From contig VGXO01000009.1 of assembly GCA_016873275.1 (NCBI GenBank), positions 1-64,000 of the forward strand: a DNA stretch of 64,000 nt, written 5' to 3'. The notes under the pieces were generated by a model. The model had not been told where the DNA came from and did not search any database. It was given only the letters and a program-made list of their open reading frames with translations. The DNA comes from Phycisphaerae bacterium. Lineage in GTDB: Bacteria; Planctomycetota; Phycisphaerae; Phycisphaerales; SM1A02. This document shows, one piece after another, positions 1 through 64,000 of the stretch; within the stretch, counting starts at the first letter, position 1; the number at the start of each line of letters is the position of its first letter. The position numbers and the translations under genes are program-made.

Positions 1-147
1 TGTGACCACGGTCCACGTCTTGTGACCACGGTCCACGTCTTGTGACCACGGTCCACGTCTTGTGACCACGGTCCACGTCTTGTGACCACGGTCCACGTCT
101 TGTGACCACGGTCCACGTCTTGTGACCACGGTCCACGTCTTGTGACC
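1..147. repeat. 20-bp tandem repeat array (7 full copies plus a partial)
   Basis: Seven exact head-to-tail copies of the 20-mer tgtgaccacggtccacgtct fill 1-140, and 141-147 repeats its first seven bases before the sequence diverges. The array touches the left edge of the window, so its true length is unknown. Each unit contains an imperfect inverted repeat (GTGACC / GGTCCAC). There are no spacers, so it is not a CRISPR. Perfect identity between copies suggests recent expansion. It lies downstream of the minus-strand polX gene. Confidence 0.95.
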
Positions 148-164
148 GCCCCCTCCGGTGGACC

Positions 165-181
165 GCGGGCATCTTGCCCGC
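165..181. terminator. Candidate hairpin terminator downstream of polX
   Basis: GCGGGCA (165-171), loop TCT, TGCCCGC (175-181) is a perfect 7-bp stem. Outer GGACC/GGTCC bases can extend it. It begins 66 bp beyond the polX stop codon on the polX transcript. It has no T-run, so assignment as a terminator is an inference from position and stem strength. Confidence 0.4.
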
Positions 182-246
182 ATCGGGTCCACTCCTCGTG
201 ACCACTCGCCGCGTCCCGCCCCCGACCTCGGGTCCTCCACCCGTCC

Positions 247-2013
247 TTACTTGTGGACCTTCTTCCGCTTTGCCTTCCGCCATGCGTCGAGCGTCCTGGC
301 GTCAAGGCAGTTGAGGCAGCGATCGGGGGTGAGCCCGCCGCGGCGGGCGGTGACCACGCCGTAGCGGAGCTCGTCGAACTGCTCGGGGCTGTGCACGTCG
401 CAGTTGATCGCGATCCAGCAGCCCGCCTCGAGGGCGATCCGCACGTGGCGGTCGCGGAGGTCGAGCCGGTGGTGGTTGGCGTTCACCTCGAGCGCCGTGC
501 CGCACTCCGCCGCCGCCTTCGCGATCGCCTCGATGTCCGGCTCGAGTCCCGGGCGGCTGCCGATGAGGCGACCCGTCGGATGCCCGAGCACGTGGACGAG
601 CGGGTGCCTCACCGCGGCGAGGAGCCGCTCGGTCGCGACCTTCGGATCCTGCCGGAGCGCCACGTGCGGCGACGCGACGACCCAGTCGAGCTCGGCGAGG
701 AGCTCGTCCTCGTAGTCGAGCCGACCATCGGCGAGGATGTCGACCTCGCTGCCGGCGAAGAGCCTGATCCCGTCGAGCCGCGCGTCCGCCTCGCGCACCG
801 CGTCGAGGTGCCGGCGGAGCCGTGCCGGGTCGAGTCCGTTCGCCTGGACGCTCGACCGCGAGTGGTCGGTGATCGCGAGCGTGTGGAAGCCGCGGTCGCG
901 GGCGAGCCTCGCGATCTCCTCGATCGACATCGTGCCGTCGCTGGCGCGGGTGTGGGCGTGGAGCTCGCTCCGGATCGCCTCGACGGTGACGAGCGTCGGG
1001 GTCTTCCGAAGCGAGAGCTCGCCGTGGTCCTCCCGCAGCTCCGGCGGGATCCACGGCAACCCGAGCGCCTCATAGATCTCCTCCTCGCTCGCCGCCGCGA
1101 CCGGCGCGACCCCGCGCGACTGCGGCGGCGAGTCCTCGTCCGCCTCGGCGTGGGGGAAGAGCCCGTACTCGTTCAGGCGGAGTCCCCGCGCGATCGCCCG
1201 CTCGCGGAGCCGCACGTTGTGCTCCTTGCTGCCGGTGAAGTAGAGCCACGCCGCGCCGAAGCAGGAGGAGTCGACGACCCGAAGATCCGCCTGCATCCCG
1301 CTCGCGAGCCGCACCGAGCACTTCGTCTCCCCCGCGGCGAGCACCGACCGCACCTCCGGGTGGCTGCGGAACGCCTCGATGAGTCCCGCCGGATCGCCGC
1401 CGCACGCGAGGAGGTCGAGGTCGCCGATCGTCTCCCGACCCCGCCGCAGGCTGCCCGCCACCTCGACCCGCGCGACGCCCTTTACCGCCCGCAGGTGCCG
1501 CGCGAGCGACTCCGCGACCGGCGCCGCCTCGCCGAGCCGCGCCCGCCCGCCGCTCTTCTCCATGAACTCGAGGCTCTCGCGGATCTTCGCGAGCGTCTTC
1601 TCGCCCATGCGGGGAAGCCCGAGGAGCTCGCCCGACGCGAGCTTCGCCTTGAGGGTCGCGAGGTCGACGACGCCCGCCTCCTTCCAGAGGAGCCGCGCCG
1701 TCTTCGGTCCGAGCCCCGGGACCCGCAGCACCTCCGGCAGTCCCGGCGGCACCTGCTTCCGCAGCGACTCGAGGTCCTTGATCGACCCGCTCGCGAGCCA
1801 CTCGCGGATCCGTCCCGCCGAGCCCTCGCCGATCCCCTCGATCGCCTCGATCGCTCCCGGCTCCCTCCCGAGCGCCTCCACGTCCGCGTCGAGCTCGCCG
1901 AGCACCCGCGCCACCTTCGCATGCGCGCTCACCCGGAACGAGTTCGCCCCCGTCAGCTCGAGCAGCGCCGCCATCTCCTCGAAGAGCGCGGCAAGGGTCG
2001 CGTTCGCGGACAT
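247..2013 (-). CDS. polX: DNA polymerase/3'-5' exonuclease PolX (family X polymerase with PHP domain)
   Basis: 588 residues, the usual length for bacterial PolX. It is a family X gap-filling polymerase with a C-terminal PHP phosphoesterase domain, expected to act in base-excision or end-joining repair. The N-terminal third holds helix-hairpin-helix segments (VPGLGPKTA, LPRMGEKTL). The nucleotidyltransferase core shows GSLRRGRE followed by D198-L-D200, the metal-binding pair. The PHP domain begins near 350 with H352-A-H354, then ITDHS, GSEVDIL, ASPHVAL, LGHPTGR and the final NCDVHSPEQF. I chose the ATG at 2013 because the open frame further upstream encodes only Arg/Pro-rich sequence from a repeat block. 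It sits alone, pointing left, ending in a hairpin near 165-181. Family assignment is secure; the repair role is family knowledge. Confidence 0.93.
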   Translation of the reverse strand: MSANATLAALFEEMAALLELTGANSFRVSAHAKVARVLGELDADVEALGREPGAIEAIEGIGEGSAGRIREWLASGSIKDLESLRKQVPPGLPEVLRVPGLGPKTARLLWKEAGVVDLATLKAKLASGELLGLPRMGEKTLAKIRESLEFMEKSGGRARLGEAAPVAESLARHLRAVKGVARVEVAGSLRRGRETIGDLDLLACGGDPAGLIEAFRSHPEVRSVLAAGETKCSVRLASGMQADLRVVDSSCFGAAWLYFTGSKEHNVRLRERAIARGLRLNEYGLFPHAEADEDSPPQSRGVAPVAAASEEEIYEALGLPWIPPELREDHGELSLRKTPTLVTVEAIRSELHAHTRASDGTMSIEEIARLARDRGFHTLAITDHSRSSVQANGLDPARLRRHLDAVREADARLDGIRLFAGSEVDILADGRLDYEDELLAELDWVVASPHVALRQDPKVATERLLAAVRHPLVHVLGHPTGRLIGSRPGLEPDIEAIAKAAAECGTALEVNANHHRLDLRDRHVRIALEAGCWIAINCDVHSPEQFDELRYGVVTARRGGLTPDRCLNCLDARTLDAWRKAKRKKVHK

Positions 2014-2126
2014 GCCCCGATGGTACGGACCCGCCGCATCGCCGTGGGCGGCGAGGCGCCGGGGATCACGCGCCGGGGGAGCGAGGCGGAGCGGAGTGGT
2101 CACCGCGGCACTCGCGCCTGCGCCCC

Positions 2127-2400
2127 GCGCGAACTCCTCCCCGCGGCGACGCAGTCGCCGGGGGGAGGTGGCGCCGAGCGCAGCGAGGCGACGGAGGGGC
2201 TCCACGACGACGGGTTGCTCTCGGGTCCCGCGAGGAGACGGAGGGGCTTTTCGACGACGGGTTGCTCTCGCGCCCCGCGAGGCGACGGAGGGGCTCTTCG
2301 ACGACGGGTTGCACCCGGTCCGCGCGAACTCCTCCCCGCGGCGACGCAGTCGCCGGGGGATGGGTGGCGCCTCGCGCAGCGAGGCGACGGAGGGGACCTC
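2127..2400. repeat. Palindromic GC-rich repeat block upstream of polX
   Basis: A ~74-bp unit occurs twice (about 2127-2201 and 2322-2395). It starts gcgcgaactcctccccgcgg, contains a hairpin (CTCCCCGCGGCGAC-gca-GTCGCCGGGGGAG), then a core AGCGCAGCGAGGCGACGG and GAGGGG. Between the copies lie about two and a half tandem units of ~46-48 bp, each beginning near cgacgacgggttgctctcg (2202-2319). The block fills the ~500-bp gap between polX and the MazG-like gene. The core GAGCGCAGCGAG also occurs in the unrelated-looking array at 14425-15683, so this may be one branch of a genome-wide repeat family. Long open frames across the block are translations of repeat and are not called as genes. Confidence 0.85.
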
Positions 2401-2519
2401 CTTCGACGGCAAGTCTTCGGCTCGGTGCGAAGGAGGTCGAGCCTGAGATCGTCGGGCGCGAGCACTCTCGCGTCGATCAAGATCAATCCCAGCCGTACGC
2501 TCGTCTGTACGATCCTTCC

Positions 2520-2972
2520 ATGGCGGAGACGTCCGGGTCTGACACGGCGGACATGGGAGGCGGTCCTGACAGGTGGCAGCGGCTTCGACGCGCGATCACC
2601 GACTTCGCGATCGAACGCGACTGGCAGCAGTTCCACGATCCGAAGAACCTCTCCATGGCGATCGGCGTGGAGGCGGGGGAGTTGATGGATCACTTCCGGT
2701 GGGTTTCGAACGAGAAGTCGATCGCGGTGCTCGAGGATCCGACGAGTCGCTGCGGCGTCGAGGACGAGTCGGCGGACGTGCTGATCCTGCTGATCGAGTT
2801 CGCGGAGACATGCGGAATCGACCTGCTGGCGGCTGCCGAGCGGAAGTTGGCGCGGAACGCCGAGCGCTATCCGGTGGCGCTCGCCAAGGGGCGGGCGGTC
2901 AAGCACGATCGACTCCGCTCGACGTCGTCGGGATCGAGGGCGTCTGACGACCTATCTCCACGCGAGGAATGA
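2520..2972 (+). CDS. MazG-like nucleotide pyrophosphohydrolase
   Basis: 150 residues of the all-alpha NTP pyrophosphohydrolase superfamily (MazG/dCTPase type), which cleaves (d)NTPs to (d)NMP and pyrophosphate. The diagnostic metal-binding pattern is visible: E51-A-G-E54 followed by a helix MDHFRW, then E83-x-x-D86 within VEDESADVLILLIEF. Residues after about 125 are a basic, Ser-rich tail. Start ATG 2520 follows a short promoter-like stretch and excludes an upstream open frame that runs through repeats. The stop TGA (2970-2972) abuts the ATG of the next gene with zero spacing, so the two are surely co-translated. Codon use is less GC-biased than in the housekeeping genes. Its partner is a nuclease-helicase, suggesting a joint accessory or defence role; that role is inferred. 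The family assignment is firm, the exact substrate unknown. Confidence 0.85.
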   Translation: MAETSGSDTADMGGGPDRWQRLRRAITDFAIERDWQQFHDPKNLSMAIGVEAGELMDHFRWVSNEKSIAVLEDPTSRCGVEDESADVLILLIEFAETCGIDLLAAAERKLARNAERYPVALAKGRAVKHDRLRSTSSGSRASDDLSPREE

Positions 2973-5135
2973 ATGCTGCTTGACGTGCAGACCTTCCGGA
3001 GGCGGGCGGCGTACGAGTTGGATCAGCTCGTCGACGATCTCTCGCGGGAGACTCGGCGGTCCACCCCTGCGGAGCGCACGGCGTGGCGATCGTCGTTGCC
3101 GACGCTGGCGCAGGTTCTTGCCAGCCCCTTGCTCGGGGACTTCCACGTCCACCTTGGTCGCCCGGGGGAGCTGGTGGTCGAGTATCGGCTGCCTGCCTCC
3201 ACGGCATGGGCGGACGTGGTGTTGCTTGGGAGGAGCAACGATCGACCGACCGCGGTCGTCGTCGAGCTCAAGGACTGGGACGTCAGTCGCGACTCCTCCG
3301 GCGAGCGAGAGTCGCTCGTTCGTCGTTGGACTGGCGACGAGCTCCATCCTTCAGATCAGGTTCGTGGCTACGTCGAGTACTGCCGACGCTTTCACAGCAC
3401 GGTGCTCGAGCGGACCGCGAGCGTCGATGGATGCGTTTTCTTCACCTACGCTTCGGCCGCAGACGCGTATGTCGCGATGCCCCATCACGACCTCGTTCGG
3501 GACTATCCGGTCTTCGCGAGGAACGCCGACGACGTCGAGTCACGGTTCCCTCGGTACCTCGCCGAGCGGCTCGTGTCGGCCGATGCGGACTTCGCTCGCG
3601 ACTTCGAGCGAGGCGTCTACCTCCAGGATCGCGGCTTCGTTCGGCAGATCTCGACGGCCATCCGTCGCTCGGAGGATCGACCGTTCGTGCTGCTCGATCA
3701 GCAGCGACGCGGCTTCGAGTTGTGCCTTGCGCAGATCGAGCGTCGACTGAAGCCCGCCAAGGCGACCGCCAAGCGAAGGTCTAGCAAGAGCGTGATCGTG
3801 ATCGAGGGACCGCCGGGATCCGGCAAGTCCGTCATCGCGGCCCAGTTGTGGGCCGAACTTGCGGACCGAGAGTCGATTGATGGCAACGTCGTGCTCACCA
3901 CGACCTCGACGGCGCAGCGTTCGAACTGGGAGCAGCTCTTCGAGCGGGTCAGCGGCGCCCGAGCGGCACGAGGGGTCGTCGTGGGGGCGAATCGCTACAA
4001 CCCCGGACTAAACCAGAAGTGGCTGCAGAAGGAGCGGGCGAGCGGGCGACCGACCACGATCGGCTCGTGGCGCGAGAACCTCGATCGCTTCGGTCGGAGC
4101 GTCGAGGGACTCAAGTGTCCAGACGATCAGTTCGCGGTCTCGATCGTCGACGAGGCGCACGCGCTGATCGATCCCACGACGGCGGGACGAGAGGGGATGG
4201 CGGCCTCGGGCTGGATGCTTCATGCCGGTCCGCAGGCATGGCACGTCATGCGGGCGTCGAAGGTCTCGGTGTTTCTCCTGGATCCGGATCAGAGCTATCG
4301 GGATAACGAGACGACCTCGATCGAGCGACTTCAGGCGTTCGCCGAGGAGTTCGGAGCGGACTTCACCCGGATCAGCCTCGAGGGCGCGCAGTTCCGTTGC
4401 GGTGGATCAGCCGAGTACCTCGAGTGGGTGGATCGCTCGCTCGACGTCGAGTCCGACGCGCGGGGCGGCGTCCAGACGAGACCGCCCACGCGATGGCGGC
4501 GAACGCTCGGTGGTCCGTACGAGTTCGAGGTGCTGGGGACGCCCTTTGCTCTCGAGGCATCGCTCCGCCGGCATGAGGCGAGCGGGCGTTCGGTTCGTCT
4601 GCTGGCGAGCTACTCGAGGAAGTGGAGGTCGAAGGGTGTCGCCAATCCTCATCGCCTTCCACCGACGGACCAGGACTTCCGCATCGACGTGAACACGCCG
4701 CAGGGTGTCAAGAGTTGGACGCGGATCTGGAACTACACGCCTGCCGAGGACTACTCGATCTTCATCCAGGCTCCACGGGGAAGTCCCATCTCCTCGGATC
4801 AGTTGTGCGAGGTCGGTTGTCCCTACGTCGTGCGGGGCTTCGACTTCGACTACGTCGGAGTGCTGTGGATGAGCGATCTGGTCTGGCGACGCGACCGATG
4901 GGCGGTGAACCTCGATCAGGTCCATGAATCCGCGTGGCGGCTTGCCGTCTCGGGCGCTCGGAGAGACCGCCCCGGCGCCTTGGCAGAGGTGGTGCGTCGG
5001 CTTCAGCGCGGCTATCGCATCCTGCTCACTCGAGCGATCCGAGGAACCTACGTCTGGTTCGAGGACGACGAGACGCGCGAGCATGTCGAAGACCTGTTGA
5101 GGCAGGATCGCGGCAGTTCCTTGCGATTGCAATGA
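2973..5135 (+). CDS. PD-(D/E)XK nuclease fused to SF1 helicase (DUF2075-type)
   Basis: 720 residues. The N-terminal ~220 carry a restriction-endonuclease-like signature: D81 in WADVVLLG and E98-L-K100 in VVELKDWD, the PD-(D/E)XK spacing. The C-terminal half is a superfamily 1 helicase/ATPase: Walker A GPPGSGKS at 279-286, Walker B with D393-E-A-H396, motif III FLLDPDQSY, a Q-x-R motif (GAQFRC), motif V GFDFDYVGV at 622-630 and motif VI LLTRAIRGTYVWF. This layout matches DUF2075 proteins. It directly follows the MazG-like gene with no gap and is the last gene of that pair. It lacks any obvious DNA-methyltransferase or specificity partner, so it is not a classical restriction system. Codon use includes tct, agg and ttg more freely than core genes, consistent with transfer. 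Function as phage defence is inferred. Confidence 0.85.
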   Translation: MLLDVQTFRRRAAYELDQLVDDLSRETRRSTPAERTAWRSSLPTLAQVLASPLLGDFHVHLGRPGELVVEYRLPASTAWADVVLLGRSNDRPTAVVVELKDWDVSRDSSGERESLVRRWTGDELHPSDQVRGYVEYCRRFHSTVLERTASVDGCVFFTYASAADAYVAMPHHDLVRDYPVFARNADDVESRFPRYLAERLVSADADFARDFERGVYLQDRGFVRQISTAIRRSEDRPFVLLDQQRRGFELCLAQIERRLKPAKATAKRRSSKSVIVIEGPPGSGKSVIAAQLWAELADRESIDGNVVLTTTSTAQRSNWEQLFERVSGARAARGVVVGANRYNPGLNQKWLQKERASGRPTTIGSWRENLDRFGRSVEGLKCPDDQFAVSIVDEAHALIDPTTAGREGMAASGWMLHAGPQAWHVMRASKVSVFLLDPDQSYRDNETTSIERLQAFAEEFGADFTRISLEGAQFRCGGSAEYLEWVDRSLDVESDARGGVQTRPPTRWRRTLGGPYEFEVLGTPFALEASLRRHEASGRSVRLLASYSRKWRSKGVANPHRLPPTDQDFRIDVNTPQGVKSWTRIWNYTPAEDYSIFIQAPRGSPISSDQLCEVGCPYVVRGFDFDYVGVLWMSDLVWRRDRWAVNLDQVHESAWRLAVSGARRDRPGALAEVVRRLQRGYRILLTRAIRGTYVWFEDDETREHVEDLLRQDRGSSLRLQ

Positions 5136-5226
5136 ACCCGTTGGGGGGCAAGAGAGATCGCGTCTGCCAGCGCCAACTCATCCCTCATGATGCGGGTCTT
5201 GCAAGCGGGTGGCAGGTCATTCGCCG

Positions 5227-5523
5227 CCCCCCCTCACCCCACCTCCACGAGCCCGAGGACGGCGCCATGCCTGCCGAGGACCATGCGGCGGAGACCCTCC
5301 TCGCCGGGGGCGTCGAGCCGCGGGCTCCGCTCGATCCACTCGCGGGCGTCGGCGCGGGCAAGGGCGAGGAGGTCGAGGTCGCGGACGAGGTCGGCGACGC
5401 GGAGCGGCGCGAGCCCCGACTGCCGCGCGCCGAAGAGCTCGCCCGGACCGCGGATCCCAAGGTCGAGCTCGGCGATGCGGAAGCCGTCGTCGGTCGAGGC
5501 GAACGCCTCCATGCGGGCGAGCG
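5227..5523 (-). pseudogene. Detached 3'-end copy of recG (direct repeat, left copy)
   Basis: 5227-5523 matches 7659-7955 base for base over 297 bp with two differences (5267 a/g and 5269 g/a relative to 7699 and 7701; one His/Tyr change plus a silent position). Read on the minus strand it encodes the last ~96 residues of RecG and its TGA (5234-5236). Similarity stops abruptly at 5524 on the inner side and at the poly-C run (5227-5233) just past the stop codon. No start codon or upstream RecG sequence is present, so it is a remnant. Together with the intact recG end it brackets the AbiE pair, as expected for attachment-site-like duplication on insertion; alternatively it records a recombination event. 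Confidence 0.9.
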
Positions 5524-5573
5524 TTCGGAGACATGGGTGGCGCCCGAGTCGCGGGTCTTCTGACGAGGCGTGG

Positions 5574-5602
5574 TTGCTTCTGTTTGCCGAAACACATACA
5601 TT
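5574..5602 (+). promoter_or_regulatory. Possible sigma-70 promoter of the AbiE pair
   Basis: An AT-rich island in otherwise GC-rich DNA. TTGCTT (5574-5579) is followed after 17 bp by TACATT (5597-5602), and the same TACATT hexamer occurs as a plausible -10 before tRNA-Asp. A transcript from here would start about 5609, giving an almost leaderless mRNA from GTG 5612. Matches to consensus are partial, so this is tentative. Confidence 0.3.
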
Positions 5603-5611
5603 TGGGCTCTC

Positions 5612-6481
5612 GTGCGGCACACGAAAGCAACTCCTCCCGCGTCCGGCGCCCACCCCCGCGGCGGGACGCAGGCTCCCGGCCTACAGGTCTTCCTCGCCCG
5701 GCACCCAGTCTTCACCGGCGACGAGCTCGCGCAGTTCCATGAACGCCGCGGCTCGGGCACCCTCGGGACGCTTCGGGTGCTGCTCTCCCGCCAACGAGCC
5801 CGAGGTCGGGTGCTGTCCGTCCGCCGTGGGGTCTACGCGGTGGTGCCCCTCGGCATGGACTCGGAGTCCGCGCCCGTCGATCCCTACCTCGTGGCGTCCC
5901 GGCTCGCCCGCGACTCCGTGCTCGCCTACCACACGGCGCTCGAGCTCCATGGGCACGCCCAGAGCGCGTTCACGCGCTACCAGTTCCTCACCCGCACCGC
6001 GGCGCGGGCGTGCACCTTCCGATCCGCGGTGTTCCAGCCGGTGCGGGTGCCGCGGGCGCTCGCAGGCCGTGGCGGCGACCGCATCGGGGTGCAGACGATG
6101 GACCGCATGGGTCTCGACCTGCGGGTGACCACGCTCGAGAGGACCTGCGTCGACGCGCTCGACCGCCCCGATCTCTGCGGCGGATGGGAGGAGGTCGTCC
6201 GGTCGCTCGAGTCGGTGCCGTCCCTCGACCTCGAGGCGGTGGTCGCCTACGCGCTCCGGCTGCGGTCGGCGACGCTGGCGGCCAAGGTCGGCTGGTTCCT
6301 CGAGCTCAACGCGAAGCGGCTCGACGTGCCCGAACGCGCGATTCGTCGCCTTCGGTCGCGGGCGCCGAAGTCGAGGCAGTACCTCGACCGCGGATCGAGG
6401 CGCGGTCATCGGCTCGCCTCCGGCTGGAACCTGATGCTGCCGACGCCGCTTGCCGAACGACGCTGGAGCGGCGAGGCGTGA
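5612..6481 (+). CDS. abiEi: AbiEi-type antitoxin / transcriptional regulator
   Basis: 289 residues from GTG 5612; a GTG at 5570 would add 14 residues but overlaps the likely promoter. The N-terminal part (FLARHPVFTGDELAQF, then VLSRQ, GRVLSVRRGVYAVVP) is the winged-helix of AbiEi antitoxins, which bind their own promoter. The following DPYLVASRL-ARDSVLAYHTALELHG block is the conserved AbiEi core. The C-terminus is basic (RRLRSRAPKSRQYLD). Its stop TGA overlaps the GTG start of the partner by four bases (GTGA, 6478-6481), the usual toxin-antitoxin coupling. AbiE systems abort phage infection in Streptococcus and related hosts; here the role is inferred from family. The pair is enclosed by recG 3'-end repeats, pointing to acquisition as a cassette. 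Confidence 0.8.
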   Translation: MRHTKATPPASGAHPRGGTQAPGLQVFLARHPVFTGDELAQFHERRGSGTLGTLRVLLSRQRARGRVLSVRRGVYAVVPLGMDSESAPVDPYLVASRLARDSVLAYHTALELHGHAQSAFTRYQFLTRTAARACTFRSAVFQPVRVPRALAGRGGDRIGVQTMDRMGLDLRVTTLERTCVDALDRPDLCGGWEEVVRSLESVPSLDLEAVVAYALRLRSATLAAKVGWFLELNAKRLDVPERAIRRLRSRAPKSRQYLDRGSRRGHRLASGWNLMLPTPLAERRWSGEA

Positions 6482-7446
6482 ACATCTCCCGCGAGCGGCT
6501 CGTGGCGGAGGCCGCGACGCTCTCCTTCCGCCCCGAGCTTCTGGAGAAGGTTGCGCGGCTCCTGTCGCTGCTCGAGGCGCTGCGCCGGCATCCTCGCCTG
6601 AAGGGACGGCTCGCCCTCAAGGGCGGCACGGCGCTCAACCTCTTCTGCTTCGACGTGCCGCGTCTCTCGGTCGACATCGACCTGAACTACATCGGGTCCC
6701 TCGACCGAGAGGACATGCTCGCCGAGCGTCCCGAGCTCGAGCGGGCGATCGACGTCGTCGGGCGGACCGAGGGGATGTCGATCCTCCGGGTCCCCGATGA
6801 GCACGCGGGCGGCAAGTGGCAGCTTCGCTACCAGAGCGCGCTTGGTCAGGCCGGAAACATCGAGATCGACCTGAACTACATGTTCCGGATCCCGCTGTGG
6901 CCGGTCCGACCGACCGACTCGCGCCCGCTCGGGCGATTCACGGCGTCGAGGATCCCGTTGCTCGACATCCACGAGATCGCGGCGGCCAAGCTTGCGGCGC
7001 TCCTGTCGCGTCGGGCAAGCCGCGACCTGTTCGACGCGCACGCGCTGCTGTCGCGCGAGGGCCTTGATGATCGTCGTCTTCGGACGGCGTTCGTCGCCTA
7101 CGGGGCGATGAACCGCGTCGACTGGCGGACGGTCTCGCCGGACGCCGTCGGCTTCGAGGTCGACGAGCTCCGCGAGCAGCTGCTGCCGGTGCTGCGGTCG
7201 ACGGCGTTCCGCGGTGACCGGGAACTGAAGGCGTGGGCAGCGGGGTTGGTCGACGGCTGCAGGAGGGGTCTTGCCAGGCTGCTCCCCTTCACGGCGGCGG
7301 AACGTGAGTTCCTCGACGGGGTTCTCGACCGCGGCGAGGTCAAGGCAGCGCTGCTGACCGATGACGAGGAGCTCGCGCAGCGGATCGCGCTGCAACCTTC
7401 GCTCGCGTGGAAGGTGCAGAACGTGAGGAAGCATTTCGGAAGGTGA
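6478..7446 (+). CDS. abiEii: AbiEii-type nucleotidyltransferase toxin
   Basis: 322 residues, GTG start overlapping the antitoxin stop. It belongs to the DUF1814 / AbiEii nucleotidyltransferase family, type IV toxins that transfer nucleotides to RNA targets such as tRNA acceptor stems. The nucleotidyltransferase signature is intact: K48-G-G-T-A-L53 and D66-I-D68-L-N-Y, with a further acidic segment EIDLNYMFRIPLWPV that supplies the third metal-site region. IPLLDIHEIAAAKLAAL-x3-ASRDLFDAH is the typical downstream block with Lys and Asp. The C-terminus (AWKVQNVRKHFGR) ends 212 bp before the recG repeat begins. All catalytic motifs are present, so the toxin looks functional. The direction is convergent with recG. 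Confidence 0.85.
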   Translation: MNISRERLVAEAATLSFRPELLEKVARLLSLLEALRRHPRLKGRLALKGGTALNLFCFDVPRLSVDIDLNYIGSLDREDMLAERPELERAIDVVGRTEGMSILRVPDEHAGGKWQLRYQSALGQAGNIEIDLNYMFRIPLWPVRPTDSRPLGRFTASRIPLLDIHEIAAAKLAALLSRRASRDLFDAHALLSREGLDDRRLRTAFVAYGAMNRVDWRTVSPDAVGFEVDELREQLLPVLRSTAFRGDRELKAWAAGLVDGCRRGLARLLPFTAAEREFLDGVLDRGEVKAALLTDDEELAQRIALQPSLAWKVQNVRKHFGR

Positions 7447-7658
7447 GCGGCGCGATGCCGCCTTCTCGGCGTGCCGACGGAGCACCGAACGGATGCGGTC
7501 GGCGCGCGTTCTCGGGACCGCGCATGGTGCGGCACGACGCCGCGGGAACGCCCCCTCGGTTCCCGACCGCTTCGACCGTCGGTTCCGCCGGTTGATGGTC
7601 GCCCGATCGCCCTCGCGTGTCGCGCCCGCCGTGCGCCGCAGCCGAGTCGTGGCGGCTT

Positions 7659-7955
7659 CCCCCCCTCACCCCACCTCCACGAGCCCGAGGACGGCGCCGT
7701 ACCTGCCGAGGACCATGCGGCGGAGACCCTCCTCGCCGGGGGCGTCGAGCCGCGGGCTCCGCTCGATCCACTCGCGGGCGTCGGCGCGGGCAAGGGCGAG
7801 GAGGTCGAGGTCGCGGACGAGGTCGGCGACGCGGAGCGGCGCGAGCCCCGACTGCCGCGCGCCGAAGAGCTCGCCCGGACCGCGGATCCCAAGGTCGAGC
7901 TCGGCGATGCGGAAGCCGTCGTCGGTCGAGGCGAACGCCTCCATGCGGGCGAGCG
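7659..7955 (-). repeat. Direct repeat, right copy: 3' end of intact recG
   Basis: Partner of 5227-5523 (offset 2432 bp, same orientation, two mismatches). It covers the final 290 bp of recG including the stop codon (7666-7668) plus seven C residues. The inner boundary with the AbiE segment is the poly-C at 7659. The 2.4-kb distance defines a unit comprising one repeat copy and the AbiE pair. Confidence 0.9.
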
Positions 7956-9768
7956 AGTCGGGCGTGACCGCCTCCGCGATCGCGACGCAGAGCCCGCGGC
8001 GGGTGCTGCGGGCGACGCGACCGCGGAGCTGATGGAGCTGGGCGAGCCCGAACCGCTCGGCGTGCTCGATGACCATGAGCGTCGCGTTCGGCACGTCGAC
8101 TCCCACCTCGATCACCACCGTCGCGACGAGGACGTCGATCTCCCGGCGGCGGAAGCGGTCCATCACGAGGTCGCGCTCCGCCGCGGGCATGCGACCGTGG
8201 AGCCCCTCGACGCGGAGCCCGCGGAAGGCGCCATCGCGCAGGGACGCGAGCCGGCTCGAGACCGCGGCGAGCCCCGCGTCGCCCTCCTCGATCGCCGGCA
8301 CCACCACGTACGCCTGCTCGCCCTGCTCGAGCCGGCGGCGCAGGTAGGCATCGACCTCGTCTCGCCGCGCGGGCGGCACCACCCGCGTCGCGGGAGGCAC
8401 GCGACCGGGCGGCCGGTCGGCGATGGTGGTCACGTCGAGGTCGCCGAGCAGGGTCAGCGAGAGCGTGCGGGGGATCGGCGTCGCGGTCATCACGAGGACG
8501 TGCGGCGAGGTGCCGTCGCGACCGCGGTGGCGGCGGAGCGCCGCCCGCTGCGAGACGCCGAAGCGGTGCTGCTCGTCGATGACGACGAGCCCGAGGTCGT
8601 GGAACGAGATCGACTCGCCGAGGAGGGCGTGCGTGCCGACGACGAGCGCGACCTCGCCGGAGGCGAGCCGCTCGAGCCGCGAGCGCCTCACCGCCGCGGG
8701 AAGACCGCCGACGATCGAGCACACCTCGACCTCGCTCGCGGCGAGGATCGCCCGCAGCACCCGCTCGTGCTGCTCGGCGAGGATCTCGGTGGGGGCGATC
8801 ATCAGCGCCTGCCGACCCGCCGCGGCGGCGAGGAGCATCGCGTGGAGCGCGACCGCGGTCTTCCCCGAGCCGACGTCCCCCTGGAGCAGGCGGTTCATCG
8901 GGAGGTCGCCCGCGAGGTCGGCGGAGATCTCGCGGATCGCGCCCTCCTGCCCGGGGGTGAGCGAGAAGGGAAGCCGCGCCCGGATCCGCGCGTCGATCTC
9001 CGGCGTCAGGGGAAGCCGCGGCGCCCGCGCGAGGCTCCGCAGCTGGTGCCTCCGCATCGCGACGGCAAGCTGCATCACGAGGAGCTCCTCGAAGGCGAGC
9101 CGCCGCCGTGCCCGCGCGGGCTGCGCGAGATCCTCCGGTCGATGCATCGCCCGCAGGCTCTCCGCGAGCCCGAGCAGCTCGCGGCGCCTGCGATACGCCT
9201 CGGGCAGGGTCTCCTCGACGAGGGCAAGCGCCGGCTCGAGCACCGCCTCCACCGCCCGCTCGATGCGGGCGGAGGGAAGGTCCTCCCGCGCCGGATAGAT
9301 CGGGCGGATGCGGCTCGATCGCGCCTCCCGCGGCGCCTCCGCGTCGAGCGGCGTGAAGCGGGGGTTCACCATCTGGAGAAGTTCGCCGTGGCGGCGACCC
9401 TTCCCCTCGGCGAGTCCCTCCTGACCGGGATGCAGCCGCCGGGAGAGCCAGGGCATGTTGAAGAAGGTCAGCAGGACCGAGCCGGTCTCGTCCTCGAGCG
9501 TCGCCTCGACCCGCGTCATCCGACCGCGCCGCGTCCGGACCGCCGCGATCGTCCCGCGCACCGCGAGGTTCGCCCCATCCTGCGCCTCGACGAGCGCCTG
9601 CGCGTCGGCGATGGTGCTCTCCGCCTCCTCGCGCTCGTGCCGCAGCGGATAGTGGTGGAGGAGGTCCTCGACCGAGGAGAGCCCAAGCCCCGCGAGGCGC
9701 GCCGCATCCGGGCGGATCGAGTCGATCGCGTCAAGCGGCGTGGCGAGGGCAAGCGAGGCGAGGGGCAT
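7666..9768 (-). CDS. recG: ATP-dependent DNA helicase RecG
   Basis: 700 residues, close to the usual ~690. RecG remodels stalled replication forks and Holliday junctions. An N-terminal wedge/OB domain (about 60-160) precedes the helicase core: GDVGSGKT with K303 as Walker A, motif II DEQHRFGV, motif III TATPIPRTL, and motif VI QLRGRVARS. The C-terminus ends in the RecG-specific block RIAELDLGIRGPGELFGARQ. I chose ATG 9768 because upstream frame is a 10-bp tandem repeat translated as Ser/Pro-rich sequence. It is divergent from xseA, another DNA-processing gene. Its last 290 bp are duplicated beyond the AbiE pair, so the gene is intact but its downstream context has been rearranged. Confidence 0.95.
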   Translation of the reverse strand: MPLASLALATPLDAIDSIRPDAARLAGLGLSSVEDLLHHYPLRHEREEAESTIADAQALVEAQDGANLAVRGTIAAVRTRRGRMTRVEATLEDETGSVLLTFFNMPWLSRRLHPGQEGLAEGKGRRHGELLQMVNPRFTPLDAEAPREARSSRIRPIYPAREDLPSARIERAVEAVLEPALALVEETLPEAYRRRRELLGLAESLRAMHRPEDLAQPARARRRLAFEELLVMQLAVAMRRHQLRSLARAPRLPLTPEIDARIRARLPFSLTPGQEGAIREISADLAGDLPMNRLLQGDVGSGKTAVALHAMLLAAAAGRQALMIAPTEILAEQHERVLRAILAASEVEVCSIVGGLPAAVRRSRLERLASGEVALVVGTHALLGESISFHDLGLVVIDEQHRFGVSQRAALRRHRGRDGTSPHVLVMTATPIPRTLSLTLLGDLDVTTIADRPPGRVPPATRVVPPARRDEVDAYLRRRLEQGEQAYVVVPAIEEGDAGLAAVSSRLASLRDGAFRGLRVEGLHGRMPAAERDLVMDRFRRREIDVLVATVVIEVGVDVPNATLMVIEHAERFGLAQLHQLRGRVARSTRRGLCVAIAEAVTPDSLARMEAFASTDDGFRIAELDLGIRGPGELFGARQSGLAPLRVADLVRDLDLLALARADAREWIERSPRLDAPGEEGLRRMVLGRYGAVLGLVEVG

Positions 9769-9800
9769 CGACGCGGAGGCAGCGAGAAACGTGGGGCGAG

Positions 9801-9880
9801 GTGAGGAGAGGTGAGGAGAGGTGAGGAGAGGTGAGGAGAGGTGAGGAGAGGTGAGGAGAGTTGAGGAGAGTTGAGGAGAG
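9801..9880. repeat. 10-bp tandem repeat between recG and xseA
   Basis: Six exact copies of gtgaggagag (9801-9860) followed by two copies with g-to-t at the first base (9861-9880), then degenerate gagaagtgag. The period is 10 bp, about one helical turn. The array starts 33 bp upstream of the recG ATG and lies in the 270-bp divergent spacer with xseA, so copy-number change could alter promoter spacing for either gene. No protein-coding role is likely because 10 bp is not a codon multiple. Confidence 0.95.
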
Positions 9881-10038
9881 GAGAAGTGAGAGGACGAAAC
9901 GCAGTCGGGGACGGGAGGAGAGCGCAGGAGCGAAGCAGGGAGCCGGGGGAGCGGAGACGAGCGCACTCGCGCCGAGGATCGTCGATCGAGTGCCCCGCGC
10001 TGCCGGAGGCAACTAGCCTCTGGCTCTACCATACGGTC

Positions 10039-11670
10039 GTGGCGCGACCGCCCTTCGATCCACGCCGAGCCGCCGGAGGCGAGCCTGACCTCTTCACGAG
10101 GCTCGACGACGCGCCGGCGGACGGGTCCTCGGGCTCGCCCCGATCGATCAGCCAGACCGGTCCGAGTGCCGCGGCGGGTTCGTCCCCGCAGGCGCCGGGG
10201 TCCTTGACTCCGCCTCCGCTGACTCCGTCGCCTCCGCCGCCATCACCCCCCGGGGAGCCGCCGAGGCGGCGTGGGGAGGGCGATGGCGAGTCGGACGCCG
10301 AGCCGGAGCCGATCTCGGTCTCCGAGCTCAGCGGGCTCGTGAGCTCGGCGCTCGCGCGGCTTCCCGCCCGGCTCCGCGTGGTCGGCGAGGTGAGCAACCT
10401 CCGGGCGAACAAGCACCTCTACTTCTCGCTCAAGGACGAGAGGGCGGTCGTCTCCTGCGCGATGTGGGCGTCGTCGATGAAGTCGCTCCGCGAGCTTCCG
10501 CGCGAGGGCGACCTCGTCGCGGTGACCGGATCGCTCGAGCACTACGCGCCGCAGGGAAAGACCCAGCTCATCGTGCGCCGGATCGAGGCGGTCGGGCTCG
10601 GACCGCTCGAGCAGCAGCTGCGGCGGCGGATGACCGAGCTCCGGGCGATCGGCTACTTCGACGACGCCCGCAAGAAGTCCCTGCCGCGGGTGCCGGGTCG
10701 GATCGCGATCATCACCGGCGCCGGAAGCGCCGCGCTTGCCGACTGCCTCCGCACCGCGCGGGACCGGATGCCCGCGGTCGAGCTTCTCGTGGTCGCGGTC
10801 CTCGTGCAGGGAAAGGGCGCCGCAGAGGAGGTCGCGCGGGCGATCGCGGCGCTCGACGCGGGCGCCCGGCGGCTCGGGATCGACGCGATCCTCGTCACCC
10901 GCGGCGGCGGCAGCCTCGAGGACCTCTGGGCGTTCAACGAGCGGATCGTCGCCGACGCGGTCTTCGCCTGCCGCACGCCGCTCGTCGCGGCGATCGGGCA
11001 CGAGAGCGACACCTCGATCATCGAGCTCGTCGCGGACCGCCGGGCATCCACGCCGACGCAGGCGATCACCATGCTCGTCCCGGAGCGCCAGGCGCTCCGC
11101 GAGGCGCTCCGCGACGCCGCCCGGCGGCTTCGGCGGGAGGTCGAGGGCGGGATCGAGGACGCGAGGCGCCGGCTCGACCTCGCGCGGCGGCACGAGTTCC
11201 TGAGGCGACCGGAGGAGCGGGTGGGCGATGCGCGGCGGCGGATCGTCGAGGCGCGGGGACGCCTCGCGCGGTCGCTCGCCTCGCTCGTGCGGGAGGCGCG
11301 GGTCCACCTCGAGCACCGCCGCGGTCGCCTCGCGAGCGCCACGCGGGCGAGGATCCCCGAGCGGGCGGAGCTCTCGCTTCGCCGGCGGCGCCTCGAGCGG
11401 GCGCTCGCCTCGGGGCTCGAGCGGGCGCGAGCGCGGGTCGCGGCGGGCGCCGGACGGCTTCGGAGCATCGGTCCCGCGGAGGTGCTTGCCCGCGGCTACG
11501 CGATCCTCACCGACGACGCGGGACGCCTCCTGCGGAGCGTCGAGGACGCGCGGGTCGGCGCGGGCGTCTCGGTCGCGGTCGGCGACGGCACCGTCCGGGC
11601 GCGGGTCGAGTCGGTCCGCCGCGGCGACCCGCTCGAGGCGCCCTCGGAGGGATCGCCCGCGGGCGGTTGA
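10039..11670 (+). CDS. xseA: Exodeoxyribonuclease VII large subunit
   Basis: 543 residues against ~450 in Escherichia coli. ExoVII degrades single-stranded DNA from both ends. The first ~90 residues are a Pro/Ser/Gly-rich, low-complexity extension (PPPLTPSPPPPSPPG). The OB-fold nucleic-acid binding domain starts near residue 92 (ISVSELSGLVSSAL) with GEVSNLRANKHLYFSLKD. The catalytic domain contains RIAIITGAGSAALAD, LVTRGGGSLEDLWAFN and AAIGHESDTSI. The C-terminal third is a long Arg/Ala/Glu coiled coil as in the family, ending ARGYAIL. GTG 10039 is the first plausible start after the repeat tract. The small subunit follows 14 bp downstream, forming an operon. Confidence 0.93.
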   Translation: MARPPFDPRRAAGGEPDLFTRLDDAPADGSSGSPRSISQTGPSAAAGSSPQAPGSLTPPPLTPSPPPPSPPGEPPRRRGEGDGESDAEPEPISVSELSGLVSSALARLPARLRVVGEVSNLRANKHLYFSLKDERAVVSCAMWASSMKSLRELPREGDLVAVTGSLEHYAPQGKTQLIVRRIEAVGLGPLEQQLRRRMTELRAIGYFDDARKKSLPRVPGRIAIITGAGSAALADCLRTARDRMPAVELLVVAVLVQGKGAAEEVARAIAALDAGARRLGIDAILVTRGGGSLEDLWAFNERIVADAVFACRTPLVAAIGHESDTSIIELVADRRASTPTQAITMLVPERQALREALRDAARRLRREVEGGIEDARRRLDLARRHEFLRRPEERVGDARRRIVEARGRLARSLASLVREARVHLEHRRGRLASATRARIPERAELSLRRRRLERALASGLERARARVAAGAGRLRSIGPAEVLARGYAILTDDAGRLLRSVEDARVGAGVSVAVGDGTVRARVESVRRGDPLEAPSEGSPAGG

Positions 11671-11684
11671 GGTACATTCGCGAC

Positions 11685-11987
11685 GTGTCGAAGGCGAGGA
11701 ACAACCCGGTCACCGCGGACCCGTCGAGCGGCGAAGGACTTCCGCCCGAGATCGCGGCGATGACCTACGAGCAGGCGGTCGAGGCGCTCGAGGAGATCAT
11801 CGACCGCATCGAGCAGGGCGAGATCGGTCTCGAGCAGTCGATCGCGGAGTACCGCCGCGGCGTGCTTCTCCTCCGCCGCTGCGAGGCGGTGATCGGCGCC
11901 GCCGAGCAGCAGGTGAAGGAGCTCTCGCTCGGCGAGGTCGAGCGGCTCGCGGCGGAGCCGGACGCTCGACGCGAGTCGCGGGACTGA
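11685..11987 (+). CDS. xseB: Exodeoxyribonuclease VII small subunit
   Basis: 100 residues, slightly longer than the usual 70-85 because of an unstructured N-terminus. The XseB core is clear: MTYEQAVEALEEIIDRIEQGEIGLEQSIAEYRRG, split here as MTYEQAVEALEEI and DRIEQGEIGLEQSI, then a helix LLLRRCEAVIGAAEQQVKEL. It assembles around the coiled coil of XseA. GTG 11685 lies 14 bp after the xseA stop. It ends four bases before the next gene's GTG, so translation is likely coupled. Confidence 0.93.
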   Translation: MSKARNNPVTADPSSGEGLPPEIAAMTYEQAVEALEEIIDRIEQGEIGLEQSIAEYRRGVLLLRRCEAVIGAAEQQVKELSLGEVERLAAEPDARRESRD

Positions 11988-11991
11988 ACGG

Positions 11992-13635
11992 GTGCTCTCG
12001 ATCCAGGCGACCACGCTGACGACCTCGCTCCCGGGAGCGCTCTCCGGACTCCTCGCGGCGGTGGACGACACGTGGTGGTCGCCCGCGCGGATCGAGCTTG
12101 CCTCGTGGCTCGTCTGGTCGCTCTTTCTCTTCGCGTTCGGGGCGTCGATCGGCAGCTTCGTGAACGTGATCGCGGTGCGCCTGCCGCGCGGGGGAAGCAT
12201 CGTGCTGCCGCCGAGCCGCTGTCCCGCGTGCGGGGGGCTCCTCACCTGGCGCGAGAACCTGCCGGTCCTCGGCTGGCTTCTCCTCCGCGGTCGCTGCGCC
12301 CGCTGCCGGACGCCGATCAGCCCGCAGTACGTCCTCGTCGAGCTGCTGCTTGGGCTGCTCTTCGTCGCGACCTTCCTCGTCCTCTATCTGCCGGCGCCGG
12401 GAAGCTGGTGGCTCGCCGACACCGCGGGCTGGTGGACCGAGCGGCAGTTCTCGGGGTCGTATCCGGGGTTCCTCGTCGTGATCGGGCTCATCTCGGCGCT
12501 CCTTCCGATCACCCTGATCGACGCGCGGACGTTCATGATCCCGCTCTCGCTGACGGTGGTGGTGGTGGTGCTCGCGGTGGTGCTCTGGCCGCTGCAGGCG
12601 AGCCTGACCCCCGGCATGCGGGTGTCGCTCGCGAGCCCGCCGACGCCGCTGCCGACCTTCGGCGCCCCGGGGACCGGCGCGACCTTCGGCGGCATGGCGG
12701 GGGTGCTGGTCCTCGCGGGGCTCCTGCGGGCGGGATGGCTTCGACCCTCGTTCGCCGACTACGAGGAGTTCGTGCCTCAGGGCGAGGTGCTCGCCGAGTA
12801 CCCCCACGCGCGGCGCGAGGCGGGGCGGGAGATCCTTCACCTCCTCCCGATCGTGGTGGGGCTCGGAGTCGGGTGGGCAGTCGGAGGATGGCTCGGCGGG
12901 CGCGGCGGGGCGATCGCCTCCCCGGCGGTTGAGGCACTTGGGGGGGTCCTCGGCGGCTACCTGATCGGCGGGGGCGTCGCGTGGGGGGTGCGGATCCTCG
13001 GGACGCTCGGCTTCGGTCGGGAGGCGATGGGACTCGGCGACGTCCACCTGATGGGGGCGATCGGCGCTGCGCTTGGGTGGCAGGACGCGGTCGCGACGTT
13101 CTTGATCGCGCCCTTCCTTGGACTTGCGTGGGCGGCGGCGGCGGCGGTCCTCGGCAGCGGGCTCCTCGGCGAGCGGGGGCGGGGGCTCGCCGGACTCGCG
13201 AAGGGAATCCCCTACGGACCGCACCTCGCGTTCGCGGCGGTCCTCGTCGTCCTCCTGCGACCGGCGGTGGTCGAGGTGCGCGAGCTGGTGCTGCCGAGCG
13301 ACCGCGAGGGCGCGCGGTCGGGCATGCGCGAGGGGGAGATCCGGATCCCCCGTCGCGGGTTGTCGCCGAGTGCCGGACGGCGACGGGTGGTCGCCGGATC
13401 GATGCCGGTCGGGAGTCGGATGAAGCCTTGGGCGGCGCGACCGACGGCGCGTCGGAGCCGCCCCGCGCTCTCGGGTCGCTTTACAGGTCCCGAGGCGGCG
13501 TGTTCAATCCCACCTTCAGGACCGCGATGGAGCGGCGGTCCTCACGCGACGCGACCGACCCGCGCGAGCCGCGGGTCCAACACGGAAAGGATGCCTGAAG
13601 CATGCGACGGACACGGGCGGCAGTGCTGGCGATGA
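11992..13635 (+). CDS. Prepilin peptidase (type IV leader peptidase, PilD-type)
   Basis: 547 residues, much longer than the ~290 of PilD. It is a polytopic aspartic protease that cleaves, and often N-methylates, type IV pilin-like precursors. The cytoplasmic zinc-binding loop is present as C77-P-A-C80 and C102-A-R-C105. The catalytic aspartates are D177 (PITLIDARTFMIP) and D350 in the G-x-G-D motif (MGLGDVHLMG). A ~150-residue insertion lies between the two. The last ~100 residues, after the final membrane segment near 425, are Arg/Pro-rich, and they run 34 bp into the following lipoprotein gene; the true C-terminus might be shorter if a frame error exists. GTG 11992 follows xseB after four bases. 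No pilin gene is in view. Confidence 0.88.
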   Translation: MLSIQATTLTTSLPGALSGLLAAVDDTWWSPARIELASWLVWSLFLFAFGASIGSFVNVIAVRLPRGGSIVLPPSRCPACGGLLTWRENLPVLGWLLLRGRCARCRTPISPQYVLVELLLGLLFVATFLVLYLPAPGSWWLADTAGWWTERQFSGSYPGFLVVIGLISALLPITLIDARTFMIPLSLTVVVVVLAVVLWPLQASLTPGMRVSLASPPTPLPTFGAPGTGATFGGMAGVLVLAGLLRAGWLRPSFADYEEFVPQGEVLAEYPHARREAGREILHLLPIVVGLGVGWAVGGWLGGRGGAIASPAVEALGGVLGGYLIGGGVAWGVRILGTLGFGREAMGLGDVHLMGAIGAALGWQDAVATFLIAPFLGLAWAAAAAVLGSGLLGERGRGLAGLAKGIPYGPHLAFAAVLVVLLRPAVVEVRELVLPSDREGARSGMREGEIRIPRRGLSPSAGRRRVVAGSMPVGSRMKPWAARPTARRSRPALSGRFTGPEAACSIPPSGPRWSGGPHATRPTRASRGSNTERMPEACDGHGRQCWR

Positions 13636-14231
13636 CGGTGGGGGCGTTCTTCTTCACGGGCTGCGATGCGGCGAAGAAGAAGGAAGCCCTCCTCATGGAC
13701 GAGAACGCGGGACTCCGCGATCAGGTGCAGACGCTGCGGACGCAGCTCGACGACTCGGAGGCACAGCGGCGCACGCTCGAGGCGGAGAACGCCTCGCTCA
13801 AGGAGACCTCCGCGCAGGCGTCGAACCGCGTGCCCGCCGGATTCGCGAGCGGACTCGAGGGCGTGACCATCGAGGGTCGCGCGGGCGAGATCGTCGCCAT
13901 CATCGAGGGCGACGTCCTCTTCGACTCCGGCTCGGTCTCGCTGCGTCCCGCGGCGAAGCAGACGCTTGATCGCCTCGCGGCGCAGATCCGCAAGGAGTTC
14001 CCCAACCAGGCGATCCGCCTCGTCGGCTTCACCGACACCGACCCGATCCGCAAGAGCAACTTCCCGAGCAACTTCCACCTCGGGTTCCAGCGGGCGTATG
14101 AGGTCGGGCAGTTCCTGCAGAGCAAGGGGCTCACCGCGAAGAACATGTCCTACACGAGCTTCGGTCCGGAGATGCCCCGCGACACCAAGGCGAAGTCGCG
14201 CCGCGTCGAGGTGGCGATCGTCACCGAGTAA
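13602..14231 (+). CDS. OmpA-family peptidoglycan-associated lipoprotein
   Basis: 209 residues. A lipoprotein signal peptide ends in FFFTGC with the lipidated Cys at position 21. Residues ~25-65 form a coiled coil (DENAGLRDQVQTLRTQLDD). The OmpA-like domain spans about 95-209: DVLFDSGSVSLRPAAKQTLD, IRLVGFTDTDPI, the NFHLGFQRAYEVGQFL helix and YTSFGPEMPRDTKAKSRRVEV. Such proteins tether the outer membrane to peptidoglycan. A Shine-Dalgarno sequence GGAAAGG sits 11 nt before ATG 13602. It overlaps the prepilin peptidase tail by 34 bp but is likely transcribed separately as well. A strong hairpin at 14338-14368 follows. Confidence 0.9.
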   Translation: MRRTRAAVLAMTVGAFFFTGCDAAKKKEALLMDENAGLRDQVQTLRTQLDDSEAQRRTLEAENASLKETSAQASNRVPAGFASGLEGVTIEGRAGEIVAIIEGDVLFDSGSVSLRPAAKQTLDRLAAQIRKEFPNQAIRLVGFTDTDPIRKSNFPSNFHLGFQRAYEVGQFLQSKGLTAKNMSYTSFGPEMPRDTKAKSRRVEVAIVTE

Positions 14232-14337
14232 GCGGCGGTTCGACTCGCGGCTGCGGTCGGCGTGATCGGCGGACGAAGACGCCGCCCGACCGAGCGACTC
14301 CCGCGAGGTCGTGACCGAGCGAGAGACCTGAACCTTC

Positions 14338-14368
14338 CACGCGGCTCCCGAGATCCGGGAGCCGCGTG
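14338..14368 (+). terminator. Hairpin terminator after the OmpA-type lipoprotein gene
   Basis: CACGCGGCTCCCG (14338-14350), loop AGATC, CGGGAGCCGCGTG (14356-14368): a perfect 13-bp stem. It lies 107 bp past the stop. The following bases (tgcttgtgg) have no clear T-run, as with other hairpins in this window. Confidence 0.65.
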
Positions 14369-14424
14369 TGCTTGTGGACGTGGTGGGGTGGTCTGATCGG
14401 CGATGGTTCGAGCGGGCGCTCGGG

Positions 14425-15683
14425 GACGCTCGTCGCGGGTCGGACCACCCTCACCCGGTTCGCGACCGTTGGTCGCGAACCGGCCTCTCCCGCTCGTCGC
14501 GGTGCTTCTCACGGGAGAGGCGCGGAGTGTTCGGGCACTCTCCCGCTCGTCGCGGCGCTCCTCACGGGAGAGGCGCGGAGTGTTCCGGCACTCTCCCGCT
14601 CGTCGCGGTGCTCCTCACGGGAGAGGCGCGGAGTGTTCCGGCACTCTCCCGCTCGTCGCGTGGCGACGTGCGGGAGCGGTGGCGTGCTCCGGCACTCTCC
14701 CGCGAGCGGAGCTCGCGGGGGAGTCGGACTTCGAGCGCAGCGAGAAGTCCGGTGGGGGTGGTCCGCAGCACGACGAAGCAGAAGGACCGCTGGATCGATG
14801 AGCGATGTTTCGAGTCTTGCGCTCCACGACGCTCGTCGCGGGTCGGACCACCCTCACCCGGTTCGCGACCGTTGGTCGCGAACCGGCCTCTCCCGCTCGT
14901 CGCGGTGCTCCTCACGGGAGAGGCGCGGAGTGTTCCGGCACTCTCCCGCGAGCGGAGCTCGCGGGGGAGTCGGACTTCGAGCGCAGCGAGAAGTCCGGTG
15001 GGGGTGGTCCGCAGCACGACGAAGCAGAAGGACCGCTGGATCGATGAGCGATGTTTCGAGTCTTGCGCTCCACGACGCTCGTCGCGGGTCGGACCACCCT
15101 CACCCGGTTCGCGACCGTTGGTCGCGAACCGGCCTCTCCCGCTCGTCGCGGTGCTCCTCACGGGAGAGGCGCGGAGTGCTCGGGCACTCTCCCGCGCGTC
15201 GCGTGGCGACGTGCGGGATCGGTGGCGTGCTCGGGCACTCTCCCGCGAGCGGAGCTCGCGGGGGAGTCGGACTTCGAGCGCAGCGAGGAGTCCGGTGGGG
15301 GTGGTCCGCAGCACGACGAAGCAGAAGGACCGCTGGATCGATAAGCGATGTTTCGAGTCTTGCGCTCCACGACGCTCGTCGCGGGTCGGACCACCCTCAC
15401 CCGGTTCGCGACCGTTGGTCGCGAACCGGCCTCTCCCGCTCGTCGCGGCGCTCCTCACGGGAGAGGCGAGGAGTGTTCGGGCACTCTCCCGCGCGTCGCG
15501 TGGCTCCTCACGGGAGAGGCGCGGGGTCTTCGGGCACTCTCCCGCTCGTCGCGTGGCGACGTGCGGGAGCGGTGGCGTGCTCGGGCACTCTCCCGCGAGC
15601 GGAGCTCGCGGGGGAGTCGGACTTCGAGCGCAGCGAGAAGTCCGGTGGGGGTGGTCCGCAGCACGACGAAGCAGAAGGACCGC
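14425..15683. repeat. Four-unit array of nested hairpin repeats
   Basis: Four units begin with gacgctcgtcgcgggtcgga at 14425, 14828, 15074 and 15371 (lengths 403, 246, 297 and ~313 bp). Each carries, in order, a perfect 13-bp hairpin (CCGGTTCGCGACC-gtt-GGTCGCGAACCGG), variable numbers of short sub-repeats of the type gctcctcacgggagaggcgc, a hairpin around CTCCCGCGAG/CTCGCGGGGGAG, a hairpin GGACTTC-gagcgcagcga-GAAGTCC, then a constant ~90-bp segment containing ccgcagcacgacgaagcaga. Unit length varies only through the sub-repeats. The array fills the convergent gap between the lipoprotein gene and mlaD and ends seven bases from the mlaD stop. All long open frames here are repeat translations. 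Confidence 0.92.
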
Positions 15684-15690
15684 TCGCCGC

Positions 15691-16755
15691 CTACTCGAAC
15701 GACACGCCCAGCCCCTCCTCGCGGATCTTCTGGAGGAGGAGCTCGAGCTCGCCGAGCGTCGCCTGGAGGCGTCGCGCCGAGTCGACGAGGCTCTCGTGCA
15801 GGTCGGGGCTTCGGAGCAGTCGGCCCACCGTGCCGTCGCCCTCCGCGGCGAGGCGGGAGAGCGCCCCGAGCCGCTCGAGGAGGTCGCTCGCGCGATCGGC
15901 GACCGGCAGCACCGCCGCGACGAGCTCGCCCGCGCGGGCGTCGAAGGAGTCGACCGCGCGCCCCGCCTCGTCGCCGAGGGTCGTCGCGAGCGCCGAGAAG
16001 TCGTCGACCGCCTCGACGGTCTGCTCGAGCAGCACGCCCGCCCGCCATACGGCGTTCCGCACGTCCTGCTTGAGCTGCGCGTCGCCGAGCCACTCGGAGG
16101 CGAGCCCGATCGCGGTGCGGGCCTCGGCGAGGGTCGAGTTCATGCGGACGACGGTGGTTCGCAGGCTGCCTTCGACCGCCGCGGGATCCGCCGAGTCCGG
16201 ATCGACCTCCTCGACGAGCGAGTTCAGGTTGTCGGCGAGCCGCGTGAACGCCCGCGCCGAGGCGCGGAGGTCCTCGAGCGGCGCCGCGAGGCGCTCGTCG
16301 ATCGCCGCCGCGATCGCGCCGCCGAGACCAGCCGCCTTCCCGAAGATCAACGGCGGCGACTCCTGCGGCAGGACCTCCGGCTTCTCCGAGATCGGCAGCG
16401 GGATGACGAGGGTCAGCCGCGCCGAGCCGCCGAGGAGACCCGCCTCGACGTCGGCGGAGACGTTGGTGGGGATCGAGACCGTGCGGTCCACGCGGGCGAC
16501 CACGATCACCGGATGCTCCGGACGATCCGCGGCTGGATCGAGCCGCACGTCCTGCACCTCGCCGACGGGGACGCCGTTGAGCGTCACGGGGCTTCCCTTG
16601 CGGAGTCCGCCGCCCGAGTCGAACGCGACCTCGACGGTGTAGCGGGAGGTCACGACGCCGGTCAGCTCCCCGTAGAGGAGGAGCAGCGTCGCGAAGCCGG
16701 CGAGACCGCCGATGCCGGCGATCCCGATGAGGAGGTCCTTCGAGGAGGTTCGCAT
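15691..16755 (-). CDS. mlaD: MCE/MlaD-family lipid-transport substrate-binding protein
   Basis: 354 residues. A single N-terminal transmembrane segment (about 9-30, GIAGIGGLAGFATLLLLYG) anchors the protein; the MCE domain covers about 38-115 (YTVEVAFDSGGGLRKGSPVTLNGVPVGEV). The rest, about 160-345, is helical with coiled-coil character. MlaD-type proteins form periplasmic hexameric rings that pass phospholipids between the membranes. It follows the ABC ATPase gene by 30 bp on the same strand. The permease (MlaE) expected in such operons is not adjacent and must be encoded elsewhere. The stop is seven bases from the repeat array. Assignment to the MCE family is firm; the lipid substrate is unknown. 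Confidence 0.9.
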   Translation of the reverse strand: MRTSSKDLLIGIAGIGGLAGFATLLLLYGELTGVVTSRYTVEVAFDSGGGLRKGSPVTLNGVPVGEVQDVRLDPAADRPEHPVIVVARVDRTVSIPTNVSADVEAGLLGGSARLTLVIPLPISEKPEVLPQESPPLIFGKAAGLGGAIAAAIDERLAAPLEDLRASARAFTRLADNLNSLVEEVDPDSADPAAVEGSLRTTVVRMNSTLAEARTAIGLASEWLGDAQLKQDVRNAVWRAGVLLEQTVEAVDDFSALATTLGDEAGRAVDSFDARAGELVAAVLPVADRASDLLERLGALSRLAAEGDGTVGRLLRSPDLHESLVDSARRLQATLGELELLLQKIREEGLGVSFE

Positions 16756-16785
16756 GCGTGATCCGGCGAGGAAGGTAGCGGAGGA

Positions 16786-17634
16786 TCAGCTTCCTCGCCG
16801 GAAGGTCGCCGCGTCGGACGCCTCCGACGCGATCGCGGCGAGATCCTCCTCCGACGCCTCGCCGCGGAGGAACCGCTGCACCACCGGCTGATCGGTCTGG
16901 CGGAAGACCTCCGGCGCCGCGTCGAGCAGGATCCTGCCCTCGTGGAGCATGATCATCCGGTCGGCGACCTTGAACCCGCTCGCGAGGTCGTGGGTCACCA
17001 CCACGCTCGTCACCTTGAGCGACCGCTTGAGGCGGACGATCAGCTCGTTGATCAGGTCGGAGCGGATCGGGTCGAGCCCGGTGGTCGGCTCGTCGTAGAG
17101 GATGAGCTCGGGTCCGAGGACGATCGCCCGCGCGAGCGCCACCCGCTTCTGCTGCCCGCCGGAGAGCTGCGACGGCATCCGATCGACGAGGTCGGCGAGC
17201 CCGACGAGCCGCAGCGCCGTCCGCACGCGGTGCTCGGTCGCCTTGGGGTCCCCGACGCCCGCCTCCTGCAGCGGGAACGCCACGTTCTCCGCGACGGTGA
17301 GCGAGTCGAAGAGGGCGCCCTGCTGGAAGAGGTAGCCGACCCGACGCCGCACCGAGGCGAGGCGCGGCTCCGACCATTCGTCGATCCGCTCCTCGCCGAA
17401 CCAGACCTCGCCCGCGTCCGGCTTGAGGAGCCCGACGAGGAGCTTGAGCAGCACCGACTTGCCGGTGCCGCTCGGGCCAAGGACGACGGTGGTCTCGCCG
17501 GCGCGGAAGTCGAGGTCGATCCCCCGGAGGACCTCGAGGCGACCGAAGCCCTTGACGAGCCCGCGCACCGAGGCGGTCGCGCCGCGCCCGGGTCGCTCGG
17601 CAGGAGGGGCGAGACCGTGGGGCGGTTGCGGCAT
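16786..17634 (-). CDS. mlaF: ABC transporter ATP-binding protein, MlaF-type
   Basis: 282 residues. Walker A GPSGTGKS at 53-60, Q-loop LFQQGALFDSLTV, signature LSGGQQKR, Walker B ELILYDEPTTGLDP and switch His in VVTHDL. The QQGALFDSLTVxENVAFPL segment is typical of the MlaF/Mkl group that energises MCE lipid transporters. The adjacent mlaD gene supports this. The start ATG 17634 is 18 bp from the divergent Nudix GTG, leaving almost no promoter space. The C-terminal ~45 residues are acidic and extend beyond the nucleotide-binding domain. Confidence 0.9.
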   Translation of the reverse strand: MPQPPHGLAPPAERPGRGATASVRGLVKGFGRLEVLRGIDLDFRAGETTVVLGPSGTGKSVLLKLLVGLLKPDAGEVWFGEERIDEWSEPRLASVRRRVGYLFQQGALFDSLTVAENVAFPLQEAGVGDPKATEHRVRTALRLVGLADLVDRMPSQLSGGQQKRVALARAIVLGPELILYDEPTTGLDPIRSDLINELIVRLKRSLKVTSVVVTHDLASGFKVADRMIMLHEGRILLDAAPEVFRQTDQPVVQRFLRGEASEEDLAAIASEASDAATFRRGS

Positions 17635-17652
17635 CCTCGTATCATCGCGTCC

Positions 17653-18204
17653 GTGAGCGACGAGAGGCAAGTCCGCCGCCTCCACGCGGGGCGAGCCTTC
17701 GACGTGAACCTGCTCTCGTGGCGGGGTCGGGATGGTCGCCCGCTCGAGAAGGTGGTGATCCGCCACCGAGGCGCGGTCGCGGTGCTGCCGGTCCTCGACG
17801 ATGGGCGGCTCGTCCTCATCCGGAACTACCGGGTCACCCTCGAGGGATGGCTCATCGAGTTCTGCGCCGGAGGGATCGACGCGGGCGAGTCGGCGATCGA
17901 CGCGGCGAGACGCGAGCTCTCCGAGGAGACCGGCTACCGCGCGGGGGCGATCGAGCCGCTGACCTCGTTCTACACGGCGCCCGGATTCGCCGACGAGTGG
18001 ATGCAGGTCTTCGTGGCGGGGGACCTCGAGCCGGGCGACGCCCACCTCGAGCCCTACGAGCGCATCGAGGTGATGGCGCTTCCGCCCGAGGAGGTCGCCG
18101 CCCTCATCGCGTCGGGGGAGATCCGCGACGCGAAGACGATCGTCGCCTTCCACGCCTGGAACCTGCGGGGGCGACCGCGACCGACGCGGCGAGGTGGCGC
18201 GTGA
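17653..18204 (+). CDS. Nudix hydrolase, ADP-ribose pyrophosphatase type
   Basis: 183 residues. The Nudix box is complete: GGIDAGESAIDAARRELSEE followed by TGY, with the metal-binding RExxEE. Upstream VAVLPVLDDGRLVLIRNYRV and downstream SFYTAPGFADEWMQVF match the ADP-ribose/sugar-nucleotide pyrophosphatase (NudF) subgroup, which hydrolyses ADP-ribose to AMP and ribose 5-phosphate. GTG 17653 is the chosen start; upstream in-frame sequence is antisense to mlaF. Its TGA overlaps the GTG of the following protease gene by four bases (GTGA). Confidence 0.88.
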   Translation: MSDERQVRRLHAGRAFDVNLLSWRGRDGRPLEKVVIRHRGAVAVLPVLDDGRLVLIRNYRVTLEGWLIEFCAGGIDAGESAIDAARRELSEETGYRAGAIEPLTSFYTAPGFADEWMQVFVAGDLEPGDAHLEPYERIEVMALPPEEVAALIASGEIRDAKTIVAFHAWNLRGRPRPTRRGGA

Positions 18205-19256
18205 GGCGGTCGGCGGAGGATCCCGGCGAGGGCGAGTGGGTCCGCGACCGCGGCGCGTGGACCGACTCGCCGATGCGCTGGTCGATCCCCCTCGGAAGGC
18301 TCGCGGGGATCGAGATCCGGCTGCATCTGCTCTGGCCGTTCCTCGCCGCGATCGAGATGACCCGGGCGTGGCTCGGGCACTCCGCCCTCGGACCCGCGCC
18401 GACGGCGGCGGCGCTCGGATGCCTGCTCGCGTCGGTCCTCCTCCATGAGCTCGGGCACGTCGCGGCGTGCCGGCGGCTCGGCGGCACCGCGGACGAGATC
18501 CTGCTGTGGCCGCTCGGCGGGCTCGCCGCCTGCCGACCGCCGCACGACTGGTGGTCGAACCTCGTCGTCGCGATGGCGGGACCGCTCGTCAATCTGGCGC
18601 TCCTCCTCGCGGCGGGGCTCCTGCTCCTCGCGGCGGGCGCGCCCGCGTGGGGGGCGGCGTTCCCGCATCCGCTCGAGCCGGCGGCGGCGCTCGCCCTCGT
18701 CGGCGGCGGCGGATGGAAGGGCGTGGTCGTGCTGCTTGGGTGGGTGAACCTGATCCTTCTTCTCCTGAACCTCGTGCCGCTCATGCCCCTCGATGGAGGA
18801 CGCGTGGTGCAGGCGATCGCCTGGCGCAGGCGCGGCGAGCTCGACGCGACGATGCTCGCGATCCGCGTCGGGCAGGTCGCGGCGATCGTGCTGGGACTCG
18901 TCGGGCTCCTGATCGACCAGCTGGGGCTCGTCGCGATCGCGGTGATCGGCTGGCTCTGGGGCTGGCAGGTCTCCCGGGCGATCCGCCTCGGCGAGGGGGC
19001 TTCGCTCCGCGGCGATGGTCTTCCGGCCGGCGCCTTCGAGCCGAGCTCGGAGTGGACGGCGCCGCGGGCGAACGATCGCGCGGCGTCCCGCGCCGAGGAG
19101 AAGGCGGCGCGGGAGCGCGAGGCGCTCGCCCGCGAGCAGGTGGAGCTCGATCGGGTCCTCGAGAAGATCCAGCGCGAGGGTCTCGACAGCCTGAGCATCG
19201 CGGAGCGCCGAGTGCTCCGCCGCGCGACCACCCGACGGCGCCGCGACGAGGCGTGA
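18201..19256 (+). CDS. Site-2-type intramembrane metalloprotease (M50 family)
   Basis: 351 residues with about six membrane segments. Zinc ligands and catalytic residue are visible as H82-E-L-G-H86, and the second motif NLVPLMPLDGGR includes D198. Such proteases cleave membrane proteins within the bilayer; this one resembles the SpoIVFB/Rv-type group without a PDZ domain. After the last membrane helix (about 250) there is a charged linker (AASRAEEKAAREREALAREQ), then a C-terminal tail LDRVLEKIQREGLDSLSIAE with RRVLRRAT. Almost the same tail ends the rhomboid protease encoded next, 50 bp downstream. GTG 18201 overlaps the Nudix stop. Substrate unknown. Confidence 0.9.
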   Translation: MRRSAEDPGEGEWVRDRGAWTDSPMRWSIPLGRLAGIEIRLHLLWPFLAAIEMTRAWLGHSALGPAPTAAALGCLLASVLLHELGHVAACRRLGGTADEILLWPLGGLAACRPPHDWWSNLVVAMAGPLVNLALLLAAGLLLLAAGAPAWGAAFPHPLEPAAALALVGGGGWKGVVVLLGWVNLILLLLNLVPLMPLDGGRVVQAIAWRRRGELDATMLAIRVGQVAAIVLGLVGLLIDQLGLVAIAVIGWLWGWQVSRAIRLGEGASLRGDGLPAGAFEPSSEWTAPRANDRAASRAEEKAAREREALAREQVELDRVLEKIQREGLDSLSIAERRVLRRATTRRRRDEA

Positions 19257-19306
19257 GGTCGGCGGGGGCATCGCTACACTCCGCCGCCCTTCGCCCCCCG
19301 ACGCCC

Positions 19307-20389
19307 ATGGGTCTCCACGACCGCGACTACCTGCGCGATGCCCAACGATCCTCGGGCGGTCGCGCGCCGCGCGGTCCCGGCTGGTCGGTGACCACCTGGA
19401 TCATCGTCCTCTGCGTCGGGGTCTTCGTCCTCGACGGGTTCCTCCCCCGCGGGCGGGTGATGCTGCGGAACGACCTCGCGGAGAATCCCACGCTGCGGCA
19501 GGCCCGTCCGGAGAACTTCGGGACGACCGACTTCCAGCGGATTGGACCGCACGAGCTGCAGCGGATCGTCTTCCTCAAGGAGACCGGTCAGGCGGTGGGC
19601 ACGCAGGTGTTCACGGAGGTCCCGGTCCTCCAGAAGTTCCTGCAGTTCACGACCGCCCAGGCGCTGATCTACTTTTCCCCGAGCACCGGGCTCGACGGCG
19701 GGCAGTTCTGGCGGTTCCTCGGCTTCCAGTTCCTGCACGCGAACCTGTCGCACCTGCTCTTCAACATGCTCGGGCTCTACTTCTTCGGTCCGGCGGTCGA
19801 GCGATACCTCGGCGGCAAGCGGTTCCTCGCGTTCTATCTCCTCTGCGGGATCTGCGGCGGGCTGATGTACCTCGTCCTCAACGCCGGAGGCATCGCGGCG
19901 TCGCTCGCCTTCGGACCGGAGTTCCGGATCCCGGGGCTTCTCTTCAACAATCCCTACACGCCGCTCGTCGGCGCCTCCGCGGGCGTCTTCGGCGTGATCA
20001 TGGCGGGCGCGTTCCTCATCCCGAACGCGACGGTGCTCCTCTTCTTCGTGATCCCCATGCGCCTCGCGACGCTCGCCTACGCGCTCGTCGCGGTGGCGGT
20101 GCTGACGATCCTCATGCAGGGACGGAACGCCGGCGGCGAGGCGGCGCACCTCGGCGGCGCGATCGCGGGCTACTTCTTCATCCGCCGACCGCAGCATCTG
20201 CACGGCTTCTTCGACTTCCTCGGCCGCGTGGACCCCACCAGCGACCAGTTCCGCGGGCGCCGCGGCGGGCGACGCGCCGCGGACGTCGCGGAGGTGGACC
20301 GCATCCTCGAGAAGATCAACCGCGAGGGGCTCGCGCGGCTCACCGAGCGGGAGCGGCGGATCCTGCGGGAGGCGTCGCGCGGGCGCTGA
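19307..20389 (+). CDS. Rhomboid-family intramembrane serine protease
   Basis: 360 residues. The catalytic Ser is S224 in GASAGVFGV and the catalytic His is H281 in AHLGGAIAGYFF. An upstream HANLSHLLFNM loop matches the conserved rhomboid H-x-x-x-H/N segment. A membrane anchor near 27-45 is followed by an unusual ~100-residue extramembrane stretch (NDLAENPTLRQARPENFG to QFTTAQALIYF) before the core. The C-terminus VDRILEKINREGLARLTERE with RRILREAS is the DUF6576-like tail known from some bacterial rhomboids. The adjacent site-2-type protease has the same tail. Start ATG 19307 follows a TACACT hexamer by 28 bp. Confidence 0.92.
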   Translation: MGLHDRDYLRDAQRSSGGRAPRGPGWSVTTWIIVLCVGVFVLDGFLPRGRVMLRNDLAENPTLRQARPENFGTTDFQRIGPHELQRIVFLKETGQAVGTQVFTEVPVLQKFLQFTTAQALIYFSPSTGLDGGQFWRFLGFQFLHANLSHLLFNMLGLYFFGPAVERYLGGKRFLAFYLLCGICGGLMYLVLNAGGIAASLAFGPEFRIPGLLFNNPYTPLVGASAGVFGVIMAGAFLIPNATVLLFFVIPMRLATLAYALVAVAVLTILMQGRNAGGEAAHLGGAIAGYFFIRRPQHLHGFFDFLGRVDPTSDQFRGRRGGRRAADVAEVDRILEKINREGLARLTERERRILREASRGR

Positions 20390-20408
20390 GCCCGCGGCGG
20401 CGGATCCG

Positions 20409-21560
20409 ATGGCGACCCGCTTCACGGTGCTCGCGAGGAGCTCGACCACGCGGGCGCGGCTCGGTCGCCTCGAGACGCCCCATGGCGCGGTGGACACGCC
20501 GGCGTTCATGCCGGTCGCGACCGCCGGCTCGATCAAGGGGGTGCTTCCGGCGCAGGTGCGGGAGGTCGGCGCGGGGATGATCCTCGCGAACGCCTACCAC
20601 CTCCTGCTGCGCCCCGGCTCGAAGCGCGTCGCGGCGCTCGGCGGGCTGCACGAGTTCATGCGCTGGGATCGGCCGATCCTCACCGACTCGGGCGGCTACC
20701 AGGCGTTCTCGATGGCGGACCTCCTCTCGATCGACGAGGGCGGCTTCACCTTCCGCTCGTTCATCGATGGCTCGGCGATCCGGCTTGGTCCGCGCGAGTG
20801 CATGGAGGTGCAGAACGACCTCGGCGCCGACGTGATCATGCCGCTCGACGACTGCCCGCCCGCGGGCGCGGATCCGGCGCGGCTCGACCTCGCCCTCGAG
20901 CGGACCCACCGCTGGCTCGCCGAGTGCGTCGAGCATCACGCCCGACCCGAGGCGCAGGCGCTCTTCGGGATCGTGCAGGGCGGCGTGGATCCAGAGCGCC
21001 GCGCCCGATCGGTCGCGGCGGTGACCTCGCTTGACCTTCCCGGCTACGCGATCGGCGGCGTCGCGGTGGGGGAGGGACCGGGGGAGATCCACCGCACCGT
21101 CGCGGCGACGGCGCCGATGCTCCCGGAGGATCGACCCCGCTACCTGATGGGCGTCGGCTACGAGCGGGACATCGTCGCGGCGGTCGCGGCGGGGGTCGAC
21201 CTCTTCGACTGCGTCCTGCCGACCCGGAACGGGCGGAACGCCCGCGTCTTCACCCGGACGGGACCGCTCAACCTCCGCAATGCCCTCCACGCGGAGGACC
21301 GCGCCCCGATCGAGACCGGCTGCGATTGCCCCGCGTGCGGAGGCGGGTTCAGCCGCGGCTTCCTGCGGCATCTCTTCCATGCCGGCGAGATGCTCGGACC
21401 GATCCTGGCGTCGGTGCACAACCTCCGGCACTACCAACGCCTGATGCTGGACATCCGAGGGGCGATCCAGCAAGATGCATGGTCTTCCCTCGCCGAGGGT
21501 TGGCCAGTCCTGGCCGCCTCGTCGGGCCCGCCATCCTCCCTTCGGAACCCGGCTCCATGA
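20409..21560 (+). CDS. tgt: Queuine tRNA-guanine transglycosylase
   Basis: 383 residues, the normal length. It exchanges G34 of GUN-anticodon tRNAs for preQ1 on the queuosine pathway. DSGGYQAFS holds the base-binding Asp, D267 in FDCVLPTRNGR is the nucleophile, and CDCPACGGGFSRGFLRHLFH is the C-x-C-x2-C-x~22-H zinc site. It lies 19 bp after the rhomboid gene and its TGA overlaps the yajC ATG (ATGA, 21557-21560), the common tgt-yajC-secDF order. The C-terminal ~25 residues (AEGWPVLAASSGPPSSLRNP) are longer than usual. The window's tRNA-Asp(GTC) is a potential substrate. Confidence 0.96.
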   Translation: MATRFTVLARSSTTRARLGRLETPHGAVDTPAFMPVATAGSIKGVLPAQVREVGAGMILANAYHLLLRPGSKRVAALGGLHEFMRWDRPILTDSGGYQAFSMADLLSIDEGGFTFRSFIDGSAIRLGPRECMEVQNDLGADVIMPLDDCPPAGADPARLDLALERTHRWLAECVEHHARPEAQALFGIVQGGVDPERRARSVAAVTSLDLPGYAIGGVAVGEGPGEIHRTVAATAPMLPEDRPRYLMGVGYERDIVAAVAAGVDLFDCVLPTRNGRNARVFTRTGPLNLRNALHAEDRAPIETGCDCPACGGGFSRGFLRHLFHAGEMLGPILASVHNLRHYQRLMLDIRGAIQQDAWSSLAEGWPVLAASSGPPSSLRNPAP

Positions 21561-21976
21561 CCCTCGCTTCGTTGTCCGAGTTGGCGATCCTCGCGATCTC
21601 GCGCCTCCCTCAAGGTCCCGATGCCGCCGGCACGCCCGCCGCGGCGCCGGCGGCGGGGGCGCCCGCGGGGGCGCCGGGCGCCGCGCCCGCCGATCCCGGG
21701 TTCAACATCCTGCTCTTCGTCCTGCCGATCCTCGTGCTGATGGTGGTCTTCTCCGCCGTCGCGCAGCGGAAGGAGAAGAAGCGACGCGAGGCGCTCCTCT
21801 CCGCCGTCAAGAAGCACGACCGCGTGATGACCACCGGCGGCGTCATCGGCACGGTCGTCGAGACCTCGGCGGACACCGTGGTCCTCCGCATCGACGAGAA
21901 CTCCAGCGTCCGGATGACCTTCGCCCGCTCCGCCGTGCAGCAGATCCTCAAGGAGGGCGGCGAGGCCGGCGCCTGA
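21557..21976 (+). CDS. yajC: Preprotein translocase subunit YajC
   Basis: 139 residues. An Ala/Pro/Gly-rich N-terminus (about 25-50) precedes one membrane segment NILLFVLPILVLMVVFSAV, then the YajC core RKEKKRREALLSAVKKHDRV followed by MTTGGVIGTV. YajC joins SecDF in the accessory Sec complex. Position between tgt and secDF is the conserved bacterial order. The ATG overlaps the tgt stop by four bases, and secDF begins 55 bp downstream. Confidence 0.93.
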   Translation: MTLASLSELAILAISRLPQGPDAAGTPAAAPAAGAPAGAPGAAPADPGFNILLFVLPILVLMVVFSAVAQRKEKKRREALLSAVKKHDRVMTTGGVIGTVVETSADTVVLRIDENSSVRMTFARSAVQQILKEGGEAGA

Positions 21977-22031
21977 CGCCGATCGCCCGACTCCCCGTCC
22001 CGCCTCGACGGTCCGGTCCGGAATCTCCCTC

Positions 22032-25000
22032 ATGTCCAAGCTCGTCTTCAAGTTCCTCCTGATCGCCGCCGTCACCGCGTTCTGCGTCTGGGAGATCTTC
22101 CCGATCGACCAGCAGATCCGGCTCGGCAAGGACCTCCGGGGCGGCGTGAGCCTGACCTACGCGGTCAACGTGCCGGAGGGCTCCGGCGAGGAGGTGCTCA
22201 CGCAGGTGATCGAGGTCCTGAAGGACCGCGTCAACCCGCAGGGCGTGCTCGACATCTCGATGGAGCCGCAGGGCGCCGACCGCATCGAGGTCGTGATGCC
22301 TCTTCCGAATGCCGCGGTGCGGGCGCTGCAGCTCGGATTCCGCGACACGCTGGCGGATCTCCTCCGCTGCACGAACATCCGCCCGGCGGAGCTCGACGCG
22401 GCGCTCACCGAGGGCACCCTCGCCACCACGCACGCCTGCCTTGCCGCCGCCGAGACGCTGCAGGCGCTCCAGAAGGAGCACGACGACCTTCGCGAGGCGA
22501 GGATCGCCCTGCAGGAGGCGGTGCTCGCCCAGGCCGACCCGACGGTGATCTCCGGTCTCGAGGACCGCGTGGTCGACGGCGAGATCCGCCTCGAGCGCCA
22601 GCGGAGCGCGCTCCTCCGCCCGCTGCCCGAGCCGCGGATCCTCCGGATGCTCGCCCTCGACCAGACCAAGCCCGTCCAGCTCGACGCCGAGGGTCGCCGC
22701 ATCGACGGTCCCGACGGCCAGCCGCTCCGCGATCCCTCGCCCCGCGAGGAGGCGCTCGCGGCGCTCGAGGCGGAGTATCCCGGGCAGCGCGACCGCATCG
22801 CGGCGGTGGTCGCCTCCTACGACGACTACGCCTCGAAGCGCACGGGACTCGACGACCCGGAGGACCTCAAGCGGCTCCTCCGCGGCGCGGGCGTCCTCGA
22901 GTTCCGCCTCGCGGTCGATCCGGAGGCTCCCGAGGGCGTCAATGTCGAGGACATGCGGAAGCAGCTCGCCGAGCGCGGACCCCGCAACACCGACAGCGTG
23001 ATCGCCCGCTGGTTCGAGGTGCATGACCTCAAGCAGTGGTACGACGATCCCGCCCAGCTCCAGGCGCTGCAGGCGGATCCCGCCGCCTACTTCGCCCGGC
23101 GCGACCTCGTCGCGGGAGAGAAGGACGGGCGCTACTACGTCCTCCTCTACGTCATCCCCTCGAAGTCGATGACCCACGCCGCGGACCGACCGTGGTCGAT
23201 CCGCAACGCCGGTCGGACCCGCGACGAGCTCGGTCGCACCGCGGTCGCCTTCGCGATGGACCAGGGCGGCGCCGCCCAGCTCGGCGCGCTCACCGGGCCG
23301 AACGTCGGGGCGGAGATGGCGATCGTCCTCGACGAGAAGGTCTACGGGGCGCCGACGCTCCAGAGCCGCATCTCCTCGAACGGTCAGATCACCGGCAACT
23401 ACGGCGACGAGGAGATCAACTACCTGATCCGCGTCCTCGCCGCCGGCGCCCTCGAGGCCCGCCTGAGCCCCGAGCCGATCGCGGTGAGCGTCCTCGGTCC
23501 CTCGGTCGGTCGCGAGAACCTCGCGATCGGTCTCCAGGCGGTGGGGCTCTCGGTCATCGTCGTCATGCTGACGATGCTCGGCTACTACTTCTTCGCCGGG
23601 CTCGTGGCGGACATCGCCCTCCTCGTCGGCTCGACCATCATCTTCGGGGTGATGGCGATGATCGACGGGACCTTCACGCTGCCCGGTCTCGCCGGCATCG
23701 CGCTCTCGATCGGCATGGCGGTCGACTCGAACGTGCTCATCTACGAGCGCATCCGCGAGGAGATGGTCAACAACCGCGAGAAGCTCCGCGACGCGGTGCG
23801 GATCGGCTACTCGAAGGCGCTGAGCGCGATCATCGACGGCAACATCACGAACCTGATCGTCTGCTTCGTGCTCTACCAGACCGCGGCGACCGAGGTGAAG
23901 GGCTTCGCGCTCACCCTCGCGATCGGCATCCTCGCGACCCTCTTCTCGGCGCTCTACGTCACGCGGGCGATCTTCGAGCTCTACGTCGACGTGTTCAAGT
24001 GCCGGTCGCTCCCGATGCTCCCGACGGTCTTCCCGGGGATCCACCGGGCGCTCGAGCCGAGGATCGACTGGCTGCGGCTCCGCTGGATCACGATCCCGGG
24101 CAGCTGGATCGTGGCGATCGCGGGGCTGGTCCTCTTCCTCGCGACCGGTCGCGACATGCTCGAGACCGAGTTCCGCGGCGGCGTGAGCATGGTGATGACC
24201 ACCCGCGCCGAGCCCGACGGCTCGGCGCTCCTCGTCAAGCGGCAGGAGGTCGAGGAGCGGATCCGGGCGATCGGCGAGGCGGCGTCGGATCCGGCGCTCC
24301 AGCAGCTCGCCCAGGCGAAGGTGCTCACCGTCGGCGAGTCCTCGCCCGAGCTCGGCGCCTCGAGCTTCAACATCAAGGTGGCGAACCCGCCCGCCGCGGG
24401 CGCCGACGAGGCGTTCACTGCCGCGATGGTGGCGGCGGTGGTCGCGGAGTTCGGCGACGAGATGGACGTGGTGCGACCGGTCGCCTTCGCCGGCTCGACC
24501 GACGCGGCGCACGCCGACCGCACCTTCCCGATCGAGAAGTCGATGCTCGCGGAGGTCCTGCGTCGTCCGTCGGCGCCCGTCCGCAGCGTCGAGGACTTCC
24601 GCGGCGGCGTGGCGGTGCTCGTCGAGGGGCTCGAGCCTCCGCTCTCCCTTGACGACGTCGCGGCGCGGATCGACCGCATGCGCCGCCAGCCCGACTACTC
24701 CGACGCGGTCGGACGCCGCGCCGAGGTCATCGGGCTCGTGCCCGCGGACGCCGCCAGACCCGCGGCGGGCTGGCGCGACGTGGCGATCGTCACGACCGAT
24801 CCGGAGATCAACGCCTTCGACGTCGAGCTCGACGTCTGGGACCGCGACCTCGCCGCGAGCGAATGGCGGGTCGTGCAGGCGGCGCTCACCCGTCCGGCGA
24901 GCCTCGAGCAGGTGAGCAGCTTCTCGGCGAGCGTCGCGGAGAACCTCGCCGCGGGCGCGGTGGTGGCGGTGATCCTCAGCCTCGTCGGGATGCTGGTCTA

Positions 25001-25532
25001 CATCTGGGCGAGGTTCGGCTCGCTCCGCTACTCGGCGGCGGCGGTGGCGGCGCTGGTCTTCAACGTGTTCATGTGCCTCGGGGCGCTCGCGGTCTCGCTG
25101 CGGCTCGCCCCGCTCGGCTTCGCCTCGCAGATCAAGCTCGAGGAGTTCCGCGTCGACATCAACGTGGTCGCGGGTCTGCTGACCATCATCGGCTACGGCC
25201 TCAACGACACGATCGTCATCCTCGACCGCATCCGCGAGAACCGCGGGAAGCTCTCCTACGTGTCGCGCGAGGTCGTGAACCGCTCCATCAACCAGACCTT
25301 CAGCCGCACGATCCTGACCGGCGGCACCACCTTCGTCACCGCGCTGATCCTCTACTGGCTCGGCGGCACCGGCATCCGGCCGTTCGCGTTCACCTTCGTG
25401 GTAGGTCTCGTCTTCGCGACCTACAGCTCGGTGATGATCGCGGCGCCCCTGACCTGGAGCCGCAAGGACCAGCAGGGGCACGGAGGCGGGGCGACGAGCG
25501 ACGCCGAGGGTCGGGAGATCGTGCCCGCCTAG
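22032..25532 (+). CDS. secDF: Fused protein-export membrane protein SecDF
   Basis: 1166 residues in one chain, SecD-like up to about 690 and SecF-like after that. SecDF uses the proton gradient to pull translocated proteins across the membrane. The SecD half starts with a membrane helix and GKDLRGGVSLTYAV, has the GPNVGAEMA region and a membrane block containing GIALSIGMAVDSNVLIYERI. The SecF half shows ETEFRGGVSMVM and GYGLNDTIVILDRIRENR followed by FSRTILTGGTTF. The first periplasmic domain has a long charged, coiled-coil-like insert (about 110-290, HDDLREARIALQEAVLAQ), which makes it longer than the ~760-residue fused proteins of other phyla. Last gene of the tgt-yajC-secDF run. Confidence 0.95.
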   Translation: MSKLVFKFLLIAAVTAFCVWEIFPIDQQIRLGKDLRGGVSLTYAVNVPEGSGEEVLTQVIEVLKDRVNPQGVLDISMEPQGADRIEVVMPLPNAAVRALQLGFRDTLADLLRCTNIRPAELDAALTEGTLATTHACLAAAETLQALQKEHDDLREARIALQEAVLAQADPTVISGLEDRVVDGEIRLERQRSALLRPLPEPRILRMLALDQTKPVQLDAEGRRIDGPDGQPLRDPSPREEALAALEAEYPGQRDRIAAVVASYDDYASKRTGLDDPEDLKRLLRGAGVLEFRLAVDPEAPEGVNVEDMRKQLAERGPRNTDSVIARWFEVHDLKQWYDDPAQLQALQADPAAYFARRDLVAGEKDGRYYVLLYVIPSKSMTHAADRPWSIRNAGRTRDELGRTAVAFAMDQGGAAQLGALTGPNVGAEMAIVLDEKVYGAPTLQSRISSNGQITGNYGDEEINYLIRVLAAGALEARLSPEPIAVSVLGPSVGRENLAIGLQAVGLSVIVVMLTMLGYYFFAGLVADIALLVGSTIIFGVMAMIDGTFTLPGLAGIALSIGMAVDSNVLIYERIREEMVNNREKLRDAVRIGYSKALSAIIDGNITNLIVCFVLYQTAATEVKGFALTLAIGILATLFSALYVTRAIFELYVDVFKCRSLPMLPTVFPGIHRALEPRIDWLRLRWITIPGSWIVAIAGLVLFLATGRDMLETEFRGGVSMVMTTRAEPDGSALLVKRQEVEERIRAIGEAASDPALQQLAQAKVLTVGESSPELGASSFNIKVANPPAAGADEAFTAAMVAAVVAEFGDEMDVVRPVAFAGSTDAAHADRTFPIEKSMLAEVLRRPSAPVRSVEDFRGGVAVLVEGLEPPLSLDDVAARIDRMRRQPDYSDAVGRRAEVIGLVPADAARPAAGWRDVAIVTTDPEINAFDVELDVWDRDLAASEWRVVQAALTRPASLEQVSSFSASVAENLAAGAVVAVILSLVGMLVYIWARFGSLRYSAAAVAALVFNVFMCLGALAVSLRLAPLGFASQIKLEEFRVDINVVAGLLTIIGYGLNDTIVILDRIRENRGKLSYVSREVVNRSINQTFSRTILTGGTTFVTALILYWLGGTGIRPFAFTFVVGLVFATYSSVMIAAPLTWSRKDQQGHGGGATSDAEGREIVPA

Positions 25533-25586
25533 TCCGCTCCTTCGTCGGAGGATCCCCGCATCGCCGCCGCCGAGCGCCTTCGAGCG

Positions 25587-26429
25587 TTGTGGATCGCGGC
25601 GTCGCTCGTGGGCGTCTGCGCGATCCTGCCGCCGCGGTGGCTCGGATGGACCGGCGAGGTCGGGGCGATCCTGTGGATCCCGCTTCATCCGCTGGCGCAC
25701 GCCGGGACCGCCGCGCGGGAGTGGCTGCGACCCGCGGCGCGGGAGATGCCCCCGGCCGACGTGCTGACGCTCCTCGAGGAAAGGCAGGAGCTCCTCGGGC
25801 TCGTCGCGCGGCTGCGGATCGAGCTCGAGCGGGCGCAGGAGGAGATCGCGGCGCTGCAGGCGGAGCCCGCGCCGCGGGCGGGTGATCCGCGGCCGATCGC
25901 CGCGACGGTGCTCGGCGTGGGCTCCGATGGTGGCGTGATCCGCCTCAACCGCGGCACGCGGCACGGCGTCTCGGCGGGGGATCCGGTCGTCGAGGGCGGC
26001 GACCGCCTCGTCGGCGTCGTCGCGGCGCCGGTGGGGGCGTCCTGGTGCGAGGTGTTCCCGGCGTCGACGCGAGGCGGCGGGTCGATCCGGGCGAGGATCG
26101 TCGACCGCGACGGCGCGCTTCGGTCGCTCGTCCTGCTCGAGCCGCGGGGAGGATCGTGGCAGGGAGAGATCGACGAGTCGGTCGACCTCACCGAGGTCGC
26201 GGTCCGCCTCGACGATCCGACCTGGACCTCGACCGCGCAGGGACTCCTGATCGGCGAGGTCGCGTCGAGCCGGGCGGCGCCCGCGCGACCGCTGCGGGTC
26301 GAGATCGTCGTGCGACCCGCCGCGATCGCCGGCAGCGCCGACACCCTCGTCATCCGCCGCCTCGATCCGACATCGCCGGCGGAGGCGGATCGCTCGGAGT
26401 TGGATCGCTCGGAGCGGAACGCGCCATGA
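25587..26429 (+). CDS. mreC: MreC-like rod-shape-determining protein
   Basis: 280 residues from TTG 25587. A membrane helix (about 2-20) is followed by a coiled coil (LLEERQELLGLVARLRIELE) and the beta-rich MreC domain (ATVLGVGSDGGVIRLNRGTR, HGVSAGDPVV, LVGVVAAPVGASWCEVFP). MreC scaffolds the elongation machinery in the periplasm. No ATG/GTG start is available; a GGAGGA Shine-Dalgarno (25547-25552) sits seven bases before an in-frame ATC at 25560, which would give MAAAERLRAL before the helix, so the start is uncertain. The stop overlaps the mreD-like ATG. No mreB is in the window. Identity is by fold pattern and neighbour, so moderately confident. Confidence 0.75.
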   Translation: MWIAASLVGVCAILPPRWLGWTGEVGAILWIPLHPLAHAGTAAREWLRPAAREMPPADVLTLLEERQELLGLVARLRIELERAQEEIAALQAEPAPRAGDPRPIAATVLGVGSDGGVIRLNRGTRHGVSAGDPVVEGGDRLVGVVAAPVGASWCEVFPASTRGGGSIRARIVDRDGALRSLVLLEPRGGSWQGEIDESVDLTEVAVRLDDPTWTSTAQGLLIGEVASSRAAPARPLRVEIVVRPAAIAGSADTLVIRRLDPTSPAEADRSELDRSERNAP

Positions 26430-27001
26430 ACTGGCTCCTCTTCGGGCTCGCCGGGGTGCTCACGACGGTCCTCGACCAGTCGTTCATGCCGGTCCTTCGG
26501 ATCGGCGAGCACTGGCCGCTCCTGACCCCCGGGGTCGTCGTGTTCGCGGCGCTCTGGGCGTCGCGATCCTCCGCCTTGTGGGGCGCCTTCCTCCTCGGGC
26601 TCCTGCAGGATCTGTCGCGACCGGAGGTCGTCGAGGGCGCGAGGACGATCCGCGTGCTTGGTCCCGACGCCTTGGGCTGGCTCTTCGGGGCGGTGGGGGT
26701 CCTCGCGGTGCGGAGGGTCCTTCTTCGGCGGCATCCGCTCGCGGTCGGCGCCGCGACGTTCTGGTTCCTCCTGCTCGCCTCGGTCGTGTGGGGCGGGATC
26801 TGGACGATCCGCGGTCTGCTGCCCGGCACGGTGCTTCCGTGGACGCCGGGCGAGGCGGGCGAGGCGCTCGCCTCGCGGGCGATCACCGCCGCCTGTGCCG
26901 CGGCGGTCGCGGTCCCGCTCGCGTGGATGCTGTCGCTCCTGCGACCGTGGTGGGGGTTCCCCGGCGGCGCCTGGACCGCCGGTCGCCGCGCGTCTCCGTG
27001 A
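26426..27001 (+). CDS. mreD: MreD-like membrane protein
   Basis: 191 residues, almost entirely hydrophobic with about five membrane segments (WLLFGLAGVLTTVLDQSF, LLTPGVVVFAALWA, GAFLLGLLQDLSRP, FWFLLLASVVWGGIWTI, ITAACAAAVAVPLAWMLSLL). The GLLQDL motif after the third helix is a weak match to MreD. The ATG overlaps the mreC-like stop by four bases (ATGA). MreD partners MreC in rod-shape complexes; the call relies on position, size and topology more than on sequence. Confidence 0.7.
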   Translation: MNWLLFGLAGVLTTVLDQSFMPVLRIGEHWPLLTPGVVVFAALWASRSSALWGAFLLGLLQDLSRPEVVEGARTIRVLGPDALGWLFGAVGVLAVRRVLLRRHPLAVGAATFWFLLLASVVWGGIWTIRGLLPGTVLPWTPGEAGEALASRAITAACAAAVAVPLAWMLSLLRPWWGFPGGAWTAGRRASP

Positions 27002-27027
27002 GCGATGCCCCGGGGTACAGTCCGGCG

Positions 27028-28233
27028 ATGACCGCGTGGCTCCTCCTCGACGACGGCGGTGGGTCGTTTGGTCCGCTCACCGACCTCCGCTCCTTCGCGG
27101 AGGTCAGGACCGGCGCGATGACGGCGATCGAGCGGTTCGGTGCCCGGCTCGGTCCCTCGCTCGGCACGCTCGTCGGCGGGGACCTCGCGGCGCTTGCCGC
27201 CGAGCGTGGCATCGCGGCGCCGTCGCCGGCGTCGGCGGCGCAGGCGCAGACCTGCGAGGTCTGGAACGCCCGGCTCCGCGGCGGGCTTCCCAAGGACCGC
27301 CCCGCCCGCGGCGAGGCGTGGACCACCGCCGAGGGCGAGCTCCTCGCGGCGTCGCTCGAGGGCGCCGACGCGAGGGTGCTCCTCGAGCGAAGGCAGCTCC
27401 CCGACCGGGTCCGCCGGATCGTGCGGGGCGACCTCCACCTCCACGCGCGACCCTGGCACGTCCTCGACGACCTCGACGCGCGGCTGCGGGAGGATCTTTC
27501 GCTCCGCGAGGGTCGCGATGGGCTCGCCCGGGTGGTGCCCGCGGGGGTCGAGCGGGTCGGCGATGGCGCGGTCCTCCTCCATCCCACCGCGTCGATCGGG
27601 CGAGGCGTGGTCCTCGATGCCTCCGGGGGACCGATCGTGATCGAGGCGAAGGCGCGGATCGGGCACCTCGCGATCCTCGTCGGTCCGCTCTGGATCGGTC
27701 CGCAGGCGGTGGTCATCGATCGAGCCCACCTCAAGGCGGGCACCTCGATCGGTCCGGTCTCGAAGGTCGGCGGCGAGATCGGCGCGACGATCTTCCAGGG
27801 CTTCGCGAACAAGACCCACGACGGGCACCTCGGCGACTCGTGGGTCGGCGAGTGGGCGAACTTCGGCGCCGGCACCACCAACTCGAACCTGCTCAACACC
27901 TACGGCGAGGTCCTCATGCGCTCGATGCCCGAGGGACCGGTCGAGCGGACCGGTCGGAGCGCGATGGGCGTCCTCGTCGGCGACCACGTCAAGCTCGCGA
28001 TCCTCACCCGCATCATGACCGGCGCGTCCTTCGGGACCGGCAGCATGATCGCCGCCGCGGAGCCGCCGCGATGCGTGGGTCGCTTCCGCTGGCTCACCGA
28101 GCGCGGCGACGCCGACTACCGCCTCGACCGGTTCCTCGAGGTCGCCCGCACGGTGATGGCGCGCCGCTCGGTCGAGCCGGGGAGCGCCTTGCTCGCGAGG
28201 CTCGCCGCGCTCCACGCCCGCGGGAGCGGCTGA
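27028..28233 (+). CDS. GlmU-like sugar-phosphate nucleotidyltransferase/acyltransferase
   Basis: 401 residues. The C-terminal half is a left-handed beta-helix: LLHPTASIGRGVVLDASGG, VIEAKARIGHLAILVGPLWIG and AHLKAGTSIGPVSKVGGEIG, then GDSWVGEWANFGAGTTNSNL, a stretch like the N-acetyltransferase active site of GlmU-type proteins (NTYGEV). The N-terminal half lacks the classical G-x-G-T-R-M pyrophosphorylase loop; it resembles a divergent family annotated as putative sugar nucleotidyltransferase. It may therefore act mainly as an acyltransferase or sugar-phosphate modifier in envelope synthesis. ATG 27028 was chosen; a GTG at 27001 would add nine residues. A TACAGT hexamer lies just upstream. 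polA starts three bases after the stop. Confidence 0.75.
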   Translation: MTAWLLLDDGGGSFGPLTDLRSFAEVRTGAMTAIERFGARLGPSLGTLVGGDLAALAAERGIAAPSPASAAQAQTCEVWNARLRGGLPKDRPARGEAWTTAEGELLAASLEGADARVLLERRQLPDRVRRIVRGDLHLHARPWHVLDDLDARLREDLSLREGRDGLARVVPAGVERVGDGAVLLHPTASIGRGVVLDASGGPIVIEAKARIGHLAILVGPLWIGPQAVVIDRAHLKAGTSIGPVSKVGGEIGATIFQGFANKTHDGHLGDSWVGEWANFGAGTTNSNLLNTYGEVLMRSMPEGPVERTGRSAMGVLVGDHVKLAILTRIMTGASFGTGSMIAAAEPPRCVGRFRWLTERGDADYRLDRFLEVARTVMARRSVEPGSALLARLAALHARGSG

Positions 28234-28236
28234 GCG

Positions 28237-31086
28237 ATGGGGCGCTCGCTCTACCTCGTCGATGGGCATGCCCAGTTCCATCGCGCCTACCACGCGATCC
28301 GCGGACCGATGCACAGCCCGATCACGGGGGAGCCGACGAACCTCGTGTTCGGCTTCACGAGCATGCTGCTCAAGGTCCTCCGCGACCAGCGCCCCGACTA
28401 CCTCGTGGTGGTGATCGACGCGAGCGGCGACCGCGGCACCTTCCGCTCGCAGCTCTACCCCGCGTACAAGGCGCACCGCCCGCCTCCGCCCGAGGACTTC
28501 CCGCCGCAGGTCGAGCGATGCCGGGAGCTGCTCGGGGCGCTCGCCATCCCGGTCGTCGCGGTCGAGGGCGTCGAGGCGGACGACGCGATCGCGAGCCTCG
28601 TCGGGCGGCTCCGGCGCGAGGCGCCGGACCTCGACATCCGGATCGTGAGCCGCGACAAGGACCTCACCCAGCTCCTCGACGAGCGGACGACCCTCTTCGA
28701 TCCGCAGAGCGACGGACCGGTCACGATCGAGAAGCTCTTCGGGCGCGCCGACCTCGCCCCGAGCCAGGTGCCGGATGCGCTCGCGCTCATGGGCGACGCG
28801 GTCGACAACGTGCCGGGAGTGAAGGGCGTCGGACCCAAGACCGCCGCGGAGCTGATCGTCCGCTTCGGGAGCCTCGCGGGAGTGCTCGCCCACCTCGACG
28901 AGATCTCCGGTCGCCGCGGCGAGGCGATCCGCGAGGCGGCCGCGTCGCTGCCGCTCTCGCGGCGGCTCGTCGAGCTTCGGCGTGACCTCGCGATCGACCT
29001 CTCCCTCGAGTCCGCCCGCGCCGACCCCCGGCAGGCGGATCGCGCGAAGGTCGCGGAGATCATGCGGCTCCTCGGCTTCGGGCGATTGCGCGACGAGATG
29101 AACGCGCTCGTGGGCGGCGCGCCGCCCGCGCCGACCGCGAAGGTCGACGCCAGCGAGCCGCCTCCGGCGCGACGGGCGAAGGTCGAGCCGGGGGGACTCT
29201 TCGACGAGGTCGCGCCGCCGACCGCCGCGCCGATCGCGGACGTGCCGACGAGCGTGGTGCGGGAGGCGGACGAGCTCGCGCGGCTGGTGGAGGAGGTCCG
29301 CCGCGCGATCGCGGCGGGAACGCCGATCTCGATCGACCTCGAGACGACGAGCGTGGTGGCGCGGAGCACCTCGCTCTGCGGGATCAGCCTCTCGCTCGAT
29401 GGTCGCGAGGGGTTCTACGTCCCGGTCCGCTCGCCCGAGGCGTCGAGCCATCTCGACGAGCCGGCGGTGCTCGCGGCGCTCCGACCGGTCCTCGAGGATC
29501 CGGCGGCGGTGCTCCTCGGGCACAACCTCAAGTTCGACCTGGTCGTCCTGCGCTCCCACGGCGTCGAGCCGCGCGGCACGCTCGCGGACACCATGATCGA
29601 GTGCGACCTCGCCGGACCCGGAGAGGCGGGCAAGCGGCTCAAGGACGTCGCGGAGCGGTGGCTCGGCGTGCGGGGCGTGCGCCTCGAGGACCTGATCGGT
29701 CATGGTCCCTCGCAGCGGTCCTTCGCGGAGGTTCCGCTCGCGATCGCGGCGCCCTACGCGGCGCAGGATGCGGTGCTCGCGCGGCGCCTGCATGACCGGC
29801 TGCTCCCCGAGCTTCGCGCGGCGGGACTCGAGGCGCTCTGCCGCGACGTCGAGTTCCCGCTCGTCGGCGTCCTCGCCGAGATGGAGCATCGGGGGATCCT
29901 CGTCGATCCCGAGGAGCTCGATCGGCAGCGCGTGGCGATGGAGGCGGATCTCGACCGCCTGCGGCGGGCGATCAACGACGCCTCGCCGACGCCCTTCAGC
30001 CCGGATTCGCCGAAGCAGCTCGCGGCGGTCTTCTTCTCGCGCCGCGACGCGGAGCCGCCGGGGCTCGGGCTTCGACCGATCCGCCGCGGCAGGACCGGTC
30101 CCTCGACCGACTCGGAGACCCTCGAGCGGCTCGCGGCGGATCCCGAGGTCGACTCGCCGCTGCCGGGACTGATCCTCGAGTACCGCGGGCTCGCGAAGCT
30201 CGTCTCGACCTATCTCGTCGCCCTCAAGCAGGCGATCAATCCCGCGACCGGTCGGATCCACGCCTCCTTCCATCAGGCGGCGACCGCGACGGGGCGCCTC
30301 AGCTCCTCCGAGCCGAACCTGCAGAACATCCCGATCCGCACCGCGCGAGGTCGCGAGATCCGCAAGGCGTTCCGCGCGGAGCGGGGATTCCTGCTCCTTG
30401 CCGCGGACTACTCGCAGATCGAGCTTCGGATGCTCGCGCACCTGAGCGAGGATCCCGGGCTCCTCGAGGCGTTCCGCGCGGACCGCGACATCCACGTGGC
30501 GGTCGCGGCGGAGGTCTTCGGCGTCGCGCCGGAGGCGGTCACCTCCGACATGCGGAGCGTCGCCAAGATGGTGAACTTCGGCATCGTCTACGGGATCACC
30601 GCGCCCGGGCTTGCCCGGCGGCTTGGCGGCGGAACCTCCCGCGAGCGGGCGGCGCAGATCATCGCGACCTACAAGGCTCGCTTCGCCGGCATCGAGGCGT
30701 TCCTCGACCGGTGCGTTCGGACCGCCCGCGAGGAGGGTCACGTCGCGACGATCCTCGGTCGCCGCCGAGCCATGCCGCAGATCGCCTCGCGGAATCCGGC
30801 GGAGCGTGCGTTCGGCGAGCGTGCGGCGATCAACACCGTCGTGCAGGGCTCCTCCGCCGACCTGATCAAGGTCGCGATGGTCCGCCTCGATCGGCGGCTC
30901 CGCGAGGCGTGCCCGTCTGCGCGGATCCTCCTCCAGATTCACGACGAGCTGGTGCTCGAGGTCCCGCGCGAGGAGGTCGAGCGGGCAAGGTCGATCCTCG
31001 TCGACTCGATGGAGCACGCGATGGACCTTCGGGTCCCGCTCCGCGTCGAGACCGCGGCGAGCGAGGACTGGTTCGGCGCGAGCTGA
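28237..31086 (+). CDS. polA: DNA polymerase I (5' nuclease, 3'-5' exonuclease, polymerase)
   Basis: 949 residues with all three activities. The 5' nuclease domain (1-~290) has YLVDGHAQFHRAYHA, EGVEADDAIASL, SRDKDLTQLL and GVKGVGPKTAAEL. The proofreading domain keeps its acidic residues: SIDLETTS (D-x-E), LGHNLKFDLVVL and YAAQDAV. The polymerase domain has D724 in AADYSQIELRML, the O-helix KMVNFGIVYGIT, and H902-D-E904 in LQIHDELVLEV. It serves lagging-strand maturation and repair synthesis. Exonuclease residues are intact, unlike in many planctomycete relatives of other phyla such as Thermus PolA. It is preceded by the GlmU-like gene (3 bp) and followed by tRNA-Asp. Confidence 0.97.
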   Translation: MGRSLYLVDGHAQFHRAYHAIRGPMHSPITGEPTNLVFGFTSMLLKVLRDQRPDYLVVVIDASGDRGTFRSQLYPAYKAHRPPPPEDFPPQVERCRELLGALAIPVVAVEGVEADDAIASLVGRLRREAPDLDIRIVSRDKDLTQLLDERTTLFDPQSDGPVTIEKLFGRADLAPSQVPDALALMGDAVDNVPGVKGVGPKTAAELIVRFGSLAGVLAHLDEISGRRGEAIREAAASLPLSRRLVELRRDLAIDLSLESARADPRQADRAKVAEIMRLLGFGRLRDEMNALVGGAPPAPTAKVDASEPPPARRAKVEPGGLFDEVAPPTAAPIADVPTSVVREADELARLVEEVRRAIAAGTPISIDLETTSVVARSTSLCGISLSLDGREGFYVPVRSPEASSHLDEPAVLAALRPVLEDPAAVLLGHNLKFDLVVLRSHGVEPRGTLADTMIECDLAGPGEAGKRLKDVAERWLGVRGVRLEDLIGHGPSQRSFAEVPLAIAAPYAAQDAVLARRLHDRLLPELRAAGLEALCRDVEFPLVGVLAEMEHRGILVDPEELDRQRVAMEADLDRLRRAINDASPTPFSPDSPKQLAAVFFSRRDAEPPGLGLRPIRRGRTGPSTDSETLERLAADPEVDSPLPGLILEYRGLAKLVSTYLVALKQAINPATGRIHASFHQAATATGRLSSSEPNLQNIPIRTARGREIRKAFRAERGFLLLAADYSQIELRMLAHLSEDPGLLEAFRADRDIHVAVAAEVFGVAPEAVTSDMRSVAKMVNFGIVYGITAPGLARRLGGGTSRERAAQIIATYKARFAGIEAFLDRCVRTAREEGHVATILGRRRAMPQIASRNPAERAFGERAAINTVVQGSSADLIKVAMVRLDRRLREACPSARILLQIHDELVLEVPREEVERARSILVDSMEHAMDLRVPLRVETAASEDWFGAS

Positions 31087-31127
31087 TCGCGCCCGCGTCG
31101 GCGCTCGCCGCCCCCTCGTCGCGATCC

Positions 31128-31155
31128 TTGACCATCGAAGACTCGCTGCTACATT
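31128..31155 (+). promoter_or_regulatory. Sigma-70-type promoter of the tRNA-Asp gene
   Basis: TTGACC (31128-31133) and TACATT (31150-31155) are separated by 16 bp, and the predicted start (about 31162) lies six bases before the mature tRNA 5' end. This is the best consensus promoter I see in the window. Confidence 0.6.
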
Positions 31156-31167
31156 ACCTCCCCCTCA

Positions 31168-31241
31168 GGGGCGGTAGCTCAATTGGTTAGAGTACCGGCC
31201 TGTCACGCCGGTGGTTGCGGGTTCGAGTCCCGTCCGCCTCG
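31168..31241 (+). tRNA. tRNA-Asp (GTC)
   Basis: 74-nt cloverleaf. Acceptor GGGGCGG (31168-31174) pairs with CCGCCTC (31234-31240) with one G-U, discriminator G31241. The D-arm includes GCTCAATTGGTTAGAGT. The anticodon loop CTGTCAC places GTC at 31202-31204, and the T-loop TTCGAGT is standard. CCA is not encoded. A clear promoter lies upstream and two hairpins follow. It would be a Q-modified tRNA if tgt is active. Confidence 0.97.
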
Positions 31242-31321
31242 TTCGAAGGTCCGCCTTCGAAGAACCCCTCTGGAAGAAGCCTTCTGATCGTGCACGGACG
31301 TCCGCCCCTCGGGCGGACGTC
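31242..31321 (+). terminator. Two hairpins downstream of tRNA-Asp
   Basis: TTCGAAGG-tccg-CCTTCGAA (31242-31261) begins right after the tRNA discriminator base. GACGTCCGCCC-ctc-GGGCGGACGTC (31297-31321) is a perfect 11-bp stem. Neither has a following T-run. They lie between tRNA-Asp and the convergent thioredoxin-like gene, so bidirectional termination is plausible for the second. Confidence 0.6.
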
Positions 31322-31391
31322 GTCGCTTCGGCGGGGTGCGGTTGATCACGCTCACGTCTACCCCTGACGCCTCGCGCCGCGCGCGACGCGA

Positions 31392-31961
31392 TCACGCCGG
31401 GGCGCGACCGGGTCGCCACTTCACGTTGCAGCCGAGGCTCGGCTTCTGCGGCTCGAGCGGAGGGCGTCCTGCGGAGAGCGCCGCGATCGCCGCGCGGAGG
31501 TCGGTGCCGGAGGGCGACACGCCGTTGCCAGGTCGGGCGTCGTCGAGTTGCCCGCGATAGACCAGGCGATCGGCGTGGTCGTAGAGGAAGAAGTCCGGCG
31601 TGCAGGCCGCCCGATGGGCGAGCGCCACGGACTGGTCCTCGTCGACGAGGTAGGGGAACCGCCAGCCCCACGCCTTCGCCGCGGAGGTCATGTGGGCGGG
31701 GGCGTCGTCCGGATGGGTCGTGAAGTCGTTGCTCATGATCCCGACCGATCCGACTCCGAGTCGCGCGGCGTCCGCGGCGACGCGACCGATCTCCTCCCCG
31801 ACGAGCTTCACGAAGGGGCAGTGGTTGCAGAGGAACATGACGAGCGTCCCCTTGGGACCGCGGCACTCGCTGAGCCGATGCACCCGACCGCCCGGATCCG
31901 GAAGCGAGAAGTCGGGAGCGGGGATCCCGAGCGGCGGCATCGTGGAGGGGGTTCGAGCCAT
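31392..31961 (-). CDS. Thioredoxin-like redoxin (AhpC/TSA type, CNHC active site)
   Basis: 189 residues with a thioredoxin fold: GIPAPDFSLPDPGGRVHRLSE at the N-terminus, active site C45-N-H-C48 in FLCNHCPFVK, cis-Pro region TPDFFLYD and YRGQLDDARPGN. The NHCPFV motif defines a widespread family of cytoplasmic thioredoxin/peroxiredoxin-like proteins found next to a long list of unrelated genes. Biochemical substrate is unknown; a thiol-disulfide or peroxide-reductase role is family-level inference. No signal peptide. The start ATG is three bases from the GTG of the divergent zinc-ribbon gene. Confidence 0.88.
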   Translation of the reverse strand: MARTPSTMPPLGIPAPDFSLPDPGGRVHRLSECRGPKGTLVMFLCNHCPFVKLVGEEIGRVAADAARLGVGSVGIMSNDFTTHPDDAPAHMTSAAKAWGWRFPYLVDEDQSVALAHRAACTPDFFLYDHADRLVYRGQLDDARPGNGVSPSGTDLRAAIAALSAGRPPLEPQKPSLGCNVKWRPGRAPA

Positions 31962-31963
31962 GG

Positions 31964-32314
31964 GTGAGCTCCGAGGGCGCGCGGCGGGGGCAGGAACTAC
32001 TCTACGACCCGCTACTCCCGACCGCCGGAGCCCCGATCATCGCCCGCCACGCGCCTGACTTCGACGACGAGGACCTCGACGACGAGCTCGATCCCGAGGG
32101 ACCAAGCGAGGACGACCTCGAGCGCTTCTCGGGGGCGACCGTCCGGTGCCCCGGCTGCGGCGGCGAGGTGCACGACGAGTCGGTCTCCTGCCCGCGCTGC
32201 GGGGAGTTCATGGAGGACTCCTCCGGCTCTCCGGCTCGCGGGACGAGTTGGTGGACCATCGCGGTTGGGGGGGCGATCCTCCTCGCCCTCCTCGCGTGGG
32301 CGATCGGTCGTTGA
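31964..32314 (+). CDS. Small zinc-ribbon membrane protein
   Basis: 116 residues from GTG 31964. An acidic segment (DFDDEDLDDELDPEGPSEDD) is followed by a double-CxxC zinc ribbon (CPGCGGEVHDESVSCPRCGE) and a C-terminal membrane helix (WTIAVGGAILLALLAWAIGR). The protein should be tail-anchored with the ribbon in the cytoplasm. The GTG lies two bases from the divergent thioredoxin-like start, so there is no promoter room; an in-frame ATC at 32039, eight bases after GGAG, could be the real start, giving the acidic domain directly. Function unknown. Confidence 0.7.
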   Translation: MSSEGARRGQELLYDPLLPTAGAPIIARHAPDFDDEDLDDELDPEGPSEDDLERFSGATVRCPGCGGEVHDESVSCPRCGEFMEDSSGSPARGTSWWTIAVGGAILLALLAWAIGR

Positions 32315-32333
32315 AGGACCATTCGAAGGTATG

Positions 32334-32400
32334 GTGACGTTCAGTGACGTTTGCCCAAGACCTCGGTGGCGAACCGGAGACGGTGGGGTAAACTCCCCAC
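32334..32400 (+). promoter_or_regulatory. Direct repeat and inverted repeat upstream of the response regulator
   Basis: GTGACGTT occurs at 32334-32341 and again at 32344-32351, a 10-bp period that puts both on one helix face. Further down, GTGGGG-taaact-CCCCAC (32383-32400) is an inverted repeat whose centre TAAACT could be a -10 box. Both sit in the 105-bp gap before GTG 32420 and are plausible operator elements, possibly for autoregulation. This is pattern evidence only. Confidence 0.4.
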
Positions 32401-32419
32401 GCCACTCCCGGAGACCGCA

Positions 32420-33055
32420 GTGCCCACTCCGATCCGCGTCCTCATCGCCGACGACCATCCGCTGATCCGGGACGCGATCGCGGCGCTTCTCAAGGAGACC
32501 GGCGACATGGAGTTGGTCGGCATCGCCGAGCAAGCGGGCCAGGCGGTGGACCTCGTCGCCAAGCTCAAGCCGCGGGTGGTCGTGATGGACATCCTGATGC
32601 CCGGGGTCGATGCCTTCCAGGCGGTCGATGAGATGCGCCGGCTGAGTCCCGGCACCGACGTGGTCTTCCTGAGCGGCGCCGCGTTCGACTCCATGATCGA
32701 GCAGGCGAAGCGGTCCGGCAGCATCGGCTTCGTCAGCAAGGCGGATGGCGGCGGGCCCGTCATCGAGGCGATTCGCGCCGCGGTGAAGGGGGAGCAGTAC
32801 TTCTCCGAGTCGCTCCGCAGCGGGGTGCATGCCGGTCTCGGCGAGCGGCTGCGGTCGCTCTCCGGTCGCGAGCTCGAGGTGCTCCGCTACATCGCCCGAG
32901 GCTTCTCGAAGAAGGAGATCGGGAACTTGATGCACCTCTCGGTGAAGACGGTGGACCGCCACGCCACGAGCCTGATGGCGAAGCTCGACATCCACGACCG
33001 CGTGGAGCTCGCGAGGTTCGCGATCCGCGAGGGCCTCGTCACGGCGTCGAACTGA
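32420..33055 (+). CDS. NarL/FixJ-type response regulator
   Basis: 211 residues. Receiver domain 1-~120 with acidic pair in IADDHPLIRDAI, phosphoacceptor D57 (VVVMDILMPGVD), and K in FVSKAD. The LuxR-type HTH occupies about 147-205: LSGRELEVLRYIARGFSKKE and LSVKTVDRHATSLMAKL. It would bind DNA as a phosphorylated dimer. No sensor kinase is adjacent, so it is an orphan here. GTG 32420 has GGAGA five bases upstream. Target genes are unknown; the direct repeats upstream suggest autoregulation. Confidence 0.92.
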   Translation: MPTPIRVLIADDHPLIRDAIAALLKETGDMELVGIAEQAGQAVDLVAKLKPRVVVMDILMPGVDAFQAVDEMRRLSPGTDVVFLSGAAFDSMIEQAKRSGSIGFVSKADGGGPVIEAIRAAVKGEQYFSESLRSGVHAGLGERLRSLSGRELEVLRYIARGFSKKEIGNLMHLSVKTVDRHATSLMAKLDIHDRVELARFAIREGLVTASN

Positions 33056-33131
33056 TCGAAGGGGCGCCGGGAGGCCGATCGGACGACCTCGCCCGGCGAG
33101 GTCGCGACGGGATCGCGATCGGTGAATCAGA

Positions 33132-33467
33132 TCACGACAGGCCGATCAACTGCTCGAGCTCCCGGAGCCTCGCGGAGCGGTCCGGTCCCGCGTCGGTGAT
33201 CGCCGATCGCACCAGCTCGAGCATGCGGCGCCGCACTTCCTCGGAGAGCATCGCCCGCCGCGGCGGCGGCGCGGTGCGCCGGCGACCCTTGCGGGGACCG
33301 CGACCCCGGGGCGGGATCTCGTGCTTCTTCAGGTACTTCTGGATGGTCACGGAGGTCGCGTGGAGCTCCCGCGCGATCTCCGCGATGGTCATCCCCTCGT
33401 CGACGTACATCCGCGTGAGCAGATCCTTGTCGTCGTAGATCCTCGGCCGACTCACTCGTCGCTCCAT
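33132..33467 (-). CDS. Small helix-turn-helix protein
   Basis: 111 residues. The central HTH reads MTIAEIARELHATSVTIQKY-LKKHEI, the pattern of resolvase/sigma-like or homeodomain-like DNA-binding proteins. A basic linker (GRGPRKGRRRTAPPPRRAM) follows, then a helical acidic tail. The N-terminus SRPRIYDDKDLLTRMYVDEG resembles sequence-specific small HTH proteins found in planctomycetes and related phyla. Likely a DNA-binding regulator, with no visible catalytic domain. It lies between the response regulator and a small repeat patch, convergent with the former. Confidence 0.75.
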   Translation of the reverse strand: MERRVSRPRIYDDKDLLTRMYVDEGMTIAEIARELHATSVTIQKYLKKHEIPPRGRGPRKGRRRTAPPPRRAMLSEEVRRRMLELVRSAITDAGPDRSARLRELEQLIGLS

Positions 33468-33473
33468 TCCTTC

Positions 33474-33546
33474 AGCAATCCTTCAGCGGTCCTTCCGCGG
33501 TCCTTCAGCGGTCCTTCAGCGTTCACTCCGGGGTCCTTCAGCGGTC
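33474..33546. repeat. Short degenerate repeat upstream of the HTH gene
   Basis: Five or six imperfect copies of gcggtccttca/ggtccttcagcggtccttcc lie between 33474 and 33546. They occupy the start of the 309-bp gap between the HTH gene and tRNA-Lys. A second patch, gggttctcttc repeated about three times, lies at 33707-33741, just past the tRNA-Lys 3' end. The remaining bases hold nothing I recognise. Confidence 0.75.
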
Positions 33547-33776
33547 CGTGCCGCAAGGGACATCCGTCCGTAGCGCCACCCACCTTCTCGTGCCTGCTCC
33601 TCGCCACGGAGATCCGGCGGCAGGAGTCGATCGGTTCTCCGAAAGCGCCTTCTGCAGGAACTCCCCGAGGTTCATGACGAACCGCGTCGGGGGCGGTTCG
33701 GGTCCTCCTTGGGTTCTCTTCGGGTTCTCTTCGGGTTCTCCCGGTCAGACGTCGCGCGATCACCCCCGCCGGGGAA

Positions 33777-33849
<73 letters not shown>

Positions 33850-33930
33850 GAAGCGGGGCAATGTATCCGTCCGATTCGGTTCTGCAAGCGTCGCGGCGAC
33901 CCCGCAGGTCGTGACCTCACCGAGTCGTGA

Positions 33931-36900
33931 TCACGGCGCCTTCCCGTGGCACTGCTTGTACTTCTTGCCCGAGCCGCACGGACAGGGCTCGTTGCGTCCG
34001 ACGACCGCCGCGCCGGGCGAGGCGACCGCGGCGGCGGCCGGCTTGGGCGGCGCTGGTCTGAGCTGCGTCGCAGGACCGCGTCGCGCGGGAGGAGTCGGCG
34101 GCGCCGATGGCGGTGCCGCCTCGCCCGTGGGCGCCGATGGTCGCGTGGTCGTCGTCGGCGGGGAGGCGGCAGGAGCCTCGGCAACGCTCGCGGGCGCCCC
34201 GGTGGCGCCCGGGGCAGCCGCCGCCGCCGCTTGAGCCGGCTCGGCGGGCGCCGCCGGGCGCGGCTGCACCTGCACCGCGATACGTCCCTTGAAGATGATG
34301 TCGGTCACCTTCTCGCGGACGCTCTCCTGCATGCGGGCGAGCTGCATCGCCGCCTCCTTCTTGAACTCGATCCGCGGATCCCGCTGGCTGAACGCCCGGA
34401 ACCCGATCGAGTCGCGGATCTGATCCATCTGGTGGAGGTTCTCCTTCCACGCCTCGTCGAGGATCCGGATCAGGATCCACCGCTCGAACTGCGAGAGCTC
34501 GGTCCGCTGGAGGTCGCGAAGCCGCCTCGGCACGAAGGTGGCGGGATCGGCGGCGAGGCTCGACCGCTCCGCCTCGCTCAGGCGCACGAGGCACTCCCGC
34601 TCGAACCACTCGGCGATGCGGGCGGGATCGGGACCGGCGGCGAGCGCCTTGGCGGCGCGGCGGGCGAACCTCGCGTCGTCCCACGTCGCCGCCTCCTCGG
34701 CGAGGATCTTCCGCAGCGCCGTGGGGTCGGTGCTCGGCAGCGCCTGCGGGCTCCAGTCGAGCTCGTAGCGGCTGCGGACCCATCCGCAGAACTGGGTGAT
34801 CGCCGCCTGCGGATCCCGCGCGAGCATCGCGCCGGTCATCTCGAGCACGAAGTCGATCGGATAGTTCCGCTCGCGTCGCTCGTAGACCGCCTGCACCACC
34901 GCCATCAGCTTCTCCGACACGTCCGCGGGATCATCCGAGTCGCCGAGGGAGGCGACGGCGACCTCCTCGCCGAGCTTGCGACCCGCCCACGCCGCGAGGT
35001 CGCGGCGTCCGAGGTCCTCCGCGAGGAAGCCCTCCGCCGCGGTGAGGTCGATGGTCGCGAAGCGCTTCTCGACGAGCAGCTCGATCGAGCGAAGCGCCTC
35101 GGCGCGACCGAGCGACGAGAGCGTGGCGGCGTCGACGTCGACCTTGAGGTGGCCCTTCGACCACGCGGCAAGCCCCGTCCAATCCCACTCCGAGGCGTCC
35201 ACGTCGGCGGGCAGCATCTCGCTCGCGGTGACCCGCAGGAGCTCGCTCGCCTCGCCGAGGGCATCCGCGCGGATGACCGTGGGAAGATCCTCGCGGTCCT
35301 TCCCCATCACGCGGTCTGGATGGACGGTGACGTCGAGATGCTCCCGCGCCCACTCCGCGATGCACTTCGCGGCGTAGTCCCTCGCGAGGAACCGCTCGGA
35401 CGCCTCGGACACCGCGTCCTGGATCTCCTCGAAGATGAGCCCGCGGACGTCCCGCCCCTCGAGGACCCGCTGGCGGATCCCGTAGAAGTGCCGCCGCTGG
35501 TGCTCCATCGGCTCGTCGTACTCGAGGATGTTCTTGCGGATCTGGAAGTTCCGCTCCTCGACCTTCCGCTGGGCGCGGGCGATCTGGCGGGTGACCATCG
35601 GGTTCTCGATGGCGTCGCCCTCCTTCATGCCGAGCCGGCTGAGGAGCGAGAGCGTCTTCGGACCCGCGAAGAGCTTCATGAGGTCGTCCTCGAGGCTGAG
35701 GAAGAACCGGCTCGAGCCCTGGTCGCCCTGGCGACCGGAGCGTCCGCGCAGCTGGTTGTCGATGCGACGGCTCTCGTGGCGCTCGGTGCCGACGATGTGC
35801 AGCCCGCCGAGGTCCTCGACGTCGCCGAACATCCGCATGCGGTGGATGCGGCAGAGCCCGCCGGCGTCGAGCTTGCCGAGGAGCGCCTCCTCGGAGAGCG
35901 AGCCGGTCTGCTCGAGCGGGATCCCGTGATGGGTCTTGAGGAGGTGCCGGAAGAGCTCGCGGCGAACCTCCGCGGGCGCGAGCGTGGCGACCTCCGTCCT
36001 CGACCGACCGGACTCCTTCACGAGGAGGTGCCGGTGGACGAGGTCAAGGATCGCCGCGTCCTCCATCGACTCCTCCGCCTCGCGCGGGCAGACGTCTCGG
36101 CGCTTCCAGTGGTCGATGAGCTCGGCGCGGGTGAAGGCGCGGAGCTTGATGTCGGTGCCGCGACCCGCCATGTTCGTCGCGATCATCACCGCCCCGAGCC
36201 GTCCGGCGCCGAGGACGATCTCCGCCTCGCGCTCGTGATGCTTCGCGTTCAGCACCTCGTGGCGGATCTGGTGCCGCTTCGAGAGCATCTCGCTCAGCTT
36301 CTCCGACTTCTCGACGCTGGTGGTGCCGACGAGCACCGGCTGCCCGAGGTCGTGGCACGCCTTGATCTCGTCCACGATCGCCGACCACTTGTCCTTCAGC
36401 GAGAGGAAGACGAGGTCCTGGCGGTCCGCGCGGACGACCGGCTCGTTCGTCGGGATCGAGACGACGTCGAGCTTGTAGATCTCGTGGAACTCGGTCGCCT
36501 CGGTGTCGGCGGTGCCGGTCATGCCCGCGAGGCGTCGGTGCATCTTGAAGTAGTTCTGCACCGTGATGGTCGCCATCGTCTGGGTCTCTTCCTTGATCTT
36601 GACCCCTTCCTTCGCCTCGACCGCCTGGTGCAGGCCGTCCGACCACTGTCGGCCGGGCATCTTGCGGCCGGTGTTCTGGTCGACGATGACCACGCCCATC
36701 TCGTTCATGTGGTCGATCGCGATGACGTAGTCGCGGTCGCGCTGGTAGACCGCGTGGGCGCGGATCGCCTGCTCGAGCAGGTGCGGCATGTCCACGTTGT
36801 CGCCGACGTAGAAGGAGCCGATGCCGGCGGAGCGCTGCGCCTCCTCGATGCCCTGGTGGGTGAGGGTCGCCCGCTTCTTGTCGAGCTCGACCTCGTAGAA

Positions 36901-38142
36901 CTGGGTGAACTTGTCGCGGGCGACCTCGAGCGCCGGGAGCTGCCGCCGCAGCTCCGCGAGCCGGGTCTTCATCGCGGGGATCGCGGCGCGGTCGCGGGTG
37001 CTTCGGATGTCGCCCTCGAGCCCCGCCGCCTCGACCTTCGCCGCCTCGAGCTTCTCGTTCGCGTCGTTCCATGCCTCCTGGCGCGAGACGAGGTGGCGGG
37101 CGACGCGGTCGGCGAGCTCGTAGCGCGGGCGATGGGGATGGGCGGGACCGGAGATGATCAGCGGCGTGCGGGCCTCGTCGATGAGGATCGAGTCCACCTC
37201 GTCCACGATCGCGAAGTCATGCCGCCGCTGGACCTGCTCCTCGGTCCGCTGCTTCATGTTGTCGCGGAGATAGTCGAAGCCGAACTCGGAGGTCGTGCCG
37301 TAGATCACGTCGCAGCCGTACGCCTTGAGCTTCTCCTCCGCCGGCTGCATGTGGAAGGGATGGATCGCCCCGACGGTCAGCCCGAGCGCCCGGAAGAAGG
37401 GGAAGGTCCAGTCGCGGTCGCGCTGCACGAGGTAGTCGTTGACGGTGACGACGTGGACCTTGAGCCCCTCGAGGACCGCGAGGTACGCCGCGAGCGGCGC
37501 GACGATGGTCTTGCCCTCGCCGGTCTTCATCTCGGCGATCCTGCCCTCGCTCAGGACGATCGCGCCGACGATCTGGACGTCGAAGGGACGGGCGCGGAAG
37601 GGCGGACGGGAGATCGGATGCAGCTCCCGCACCGCCTCGTAGAGCCGGGTGGGGATGTCCGCGACCTGCCAGGCGGGGACCTCCGCGCGGCATCCGCGGA
37701 GGTCCCCCTCGGGGGGGAGCGCCGCCTTCGCCGCGACCTCGGCGCGGAGCTCCTCGAGCATCCGCCGCGCATCCTCGGGAAGCTTGGAGGACTCGAGTCC
37801 CCGCGCCGGCGCCGACGCGCCTCCCGCGGAGACGAGGGTCGTTCCGCCGAGCAGACCGAGGTCGGCGCTTGGATCGAGCATGTTCCGAAGCCCCACCGCG
37901 CGATCCATCGCCTCGCGGGCGACCGCGAAGATCTCGGGTCGAAGCGCGATCGCCTTCTCGCCCGCGGCGATGCGGCGGCGGAACTCGGCGGTCTTCGCGC
38001 GGAGCTCCGCGTCGGAGAGTGCCCGCATGGTGGGCTCGAGCGCGTTGACCTTCGCGACCTCCGCGAGGTAGCGCTTCACCATGCGCTGGTTGCGGGTGCC
38101 GAAGAGGAGCCGTGCGAGAGGACCGAAGAAGGGGACGCCCAT
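33931..38142 (-). CDS. secA: Preprotein translocase ATPase SecA (expanded)
   Basis: 1403 residues versus ~900 in most bacteria. SecA is the motor that pushes precursors through SecYEG. Walker A MKTGEGKT is at 205-212; the DEAD-like motif FAIVDEVDSILIDEARTPL, VGTTSVEKSE, GRGTDIKL and GGLHIVGTERHESRRID with QLRGRSGRQGD are all present. The C-terminus has the zinc-binding SEC-C motif CPCGSGKKYKQCH. Extra length comes from a ~100-residue insert between GLRNM and FDVQIVG, ~90 residues between GRGTDIKL and GGLHIVG, and an enlarged helical scaffold domain (about 860-1290). ATG 38142 was chosen because the frame upstream encodes Arg/Pro-rich non-SecA sequence. Confidence 0.96.
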   Translation of the reverse strand: MGVPFFGPLARLLFGTRNQRMVKRYLAEVAKVNALEPTMRALSDAELRAKTAEFRRRIAAGEKAIALRPEIFAVAREAMDRAVGLRNMLDPSADLGLLGGTTLVSAGGASAPARGLESSKLPEDARRMLEELRAEVAAKAALPPEGDLRGCRAEVPAWQVADIPTRLYEAVRELHPISRPPFRARPFDVQIVGAIVLSEGRIAEMKTGEGKTIVAPLAAYLAVLEGLKVHVVTVNDYLVQRDRDWTFPFFRALGLTVGAIHPFHMQPAEEKLKAYGCDVIYGTTSEFGFDYLRDNMKQRTEEQVQRRHDFAIVDEVDSILIDEARTPLIISGPAHPHRPRYELADRVARHLVSRQEAWNDANEKLEAAKVEAAGLEGDIRSTRDRAAIPAMKTRLAELRRQLPALEVARDKFTQFYEVELDKKRATLTHQGIEEAQRSAGIGSFYVGDNVDMPHLLEQAIRAHAVYQRDRDYVIAIDHMNEMGVVIVDQNTGRKMPGRQWSDGLHQAVEAKEGVKIKEETQTMATITVQNYFKMHRRLAGMTGTADTEATEFHEIYKLDVVSIPTNEPVVRADRQDLVFLSLKDKWSAIVDEIKACHDLGQPVLVGTTSVEKSEKLSEMLSKRHQIRHEVLNAKHHEREAEIVLGAGRLGAVMIATNMAGRGTDIKLRAFTRAELIDHWKRRDVCPREAEESMEDAAILDLVHRHLLVKESGRSRTEVATLAPAEVRRELFRHLLKTHHGIPLEQTGSLSEEALLGKLDAGGLCRIHRMRMFGDVEDLGGLHIVGTERHESRRIDNQLRGRSGRQGDQGSSRFFLSLEDDLMKLFAGPKTLSLLSRLGMKEGDAIENPMVTRQIARAQRKVEERNFQIRKNILEYDEPMEHQRRHFYGIRQRVLEGRDVRGLIFEEIQDAVSEASERFLARDYAAKCIAEWAREHLDVTVHPDRVMGKDREDLPTVIRADALGEASELLRVTASEMLPADVDASEWDWTGLAAWSKGHLKVDVDAATLSSLGRAEALRSIELLVEKRFATIDLTAAEGFLAEDLGRRDLAAWAGRKLGEEVAVASLGDSDDPADVSEKLMAVVQAVYERRERNYPIDFVLEMTGAMLARDPQAAITQFCGWVRSRYELDWSPQALPSTDPTALRKILAEEAATWDDARFARRAAKALAAGPDPARIAEWFERECLVRLSEAERSSLAADPATFVPRRLRDLQRTELSQFERWILIRILDEAWKENLHQMDQIRDSIGFRAFSQRDPRIEFKKEAAMQLARMQESVREKVTDIIFKGRIAVQVQPRPAAPAEPAQAAAAAAPGATGAPASVAEAPAASPPTTTTRPSAPTGEAAPPSAPPTPPARRGPATQLRPAPPKPAAAAVASPGAAVVGRNEPCPCGSGKKYKQCHGKAP

Positions 38143-38266
38143 GGAATGAACCTCGAAGTCTGGCGCTCGACCGACGGGTCGGCGCGGAGGAAGCGTGGAC
38201 AGGATGAGGGGTGGACCTGCGGAAAGGACCCGCGCATCGACCGGACGAGCCGGCGGCGCAGGTTCC

Positions 38267-38611
38267 TCAGCAGGCGGGGGGCGGCGTGTTCGCGACGATC
38301 GAGAGGAACCCGGCGAGGCTCGATCCGCCGAAGCCGCCCTCGAGGATGGGCGTCGGGGTCGCCGCGGGGCGCCCAAGATCGCGCCGCGCGACGAGGGTCC
38401 GCGGCGAGCAGGTCGCCCCGTCCACGCCGTCGACCTCGATCCATCCCGCGACGAGCCCGAGCGTCTGGAGACGCCCGGAGGCGACCCGACCATCCCGCCC
38501 CTCGACGCCGCCCGCTGCCGCGATCGCCGCGAGGCTCGCGAGGAGCATCGCGAGGAGCACGCGGCCGCCGCGGGGATTCGACGAGGCAGGGATGACCGGA
38601 GAGGGACGCAT
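38267..38611 (-). CDS. Small predicted exported protein
   Basis: 114 residues with no family I recognise. Residues ~18-36 (RVLLAMLLASLAAIAAAGG) look like a signal peptide, with likely cleavage before GVEG or EGRD. The mature part contains VAGWIEVDGVDGATCSPRTL, GGFGGSSLAGFLSIVANTPP and two Cys. It is transcribed in the same direction as secA and ends 124 bp before it, divergent from the copper ATPase gene. Codon bias supports coding. The region 38612-38753 between it and copA holds a modest AT-richer stretch (38620-38660) as possible promoter. Confidence 0.5.
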   Translation of the reverse strand: MRPSPVIPASSNPRGGRVLLAMLLASLAAIAAAGGVEGRDGRVASGRLQTLGLVAGWIEVDGVDGATCSPRTLVARRDLGRPAATPTPILEGGFGGSSLAGFLSIVANTPPPAC

Positions 38612-38753
38612 GCAGGGAGCGATATGGATCGACTATCGTCGAGTCCTGACTGTAGCCCATGGCATCGACCGCGGTCGATCGAGGCGCGAAGTCGCCCTGC
38701 GATCGACGGTGCACCGGCTGCGTCGCGAGCATTCCCCGGACCCTCCAGCCCCC

Positions 38754-41009
38754 ATGCCAGAGTCCGTGAGCCACCCCCCGACCCCCGCCAGGACGACCAT
38801 GCCGCCCGCGGTCGGGACTGGGATTGCCGGGACTGGGGTCGTCGGGCTGCGGGTGGAGGGGATGTCCTGTGCAGGGTGCGCCGGCGCCGTGCGCCGGGCG
38901 ATCGAGGCGGTGCCGGGGGTGACCGCGGCGTCGGTCGACTTCGCCTCGGGGCGGGCGATCGTCCGGGGCACGGGGCTCGATCCGGACGTGATCGCCTCGA
39001 GCGTCCGCCGCGGCGGCTACGAGGCGAGTCCGGAGGTGATGCTCGAGTCGCCGCTCGAGGCGAGGAGCCGCCTCGAGCGCGAGGACCTCGATCGTCGCAC
39101 CCGCTGGCGGCGGCGAGCGATCCTCGCGGTCGCGTTCTGGGTTCCGATGGAGTCGCTCCACTGGATCGGTCACGCGCTCCTTGGTCATCCCGCCTGGATC
39201 GACTGGCTCCTTGCCGCGGCGGGGACCGCGGTCCTCGTCGCGGTCGGCGGCGGCTTCTACCGCTCCGCGCTCGAGGCAGTGCGCCGCGGCAGCTCCAACA
39301 TGGACGTCCTCATCTCGATCGGCGCGACCGCGGCGTGGACGCTGAGCATGGTCGTCATGATCGGGCGCACGCAGGGCGTGATGCTCTCGGAGCCGACCTA
39401 CTTCGCGGAGATGGCGGCGCTCCTCGGGCTGATCAGCGTCGGGCACTGGCTCGAGGCGCGGGCGTCCGCGAGCGCCGCGTCGGCGATCCGAGAGCTCCTC
39501 GACCTCCAGCCCGAGACCGCCGCGCGGCGCCGCGAGGACGGCACCTTCGAGATCGTGCCGGCGTCGATGCTCCTCCCGGGCGATCTCGTGCGGGTCGCGC
39601 CGGGCGCACGGGTGCCGGTCGACGGCGTCGTCCGCGAGGGCGACTCCGCCCTCGACGAGAGCCTCCTGACCGGCGAGAGCCTGCCGGTCGAGCGGGCGCC
39701 CGGCGACCGCGTCGTCGCGGGCTCGCTCAACACGACCGGATCGCTCCTCGTCGAGGCGACGGTCGACGGACAGGGAACGACGCTCGCCCGCATCGCCGCG
39801 CTCGTCACCGAGGCGAGGGCGAGCAAGGCGGGGCTCCAGCGGCTCGCCGACCGCGTCTCGGCGGTCTTCGTGCCGTTGGTCGTCGCGATCGCCTTGGCGA
39901 GCTTCCTCGGTTGGTGGGCGGCGGGCGAGGTGGCGGTCGGCGCGGTCGCCGCGACGACGGTCCTCATCATCGCCTGCCCGTGCGCGCTCGGGCTCGCGAC
40001 GCCGATGGCGATCGTCGTCGCGACCGGTCACGCGGCGACGCGGGGAATCCTCGTGCGCGACGCGGCGAGCCTCGAGCGGGCGGGTCGGGCGAGGCGGGTC
40101 ATCCTCGACAAGACCGGCACGATCACCGAGGGGAAGCCGCGGGTCGATCGGATCGAGCCGGCAGGAGACCGCTCGGCGATCGAGGTGCTCTCGATCGCCG
40201 CGGCGGTGGAGGAGCCGAGCGAGCATCCGCTCGGGCGGGCGATCGTCGAGGCGGCGCGGGAGCGCGGCATCCGCCCGTCCCGCGTGGCGGGCTTCGCGGC
40301 GATGCCTGGACTCGGCGTCCGCGGGCGGGTCGATGGTCGATCGGTCGAGGTCGTGCGCGACGATGACGCCTCCTGCCTCGTGCGGGTCGACGGCGAGGCG
40401 TGGGGGAGGATCGATCTCGTGGACGCGCCGCGCGCCGATGCCCGCGCGGCGGTCGCGGCGATGCGCGGGCTCGGCGTGGAGGTCAGGCTCCTCTCCGGCG
40501 ACCGGCGGAGTCGAGCGCTCGAGGTCGCCGAGGCGGTCGGCATCGACCCCGAGATGGTCGAGGCGGAGGCGTCGCCGGACCGCAAGGTCGCGGTGGTCGC
40601 GGCGCTGTCCGCCGGCAGCATGATGGTCGGCGACGGCGTCAACGACTCCGCGGCGCTCGCCCGCGCCGAGGTCGGCGTCGCGATCGCGACGGGAACCTCC
40701 GTCGCGATCGAGGCGGCGGGGATCGTCGTGCCGGGCGACCGCCTGCGGGCGGTGCCGGAGGTGATCCGGCTCGCCCGGCTCACGCGGCGCACGATCGCCC
40801 AGAACCTCTTCCTCGCCTTCGTCTACAACGCCCTCGTGATCCCCGTCGCGGCGTTCGGTCTCCTCGGCGTGCAAGGCCCGGTGATCGCCGCCGCGGCGAT
40901 GGCGCTGAGCGACCTGAGCGTGATCGGCAACGCGCTTCGGTTCCGCGCCAGGCTCCGTCGAGGCGCTGCTCAGCCGGCGAGCGGGACGGCGCAGGCGAGC
41001 GACTCGTAG
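38754..41009 (+). CDS. copA: Copper-translocating P-type ATPase
   Basis: 751 residues. The N-terminal heavy-metal domain has C39-A-G-C42 in GMSCAGCAGAV. The CPC metal site is C408-P-C410 in IACPCALGLATP. D452 in DKTGTITEGKP is the phosphorylated Asp; TGES, HP (EEPSEHPLGRAI) and GDGVNDSAALA are all present. This is the P1B-1 Cu(I) exporter pattern. It has one HMA domain and about eight membrane helices. ATG 38754 was chosen, though the first 30 residues are low complexity. The 3' end overlaps, tail to tail, the peroxiredoxin-like gene by 40 bp. No metal regulator is adjacent. Confidence 0.94.
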   Translation: MPESVSHPPTPARTTMPPAVGTGIAGTGVVGLRVEGMSCAGCAGAVRRAIEAVPGVTAASVDFASGRAIVRGTGLDPDVIASSVRRGGYEASPEVMLESPLEARSRLEREDLDRRTRWRRRAILAVAFWVPMESLHWIGHALLGHPAWIDWLLAAAGTAVLVAVGGGFYRSALEAVRRGSSNMDVLISIGATAAWTLSMVVMIGRTQGVMLSEPTYFAEMAALLGLISVGHWLEARASASAASAIRELLDLQPETAARRREDGTFEIVPASMLLPGDLVRVAPGARVPVDGVVREGDSALDESLLTGESLPVERAPGDRVVAGSLNTTGSLLVEATVDGQGTTLARIAALVTEARASKAGLQRLADRVSAVFVPLVVAIALASFLGWWAAGEVAVGAVAATTVLIIACPCALGLATPMAIVVATGHAATRGILVRDAASLERAGRARRVILDKTGTITEGKPRVDRIEPAGDRSAIEVLSIAAAVEEPSEHPLGRAIVEAARERGIRPSRVAGFAAMPGLGVRGRVDGRSVEVVRDDDASCLVRVDGEAWGRIDLVDAPRADARAAVAAMRGLGVEVRLLSGDRRSRALEVAEAVGIDPEMVEAEASPDRKVAVVAALSAGSMMVGDGVNDSAALARAEVGVAIATGTSVAIEAAGIVVPGDRLRAVPEVIRLARLTRRTIAQNLFLAFVYNALVIPVAAFGLLGVQGPVIAAAAMALSDLSVIGNALRFRARLRRGAAQPASGTAQASDS

Positions 41010-41917
41010 TCCGGTCGCTCCCCCGCGAAGGCGTGGCGGTGCACGTGGAGCACGCGACCTCCCGAGAGGAGCGCGGTGCCGGGCATCTGCAAGGGATCGC
41101 CGACGGGGTGCCCCACGCCGTGCCTCGCCGCGGCGATCGCCCGCAGGAAGTTCCGAGGTCCGAAGAGCTCGCGCAAGGATCCGCGGTCGAGCCCGACCGC
41201 GCGATAGAGACGCCGCGTCGGATCCTCGATGCGGGCGATCGAGCCGGCGCCGAGCCGCGACAGGAACGCGTCGCCCTGCGCCGCGTCTCCCATGTGGACG
41301 AGGACCGGCGTCGCGCCCGCCTGCTCGATCGCCTCCCGTCGCGCGGCGACGTCGCGGACCGCCTCGCGGCAGAAGGTGCAGCCGGCATGGCGGAGGAAGA
41401 CGAGGAGCACCGGTCGCTCGCCTGAGAGGACCCGCAGCGAGGTGGTCCCGCTCGGACCGCGCACCGACCGCTCGTCGAGGAGCGGCTCGAGTCGCGGGGT
41501 CTCGCCCTCCCCGCGCCGCGACGCCTCGTGCCAGGCGGCGAGGAGGATCATCGTGAACGGCGCCCACCAGAGGAGGTCGTTCGTGAGGATCGTCCAGCCG
41601 AAGGACCAAGGGATCTCGCCGCGCGAGGCGGTCCAGACGAAGCCGATCGGACCGAGGATCTTCCCGAGCAGTCCGACGAGCACGATCGGCCAGTGACGGA
41701 TCGGATCGAGGCTCGCCGCGAGGTACCCGATCCCGTAGACCCCGATGACCATCCCGAGGCACTGCCAGATCGCAAGACCCGCGGGCGTCATCTCGAGTCC
41801 GGCGAGATCGACGAGCGTCCGTGGCAGCAGGATCACGCCGGCGCCCCAGAGGAGGTTGTAGATCCCCGCCGCCACGAGCCAGCGGCGCATCCAACGGGGC
41901 GAAGAGGAGGTCGTCAT
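40970..41917 (-). CDS. Membrane domain fused to peroxiredoxin-like (AhpC/TSA-2, SelL-type) domain
   Basis: 315 residues from ATG 41917. The first ~135 hold about five membrane helices (YNLLWGAGVILLPRTL, IWQCLGMVIGVYGIGYLAA, WPIVLVGLLGKILGPIGFV, WTILTNDLLWWAPFTMILLA). The rest is a thioredoxin fold with C180-T-F-C183 in LRHAGCTFCREAV and a partner segment GDPLQMPGTALLSGG; this matches peroxiredoxin-like AhpC/TSA-2 proteins related to SelL. The fusion suggests a membrane-bound thiol oxidoreductase facing the cytoplasm. A longer open frame from 42019 would add 34 basic residues and overlap the tRNA, so the shorter start is preferred. It converges on copA with a 40-bp overlap. Substrate unknown. 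Confidence 0.8.
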   Translation of the reverse strand: MTTSSSPRWMRRWLVAAGIYNLLWGAGVILLPRTLVDLAGLEMTPAGLAIWQCLGMVIGVYGIGYLAASLDPIRHWPIVLVGLLGKILGPIGFVWTASRGEIPWSFGWTILTNDLLWWAPFTMILLAAWHEASRRGEGETPRLEPLLDERSVRGPSGTTSLRVLSGERPVLLVFLRHAGCTFCREAVRDVAARREAIEQAGATPVLVHMGDAAQGDAFLSRLGAGSIARIEDPTRRLYRAVGLDRGSLRELFGPRNFLRAIAAARHGVGHPVGDPLQMPGTALLSGGRVLHVHRHAFAGERPDYESLACAVPLAG

Positions 41918-42018
41918 GCGGGGTGGGGCGGGTCGAGAGGCGAGAGGGACGGCGGAAGGTCGCCCGCGCTTCGTCGGGGAATCATCCGGGGATTCCTCCG
42001 AGCGCGCCGCCAGGCGCA

Positions 42019-42092
42019 TGGGCTGGCTCGGATTCGAACCGAGGTCTGATCGATTATGAGTCGACTGCTCTAGGCCGCTGAGCTACCAGCCC
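42019..42092 (-). tRNA. tRNA with CAT anticodon (probably Ile2)
   Basis: 74-nt cloverleaf on the minus strand. Acceptor GGGCTGG (42086-42092) pairs with CCAGCCC (42020-42026), discriminator A. The anticodon arm CGACTCATAATCG has CAT in loop CTCATAA. The GACTCATAATC arm is characteristic of the lysidine-modified tRNA-Ile2 rather than initiator Met, but elongator Met cannot be excluded by eye. The gene is followed by the DUF3299 operon on the same strand upstream of it. Confidence 0.93.
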
Positions 42093-42124
42093 GATCGGCG
42101 GAGGATACCCGGCGCGCGGGCAGC

Positions 42125-42916
42125 TCAAAGATCAAGCCGAAGCGCCGCGTCCTCCATGAGGTAGAGCCCCACGAGCCACTGGTCGACGAGGTAGGGCTCC
42201 ACGATGAGCTTGCCGGTGACGACCCCGTAGTCGATCGCGTGCATGGTGGTCCGCACCACCGGCGTGCGGAGCTTCACCTCGACCGCGTCGTAGGGGCTCG
42301 GCGGCACGCCGATGCAGCAGCCGTCCCAGCGGTTGAGCATCACCAGCGCCTCGCTCGCGGTGCCGACGAGCATCGGAAAGGCGACGTAGCCCTCGATCGC
42401 GACCCACGCGCCGTCGAGCATCGCGATGCGCTGCGGGATGCCGCGGTCGCCGACCCGCGGGCGGTAGCTCTCGCCCGCGCTCACGAGGAGCTCCCAGCTC
42501 ACCCGGTAGGGCTTCTCCTCGGTACCCTCGCCCTCGATCCGGTAGCGGTCATCCGCGACGAGGACGCCGTCCGCCTCGCGCACGATGCGACCCGGCACGA
42601 TCACCGCCGACTCGATGCTGCGACCGAGCCCGAGGTCGAGCGAGTCGCCCGCATCCTCTTCGTTGGTCGACGCAGCGTCCTCCGGCGGCGGGTCGGACGA
42701 CATCGCCGATGGGTCGATGCTCGGCGCCGGGGTCGAGGCGACCGGCGGAATCAGTGGGGCGGGGATCGGTGGGGGAACCGGCGCGACCCCCTCGACGAGC
42801 GAGGTCGACTCGGCGGTCTCGACCGCCGTCGGGACCTCGACCGGGTCGTCGCGGCGGAACCACAGCACGAGCGCCGCCGCCGCGAGCAGGACGAGGAGGA
42901 TCCAGAAGGTCCGCAC
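42125..42916 (-). CDS. DUF3299-domain membrane-anchored protein
   Basis: 263 residues, GTG start. An N-terminal membrane helix (about 4-20) is followed by an acidic, Pro-rich linker (~25-95) and a C-terminal DUF3299 domain (about 120-260): PQRIAMLDGAWVAIEGYVAF, LNRWDGCCIGVPPSPYDAVEV with a CC pair, and MHAIDYGVVTGKLIVEPYLVD. DUF3299 proteins are periplasmic with unknown function. Here it is the last gene after an FtsX-type permease (12 bp) and a LolD-type ATPase. A similar gene set occurs in proteobacteria next to metal-related proteins, so a link to metal or lipoprotein export is possible but inferred. Confidence 0.82.
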   Translation of the reverse strand: MRTFWILLVLLAAAALVLWFRRDDPVEVPTAVETAESTSLVEGVAPVPPPIPAPLIPPVASTPAPSIDPSAMSSDPPPEDAASTNEEDAGDSLDLGLGRSIESAVIVPGRIVREADGVLVADDRYRIEGEGTEEKPYRVSWELLVSAGESYRPRVGDRGIPQRIAMLDGAWVAIEGYVAFPMLVGTASEALVMLNRWDGCCIGVPPSPYDAVEVKLRTPVVRTTMHAIDYGVVTGKLIVEPYLVDQWLVGLYLMEDAALRLDL

Positions 42917-42928
42917 GCGGAGGTTCCG

Positions 42929-44206
42929 TCAGCCGATGGGGCGGAGGTGCGCCGCCACCGGGGTGCGATAGGCGAGGATCGCGGGGCCCGTCCCGGCGAG
43001 CGCGGCGAGCACGGTGGTGCCGACGACCAAGCCAAGGACGACCGCGGGGTCGAAGGACCACGGGACGACGAGCCCAAGCTGCCGCGCGAGCGAGGCGGCA
43101 ACGATGGTGTTGCCGACGCCGGCGAGCAGGATGCCTGCGACGGCGCCGCCGAGCCCGAGGAGCGCGCTCTCGGTGAGGGTCATCGCGAGGACCTTGCCGC
43201 GGCTTGCACCGAGCACGCGGATGATCGCGACCTGCCGGCGTCGGAGGTCCATCGAGCTCGTGAGGCTCAGCATGATCCCGACGCCGCTTGCGAGGAGCAC
43301 GACCCCCGCCATCGCGAGGAGGAGCTGCTCGACGTTCGAGACGACCGCGAGGAGCTTGCCGACCTCCTGCGCCGGCTGCGCGACGGTGAGCCCCGACTCG
43401 CGTCGCATGCGGTCGAACTGCTGCGCGATCGCGGCGCCGACCGAGGAGCCGCTTCGGCTCGGGACCTTCAGCAGGATCCCGGTGATCTGCCGGTCCACCT
43501 CCTCGAGGTCCTCGACGCCGACGTGCACGTGGCGCCCCTCGCGCTCGTGACGGTCGAAGGCGTGCAGGACCCAGGAGCTCTCGAGGTCGGTGAAGAGGGC
43601 GCGGTCGTGCGCCGAGCCCGAGGGCGCGAGCACGCCCACCACCTCGTACTCGTACTCCTCGTGCACGTGCCCGTCGTGCCCGCCCTCGCGGGAGCCGCCG
43701 CTTCCGTGGGTGAGGAGGATCCTGCCGCCCGTGCCGATGCGGGTCGCCGCCGCGACGTCCGCGCCGAGGACGACCTCGAAGGGGCGCTCGAAGAGGCGAC
43801 CCTCGGCGAGCTCCCACGGTTGCCCGGGGGAGGGCTCGTAGCGGGCGAAGAAGTCGGTGGTCGTCGCGATGGCGGGATAGCCGCGGTAGTTGTCGCCCTG
43901 CAGGATCGGCACCGTCCACGCCCAGGGGTAGCCGTCGCGGATCTCGAGGTAGCGGGCGAAGGGGATCGGGTTCGCCGGGGCTCCCGCGTGGAAGAGGGCG
44001 TTGAGCACCGCGACGAGCGGTCCCGGCTCCGCGGCGAGCAGGAGGTCGATGTTGCCGCTTCCGCGCCGGAACGCCGCTCGGCCCGCGTCGCGCATCGAGA
44101 GGAGCGTCGCCATGAGACCCACCGCCACCGCGACGGTCGCGATCGTGGTCGCGGTCTGGAACGCCCGGCTCCGGAGGCTCCGCAGGATGAAGAGAAGGTC
44201 GGTCAT
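42929..44206 (-). CDS. FtsX/LolC-type ABC transporter permease
   Basis: 425 residues with four membrane helices: one near 20-40 and three near 300-415, the MacB/FtsX topology. The large periplasmic domain (~45-295) contains a His/Gly-rich loop SREGGHDGHVHEEYEYEV (encoded at about 43640-43695). The FtsX domain has VVLLASGVGIMLSLTSSMDL and RRRQVAIIRVLGASRGKVLA. Such permeases extract lipoproteins or act mechanically on periplasmic partners. Its ATG overlaps the ATPase stop by four bases (44203-44206), so they form one transporter with DUF3299 as partner. The His-rich loop hints at metal binding; that is inference. Confidence 0.87.
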   Translation of the reverse strand: MTDLLFILRSLRSRAFQTATTIATVAVAVGLMATLLSMRDAGRAAFRRGSGNIDLLLAAEPGPLVAVLNALFHAGAPANPIPFARYLEIRDGYPWAWTVPILQGDNYRGYPAIATTTDFFARYEPSPGQPWELAEGRLFERPFEVVLGADVAAATRIGTGGRILLTHGSGGSREGGHDGHVHEEYEYEVVGVLAPSGSAHDRALFTDLESSWVLHAFDRHEREGRHVHVGVEDLEEVDRQITGILLKVPSRSGSSVGAAIAQQFDRMRRESGLTVAQPAQEVGKLLAVVSNVEQLLLAMAGVVLLASGVGIMLSLTSSMDLRRRQVAIIRVLGASRGKVLAMTLTESALLGLGGAVAGILLAGVGNTIVAASLARQLGLVVPWSFDPAVVLGLVVGTTVLAALAGTGPAILAYRTPVAAHLRPIG

Positions 44207-44904
44207 CGCGCGTCCTCGCCTCCGCCTCCCGCGGCGAACTCCCGCACGTCCACCACCCGCTCGAAGGATCGGCGCAGGTCGGGGTCATGGCTCGTGAGGA
44301 GGAGCGCCGCGCCCTCCTCCCGGCAGGTCCCGCGGATGAGCTCGACGACCTTCTCGGCGTTCTCCGGATCGAGGCTCGCCGTCGGCTCGTCGGCGAGGAC
44401 GAGGGAGGGACCGACCGCGAGCGCCCGCGCGACCGCGACCCGCTGCTGCTGCCCGACGCTGAGGTGCTCGATCGGGCGGTCGAACTCCTCGATCCCGAGC
44501 GAGCGCAGGAGCGCCTCGCTGCGGGCACGATGGGTCGCGCGGGGGCGCTCCGCGAAGAGCATCGCGAGCATGACGTTCTCGGCGGCGGTGAACCCGGCGA
44601 GCAGGTTGAAGGTCTGGAAGATCATCCCGAGCCGCTCGCCCCGCAGGCGATCGCGGGCGGCGCCGCGGCGGGAGAGGATGTCCTCGCCCGCGATCTCGAT
44701 CCGTCCGCCCTGCGGCTCGAGGAGCCCGGCGACCAAGGAGAGGAGCGTGCTCTTGCCGCTGCCGGAGGGACCGGCGAGCAGCATCTCGCCGCGCGCCTCG
44801 AGGCGGAGCGAGGGGACCTTGAGGCGCAGCCCGCCGGGGTGCGCGAAGTCGAGGTCGCGGATGGCAAGCGCCGCTCGGAGGGTCGTCGAGGTCGTCGAGG
44901 TCAT
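44203..44904 (-). CDS. LolD/MacB-type ABC transporter ATP-binding protein
   Basis: 233 residues. Walker A GPSGSGKS at 45-52, Q-loop MIFQTFNLL, signature LSVGQQQR, Walker B SLVLADEPTASLDP and switch LTSHD. The FQTFNLLAGFTAAENVMLAM segment is typical of the LolD/MacB/FtsE group. It pairs with the FtsX-type permease gene that overlaps its stop. The first ~15 residues are Thr/Ser-rich. Divergent from a methyltransferase gene 62 bp away, the spacer holding a TATAGT hexamer (44930-44935) on the methyltransferase side. Confidence 0.9.
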   Translation of the reverse strand: MTSTTSTTLRAALAIRDLDFAHPGGLRLKVPSLRLEARGEMLLAGPSGSGKSTLLSLVAGLLEPQGGRIEIAGEDILSRRGAARDRLRGERLGMIFQTFNLLAGFTAAENVMLAMLFAERPRATHRARSEALLRSLGIEEFDRPIEHLSVGQQQRVAVARALAVGPSLVLADEPTASLDPENAEKVVELIRGTCREEGAALLLTSHDPDLRRSFERVVDVREFAAGGGGEDAR

Positions 44905-44966
44905 CGTGATCCTGCGAAGGGCGGCACTATAGTCGGCGCAGCGCAGGGATCCAGAGGAGCGAACCG

Positions 44967-45629
44967 TTGGAGCCGCAGTCGCCGCGCAGCTTCGATCGCG
45001 AGGAGGCGCTCGACTTCCTCGACGCGCGGCGGCATGTCGCCGCCCGCGAGCTGCTCGCGGAGGCGTTCGACGCGGGTCTGATCGCGCCGCCGAACGGCGA
45101 GCCGCCTCGCGCCGCCGATCTTGGGTGCGGTCCTGGTCACGAGACGGTGGAGCTCGCCCGCCGAGGCTTCGAGGTCCTCGCGACCGACCTGCACCCCGAG
45201 TGCCTCGAGGCGACGCGACGCCTCGCCGAGCGTGCAGGAGTCCTCGACCGCGTCCGGCTCGAGGCGGTCGACTTCGAGTCGATGCGCCTTCCCGAGCGAT
45301 CGTTCGACCTCGTGCATGCGGGCTTCTCGCTGCCCTTCTGCCGGGAGGATCGCTTCGCGGGCGCCTGGCGGATGATCGTCCGCTCGCTCCGCGCGGGCGG
45401 CGTCTTCGTCGGGCAGTGGTTCGGCGAGCGCGAGCCGCTCGTCCGCGACGCCCCGCCGGGGAGCGCGAAGGGCGTCTCGGCGGGAGAGATTCCGTCGCTT
45501 CTCCACGGCACGGGCGAGGACGAGCGGCTCGAGGTGATCAAGCTCGACGAGGTGGAGCGACCCGGCCGCGATGCCCGCGGTCGCGCCAAGCACTGGCACG
45601 TCTTCCACGCGATCCTGCGTCGAGCCTGA
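44967..45629 (+). CDS. SAM-dependent methyltransferase (TehB-like)
   Basis: 220 residues, TTG start with AGGAG eight bases upstream. Class I Rossmann fold: motif I ADLGCGPGHET at ~50-60, acidic loop LATDLHPEC, motif II DFESMRLPERSFDLVHAGFS and motif IV-like IVRSLRAGGVFVGQWFGE. The FDREEALDFLDARRHVAAREL start resembles TehB-type small-molecule methyltransferases. Substrate unknown. It converges on the coiled-coil gene with a 7-bp gap. Confidence 0.85.
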   Translation: MEPQSPRSFDREEALDFLDARRHVAARELLAEAFDAGLIAPPNGEPPRAADLGCGPGHETVELARRGFEVLATDLHPECLEATRRLAERAGVLDRVRLEAVDFESMRLPERSFDLVHAGFSLPFCREDRFAGAWRMIVRSLRAGGVFVGQWFGEREPLVRDAPPGSAKGVSAGEIPSLLHGTGEDERLEVIKLDEVERPGRDARGRAKHWHVFHAILRRA

Positions 45630-45636
45630 TCCTCGT

Positions 45637-45936
45637 TCAGGCGTCGCCGCGACCGCGGTCCTCCTCGGCGTCCTTGCGGCGACGATCCTCGCGGACCGCG
45701 CGGTCGAGCATGGCGCGGAGGTAGGCGTTCTCGCGGCGGGTCGCCTCGAGGTCGAAGACGAGGTACTTCACGCGCAGCCGAAGGTGATCGACCGCGCCGT
45801 GGAGCTTCGCGACCGAGTCGCGGAGCTCCTCCGACCACAGGGGATCGCCCGGCTCGGCGGGATTCGCGACGCGATTCGACGCCTCGAGGGCGCCGAGGAT
45901 CTCCCCCAGCTTGCGGCGGAAGCTCTCCTCGTCCAT
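45637..45936 (-). CDS. Small coiled-coil protein
   Basis: 99 residues, ATG 45936 with an AGGAG seven bases upstream; upstream in-frame ATGs at 45951 and 45990 are less well placed. Residues ~5-90 are charged and helical: EESFRRKLGEILGALEAS, SEELRDSVAKLHGAVDHLRL, RVKYLVFDLEATRRENAYLR, AMLDRAVREDRRRKDAEED. No cysteine or catalytic motif. Similar short planctomycete proteins are unannotated; I do not recognise a family. It is convergent with the methyltransferase gene. Confidence 0.65.
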   Translation of the reverse strand: MDEESFRRKLGEILGALEASNRVANPAEPGDPLWSEELRDSVAKLHGAVDHLRLRVKYLVFDLEATRRENAYLRAMLDRAVREDRRRKDAEEDRGRGDA

Positions 45937-46183
45937 CTCGTCTCTCCTCATCTCTTGGGGACTCTTCCAGCGGATCGTGGGCGTCTCCATGCCGCCCGGG
46001 GAGAGGAAGGCAACCCCCATGCCCGCCGAGGACTGCGGGGCATGACCCTGATCGAGAAGGATCGCCGCGGGCACGCCGCGCGGGGCGAGCGGCGCGGGAG
46101 TCGAAGCCTCGCCGATCTTTCCGGTCGTGTCGTGATCCTCCGCAGGACCGGCGGTGCCGGTCGCGCGGCGTCGTGGCGGATCG

Positions 46184-46816
46184 TCAACGCCCGACGTGGA
46201 GCTTCCGCATCGCCCGGTGCGCCGCGGGAGGCGCCGTCCGCATCATGAGGTCGAAGAGACCGGGCTCCTGGCGGCACTCGGTGGCGAGGCGGGCAAGGTG
46301 CTGGTCCCGGCGGTGCGCCCATCGCTCGAAGAACTGCTCCAGCTCGTGGCGGTTGAAGCGGCTCAGCGGGTCCGTGAGGCCGCTCTGGGCGACCGCCCAG
46401 TCGAGCAGGCGCCCGCCGATCGGCTGGAAGCGGTAGAGCCCGATGGTCAGTTCCAGACGCTTGCGGAGGGTCAAGAAGGGGTCGCTGACCTCGGGGGGCA
46501 GGGAGGTCATCGCGTCCTCCGGCTTCGCGCGGGCGATCTGACCCAGCCAGCCTCCCTCGTGCCGCGCCTCACGGTCCGCGAGCGTCTGCGCCTCGCCGAC
46601 GACCTCCGGGGAGGAGAGGCGATCAAGCTCGCCGACGCTCGCGAGCAGCACCTTCATGCCCGCGTTCGCGAAGCGGATCCAGAGCCGCTGATCGCTGCGG
46701 TCGCCGTGGCGGACCATCTCGACGCGCTCGACGCGACCCACGCCCCACTCCGGGCGCTTGCGATGGCGGACTTCCTCGCCGGTGCGGTAGGGGAGATCGC
46801 GATCCGATGCGTCCAT
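46184..46816 (-). CDS. DUF3553-domain protein
   Basis: 210 residues. The N-terminal DUF3553-type segment reads GEEVRHRKRPEWGVGRVERV then RLWIRFANAGMKVLLASVGEL, a beta-barrel-like small domain seen in planctomycetes and alphaproteobacteria, where it sits on its own or in helicases. The C-terminal ~120 residues are helical with DPLSRFNRHELEQFFERWAH. No enzymatic motif. Divergent from the ymdB-type gene across a 278-bp spacer (46817-47094) that I find no clear motif in. Confidence 0.7.
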   Translation of the reverse strand: MDASDRDLPYRTGEEVRHRKRPEWGVGRVERVEMVRHGDRSDQRLWIRFANAGMKVLLASVGELDRLSSPEVVGEAQTLADREARHEGGWLGQIARAKPEDAMTSLPPEVSDPFLTLRKRLELTIGLYRFQPIGGRLLDWAVAQSGLTDPLSRFNRHELEQFFERWAHRRDQHLARLATECRQEPGLFDLMMRTAPPAAHRAMRKLHVGR

Positions 46817-47094
46817 GGCTCATCTGCCGGATGCCGCCGAGTGCGCAGACGAAGGTCGGGTCCGAGGACCCCACGGGGGCACGAGCCCCCATCGTCGTTC
46901 GCGCATCGAGCGGTCTCGTCCGCCGAGGAACATGGTCGCCCTCGCCCATCGCCGTCGATGGTCCGCCGGGAGTCCACGTTCCGAAGGCGCCGCGGCGGAG
47001 GGATCCGCCAGCGACCGAGGTAGTCTACTCTCCGCGGGCGACGAGGCGAGTCCGACCTGCGGATCCTCGCGCGGATCGCTCGCCGAGCCTCGAC

Positions 47095-47910
47095 ATGCCC
47101 GACCCCACGCCCATCCGCGTCCTCTTCCTTGGCGACGTGGTGGGCACTCCAGGGCGGCAGGCGCTCCAGACTCATCTTCCCCGCCTGATCACCGAGCTCC
47201 GTCCGCACCGGGTCATCTGCAACGCGGAGAACGCCCGCAACGGGTCGGGTCTCTCGCCCGAGATCGCCGAGAAGCTGCTCGGTCTCGGGATCCATGCGTT
47301 GACCTTGGGGGACCACGCCTTCCGGGATCACCGGGTGGTGCCGCTCCTCGAGTCGCCCGCGGTCGCGGTCATCCGACCGGCGAACCTCTCGTCGAAGGCA
47401 CCCGGCAAGCGGATCCTCCGCATCCCTGCCGACTCCACCTGCCCCCGCGACCTCTACCTCTTCACGGTCCTCGGTCGCGTCTCGATGAACCTTCCCGCGG
47501 ATGATCCGTTCGCCGCGGCGGAGGCGCTCCTCGGGTCGATCCCCGAGCGGAACCCGCTCGTCGTCGTCGAGGCGCACATGGAGGCGACGAGCGAGAAGAT
47601 CGCCCTCGGGCAGCACCTCGATGGTCGGGTCGCGGCGGTGGTGGGGACCCATACCCACGTCCCCACGGCGGACGCGAGGATCCTGCGGGGCGGCACCGGC
47701 TTCATCTCCGACCTAGGCATGACCGGTCCCTACGACTCCATCATCGGTCGCGACTCCGCCGCAGTGCTTCGGCACATGACCACCGGCGTCCACGTCGCCT
47801 ACGAGGTCGGGCAGGGGGGCGAGCGGGTGGCGGGGGCGCTCCTCGAGATCGATCCGACGACGGGTCGCTGCCGCGGCATCCGCTCGGTGGTCGTGCCAGC
47901 GTTCGCGTGA
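47095..47910 (+). CDS. YmdB-type metallophosphodiesterase
   Basis: 271 residues, TIGR00282/YmdB family. Metal ligands are visible: FLGDVVGTPGRQ, CNAENARNG, TLGDHAFRD, VEAHMEATSEKIALG and VVGTHTHVPTAD, then GTGFISDLGMTGPYDSIIG. YmdB in Bacillus is a 2',3'-cAMP phosphodiesterase affecting RNA turnover and biofilm formation; it often lies near rny, which is not in this window. ATG 47095 was chosen. No downstream partner; a 211-bp gap precedes the first sorting-tail gene. Confidence 0.93.
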   Translation: MPDPTPIRVLFLGDVVGTPGRQALQTHLPRLITELRPHRVICNAENARNGSGLSPEIAEKLLGLGIHALTLGDHAFRDHRVVPLLESPAVAVIRPANLSSKAPGKRILRIPADSTCPRDLYLFTVLGRVSMNLPADDPFAAAEALLGSIPERNPLVVVEAHMEATSEKIALGQHLDGRVAAVVGTHTHVPTADARILRGGTGFISDLGMTGPYDSIIGRDSAAVLRHMTTGVHVAYEVGQGGERVAGALLEIDPTTGRCRGIRSVVVPAFA

Positions 47911-48121
47911 TCGACCGAGAAGCGCGAGGGGATTGTCCGAGAACCGATCTGGCGTCCACCTTTCGCGCGTTGCCCTGCCTCGGTCCTTGACCAACTCGAA
48001 TCCGGAGGCAGGTGTAGAGCTGGTCGTCGAGGACCACGGAGGAAGGCACGGGTCTTTCCTCCGCTCAGGCATCGCCGGCGAGCGTCGTCCGGCATCGAGA
48101 CACCCTTTGGGAGGAGAAGAG

Positions 48122-48739
48122 ATGAATCTGCGCACTCGTGTGGGTCTGCACTTGGCGGCGTGTGCCGCCGCGACCGTCGCCGGCAGCTCGTCGGCGGAGA
48201 TCGTCTGGAGCGGGATCGTCAACCTGAACGTTCCGTCGAACTTCGACGGCGTGTACCTGAACGTGGTGACCGGCGCGACGGCGACGTCGGGCTTCGCTGG
48301 CTACGACGTCAATCCCTACAACTCGAGCACGCTCAGCTGGTTCTCGCCTGCGGCGAGCACCACCGGCGGCTTCGTCCGCGGCGGCGGCTCGAGCGCGACG
48401 CTCGTCGACAACCTGGCGTTCGGCACGGTGATCGGCGCCGGCGCGGCGTTCGCCTATGGCAACGGCGGGTCGGAGTCCACCGGCGCGACGGCGTTCAACC
48501 TGAGCAGCACGCAGAACCTCGTCGGCTTCCGCTTCGTGAACGAGGCGGGCGGCGGCGTCCACTACGGCTGGATGCGGATGGAGATCGGCGCGACCCTGGG
48601 CGGTCAGCCCCGCGCGATCGTCGAGTGGGCGTACGAGAGCGTCGCGGGCGCGACCATCACCGCGGGCACCATCCCGGCGCCCGGCGCGGTGGCGCTGCTC
48701 GGTCTCGCCGGTCTCGCCGGCCGTCGTCGTCGGGCGTGA
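48122..48739 (+). CDS. PEP-CTERM-type secreted protein, copy 1
   Basis: 205 residues. A signal peptide (about 1-25, HLAACAAATVAGSSSA) precedes a beta-rich domain (IVWSGIVNLNVPSNFDGVYL, GFAGYDVNPY, SSTQNLVGFRFVNEAGGG, YGWMRMEIGATLGG) and the C-terminal sorting tail IPAPGAVALLGLAGLAGRRR. The tail is the Phycisphaerae PEP-CTERM form, expected to be processed by an exosortase encoded elsewhere. GGAGGAGAAGAG lies directly upstream of ATG 48122. A second gene at 49061 differs by only six bases. Function unknown; probably an extracellular or cell-surface protein. Confidence 0.9.
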   Translation: MNLRTRVGLHLAACAAATVAGSSSAEIVWSGIVNLNVPSNFDGVYLNVVTGATATSGFAGYDVNPYNSSTLSWFSPAASTTGGFVRGGGSSATLVDNLAFGTVIGAGAAFAYGNGGSESTGATAFNLSSTQNLVGFRFVNEAGGGVHYGWMRMEIGATLGGQPRAIVEWAYESVAGATITAGTIPAPGAVALLGLAGLAGRRRRA

Positions 48740-49060
48740 GTGATCGGCGGGCTCGTCCCGTCCACCACCTCGATGCTGGATGACCTATCTCCACGACCGC
48801 CGGTCCCTCGGGACCGGCGGTCGTGCGTTCGCGGTGGTGGGGGCGTCCGGTCGGGACTCCGGAGCCGGGCGCTGGGACTTTCGGCAGAATTTTTGAGCTC
48901 CGCGGTTGCCCGAATCCCGGCCCGCAGTATGTTCGTGTTGGTCGCCCTCCCAGCGACCGGGTGACGAGGTCTTCCCAACCTCCCACCCTCCCCCTTCCCT
49001 TGCCCCCACCGGACTCTCTCAATCCGCTGGCGGCGAACCTTTTTCCCGAGAGGAGACAAG
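48740..49060. other. Spacer between the two near-identical sorting-tail genes
   Basis: 321 bp with no gene. It contains the hairpin terminator at 48792-48825 and, further on, TTGCCC (48906-48911) and TATGTT (48928-48933) 16 bp apart, a possible promoter giving a ~120-nt leader for copy 2. A short A/T stretch at 48890-48897 precedes it. The sequence shares nothing with the spacer upstream of copy 1 beyond the ribosome-binding site. Confidence 0.5.
48792..48825 (+). terminator. Hairpin terminator after sorting-tail copy 1
   Basis: CACGACCGCCGGTCC (48792-48806), loop CTCG, GGACCGGCGGTCGTG (48811-48825): a perfect 15-bp stem, 52 bp past the stop. There is no T-run. Confidence 0.7.
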
Positions 49061-49678
49061 ATGAATCTGCGCACTCGTGTGGGTCTGCACTTGGCGGCGT
49101 GTGCCGCCGCGACCGTCGCCGGCAGCTCGTCGGCGGCGATCGTCTGGAGCGGGATCGTCAACCTGAACGTTCCGTCGAACATCGACGGCGTGTACCTGAA
49201 CGTGGTGACCGGCGCGACGGCGACGTCGGGCTTCGCTGGCTACGACGTCAATCCCTACGGCTCGAGCACGCTCAACTGGTTCTCGCCTGCGGCGAGCACC
49301 ACCGGCGGCTTCGTCCGCGGCGGCGGCTCGAGCGCGACGCTCGTCGACAACCTGGCGTTCGGCACGGTGATCGGCGCCGGCGCGGCGTTCGCCTATGGCA
49401 ACGGCGGGTCGGAGTCCACCGGCGCGACGGCGTTCAACCTGAGCAGCACGCAGAACCTCGTCGGCTTCCGCTTCGTGAACGAGGCGGGCGGCGGCGTCCA
49501 CTACGGCTGGATGCGGATGGAGATCGGCGCGACCCTGGGCGGTCAGCCCCGCGCGATCGTCGAGTGGGCGTACGAGAGCGTCGCGGGCGCGACCATTACC
49601 GCGGGCACCATCCCGGCGCCCGGCGCGGTGGCGCTGCTCGGTCTCGCCGGTCTCGCCGGCCGTCGTCGTCGGGCGTGA
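49061..49678 (+). CDS. PEP-CTERM-type secreted protein, copy 2
   Basis: 205 residues. It differs from copy 1 at six of 618 bases: four amino-acid changes (Glu to Ala at about 26, Phe to Ile at about 40, Asn to Gly at about 67, Ser to Asn at about 72) and one silent change near the end. All substitutions lie in the N-terminal third. Identity stops at the coding boundaries; the flanks are unrelated. It therefore looks like a very recent gene-sized duplication or gene conversion. Same signal peptide, beta domain and sorting tail. GAGGAGACAAG precedes ATG 49061. It is followed 57 bp later by the first P-domain-like gene. Confidence 0.9.
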   Translation: MNLRTRVGLHLAACAAATVAGSSSAAIVWSGIVNLNVPSNIDGVYLNVVTGATATSGFAGYDVNPYGSSTLNWFSPAASTTGGFVRGGGSSATLVDNLAFGTVIGAGAAFAYGNGGSESTGATAFNLSSTQNLVGFRFVNEAGGGVHYGWMRMEIGATLGGQPRAIVEWAYESVAGATITAGTIPAPGAVALLGLAGLAGRRRRA

Positions 49679-49735
49679 TCGACCCGACATCTCCCGTTCC
49701 CTGATTCCCTTCTCGTCCTGTTCTAGGGAGACCGC

Positions 49736-50386
49736 ATGATCCGCACCCTTTCCATCACCACCGCGCTCGCGTGCTGCTCGATGGCGTCGGCCGACGTCGT
49801 CCTCGGCAGCGGCGACGGGTTCCTCATCGACGGTTCCGTCGTGCACTCGTCCTCGATCGTGATCGGGCCGTCGTATGGCACGCCGCTCCAGAACCTCAAC
49901 GTCGAGGTTCGCCTGATGGGCCTCCAGCACGACTTTCTCGGTGATCTCGTCGTGACCCTGACCCATGTCGAGAGTGGCGCGACCGCCACCATCTTCGACT
50001 CGGTCGGCAACCCGCCAGGCTTCTTCGGTTCGCCCGCCGTGCTCGATGGGTCGTACGTCTTCAACGACAACATCTACGACTCCTCGAGTCCCACGTCGGG
50101 CAGCTTCTGGGCCGCCGCGGACGCGGCGGGCACCGGCGTGGTGCCGACGGCGTTCTACTACGCCACCGGTGCCGGCTCGCCGAACTTCGTGTCCATGGAT
50201 GCGGCATTCGCCAGCGACACCTCGTCGGGCACCTGGCGGCTCGACGTGGTCGACACGTTCGCCGCGTTCGACGACGGCGCCCTCTTCAAGTGGGTGCTCG
50301 TCCTCAACGGCACCCCGGTGCCGGCGCCGGGAGCGATCGTGCTCCTCGGCTTCGCCGGAGTGCTCGGTCGGTCGCGTCGGCGCTGA
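49736..50386 (+). CDS. PEP-CTERM-type secreted protein with P-domain-like fold, copy A
   Basis: 216 residues. Signal peptide ~1-19 (MIRTLSITTALACCSMASA). The body resembles the proprotein-convertase P domain: LGDLVVTLTHVESGATATIF, DSVGNPPGFFGSP, NDNIYDSSSP and GTWRLDVVDTFAAFDDGALF followed by KWVLVLNG. The tail VPAPGAIVLLGFAGVLGRSR is the sorting signal. P domains normally accompany subtilase proteases; here it stands alone with a membrane-sorting tail, so it may be a binding or structural surface protein. A homologous gene follows at 50567. GGGAGA lies upstream of ATG 49736. Confidence 0.85.
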   Translation: MIRTLSITTALACCSMASADVVLGSGDGFLIDGSVVHSSSIVIGPSYGTPLQNLNVEVRLMGLQHDFLGDLVVTLTHVESGATATIFDSVGNPPGFFGSPAVLDGSYVFNDNIYDSSSPTSGSFWAAADAAGTGVVPTAFYYATGAGSPNFVSMDAAFASDTSSGTWRLDVVDTFAAFDDGALFKWVLVLNGTPVPAPGAIVLLGFAGVLGRSRRR

Positions 50387-50419
50387 TCGCGGCACGACCG
50401 GAAACCTGCACGTGTTCCA

Positions 50420-50449
50420 CGAAGACCGCCCCGCGAGGGGCGGTCTTCG
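50420..50449 (+). terminator. Hairpin terminator after copy A
   Basis: CGAAGACCGCCCC (50420-50432), loop GCGA, GGGGCGGTCTTCG (50437-50449): a perfect 13-bp stem, 33 bp after the stop. A weakly T-rich stretch (ttggtgtttc) follows. Confidence 0.75.
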
Positions 50450-50566
50450 CTTGGTGTTTCAGGACGTTCGGTCTGTGCGGGCGTCGCCGCGTGCTCGGGG
50501 CATCGCGAGGGTTGCGGGCGCTTGCTGCATCCTCGACTCGGTGTAGGGTCGAGGTCGGAGGGCGAC

Positions 50567-51220
50567 ATGCTTCGATCCTTGAGCATCGTGACCATCCTGG
50601 GCTTCTCGTCGGCGGCAAGCGCCGCCGTCGTGCTTGGCGCCAATGCCGGCTTCATCATCGACGGGTCGGAGATCCACTCCTCGTCGATCGTGATCGGTCC
50701 GGAGTACGGCACCCCGATCGAGGACTTCAACGTCGCGGTCCAGCTCGTCGGGTTCCAGCACGCGTATCTCGGCGACCTCGTCGTCACGCTGACGCACGTC
50801 GAGAGCGGTCGCACCGCGACGCTCTTCGACTCCGTGGGCATGCCGAGCGATCTCTTCGGGTCACCGGCGAAGCTCGACGGGACCTACGTCTTCAACGACA
50901 ACATCTACAGCCCCGCGAACCCGAACGCCGCGAGCCTCTGGTCCGCCGCCGATGCGGCGGGGACGGGCGTGATCCCAACGGCGTTCTACTACCCGACCGG
51001 GTACGGCTCGCCGAGCCTGGTCTCGATGGACGCGGCGTTCGCGGGGATCACCTCGGCGGGCACCTGGCGGCTCGACGTGATCGACACCTTCCCGGCGTTC
51101 GACGACGGCTCGCTCTTCAAGTGGGTGATCGTGCTGACGGGCACCCCGGTCCCGGCACCTGGAGCGATCGCCCTCCTCGGGCTCGCGGCTCTCGTCGGCG
51201 GTCGCCGCCGTCGAGCCTGA
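50567..51220 (+). CDS. PEP-CTERM-type secreted protein with P-domain-like fold, copy B
   Basis: 217 residues, homologous to copy A along its whole length (same LGDLVVTLTHVESG, DNIYSP, TAFYYPTG, WRLDVIDTFPAFDDGSLFKW), but far more diverged than the 48122/49061 pair. Signal peptide ~1-21 and sorting tail VPAPGAIALLGLAALVGGRR. GGAGG sits five bases before ATG 50567. TTGCTG (50522-50527) and TAGGGT (50544-50549), 16 bp apart, are a weak promoter candidate. An older duplication than the preceding pair. Function unknown. Confidence 0.85.
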   Translation: MLRSLSIVTILGFSSAASAAVVLGANAGFIIDGSEIHSSSIVIGPEYGTPIEDFNVAVQLVGFQHAYLGDLVVTLTHVESGRTATLFDSVGMPSDLFGSPAKLDGTYVFNDNIYSPANPNAASLWSAADAAGTGVIPTAFYYPTGYGSPSLVSMDAAFAGITSAGTWRLDVIDTFPAFDDGSLFKWVIVLTGTPVPAPGAIALLGLAALVGGRRRRA

Positions 51221-51259
51221 TCACCTGTTCAGGCGAAGCGTGACCTTCATCGCGTGATG

Positions 51260-51285
51260 CCGCATCCGCCGAGAGGCGGGTGCGG
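51260..51285. terminator. Hairpin between copy B and the convergent 5-oxoprolinase gene
   Basis: CCGCATCCGCC (51260-51270), loop GAGA, GGCGGGTGCGG (51275-51285): 11 bp with one G-T pair. It lies between two convergent genes, so it may stop transcripts from both sides. No T-run. Confidence 0.65.
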
Positions 51286-51289
51286 TCGT

Positions 51290-54200
51290 TCACGCCCGAG
51301 AGGTCGACGTCGCCGCGGCGGAGGGCGGCGAGTGCGCTCCGAATCCGCCGCCGCCGGGCGTCTCGACGACGAGGCGATCGCCCGGCTCAAGATCGACCTC
51401 GGCATGACCTGAGATCGCTTCGACTCGACCATCGTGGCGCAGGACCCGCTCGGCGCCGGGCGCGCCGGGCTCGCCGCCGGAGAGACCGGGTCCGCCCTCG
51501 CGCCGATGCTCGGCGACCACGCACGCCGAGAGCGGGGCAATCGCGCGGTAGACCCGCCGCACGCCGTCGCCTCCCGCGAAGCGTCCCCGCCCGCCGGTGC
51601 CGCGGCGGATCGAGAACTCCTCGATCCGGATCGGATGCCGCGCCTCGATGAACTCTGGATCCCCGATCCGGGTGTTGGTCATGTGGGTGTGCACGGCGGA
51701 GGCGCCCCGGAAGCCATCCCCCGCGCCGGCGCCGCCGCCGATCGTCTCGTAGGAGCCAAAGGCGTCGCTGCCGAGGATCACGTTGTTCATGGTGCCCTGA
51801 CCGCCGGCGACGGCGCCGAAGGCGAGCATCAGGCACTCGACGATCCGTTGGCTGGTCTCGGTGTTCCCGGCGGCGACGGCGGGATCCTCCCGTGGATCGC
51901 CCACGAACGGCGGATCGAGGATCCCCGGTGGCACGCGGAGATCGACCGCCCGCATGAGGCCCTCGTGGAGCGGAAGGTCCTCGCCGAGGAGGACCCGAAG
52001 CACGTAGAGGACCGCGGCGTGCACGATCGCCCGCGGCGCGTTTCGGTTCGATGGATGCACGCCGCCCGAGCCGGCGAAGTCGACGACGAGCCACTCGCCC
52101 TCCCGGCGCGCCTCGCGGGAGAGCGAGACCGCGATCGGCGTGCCGTCGTCGAGCTCGACGCGGGCTTGCGTCGGCGAGGGAAGCAGGCGGGGGATCGCCC
52201 GGCGGAGCGTCGCGAGCCCGTGGGTCGCGAGCTCGGCGAGCGAACCGAGGAACGCCTCCGGACCCGCCTCCGCGATCAAGGTCCGAAGGCGCTCGGCGCC
52301 TCGCTGGTTGGCGGCGACCTGCGCGGCGAGGTCCGCGAGGTTCTCCTCGACCGCGCGGCTTGGGAAGGGAGCGCCTCGGAGGATCGCCTCCAGCTCCGAC
52401 CAACGGGCTTCTCCTCCGGAGACGAGGAGCCGAGGCGCGATCGCCACCCCCTCGTCGACGAGGCGCGTCGCGCTTGGCGCCATCGAGCCGGGACGGACGC
52501 CGCCGATCTCCGCGTGGTGCGCGCGGTTGGCGAGGATCGCGATCGGTCGATCCGTCCCGTCGCCGGGCTCCTCGTCGAGGAAGATCGGGGTGATCACCGT
52601 GACGTCCGGAAGATGCGAGCCGCCGAACGCCGGATGGTTCGTCACCGCGACGTCGCCTCGGCGGAGGGGAAGCCGCGCGAGCATCGTCCTCGCGGCAAGC
52701 CCGAGCGCCCCGAGATGGACCGGAAGGTGAGGCGCGTTCACCACCAGCGTGCCCGCGCCATCGAGGATCGCGCAGGAGAAGTCGAGCCGGTGCTTGATGT
52801 TCACCGAGATCGCCGTGCGGCGCAGGCGCTCGCCCATCTCCTCCGCGATCGAGGCGAGGCGGGCGGCGAGGATCTCGGGTCGCCCTGCGGCGTGAAGCAG
52901 GGGACCGTCCCGCTCCCCGCATCGGCGGGCGACGACGGCTCCATCCGACTCGACGCGGGCGGTCCAGCCCTCGTCGAGGATCGCCGTCGACTGCGGGTCG
53001 CTGATCACCGCCGGACCGGCGATGGCGGCTCCCGGCTCGAGCCTCGCGCGGTCGAAGGACGGCGCCTCGACCCAGCGTCCGCGGGATCGGAGACGAATCG
53101 TCGCGTCCGCGGTCGGCGGCTCGAGGTCGGGGACCGCGACCGCGCGGGGCGGCTGCTCGAGGCGCTCGCGGCAGGTCGCATGGAGGAGCATCACCTCGAT
53201 CGGGCGGGCGGGCGGCAGGTAGCCGTACTGCCCGCGGAAGGCGTCGCGGAAGCGCTCGGCGAGAAGGTCGATCGGAAAGAGCGGGAGCTCGATCGGCTCC
53301 TCCTGACCGGCGAGACGAAGCGCCGCGACCGGCTCGCCTCGCTCGATGCGATCGGAGGAGAGACCCTGGGCGAGGAGGTCCTCGGACGCGCGGTCGAGCA
53401 GTCCGCTCGCGACGGACTCGGCGCGCGAGGTGAACCGCTCGAGCGGCTCGAGGATGCTCTGCTCGCGGCGACGCTCGAGCCGCGCGTGGGAGAGTCCCGC
53501 CGCGCTCAGCAGCCCGGCGTCGAGCGGCAGGATGACCTCCGCGATCCCGAGGCGGTCGGCGATCGCGGTCGCGTGCTGACCACCCGCGCCCCCGAAGGCG
53601 ACGAGCGAGTGATCGCTCGGCGCGAAGCCAAGACGGGAGGAGACCGACTCGATGGCGCCCGCCATGCGCTCGTCGGCGATCGCCCGGAATGACTCGAGGA
53701 CCTCGAGGCGGTCCCGCGAGCCTCCACGCGAGGTCAGGATCCGCTCGAGGACGCGTTCGGCGGCGCGGACGTCGAGAGGCACCCCGAAGCGCCGGGGATC
53801 GACCCGACCGAGCAGGAGGTTGACGTCGGTGATCGTGAGCGGACCGCCTCGCCCGTAGCAGGCGGGTCCCGGGTCGGCGCCGGCGCTCTCCGGACCGACC
53901 CGCAGCCGTCCCTCGGCATCGACCGAGCAGATCGAGCCGCCGCCCGCGGCGACGGTCTCGATCCCGACGCAGGCGGAGGCGAGCGTCAGGTGACCGACCA
54001 CGGTGCGGCCGCGCACCGGCACCCGACCAGCGACCCGCACGACGTCGGTGCTGGTGCCGCCCATGTCGAAGCCGATCACCTTCGAGCGACCGAGCGAGTC
54101 CGCCACCGCCGCGACGCCGACGGCGCCCGCGGCGGGACCGCTGAGGAGGCTCTCGATCGGCTCGAAGCGGGACCGCTCGACGAGGGCGCCGGCACTCGTC

Positions 54201-55147
54201 ATCACCCGCACCGAGATCCTCTCGCCGGGGCGGCTGATCTCCGCGAGGAAGTCGCGGATCTCGCGGTCAAGCGCGGCGTTCGCGGTCGCGGCGGTCGTGC
54301 GCTCGAGGTATCCCGGGCGGCTCGACAGGGTGCTCCCGCACGAGATGCGTCGGAAGCCCTGCGCGCGGAGCAGCTCGGCGATCCGCGCCTCGGTCGCCGG
54401 ATGCCTTGCTCCATGCACGAGGGAGAGCGCGACCGCGTCGATCTCGTCGCGGGCGACCGCGCCGAGGCGGCGACGGAGGAGGTCTTCGTCGAGCGGGCGG
54501 ACCAAGCTGCCCAAGGCATCGAGCCGTGACGGGACCTCGACCACCGCCGCGTGCAGCGGGACGCGGTCCGGGATCGCGAGCGCAAAGAGGTCCGGACGAG
54601 TCTGGTCGCCGATCCGAAGCAGGTCGGCAAAGCCCTCGGTGACGAGGAGGAGCGTCCGTCCGACGCGATGCTCGAGGAGCGCGTTGGTGCCGCGGGTGGT
54701 GGCGATGCGGAGATCGACCGCGGCGAGGATTCGGCGCGGATCGCATCCGATCGCGAGGGCGATCGCGAGGCGAGGCGCGCCGATCCCGAGATCAAGCTCC
54801 ACGATCCGCGGGTCGGCGATGGCGTCGAGCCACGCCGCCGGACGAAGCCGCACCTCGTCGCTGGCGGCGTCATGGGAGAGGATCTCGCTCGCCACCTCGC
54901 CCTCGGCGATCAGCATGCGAAGTCGTGCCCCGGTCAGGTCGAGTTCCGGGCGGGAGCCCCGCCACTCGAGGCGATGGGTGGTTCCGTCGCGGCGGAGGAT
55001 CGCCCGCAGCCGCCCGTTGCTCAGGACCTTGATGCGGCGGTGAACCCCCTGGGGTGACCTCGCGATGCAGTCCGTGAACGTCCCGCCGGTATCGATCGAG
55101 ATCGTCCAGGGGGCGTCGGAGATCGGGCGAACCGGTCGGTCAGTCAC
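51290..55147 (-). CDS. 5-oxoprolinase (fused hydantoinase A/B subunits)
   Basis: 1285 residues, GTG start, the length of single-chain 5-oxoprolinase. It hydrolyses 5-oxoproline to glutamate using ATP (glutathione/oxoproline salvage). The HyuA-like half (1-~670) has SIDTGGTFTDCIA, the second phosphate-binding motif FDMGGTSTDVVRVAG, SVDAEGRLRVGPESAGADPG and the actin-like ATPase layout. The HyuB-like half follows with RTAISVNIKHRLDFSCAIL, VTNHPAFGGSHLPDV and TGGRGRFAGGDGVRR. The last ~40 residues (VVETPGGGGFG) match HyuB. A hydantoinase function is the alternative, but the fused order favours oxoprolinase. The gene converges on the P-domain gene and is divergent from tlpA-like thioredoxin. Confidence 0.92.
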   Translation of the reverse strand: MTDRPVRPISDAPWTISIDTGGTFTDCIARSPQGVHRRIKVLSNGRLRAILRRDGTTHRLEWRGSRPELDLTGARLRMLIAEGEVASEILSHDAASDEVRLRPAAWLDAIADPRIVELDLGIGAPRLAIALAIGCDPRRILAAVDLRIATTRGTNALLEHRVGRTLLLVTEGFADLLRIGDQTRPDLFALAIPDRVPLHAAVVEVPSRLDALGSLVRPLDEDLLRRRLGAVARDEIDAVALSLVHGARHPATEARIAELLRAQGFRRISCGSTLSSRPGYLERTTAATANAALDREIRDFLAEISRPGERISVRVMTSAGALVERSRFEPIESLLSGPAAGAVGVAAVADSLGRSKVIGFDMGGTSTDVVRVAGRVPVRGRTVVGHLTLASACVGIETVAAGGGSICSVDAEGRLRVGPESAGADPGPACYGRGGPLTITDVNLLLGRVDPRRFGVPLDVRAAERVLERILTSRGGSRDRLEVLESFRAIADERMAGAIESVSSRLGFAPSDHSLVAFGGAGGQHATAIADRLGIAEVILPLDAGLLSAAGLSHARLERRREQSILEPLERFTSRAESVASGLLDRASEDLLAQGLSSDRIERGEPVAALRLAGQEEPIELPLFPIDLLAERFRDAFRGQYGYLPPARPIEVMLLHATCRERLEQPPRAVAVPDLEPPTADATIRLRSRGRWVEAPSFDRARLEPGAAIAGPAVISDPQSTAILDEGWTARVESDGAVVARRCGERDGPLLHAAGRPEILAARLASIAEEMGERLRRTAISVNIKHRLDFSCAILDGAGTLVVNAPHLPVHLGALGLAARTMLARLPLRRGDVAVTNHPAFGGSHLPDVTVITPIFLDEEPGDGTDRPIAILANRAHHAEIGGVRPGSMAPSATRLVDEGVAIAPRLLVSGGEARWSELEAILRGAPFPSRAVEENLADLAAQVAANQRGAERLRTLIAEAGPEAFLGSLAELATHGLATLRRAIPRLLPSPTQARVELDDGTPIAVSLSREARREGEWLVVDFAGSGGVHPSNRNAPRAIVHAAVLYVLRVLLGEDLPLHEGLMRAVDLRVPPGILDPPFVGDPREDPAVAAGNTETSQRIVECLMLAFGAVAGGQGTMNNVILGSDAFGSYETIGGGAGAGDGFRGASAVHTHMTNTRIGDPEFIEARHPIRIEEFSIRRGTGGRGRFAGGDGVRRVYRAIAPLSACVVAEHRREGGPGLSGGEPGAPGAERVLRHDGRVEAISGHAEVDLEPGDRLVVETPGGGGFGAHSPPSAAATSTSRA

Positions 55148-55285
55148 GAGGTCAGCGTACCGGGTTGGATCACGCGCTCCTGCCGGACGATGACCATGCC
55201 GGTCGATGCGTCGGGCGGTGGGAGATCGGGAGGTCCTAGGCTCGACCGATCGCCTACCGTGCTCGAACCTCTTGAGGGACGTCCC

Positions 55286-55918
55286 GTGAACTCCACGCTT
55301 GCCTTGGTCGCGAAGATCGCCGTGCTGCCGCTGCTCGTGGTCGGGTACGTCGGCGTGATGGGCTTCACCGGGACCTGCCCGACCTGTCAGTCGATGGTCG
55401 ATTGGACGCTCGGGCGGTCGGCGGCGGCGTCCACGCAGGTCGCCGTCGATGCTGCGCCGCTCGCACGGTCCTCGTCGCCGCCCGCGACGACGCAGGCCTT
55501 GGGCGGACCGGTGCACGCGATCGATCTGCCCGACCTCAAGGGCGGCACGGTCTTGCTCGGCTCCTATGCGGGGCGTCCGATGCTCATCGAGGTTTGGGCG
55601 ACGTGGTGCGGTCCCTGCCGCACCCTTCGGTCGAGGCTCGAGTCGATCGCCCCGCGGCTCCGCGAGAAGGCGACCCTCGTCGCGGTCTCGGTCGATCAGG
55701 GAGGAGCCGCCGCCGTGTCGCGGCATCTCGGCGGCAAGCCCACGGCGTTCGTCGAGCTCATGGCGACGCCCGAGTTCCGCGAGCTGCTGCGACCGATCGA
55801 CACGGCAGGGACGATTCCCAAGCTCGTCTACGTCGACGCGCAGGGGAACATCGCCGGGCTCGAGCATGGCGTCGCGGATCCGAAGTGGATCGAGGCGCGG
55901 ATCGACGCGCTCCGCTGA
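55286..55918 (+). CDS. TlpA-like membrane-anchored thioredoxin
   Basis: 210 residues from GTG 55286 (GAGGGA six bases upstream; an ATG at 55190 would add 32 unstructured residues). An N-terminal hydrophobic segment (7-25) is followed by CPTC at 31-34, and the thioredoxin domain carries C108-G-P-C111 in EVWATWCGPCR, with AGTIPKLVYVD as the cis-Pro region. It probably reduces periplasmic disulfides. The extra CPTC near the membrane anchor is unusual for this family and could be part of an electron relay. It converges on lexA with a 20-bp gap. Confidence 0.87.
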   Translation: MNSTLALVAKIAVLPLLVVGYVGVMGFTGTCPTCQSMVDWTLGRSAAASTQVAVDAAPLARSSSPPATTQALGGPVHAIDLPDLKGGTVLLGSYAGRPMLIEVWATWCGPCRTLRSRLESIAPRLREKATLVAVSVDQGGAAAVSRHLGGKPTAFVELMATPEFRELLRPIDTAGTIPKLVYVDAQGNIAGLEHGVADPKWIEARIDALR

Positions 55919-55938
55919 CCGGGCGTACCGGATCCGCC

Positions 55939-56562
55939 TCAGTAGCGGCGCAGCACGCCGATCACGACCCCTTGGATCGTGCAGTCCTCGACGATGATCG
56001 GCGCGAAGTCGGGGTTCGCCGGCTGCAGGCGGATGGTGCCGTTCTTCTCGCGGAAGAAGGTCTTGAGGGTCGTCTCGCCGCTCGGGAGCATGGCGACGAC
56101 CCGCTCGCCGTTGCGTGCGGTCGGACGTCGCTCGACGATCACGTAGTCGCCGTTGAGGATCCCCTCGTCGCGCATCGAGTCGCCATCGACCTGGAGCGCG
56201 AAGGTGGTGCCTCGCTGCCCGCGACGCGGACCGAAGACGTCCTCGAGGCTGAGCTGCTCCTCCTCCTGCAGTCGCTCGATGGGAAGTCCGGCGGCGATGC
56301 GACCCACGAGCGGCATGGTGGATGGGCGCCGCTCGCCGGGCAGCACCACGTCATCGGGCATCGACAAAGAGCGTGCCCTGTTCGCCTCGCGCTTCAGGAC
56401 GCCCTTCCGCTCGAGCGCCCCGACGTGCTCGAAGACCGTCACCTTGCTGACGCCGAGCGAGTCGGCGAGCTCCTGCATCGTCGGCGAATAGCCGCGCTCC
56501 TCGCGCGACTCCCGGATGATCTGCAGGATGCGGAGCTGCTTCGGCGTGAGGTTCGGTTCCAT
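55939..56562 (-). CDS. lexA: LexA repressor
   Basis: 207 residues. Winged helix 1-~70 (LTPKQLRILQIIRESREERG, YSPTMQELADSLGVSKVTVF), then the self-cleaving S24 domain: the scissile Ala-Gly is A91-G92 in GRIAAGLPI, the catalytic dyad S129 (DGDSMRDEG) and K167 (TLKTFF). LexA represses the SOS regulon and cleaves itself when RecA is activated. ATG 56562 is chosen over longer frames. A hypothetical gene upstream (56351-57088) overlaps it by 212 bp in another frame, and a palindrome at 57194-57218 may be the shared operator. Confidence 0.95.
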   Translation of the reverse strand: MEPNLTPKQLRILQIIRESREERGYSPTMQELADSLGVSKVTVFEHVGALERKGVLKREANRARSLSMPDDVVLPGERRPSTMPLVGRIAAGLPIERLQEEEQLSLEDVFGPRRGQRGTTFALQVDGDSMRDEGILNGDYVIVERRPTARNGERVVAMLPSGETTLKTFFREKNGTIRLQPANPDFAPIIVEDCTIQGVVIGVLRRY

Positions 56563-57088
56563 GGCGCGATGAGGTCCTTTCAGGCGCGGGACGAGCGAGC
56601 GGAGAGGCGCCCGAGGGACGGGCGCCGAGAAGGTCGCGAAGGAGTCGGTCGCAGGCGAGCGGCGTGCCGGGCTTCCACCGAAGGATCGGCATCGAGGGCG
56701 AGGTCTCGACACCGGATGCCTCCGGGCGCGAGGTGCCGCGGAGGTCGATCGTGCGGATCGCGCCGCGGCGGGCAGTTCCCGTCGGCTCGATCTCCGGGGT
56801 CGCCGCATGCAGGCGGGCCGTCACCGCGTCGAGCACCAAAGCGATGGGGTCGCCCACGAGACGCGAGGCAGCGCCAGCGAAGGCTCGGTGCATCCGCCGA
56901 ACGAAGCGGCTTGCGAGGGTCGTCGTCGGACGGGGGTACCAGCGGGAGAGCGGTCGGTCGTCGCCTCGCACGAGGAGCCAGGACGTGCCGCTCGGGCGCG
57001 GAAGTCCAACGAGACGAGAGGTGAAGTCGCCGCCGGGACCGAACTGGACGAGCGGCGCCGTGATCGACGGGGCAAGGGTCGAGGTCAT
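56351..57088 (-). CDS. Hypothetical protein overlapping lexA
   Basis: 245 residues from ATG 57088, no family recognised. The N-terminal ~160 residues (APLVQFGPGGDFTSRLVGLP, SGTSWLLVRGDDRPLSRWYP, FVRRMHRAFAGAASRLVGDP, ALVLDAVTARLHAATPEIEP) have the codon bias of real genes here. The last ~70 residues run over the lexA start in another frame and look random, so the real stop may be earlier or a frameshift present. It would be the first gene of the lexA transcript. Its position next to lexA in place of the imuA/imuB genes common in other SOS cassettes makes it worth checking, but no motif links it to those. Confidence 0.5.
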   Translation of the reverse strand: MTSTLAPSITAPLVQFGPGGDFTSRLVGLPRPSGTSWLLVRGDDRPLSRWYPRPTTTLASRFVRRMHRAFAGAASRLVGDPIALVLDAVTARLHAATPEIEPTGTARRGAIRTIDLRGTSRPEASGVETSPSMPILRWKPGTPLACDRLLRDLLGARPSGASPLARPAPERTSSRHGTEPHAEAAPHPADHPGVARGARLFADDAGARRLARRQQGDGLRARRGARAEGRPEARGEQGTLFVDAR

Positions 57089-57193
57089 GTCGAGGTCCTC
57101 CGTGACCAGTCCCGCGGAGGTGCCACGGCTTGCAACGCGGTGGCTCCTGCGGGAGGGAGGACTTCGGCGGGAAGGGTTCGGCACCTGCACATT

Positions 57194-57218
57194 TGTTCGG
57201 GTGATGTTACCCCGAACA
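57194..57218 (-). promoter_or_regulatory. Palindrome upstream of the lexA transcript (possible SOS operator)
   Basis: TGTTCGGG (57194-57201) and CCCGAACA (57211-57218) form an inverted repeat with nine bases between. The same span also reads GTTC-N7-GTTA (57195-57209), close to the direct-repeat GTTC-N7-GTTC LexA box of alphaproteobacteria. It lies 106 bp before the hypothetical gene and ~630 bp before lexA. LexA boxes of this phylum are not known to me, so this is a candidate only. Confidence 0.4.
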
Positions 57219-57254
57219 GGATCCGTCCGAGAACGCCCTCCCGGAGTTCGATGT

Positions 57255-57680
57255 GATCGTGGACAGGCAAGGTGATCGTGGACAGGGTGATCGTGGACAG
57301 GCAAGGTAATCGTGGACAGGCAACGACCGGGGGCGATGCTGGGTGGGGATCGGGGGGCGATCGTGGACAGGCAAGGACTTGGGGCGATGCTGGGTGGGGA
57401 TCGGGGATCGGTGCTGGACAGGCATCGATCGGGCGGGCGTCGATCGCGGGGGGCGATCGTGGACAGGCAAGCGGGGCGATCGTGGACAGGCAAGGACCGG
57501 GTGACCGTGGGAAGGGGCGATCGGGGTGGCGATCGTGGACAGGCAAGAACGGGGGGCAATCGGGTGAGGGCGGGGTGAGGGCGATCGTGGACAGGCAAGA
57601 ACCGGGATCGATGCTGGGGCGATCGTGGGATCGATGCTGGACAGGCATCGATCGGGCGGGCATCGATCGCGCGACTACGA
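57255..57680. repeat. Dispersed repeat array, core gatcgtggacaggcaag
   Basis: About ten copies of gatcgtggacaggcaag occur between 57255 and 57600 (for example 57255, 57289, ~57359, ~57456, ~57477, ~57530, ~57582) with spacing from 15 to over 70 bp. Intervening sequence is built from short G-rich motifs such as gggcgatgctgggtgggg, also repeated. Two variants, gctggacaggcatcgatcgg, appear near 57413 and 57642. The spacing and degeneracy rule out CRISPR. It lies in the 780-bp non-coding interval between the lexA-side gene and the aminotransferase. Frames across it are repeat translations and not called as genes. Confidence 0.88.
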
Positions 57681-57868
57681 CCCTCGGAGGCGTTCCGGGC
57701 CGGCGTGGAGGCTCGATGCGACTGCTCGGGGAAGCCGTCTCGGGGGCGATTGGTCCCGAGGGTGCCTCGACCGTTGCCCGCGGACAGGGTTCCGACGCCA
57801 TGGCAGGCCGCGACACTGCGTTGAACGCGTCGACCGCGTTGATCCCGGCGGGCGGTAGTCTCGGCGGC

Positions 57869-59131
57869 ATGCCTGCACCCACGCCTCGGGACGTCCGTCC
57901 ACCTCTCCCCACCTCGACCCGCGGAGCGGATGGATCGGGGGGGCGAGCGGTTCCCCGGCAGCCCCCTCCGGTCCTCGAGCCAGCGACCTTGGTCGATCCA
58001 CGGCGGTGGCACCTCGACCCGGCCGTGACGTTCCTCAACCACGGCAGCTTTGGGGCGAGGACGCGCGACCTCCTCGCCCGACAGCGGACATGGCAGGACC
58101 GGATCGAGCAGCAGCCGATCGAGCACCTCGGTCGCCGCGTGCGGGAGTACCTCGCGCCCTCGCGGGAGGCGGTCGCGAGCTTCCTCGGGGCGGATCCATC
58201 AGGTCTTGGGTTCGTCACCAACGCGACGGAGGGCGTGAACGCCGCGCTTCGCTCGGTCGCGTTCCGTCGCGGCGACCGGGTCGTCACGACGACCCACGTC
58301 TACCACGCGGTGCGCCAGACCCTGCGTCGCCTCGCGGTCGAGTCGGGCATCGAGGTGGTCGAGGTTCCGGTCGAGCTTCCCATCGCCGACGCCGACTCGA
58401 TCGTCGCCGCGATCGCTCCCTGGCTCGTCGCGCCGACGCGGCTCCTCCTGATCGATCACGTGACCTCGCCGACCGCCGTGCGCATGCCGGTCGAGAGGCT
58501 CGTTCCGATCGCTCGTCGCGCGAGGATCGAGACGCTCGTCGATGGAGCGCACGCACCGGGCATGATCGAGGTCGACCTCGCCTCGCTCGACGCGGACCAC
58601 TACGCGGCGAACCTTCACAAGTGGGTCGGCGCGCCGCTCGGCACGGCGATCCTCTGGACTCATCCGCGGGTGCGCTCCCGGGTGCATCCCAACGTCACGA
58701 GCCACTTCTATGGCGAGGGATTCACGACCGAGTTCGACTGGCAGGGGACCCGCGACGTCTCGGGGTGGATCGTCGCCGTCGATGCGCTGAAGGACCTCGG
58801 GCGACTCGGGTGGGATCAGGTGCGGGCGCACAACCACGCCCTGGCGACCTGGGCTCACGCGATGCTCGTCGAGCGATGGGGCTCGACCCCGATGACCCCG
58901 CTCGACGGCTCGCTGCTCGGCTCGATCGCGTCGATCGAGCTCCCGTCGGCGGTCGCGCGGCGGTTCGAGCGGGTCGATCAGCTGCAGGCGTCGCTCCTCG
59001 CCGAGCACGGGATCGAGATCCCGTGCATCGAGTGGGGCGGACGCCGCTTCGTCCGGATCTCCGCGATGGTCTACAACCGACCTGCGCAGTACGAGAAGCT
59101 CGCCTCGGCGATCGAGTCCATGGCGGGATGA
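57869..59131 (+). CDS. Class V aminotransferase (isopenicillin N epimerase-like)
   Basis: 420 residues from ATG 57869. PLP-dependent: the Lys that holds the cofactor is K251 in NLHKWVGAPLG, and the preceding DGAHAPGMIEVDL holds the PLP-binding Asp. HLDPAVTFLNHGSFG and FVTNATEGVNAALRS match the isopenicillin-N-epimerase/desulfurase-like group. Family members include epimerases, ergothioneine lyases and cysteine desulfurases; substrate cannot be set here. The first ~45 residues are Pro/Arg-rich and the start is uncertain. No biosynthetic cluster is adjacent. It sits directly after the repeat array. Confidence 0.88.
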   Translation: MPAPTPRDVRPPLPTSTRGADGSGGRAVPRQPPPVLEPATLVDPRRWHLDPAVTFLNHGSFGARTRDLLARQRTWQDRIEQQPIEHLGRRVREYLAPSREAVASFLGADPSGLGFVTNATEGVNAALRSVAFRRGDRVVTTTHVYHAVRQTLRRLAVESGIEVVEVPVELPIADADSIVAAIAPWLVAPTRLLLIDHVTSPTAVRMPVERLVPIARRARIETLVDGAHAPGMIEVDLASLDADHYAANLHKWVGAPLGTAILWTHPRVRSRVHPNVTSHFYGEGFTTEFDWQGTRDVSGWIVAVDALKDLGRLGWDQVRAHNHALATWAHAMLVERWGSTPMTPLDGSLLGSIASIELPSAVARRFERVDQLQASLLAEHGIEIPCIEWGGRRFVRISAMVYNRPAQYEKLASAIESMAG

Positions 59132-59158
59132 CGCGTCGGGGCGACGGATGAATGGACG

Positions 59159-60181
59159 TCAGGAGCCGCTCGGTGCCGGCTCGTCCTTCGTCCCGATCGC
59201 GGCGTCGATCGCACGAATCGCCGCGACGCGGTCGCGGTTGAACGGCACGTAGACCTCGTTGAACCAGATCCGCCACGCCCGGGGGTCGTAGCCGAGCGAC
59301 TCGGTCGACTGTCCGTAGTCCTCGGTCGTCATCGCGACGAGCGTGCGGTGGACGTCGACGCGGTAGGAGTACGCCACGCATCCGTCGATCTGGAGGACGA
59401 CGCCCTCCATCACCGTGCCCGGCACCGGCTGGAAGGTCGCGACGTTGTTGCCGACGATCGGGATCAGGTTCGCGATGTAGGAGATCTGCGTGCCGATCGC
59501 GATCCAGGCGGCACCGCCGCCCGGCGAGATCGTGTCGGCGGTCGCTTGAGCGAGGATCAGATGCGGGATCGCGCCGAGCGCCTGGAGGTGCGACGCGACC
59601 ACGCCGGCGTGGTTGACGACGGCGTGCGTGGTGTCGCGGAGCGCCTCGTCGAGCATGGCGAGCGCCCCCGGATCGGCGGGAATCGTGAGCCGCCGCATCG
59701 CCGCGCGGCGGAGCGACGGATCGGCATCGCGGATCGCGATGCACGCGAGCGCCGCCTGCCCCGGCGACCCGAGCGACGCGAAGTGCTCGAGGACGAACTC
59801 CCGCACGTCGTCCTTCTCCTCGCGGAGGACCGCGTGCATGGGCAGGAGCGAGGTCGGGGCGGTCATCTCGCGGAGGAGCCGCATGCCTTCCGCCCGCATC
59901 GCGGGATCGCGCCGCGTGCCGAGCCAGCGCCGGCGGATGAGCTTGATCTCCTCCTCGGCGGCGCGACTCGCGGGCGATCCGAGCATGCGGCGGCAGGTGA
60001 GGCTTGGATCGGCTCCCGGAATCTCGCCGAGACCGCCGCGCGAGGGGATCGGCTCGAGGAGGTTCGGCGGAAGGTCGCGACCGGACCCCATCGCCGCCGC
60101 GTCGATCGCGTCTGGCGCCGCGGGCGGCGACGACAGGAGGAACGCGGCGAAGCTGAGGAGAATCGGGAGGATCGACGTCAT
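59159..60181 (-). CDS. Exported protein with HEAT-like helical repeats
   Basis: 340 residues with a signal peptide (about 1-22, ILPILLSFAAFLLSSPPAA). Helical repeats around 100-215 (LVLEHF-type segments FVLEHFASLGSPGQAALA, IRDADPSLRRAAMRRLTIPA, DPGALAMLDEALRDTTHAVV) resemble HEAT/Armadillo scaffolds. After that AAWIAIGTQISYIANLIPIV and a conserved region with DGCVAYSYRVDVHRTLVAM. No enzymatic motif seen. Probably a periplasmic or cell-surface scaffold. It is followed by the lipoprotein gene upstream on the same strand (131 bp). Confidence 0.75.
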   Translation of the reverse strand: MTSILPILLSFAAFLLSSPPAAPDAIDAAAMGSGRDLPPNLLEPIPSRGGLGEIPGADPSLTCRRMLGSPASRAAEEEIKLIRRRWLGTRRDPAMRAEGMRLLREMTAPTSLLPMHAVLREEKDDVREFVLEHFASLGSPGQAALACIAIRDADPSLRRAAMRRLTIPADPGALAMLDEALRDTTHAVVNHAGVVASHLQALGAIPHLILAQATADTISPGGGAAWIAIGTQISYIANLIPIVGNNVATFQPVPGTVMEGVVLQIDGCVAYSYRVDVHRTLVAMTTEDYGQSTESLGYDPRAWRIWFNEVYVPFNRDRVAAIRAIDAAIGTKDEPAPSGS

Positions 60182-60312
60182 GCGCGGCTCCGACGACCCG
60201 CGACTGTAGGGGAGCCTCCAACGAGCAGTCGGTCGGAGACGAGGGGCGCGGCGGCGACGCGTTCGAGCCGCTCCTCGCGGAGCGCGCGACGAGCCTCCGC
60301 GGGGAGGCGGGA

Positions 60313-61116
60313 TCAGGAGCCGCCCACGCTCTCGATCGCCCAGGTCGGGTGCCCGAGGCGATCCCGGGCGGAGCCAGCGGCGACGCGGTTTGGGAATTCG
60401 CCGATCTGCACCGCCCAGAGCGCCCGACCATCGCCCGCGCGGATCGGGCGGACCTGCGGGGCTCCGAGCCCGGCTTGGCGGGCGAGGGGCGCGAGTTCCC
60501 TTGCCCGGTCGCGGGCGGTCGACTCTCCTCCGAAGGCACCCGCCTGGATCGTGAATCGGGTGCCCGACGAGGTCGAGGAGGTCGATGAGATCGATGAGGG
60601 TGATGCGGACGGGCCACTCGAGGGGAGGTCGGCACCACCTCCGGCGAGGGTGGTTGCTCGACTTCGGATCGATCGATCCGGGGAGACCGCCGCCTGGCGG
60701 TACGCCGCCGCCGCCTTGGCGTCCTCGCCCTGGGCTCGGGCGACCGAACCGAGGGAGACGGACGCCCGGCTCGCGAGGTCGCGATCGGAGGAGTCCGCTG
60801 CCTCGCGGAGGTTCGCCTCGGCCGCGTCGAGGTCGCCCATCCGGGCGCTCGCGAGTCCGGCGAGGTACGCCGCCTCCTCGCGCTTCACGCCGGTCGACTG
60901 GCGTTCCGCGGTCTCGGCGAGCGTCCGGGCCTGCTCGAAGTCGCCGCGCCAGTAGGCGGAGGTCGCTTGATCGAGTCCGGAACTCTTCGGAGCGGACGAG
61001 GAGCAGCCGGTCGTCACGAAGGGAGTCAGCGCCGCGAGGACGATCGCGAGCCATGCTCGTCCCGTCGAACGTCCGATCGCCTGCATCCCGCGTCCGTCCA
61101 CCGCGACCTTGCTCAT
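60313..61116 (-). CDS. Lipoprotein with TPR-like and SPOR domains
   Basis: 267 residues. Lipobox with C38 in TTGCSSS; an alternative ATG at 61086 gives a shorter signal peptide. Residues ~50-145 form TPR-like helical pairs (AYWRGDFEQARTLAETAERQ, AAYLAGLASARMGDLDAAEA, SVARAQGEDAKAAAAYRQAA). A Ser-rich linker is followed by a SPOR-like domain (FTIQAGAFGGESTARDRARE, ALWAVQIGEFPNRVAAGSAR) that would bind denuded peptidoglycan at the division site. Likely an outer-membrane or periplasmic factor in cell division or wall remodelling; that is domain-based inference. Confidence 0.85.
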   Translation of the reverse strand: MSKVAVDGRGMQAIGRSTGRAWLAIVLAALTPFVTTGCSSSAPKSSGLDQATSAYWRGDFEQARTLAETAERQSTGVKREEAAYLAGLASARMGDLDAAEANLREAADSSDRDLASRASVSLGSVARAQGEDAKAAAAYRQAAVSPDRSIRSRATTLAGGGADLPSSGPSASPSSISSTSSTSSGTRFTIQAGAFGGESTARDRARELAPLARQAGLGAPQVRPIRAGDGRALWAVQIGEFPNRVAAGSARDRLGHPTWAIESVGGS

Positions 61117-61247
61117 CCGTCGAGCCTCCCGAGGCGATCCTTCGCTCGATGGTCGCCATCGACCGCCGAGGCGTCCGGACTTCGGAATCCGTCGTGCGTC
61201 GGTACCGTACCGCCTCCACCCACGGTGGGCATCCGACGAGGCACCAC

Positions 61248-62738
61248 ATGCGACTCGCCCGAACGATCCGCCGAAGGCTGCTGCTCTCGCCCCTGCGCGA
61301 GGCGGTGATCGACGACCAGCGGCGGTGGCGCGGGATCGACCTCGCCGTCGGATCGCTGCACCTCGCCTCGGTCCTCGAGGAGGCGACCCGAGCGCCGCGG
61401 ATCGGAGTGATGGTGCCGACCTCGGGCCTGTTCCCGCTGGCGATGCTCGCCGGCTGGACCCTCGGTCGCACCATGGTGCCGCTCAACTACCTGCTCTCGC
61501 GGGAGGAGATCGAGTTCATCGTCGCCGACGCGGAGCTCGACGCGGTGGTGACGGTGGGACCGATGGTGACCCTGGTCGGGGGACTGCCCGCGTCGGTCAA
61601 GCAGCTTCGGCTGGAGGACCTCAAGCCTCGCTTCAAGGGGCTCCCGCGCTGGCGGTTCATCCGCGATCTTCCGAAGGACGATCCGGCGGTGATCCTCTAC
61701 ACCTCCGGCACGTCGGGCCGCCCCAAGGGGGTGATGCTCGCCGAGGAGAACCTCCGCGCGAACATCGCGCAGTGCCGCGCGTGGGCGGACTTCACGCGCC
61801 GCGACGTGATCCTCGGCGTGCTGCCGCAGTTCCACAGCTTCGGGCTGACGGTGCTCACGCTGCTCCCGCTCGCGACCGGCTGCCGCGCGATCTACACCGC
61901 CCGCTTCAACCCGAAGCGGTTGTGCGACCTTGCCGTCGAGCATCGTCCGACCGCGTTCGTGGCGATTCCCTCGATGTTCAACGCGCTGCGGCTGCAGCGG
62001 CACGCGCCCGACGACGCGTTCTCCTCGCTCCGCTTCGCGGTCTCCGGAGGCGAGCCGTTGCCTGACTCGGTCGCGGAGGGATTCCGCGAGCGGTTCGGCG
62101 TGACGATCGACCAAGGCTACGGGCTGACCGAGACGGGTCCGGTGACCAACTGGTGCCGACCGCACGAGCGTCGCCCGCGGACGGTGGGCAAGGCGCTGCC
62201 GAAGGTGGAGGAGCGGATCGTGGCGCCCGATGGCCGTCTCTGCGCGACCGGCGAGGACGGCGAGGTCCGGATCAAGGGTCCCAACGTGATGCGGGGCTAC
62301 TTCAAGCGTCCCGAGGAGACCCGGAACGCCTTCGACGAGCAGGGCTTCCTCAAGACCGGCGACATGGGACGGCTCGACGCCGATGGGTTCCTCTACATCA
62401 CCGGTCGAATCAAGGAGATGCTGATCATCGCCGGGGAGAACGTCTTCCCGCGGGAGATCGAGGAGGTGCTCGAGGCGCATCCGTCGGTCAAGGCGGCGGC
62501 GGTGATCGGCATGCCCGACGAGAGCCGCGGCGAGCTTCCGCTTGCCTTCGTCGAGCTCGTGGAGGGCGCGTCGTTCGACGAGACCGAGCTCCGCAGCCAC
62601 TGCCGCAAGACCCTCGGGCAGTTCAAGGTGCCCCGGGAGATCCGTCGCCTCGCGGCGCTGCCGCGCAATCCGACCGGGAAGGTCCTCCGCCGGGCGCTCT
62701 CGCCGAGCACGCCGGGGCTCGCCGAGGACCGTCGCTGA
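61248..62738 (+). CDS. AMP-dependent synthetase/ligase (acyl-CoA synthetase type)
   Basis: 496 residues. ANL-superfamily adenylating enzyme: P-loop YTSGTSGRPKG at 151-161, LPQFHSFGLTVLTLL, VSGGEPLP, GYGLTETGPVTN, FLKTGDMGRLDADGFLYITG with the hinge KEMLIIAGENVFPREIEEVL, and the catalytic Lys in NPTGKVLRR. It activates a carboxylic acid, probably a fatty acid, to the CoA ester. The N-terminus is shorter than typical (~550), with the first ~80 residues reduced. Start ATG 61248; in-frame sequence upstream has no similarity. No adjacent beta-oxidation gene. The substrate is not determinable. Confidence 0.9.
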   Translation: MRLARTIRRRLLLSPLREAVIDDQRRWRGIDLAVGSLHLASVLEEATRAPRIGVMVPTSGLFPLAMLAGWTLGRTMVPLNYLLSREEIEFIVADAELDAVVTVGPMVTLVGGLPASVKQLRLEDLKPRFKGLPRWRFIRDLPKDDPAVILYTSGTSGRPKGVMLAEENLRANIAQCRAWADFTRRDVILGVLPQFHSFGLTVLTLLPLATGCRAIYTARFNPKRLCDLAVEHRPTAFVAIPSMFNALRLQRHAPDDAFSSLRFAVSGGEPLPDSVAEGFRERFGVTIDQGYGLTETGPVTNWCRPHERRPRTVGKALPKVEERIVAPDGRLCATGEDGEVRIKGPNVMRGYFKRPEETRNAFDEQGFLKTGDMGRLDADGFLYITGRIKEMLIIAGENVFPREIEEVLEAHPSVKAAAVIGMPDESRGELPLAFVELVEGASFDETELRSHCRKTLGQFKVPREIRRLAALPRNPTGKVLRRALSPSTPGLAEDRR

Positions 62739-62811
62739 CGAGGCGCCGTGGTGATGGCGGTCGCGTCGTCGCGTCACGCCGCAGGAAGGTGCTCGACCAC
62801 CCGACGCTGAC

Positions 62812-64000
62812 CTATGGGCACTGACCCCAGCCGGCGAGGAGTTCGGTGAGGTCCGCACCGTTCACCATGCCGTCGTCGTTCAGGTCGCCGACCGGTCCCG
62901 GAGCACCCCACGCGGAGAGGAGGATCGTCAAGTCGGCGCCACCGACCGTGCCATCCTCGTCGAGGTCTCCTCGACACGGATCCACGCAGGGACCGCCGAG
63001 GCAGGTGAGGGTCAGGACTCCGGCGCCGGCGGCTCCCTTGAAGCCGCCGATGCGGATGAGGTAGACCTCGCCGCAGGCGGCGTCGACGAGCACGCGGCTC
63101 GCGCCGCTCGGCGAGCAGAGGGGTGCGTCGTCGCTGCACGCGAGGATCGCCGGCTTCGCGCAGCCGCCCTCGTAGACCGCCAGCCGCGTGTCGAAGCCGA
63201 GGTCGGCGCAGGTCTCGATCCGAAGCGGACCGCTGCAGGTCGCCTCGTGCCGGAACCAGACGTCCGCCTCGAGGGAGAGCCCGAAGCCCTCGTCGCACGC
63301 CGCAGGAAGCTCGGGACCATCGGTCGTCGCCAGCAGGCTCGAGAAAGGAGTCGATCCGAGCGGCACGTCGATCGCCTTCGCGCAGAGGTCGTTCGGCGGC
63401 GGCGTGAGCCCGCAGGCGGTGATCGCCTCGTCGACGCAGAGCTCGTCCCATCCGTCCACGCAGCACGCTGGATCGATCGCGCAGACCGCGGCGCAGCACT
63501 CGGGGTCCTCGCATCCGAGTCCGCCGTGGGGCAGGCTGCACGCCCCCTCGGCGTCGCCGCAGACCTCGCCGCAGGCCTCAAGGCACTCGACCATGAGCCG
63601 ATACGCCCCGGCGACGCAGTCCCGCGCGGGGCCGCCGAGGGCATCCGGCGTGCCGGGCGCCACGAGGCAGAGGTAGTTGCCCGGCGGCAGGCAGGGGGTC
63701 TCGACGACCGTCGCGCAGAGCGAGGTCTCGATCACCAGCGCCGCGGCGTCGAGCGGCGTGCACCCCTGCGGCAGCACCGCGAGGAAGCCCTCCGACGCCA
63801 TCGTGAAGGTGAATCGGATCCGGGTCGTCTCGCCGCCCACGAAGGGGACGGTGATCGAGTACGCATCCGAGTCGTAGTCGCCCGTCTTGGGATCGACGAA
63901 GACGCGACCACAGACCTCCTCGTCGCACCGGAGGATCTCGGGCGCCTGACCCACTCCGGCGCCAAGGCACGGATCGTTGACCCGCTCGCCGCAGGGCTCC
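62812..64000 (-). CDS. Cys-rich secreted protein with dockerin-like C-terminus (5' end beyond window)
   Basis: The open frame runs off the right edge; at least 396 residues are inside. Cys-rich segments occur at EPCGERVNDPCLGAGVG, VCGDAEGACSLPHGGLGCED and CCAAVCAIDPACCVDGWDE, a planctomycete extracellular pattern. A middle domain (PNDLCAKAIDVPLGSTPFSS to GAGVLTLTCLGG) resembles PPC-type beta domains. The C-terminus has two Ca-binding dockerin-like repeats: DLDEDGTVGGADLTILLSAW and DLNDDGMVNGADLTELLAGW. Type I dockerins in Phycisphaerae probably anchor secreted proteins. The first visible in-frame GTG (63954) is internal and not a start. No N-terminal signal can be seen because the gene is truncated. 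Confidence 0.85.
   Translation of the reverse strand, partial: EPCGERVNDPCLGAGVGQAPEILRCDEEVCGRVFVDPKTGDYDSDAYSITVPFVGGETTRIRFTFTMASEGFLAVLPQGCTPLDAAALVIETSLCATVVETPCLPPGNYLCLVAPGTPDALGGPARDCVAGAYRLMVECLEACGEVCGDAEGACSLPHGGLGCEDPECCAAVCAIDPACCVDGWDELCVDEAITACGLTPPPNDLCAKAIDVPLGSTPFSSLLATTDGPELPAACDEGFGLSLEADVWFRHEATCSGPLRIETCADLGFDTRLAVYEGGCAKPAILACSDDAPLCSPSGASRVLVDAACGEVYLIRIGGFKGAAGAGVLTLTCLGGPCVDPCRGDLDEDGTVGGADLTILLSAWGAPGPVGDLNDDGMVNGADLTELLAGWGQCP

Follow-up and report, generated by a model that had tools for sequence, protein, structure and literature searches.

An AbiE gene pair sits inserted just behind recG in a planctomycete genome, and 297 bp of the recG end are repeated beyond the insert (Table 1). 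The locus lies in a stretch of 64,000 nucleotides (the window) from a draft assembly of 3.23 Mb in 136 contigs. Defence and toxin–antitoxin genes often stand singly at variable spots without a visible mobile element, and their route of arrival is an open question; at this locus the target duplication, still 99% intact, is the scar of the insertion event. Of the possible routes, additive recombination through the recG end is favoured (probability about 0.6); it needs no site-specific recombinase. The case looks like one of a known, mechanistically unsettled class, insertion with long target duplication, and not like evidence for a recG-specific element.

Two recG ends around an AbiE pair

Self-comparison of the window yields a direct repeat of 99.3% identity with two mismatches and a spacing of 2,432 bp (E values of 4e-153 and 2e-150 for the copies in a search of the genome itself). 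The block comprises the last 95 codons of recG, the stop codon and a further 7 bp. Its edges are abrupt, similarity stopping at once on both sides. Intact recG adjoins the AbiE side and the detached end lies beyond; AbiEi and AbiEii are the sole genes between the copies, and no integrase or transposase was found there or among the ORFs checked within 0–14 kb. The initial annotation had described this layout, down to the two mismatches, the few bases past the stop codon and the lack of an integrase between the copies, and self-comparison, ORFs and family matches agree with it on each point. Neither a third repeat copy nor a second AbiE copy was found in the genome, and no tRNA lies within 20 kb.

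Table 1 Features of the recG–polX region (window coordinates)
Feature	Position	Strand	Basis
polX (DNA polymerase/PHP), on the downstream side of recG in the ancestral order; start placed near 2025	247..2025	-	
MazG-like gene and Schlafen-group-3 helicase gene, further accessory cargo between recG and polX	2493..5135	+	
Detached recG 3′-end copy, two mismatches (Tyr to His codon)	5227..5523	-	Self-comparison
Insert between the two recG-end copies; 2,135 bp, 70.5% GC, single copy in genome	5524..7658	.	
AbiEi antitoxin gene; start codon uncertain	5570..6481	+	PADLOC AbiEi 3.5e-94; Pfam AbiEi_1
AbiEii nucleotidyltransferase toxin gene	6478..7446	+	PADLOC 2.8e-107; PF08843 4.3e-30
recG 3′ end plus 7 bp, copy attached to the intact gene	7659..7955	-	Self-comparison
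recG, intact	7666..9768	-	Start inferred from where homology with relatives begins

The two mismatches fall 2 bp apart in a single recG codon: intact recG has TAC (Tyr), its detached counterpart CAT (His). Most relatives, both congeners included, have Tyr at this position; the change therefore probably arose in the detached copy. The detached end is in frame with a 139-residue minus-strand ORF (5234–5653) that starts inside the insert, and from which a C-terminal RecG fragment could be made. The ORF ending at the recG stop codon (7666) runs to 788 residues and is over-long at its 5′ end, RecG homology beginning near 9768. Between recG and xseA lies a tandem repeat with a 10-bp unit, GAGAGGTGAG (9796–9885).

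In GC content the insert equals its host, and its ends are free of terminal inverted repeats and of obvious homology. AbiE is a type IV toxin–antitoxin system, and the pair reads as one, its operon joining a predicted antitoxin, AbiEi, to a predicted nucleotidyltransferase toxin, AbiEii. The two genes overlap by 4 bp, the AbiEii translation contains the motifs KGGTALNL and SVDIDL on direct reading, and both genes look intact.

The recG locus in related genomes

The gene order ompA–pilD–xseA/recG–polX is the rule across 20 loci of the family. polX follows recG directly in 11 of these (L121, L122, L125–L129, L132, L133, L136 and L137), including the single-contig genomes G011 and G033; the congener locus L119 has a 1.9-kb gap between the two genes, and in the remaining loci polX has moved or is out of reach. 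No other family genome contains a second strong recG end (181 searched). The initial annotation had pointed to relatives as the place to find an empty site with one recG end, and these loci bear that out. The collection has one genome per species, and the nearest relatives of the source genome are two MAGs; we infer the empty recG site from relatives at ~72% RecG identity.

Neither congener has AbiEii. Of the 180 other genomes in the family, just 2 have strong homologues (59% and 50%), strong meaning at least 50% identity across most of the protein; the best match in the phylum, at 68%, belongs to another family. Because AbiEii is patchy in the family and missing from the genus, the source genome very probably acquired AbiE. 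The insertion is judged recent, since recG–polX adjacency is usual in the family and other genomes have no second recG end, and the scar is judged young from the identity of its two copies.

The distance from recG to polX in the window is 5.6 kb, taken up by a MazG-like gene, a Schlafen-type helicase gene, the detached recG end and AbiE. No repeat was found that belongs to the MazG/Schlafen pair itself, and cargo has therefore entered this gap at least twice. The MazG-like gene is followed directly by the helicase gene, whose N-terminal part has a PD-(D/E)XK-like VVVELKDW stretch. The Schlafen gene is as patchy as AbiEii, strong homologues being limited to 5 of the 180 other genomes in the family, and the two genes are a candidate two-gene defence unit.

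Further repeats were seen along the window. Short GC-rich repeats (CGAGGCGACGGAGGGGCT..GACGACGGGTTGC) lie at 2125–2430, immediately upstream of polX, where the variable spot has its far boundary, and a perfect 20-bp tandem unit occupies the very start of the contig (1–147). An imperfect GC-rich array adjoins the ompA-like gene (14400–15684), with similar arrays on contigs C4 and C7 of the same genome. A secreted-protein gene with a PEP-CTERM-like C terminus is present in tandem copies (48111–48739 and 49050–49678, 98.7%).

Parallel cases and recG as a target

Other cargo between two recG ends, a further possibility raised by the initial annotation, turns up outside the phylum, in a Ktedonobacteria MAG (L060, 12089–13659). 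Its 1.3-kb insert is bracketed by 129 bp of the recG 3′ end, the block ending ~8 bp past the stop codon and its copies again differing by two mismatches 2 bp apart. The insert has 48% GC in a locus of 60–66% and carries a gene for DNA damage-inducible protein D (dinD; NF008573, 1.6e-80) and a small ORF. The original downstream gene (DUF4037) starts 2–3 bp after the detached copy, and removing the insert with one copy gives a plausible recG–DUF4037 junction. The two recG blocks start at different points, 95 residues from the RecG end in the window and 40 in L060 (n = 2).

A scan of the source genome for bracketing repeats, over 1.79 Mb and then 0.30 Mb more, gave one further case of this form. 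Here an identical 107-bp block (contig C17, 31663–31769 and 33714–33820) takes in the last part of an HTH/TPR-like regulator gene and the flank downstream of it, and the second copy stands on the other side of a GT41-type glycosyltransferase gene; the neighbours are not conserved, hence no empty site can be inferred. Other close direct repeats in this genome were set aside as tandem arrays, whole-gene tandem copies or IS neighbourhood. In a Phycisphaerales MAG (L041, 6983–7344 and 9998–10344) the 5′ end of recG stands duplicated around 2.7 kb of other sequence, an older case (~83%). Parallels to the window number two only, from scans of uneven design, and permit no claim of rate or target preference. 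Recurrence of the scar in a second phylum suggests that other small cassettes, too, use the route proposed for restriction–modification genes, and the scar can be searched for by its signature, a gene 3′ end left detached beyond the cargo.

As a special hotspot recG was rejected, there being no clear enrichment across 80 recG loci (1.5 Mb). A bracketing repeat at 85% identity or more overlaps recG only in L060, the L041 5′-end repeat stands at 83%, and five loci have repeats elsewhere. A survey of family PF19833 in 392 planctomycete genomes, which misses copies as short as that of L060, found no further full recG duplicate; three genomes (G541, G457 and G525) have three matches each, the extras being weak and on other contigs or far away. 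Each of 5,374 E. coli genomes has a single recG end. Thirteen other loci with AbiE homologues have no gene-end bracket; the repeats that flank AbiE in L175 belong to dispersed elements within transposase-like fragments and do not represent a gene end. Phage and plasmid records searched with the RecG end returned just whole helicases, Mfd-like matches or unannotated records, as far as they are annotated. No paper found names recG as an attachment site, in a literature search that took in few subscription journals.

Routes of insertion and known systems

Under additive recombination, incoming DNA would enter at the 3′ end of recG without any loss, after which the recG end would exist twice. Most economically, this would take a single homologous step within the recG end. 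The partner could be a circle carrying a recG end and AbiE, or a linear fragment with one homologous end, the other being closed without homology (homology-facilitated illegitimate recombination). Differing block starts are expected on this reading, because it invokes no fixed core site. Counting against it are the host-like GC of the AbiE segment, an empty site read from relatives, and the MazG/Schlafen cargo of the same gap, which lacks a repeat; no donor molecule was seen. RecA could later delete the 2.4-kb unit via the direct repeats and restore the empty site. Since AbiE is a type IV toxin–antitoxin system, loss of the unit would be penalised: the toxin would act on loss of the antitoxin, and the pair could thereby hold its own place, stabilising a reversible insertion. 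The recombination route, the direction of transfer, addiction and excision are inferred. The initial annotation had offered three ways to explain the missing integrase (a recombinase acting in trans, one since lost, or a homologous event), and the third fits best.

A non-homologous, replication-based event is unlikely, if the least so of the alternatives. Here AbiE DNA without any recG sequence would have been inserted and the target copied, by a staggered break with fill-in or by template switching. The varying block lengths (297, 129 and 107 bp), at different genes and positions, are what such an event might leave, as are insert ends without terminal inverted repeats or obvious homology; selection for an intact recG would by itself put the boundary after the stop codon. 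Against it, the paired mismatches seen in both recG cases could reflect copies from two alleles, which would favour a donor already equipped with a recG end, although not decisively.

Somewhat less likely still is a site-specific integrative element, CIME-like or satellite-like, that used the recG 3′ end as attB and carried a replacement gene end, its integrase supplied in trans or lost. The prophage e14 and phage 21 integrate in icd in this manner, the gene end being restored. The restored gene and the block ending just past the stop codon agree with such an element, as does a second recG 3′-end case in another phylum. Against it, no recombinase lies between the repeats, and the phage and plasmid records gave no recG end beyond whole helicase genes or Mfd-like matches; the literature search, thin in subscription journals, is likewise silent on a recG att site. 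A recG-specific integrase site is unlikely because the two blocks start at different codons, the 13 AbiE relatives are not bracketed and the 5,374 E. coli genomes have one recG end apiece. Of the mobile element at a gene end seen by the initial annotation, the insertion at the recG 3′ end with that end restored holds; the dedicated element using recG as its attachment site is not supported, and a similar event struck another gene of the same genome.

It is more doubtful again that unrelated phyla share the recG 3′ end as a recurrent landing site, used by small defence or stress cassettes without a recombinase (AbiE; dinD) whose movement depends on homologous recombination through a recG end that they carry themselves. 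Tandem duplication of the recG end with AbiE, followed by deletion of the second AbiE copy, would likewise yield two recG ends, but it calls for two events, the genome has neither a second AbiE copy nor a remnant of one, and we consider it very improbable. Equally improbable is an assembly artefact or a two-strain mixture: in a 136-contig draft the two mismatches could be strain variants, and the assembly alone is not independent proof of the repeat because its 254-bp exact run is longer than a short read, but the copies differ, the junction 5523/5524 must be present in reads, there are no Ns, and the 129-bp case of L060 is shorter than the k-mer (its contig name is in the style of MEGAHIT at k=141).

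The insertion at recG can be set beside several known systems. The cargo itself matches AbiE type IV toxin–antitoxin systems in its AbiEi and AbiEii families, operon order, 4-bp overlap and nucleotidyltransferase motifs, and nothing in the genes is unusual. With the integrase elements of icd the locus shares a restored gene end and a duplicate end on the far side. The same features are shared with SGI1-type islands, which sit at the trmE 3′ end (PMC8409611). Elements at icd and trmE carry an integrase and a fixed core, whereas at the AbiE locus no integrase gene adjoins the putative att site and the would-be core position differs between the two recG cases.

Homology-facilitated illegitimate recombination in natural transformation, as cited in PMC2884548, has been described in Acinetobacter, Pseudomonas stutzeri and pneumococcus transformed in the laboratory. 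On that account, one homologous and one illegitimate end integrate foreign DNA beside a homologous gene, possibly with duplication, as may have happened here.

The closest counterpart is the insertion with long target duplication described for restriction–modification genes in Helicobacter (Nobusato et al. 2000, as reported in PMC1643837 and PMC3031569). In the account of PMC3031569, the target duplications are long and variable, and direct repeats permit amplification by unequal crossing over. In the window, likewise, the target is directly duplicated on both sides of the insert, the uninserted state is single-copy (in family relatives, not conspecifics), and the insert contains AbiEi and AbiEii with no recombinase or transposase. 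As far as these accounts describe them, the two have in common a selfish or addictive gene pair, a long and variable direct target duplication, no recombinase and no loss of target; the present case differs in its type IV toxin–antitoxin cargo, its planctomycete host and an empty state drawn from relatives, not from a strain pair.

Follow-up and report, generated by a model that had tools for sequence, protein, structure and literature searches.

Two neighbouring intramembrane proteases, encoded in the 64,000-nucleotide stretch of Phycisphaerae bacterium DNA that was analysed (the window), belong to different families by their catalytic domains and end, as judged from sequence, in one and the same module, Pfam DUF6576 (PF20216). 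The module is ancient and widespread among Planctomycetota, Verrucomicrobiota and Bacteroidota, and there is about an even chance that it is a cytosolic docking tail that joins its carriers to one shared putative partner.

The two proteases and their common tail

The M50 site-2-type intramembrane metalloprotease lies at 18201..19256 on the forward strand (identified from Pfam, Foldseek and motifs), followed on the same strand by the rhomboid intramembrane serine protease at 19307..20389 (Pfam, GlpG fold and active-site columns); each has a C-terminal DUF6576 tail. The M50 frame has two candidate starts, GTG at 18201, which overlaps the stop of the upstream NUDIX-like gene (GTGA), and ATG at 18273. 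The sequence-only reading, which held that both proteins end in a common tail, quoted positions and letters correctly: the M50 C-terminus reads ...ELDRVLEKIQREGLDSLSIAERRVLRRATTRRRRDEA (stop at 19256) and that of the rhomboid ...EVDRILEKINREGLARLTERERRILREASRGR (stop at 20389). Ungapped alignment of the tails gives 18 identical residues out of 30 and a BLOSUM62 score of 87, compared with a mean of -13.5 for 20,000 shuffles (sd 12.9, max 43; z 7.8). More telling evidence of kinship at the sequence level is that both tails exceed the Pfam gathering score for PF20216 (27.3 bits), with 30.2 bits (M50) and 36.3 bits (rhomboid) in the protein search, and with 31.9 bits (19128..19220, forward strand) and 40.2 bits (20270..20380, forward strand) in the whole-genome search. 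The latter search, covering the 3.23-Mb genome to which the window belongs at E up to 10, returned these two copies only. The DUF6576 match stops 11 residues short of the C-terminus in the M50 protein and 2 residues short in the rhomboid, placing the module C-terminally in both, as in its other carriers, and PF20216 matches 20/20 tails of the tail alignment (A1). Upstream in the window, an MlaD-like protein ends in QKIREEGLGVSFE, which is reminiscent of the tail; it has no Pfam DUF6576 match and the likeness was put down to chance.

The view that the catalytic domains are not homologous was borne out, and the assignment to different families is firm at the level of sequence and predicted fold. 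The M50 protein matches PF02163 (Peptidase_M50, 70.9 bits), has the HELGH and PLDGG motifs (HExxH and the third ligand Asp; alignment A3), and its predicted fold is of the SpoIVFB/mjS2P type (Foldseek: 3b4r, E 2.4e-9; SpoIVFB 8vjm, E 4.2e-6); no CBS or PDZ domain was found in it. The neighbouring protein matches PF01694 (Rhomboid, 98.3 bits), with a predicted GlpG fold, and its GASAG serine S224 and AHLGG histidine H281 are intact and lie in invariant columns of the rhomboid alignment (A4). By sequence it has a rhomboid domain with a Ser-His dyad and is a putative protease. Its identity as a rhombosortase (TIGR03902) was rejected, the score of 45.3 bits being below the curated cut-off of 84 bits.

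AlphaFold predicts two helices in each tail. In the 327-aa form of the M50 protein they span residues 266-302 and 309-326 (pLDDT mostly 88-97), and in the rhomboid residues 324-340 and 347-359. The second M50 helix extends past the Pfam match to the C-terminus, and the linker preceding the tail has pLDDT below 50. The models thus depict DUF6576 as a C-terminal helical hairpin of about 30 residues, predicted with confidence, on a low-confidence and presumably flexible linker to the membrane core. The tail probably lies in the cytosol, given the topology of GlpG and SpoIVFB. A profile search for a related solved structure gave short chance matches only, the best of which (E 0.0085) fell on the helical repeats of a toxin unrelated to these proteins.

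Distribution of DUF6576 and persistence on inactive carriers

DUF6576 was detected in 142/149 sampled genomes of Planctomycetota, in 118/118 of the phylum of Mucilaginibacter and in 66/79 of the phylum of Verrucomicrobiales. It is carried by rhomboids, M50 proteins and a few further proteins linked to membranes. Rhomboid folds are the main carriers, joined by M50 folds in the Planctomycetota examined. The sequence-only reading would have taken its own proposal as refuted had the tail turned up commonly on a wide range of unrelated membrane proteins of the phylum. This holds only in part: the tail is indeed phylum-wide, but it sits nearly always on a rhomboid or an M50 protein (65 and 40, respectively, of 106 tailed ORFs, the last being an SRP M-domain protein). 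Both Pfam Rhomboid and DUF6576 were found in 57/57 tailed members of alignment A4, and among the 22 tailed members of alignment A3 DUF6576 was found in 21 and Peptidase_M50 in 17. The tail holds 6 of the 11 invariant columns of the M50 alignment and 5 of the 16 of the rhomboid alignment, and its invariant positions include K, G, L and E. A stand-alone SRP M domain bears the tail in 7/7 genomes of one planctomycete family, with the Pfam cut-off passed by 2/6 proteins scanned and the others resting on a custom profile; the same genomes also encode a normal, tail-less Ffh. In Bacteroidota, DUF6576 occurs on small single-pass proteins (loci L284, L286, L287 and L418).

The tail is also retained on proteins that have lost their active sites. 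As counted from the alignments, HExxH is missing in 12/74 tailed M50 homologues, with at least three losses on the tree, and Ser and/or His is missing in 21/215 tailed rhomboids. Pseudoproteases have therefore been born repeatedly in bacteria, in parallel to derlins and iRhoms. The median tail score is lower in inactive than in active carriers, both among M50 proteins (37.9 vs 46.5 bits, p 0.001) and among rhomboids (40.9 vs 47.9 bits, p 0.003), which suggests that constraint on the tail may be relaxing there.

The Pfam entry PF20216 carries no functional description, and a literature search found no paper naming DUF6576; among the papers listed on rhomboids of Planctomycetes and Bacteroidetes, on rhomboid pseudoproteases, on rhomboids together with site-2 proteases and on the SRP M domain in Planctomycetes, no title or abstract opening deals with the tail. 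The present analysis describes, from the sequences, its occurrence together with M50 and with the SRP M domain, its persistence on catalytically dead proteases and the M50-rhomboid gene pairing.

The gene pair and its neighbourhood

Adjacent and co-directional M50 and rhomboid genes were found in 42 distinct pairs, 40 of them in the order M50-rhomboid, so that the pairing in the window is conserved. In Phycisphaerales, the pair precedes tgt-yajC-secDF, which is the arrangement in the window organism. The following neighbours lie on the forward strand, and their names are putative: a NUDIX-like hydrolase at 17656..18204, a conserved upstream neighbour with an approximate start (neighbour scan and ORF list), and, from the ORF list and synteny scan, a tgt-like gene (putative queuine tRNA-ribosyltransferase) conserved downstream at 20409..21560, a yajC-like gene at 21551..21976 (start approximate) and a fused secD-secF-like gene of 1166 aa at 22032..25532. 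Outside Phycisphaerales, tailed M50 and tailed rhomboid genes stand apart.

Nor is the pairing of tails universal within the order. In the region examined, 15/43 tail-bearing order-level loci have a tailed rhomboid without a tailed M50; at locus L091 the M50 is tailed and the adjoining rhomboid is not; and eight genomes of the window organism's family (G003, G004, G006, G007, G009, G019, G020 and G024) have just one DUF6576 match in the whole genome, and in each it lies on a rhomboid. The earlier suggestion that both proteases act on one common target is compatible with the data but is not demanded by the tail, because of these rhomboid-only loci, the M50-only locus and the dead carriers that keep it in several lineages.

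A possible role of the tail

Since the tail spans unrelated proteins and often outlives catalysis, its carriers are probably plugged into a shared cell machine. The folds of the main carriers (rhomboid, site-2 protease and SRP M domain) bind transmembrane or signal helices, and the tail could pass a bound helix, whether cleaved or not, to one cytosolic partner. Such a partner would most plausibly be a machine for membrane-protein insertion or quality control, for instance an AAA+ protease or the Sec apparatus whose genes lie alongside. Rhomboid and M50 protein of the window organism would then be two separate entries to the partner, with substrates that need not be common. The confidently modelled hairpin and the low-confidence linker favour a docking tail. 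Against it, no partner gene emerged among neighbours outside the order: no family occurred in more than 3 of the 82 neighbour frames scanned, which were 82 of 154 candidates, all planctomycete and none verrucomicrobial, and were picked by ORF length and GC position, so that some are not genes. The single-pass carriers of Bacteroidota suit a docking tag; they do not fit transmembrane-helix binding as a property of every carrier.

A more specific and tentative proposal, which we regard as rather unlikely as it stands, is that DUF6576 marks a pathway of membrane-protein dislocation or quality control, in which an interchangeable hairpin plugs three unrelated helix-binding folds (rhomboids, site-2 proteases and the SRP M domain), alive or dead as enzymes, into one cytosolic machine. 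It would be a bacterial counterpart of ERAD in Planctomycetota, Verrucomicrobiota, Bacteroidota and their kin, and Phycisphaerales would have built two of its receptors into the tgt-yajC-secDF cluster.

Rhomboids are ubiquitous in bacteria, and for most of them no role is known. As the tail is wide in three phyla, occurs also on M50 proteins and the SRP M domain and outlives catalysis, the role of these rhomboids becomes a question of the partner of the tail.

Alternative explanations

Resemblance of the two tails through chance or the composition of two Arg/Glu-rich C-termini can practically be dismissed: the coding sequence is short, charged and GC-rich, but both tails pass a curated Pfam cut-off, stand far above their shuffles and have counterparts in 41/41 relatives that carry DUF6576. 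The sequence-only reading also offered a transfer of the tail between these neighbours. The identity of M50 and rhomboid tails is indeed higher within a genome (0.475) than between genomes (0.457; permutation p 0.015), yet this excess is tiny and could equally be produced by shared base composition or kinship. Across the 42 distinct pairs, the nearest tail is of the same protein type in 87 % of cases and that of the partner in only 5/84, and tailed M50 proteins and rhomboids are also found separately across the phylum. Tails being closest to their own type and not to their partner, recent transfer or gene conversion is rejected as very improbable. A single ancient exchange, dating from the origin of the phylum, may have taken place.

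As to function, the hairpin might instead be a self- or cross-association domain, through which the rhomboid tail would pair with the M50 tail, or the tails of two identical carriers with each other, to build a membrane complex. The two predicted helices and the adjacent, co-directional gene pairs speak for this possibility, which we nevertheless consider doubtful. The lone tailed rhomboids, at the 15 order-level loci and in the eight single-match genomes, imply that cross-pairing cannot be the general role, while leaving self-pairing untouched; and, by way of analogy only, an oligomerisation test of SHOCT, an unrelated tail of about the same size, came out negative (PMC3581485). It is improbable, too, that the tail is an intrinsic cap, stabilizing or regulating its own carrier through membrane-surface or lipid contact or autoinhibition, with no dedicated partner. 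Its place at the extreme C-terminus of what are mostly membrane proteins would suit a cap; its presence on unrelated folds, dead enzymes, single-pass proteins and the SRP M domain would not, and the low-confidence linkers in the models suggest that it is not docked rigidly on the core.

Comparison with known systems

The window M50 protein shares its fold with SpoIVFB and other type III site-2 proteases, as the Foldseek matches to SpoIVFB and mjS2P indicate. It differs in having DUF6576 where SpoIVFB has a CBS domain, and in having Sec genes as neighbours. The SHOCT module (PF09851; PMC3581485) resembles DUF6576 in being short and C-terminal, in having two helices and in occurring on numerous proteins unrelated to one another. 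Kinship of the two was rejected, the hhalign probability being 1.1 % and SHOCT being absent among the Pfam matches of 20 tails (E up to 5).

The Bacillus subtilis rhomboid YqgP is a non-catalytic substrate adaptor of FtsH (PMC7231995). The likeness is that a bacterial rhomboid delivers substrates from the membrane to an AAA protease with no need of catalysis; the difference is that YqgP relies on an N-terminal cytosolic domain, and a DUF6576 search of the B. subtilis genome, included as a control, found nothing at E 0.01. A DUF6576 rhomboid as a YqgP-like FtsH adaptor is a hypothesis of similar working only. A further analogy, and only that, is to an AAA+-recruiting tail of the Derlin/RHBDL4 type: the cytoplasmic SHP tail of Dfm1, a rhomboid pseudoprotease, recruits the AAA+ ATPase Cdc48 (p97) (PMC8641752). 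The Derlin tail is a eukaryotic short linear motif, whereas DUF6576 is predicted to be a helical hairpin and is found on site-2 proteases as well.

Two intramembrane proteases with a common tail

The site-2-type metalloprotease of family M50 (18201-19256, plus strand; Peptidase_M50, 70.9 bits in Pfam) and the rhomboid downstream of it (19307-20389, plus strand; Rhomboid, 98.3 bits) both end in the Pfam domain DUF6576 (PF20216), which scores 30.2 bits on the M50 protein and 36.3 bits on the rhomboid, at a cut-off of 27.3; an NCBIfam search of both proteins added no family for the tail. The two tails are identical at 18 of 30 residues, far above shuffled sequences, so that the common tail claimed by the sequence-only reading is borne out, as is the dissimilarity of the catalytic domains, since Foldseek led from the M50 model to mjS2P and SpoIVFB and from the rhomboid model to GlpG. 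Alignments of tailed homologues show that both proteins retain their catalytic residues. The genome holds only these two copies of DUF6576, and its second rhomboid and other M50 loci are all tailless; similarly, two rhomboids were present in each of 13 genomes checked, with DUF6576 matches at one only.

The AlphaFold models, for which the window proteins were aligned with proteins from named contigs, have mean pLDDT values of 89.7 and 90.3. Each shows the tail as two helices with a short turn at an invariant glycine and an S-L-T/S segment (pLDDT mostly above 90); a less confidently modelled linker ties it to the membrane core. The C-termini of GlpG and SpoIVFB are cytosolic, and by this topology both tails are putatively placed in the cytosol.

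Distribution and carriers of the tail

Genome searches detected DUF6576 in all 41 relatives, in 142 of 149 genomes sampled across the phylum (136 over the cut-off), in 118/118 genomes from the phylum of a Mucilaginibacter and in 66/79 from that of a Verrucomicrobiales metagenome-assembled genome (MAG). Among 14 control genomes, one, a Bacteroides, matched at E 0.01 and nine at E 10. A scan of named contigs with the rhomboid alignment placed the window among Phycisphaerales-like Planctomycetota, mostly MAGs, and the best 80 of 555 contig matches included tailed rhomboids from Verrucomicrobiota, Kiritimatiellota, Bacteroidota, Ignavibacteria and Gemmatimonadota. Two loci with the planctomycete gene pair, labelled Limnohabitans (L196) and Leptolyngbya (L164), are presumably mislabelled bins, because both fall inside the planctomycete tree.

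Most carriers are rhomboids and M50 proteins; an SRP M domain and single-pass proteins also bear the tail. By our own profiles, the 106 tailed frames in 80 fetched regions and the window comprise 65 rhomboids, 40 M50s and one SRP M-domain protein (PF02978, 60.9 bits; DUF6576, 29.6 bits), while the 101 in 79 named loci comprise 79 rhomboids and 22 M50s. All 29 newly read verrucomicrobial loci have the tail on rhomboid-type proteins, and no tailed M50 was found outside planctomycete genomes in the loci read, which cover a minority of the bacteroidete and a part of the verrucomicrobial matches. Among Bacteroidota the tail usually sits on the second gene of a neighbouring rhomboid pair; adjacent rhomboid genes with the tail on the second only were seen at L188, L190-L192, L197, L201, L202, L204-L207 and L213-L215. 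The best-scoring bacteroidete copies (67-78 bits) are single-pass proteins of 84-108 residues consisting of one helix and DUF6576 (L284, 1384-1641; L286, 1501-1752; L287, 1501-1824), with a further small protein of this kind at L418 (1132-1590); the genes at L284 and L286 are flanked by what we take to be DksA/TraR-like and lspA-like genes. The tailed proteins of L419 and L421 look multi-helical by eye, their rhomboid match being absent or below threshold. Short tailed frames with no domain, cut or frame-broken (L228, L242; fragments L232, L283), were left unclassed. Three matches look like chance: two near E 0.01 (L422, L427) and a weak one inside a repeat protein of 812 residues (L429).

The SRP M-domain carrier belongs to a planctomycete family (genomes G057, G153, G169 and G316-G319; loci L320-L326) in which all seven genomes encode, besides a normal Ffh, another M-domain protein that stands alone and in four of them lies within about 3 kb of ffh on the same contig. 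Our profile placed the tail at the end of all seven stand-alone proteins and on none of the seven Ffh proteins; six of the former gave Pfam scores of 29.6, 31.0, 26.1, 23.8, 18.8 and 17.0 bits (cut-off 27.3). Compared with Ffh, these copies have neither the GTPase part nor the C-terminal stretch, and in most the GSG-like segment after RIA, which in SRP M domains is linked to RNA binding, is altered; therefore, RNA binding may have been lost and helix binding kept.

Conservation of the gene pair

Conservation of the pair, which the sequence-only reading proposed to check, is borne out by 42 distinct cases of adjacent tailed genes on one strand, with M50 first in 40. The order in most loci from the window organism's order is NUDIX-M50-rhomboid-tgt-yajC-secDF, in which NUDIX, tgt, yajC and secDF are presumed identities assigned by reading the sequences. 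Of 43 such loci having a tail, 37 have a tailed rhomboid, with tgt or secDF detected nearby in 32 and a tailed M50 also present in 22; named loci L140, L141 and L184 are the same contigs as genomes of this set, and the two sets are not additive. Elsewhere in the class and phylum, tgt or secDF was found in none of 38 loci and both tailed genes in one (about 9 kb apart). The neighbours outside the order gave no hint of a partner. The conserved Sec neighbourhood within the order is only suggestive as a partner clue. Divergent from the NUDIX-M50-rhomboid run lie MlaD-like (PF02470) and ABC ATPase-like genes (15691-18153, minus strand), the former kept beside the run in many relatives. Repeated DNA blocks at 14366-15460 resemble a GC-rich repeat array, with long spurious frames on both strands and one peptide recurring several times.

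Origin and retention of the tail

Transfer of the tail between the neighbouring genes was one of two origins proposed from the sequence alone. Across 42 pairs, M50-rhomboid identity is slightly higher within a genome than between genomes (0.475 versus 0.457; permutation p 0.015), an excess that may reflect kinship or composition; M50-M50 and rhomboid-rhomboid identities are 0.488 and 0.550. Because the nearest tail is of the same protein type in 87 % of cases and that of the own partner in only 5 of 84, the tails give no indication that they were exchanged recently. The simpler guess would be that M50 acquired the tail from a rhomboid once, long ago, since rhomboids are tailed in many phyla and M50s, as far as seen, only in planctomycetes.

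The tail is also kept in the absence of catalysis. HExxH is missing from 12 of 74 aligned tailed M50 domains (for example REWVR, HEVST, HELAR and HDAAR), through at least three losses on the tree, the exact number being unsure as ten of the twelve cluster together and several branches are long. By alignment, 21 of 215 distinct tailed rhomboids are without the active-site serine, the histidine or the two together, the rhomboid domain of some being weak or absent in Pfam. A verrucomicrobial group (L327-L329, L332, L336, L337, L342) consists of tailed pseudo-rhomboids missing the catalytic serine and/or histidine. The lower tail scores of dead carriers speak against a simple story in which the tail outlives the enzyme, both for M50s (37.9 versus 46.5 bits, p 0.001) and for rhomboids (40.9 versus 47.9 bits, p 0.003).

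A portable module and its precedents

As a portable module at the C-terminus, the tail equals the catalytic residues in strength of conservation (in an alignment of 22 full-length tailed M50s it holds 6 of the 11 invariant columns). It does not need catalysis, and it occurs on three unrelated folds that bind helices or signals as well as on some single-pass proteins. Docking to a shared, putative partner is its best account, one that could equally well prove right or wrong; the carriers would attach to this common partner via the tail. DUF6576 is already known as a Pfam domain with no function assigned, and no paper naming it or describing such a tail was found in a literature search whose coverage leaves out most subscription journals. 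As far as checked, earlier descriptions are lacking for its presence on M50 proteins and the SRP M domain, for its persistence on pseudoproteases and for the gene pair. Among precedents that have been tested, those closest to it are the adaptor system YqgP-FtsH, which parallels the proposed tail docking by analogy (PMC7231995), and Dfm1, whose SHP tail recruits Cdc48 in a manner to which docking by the DUF6576 tail may be likened (PMC8641752).
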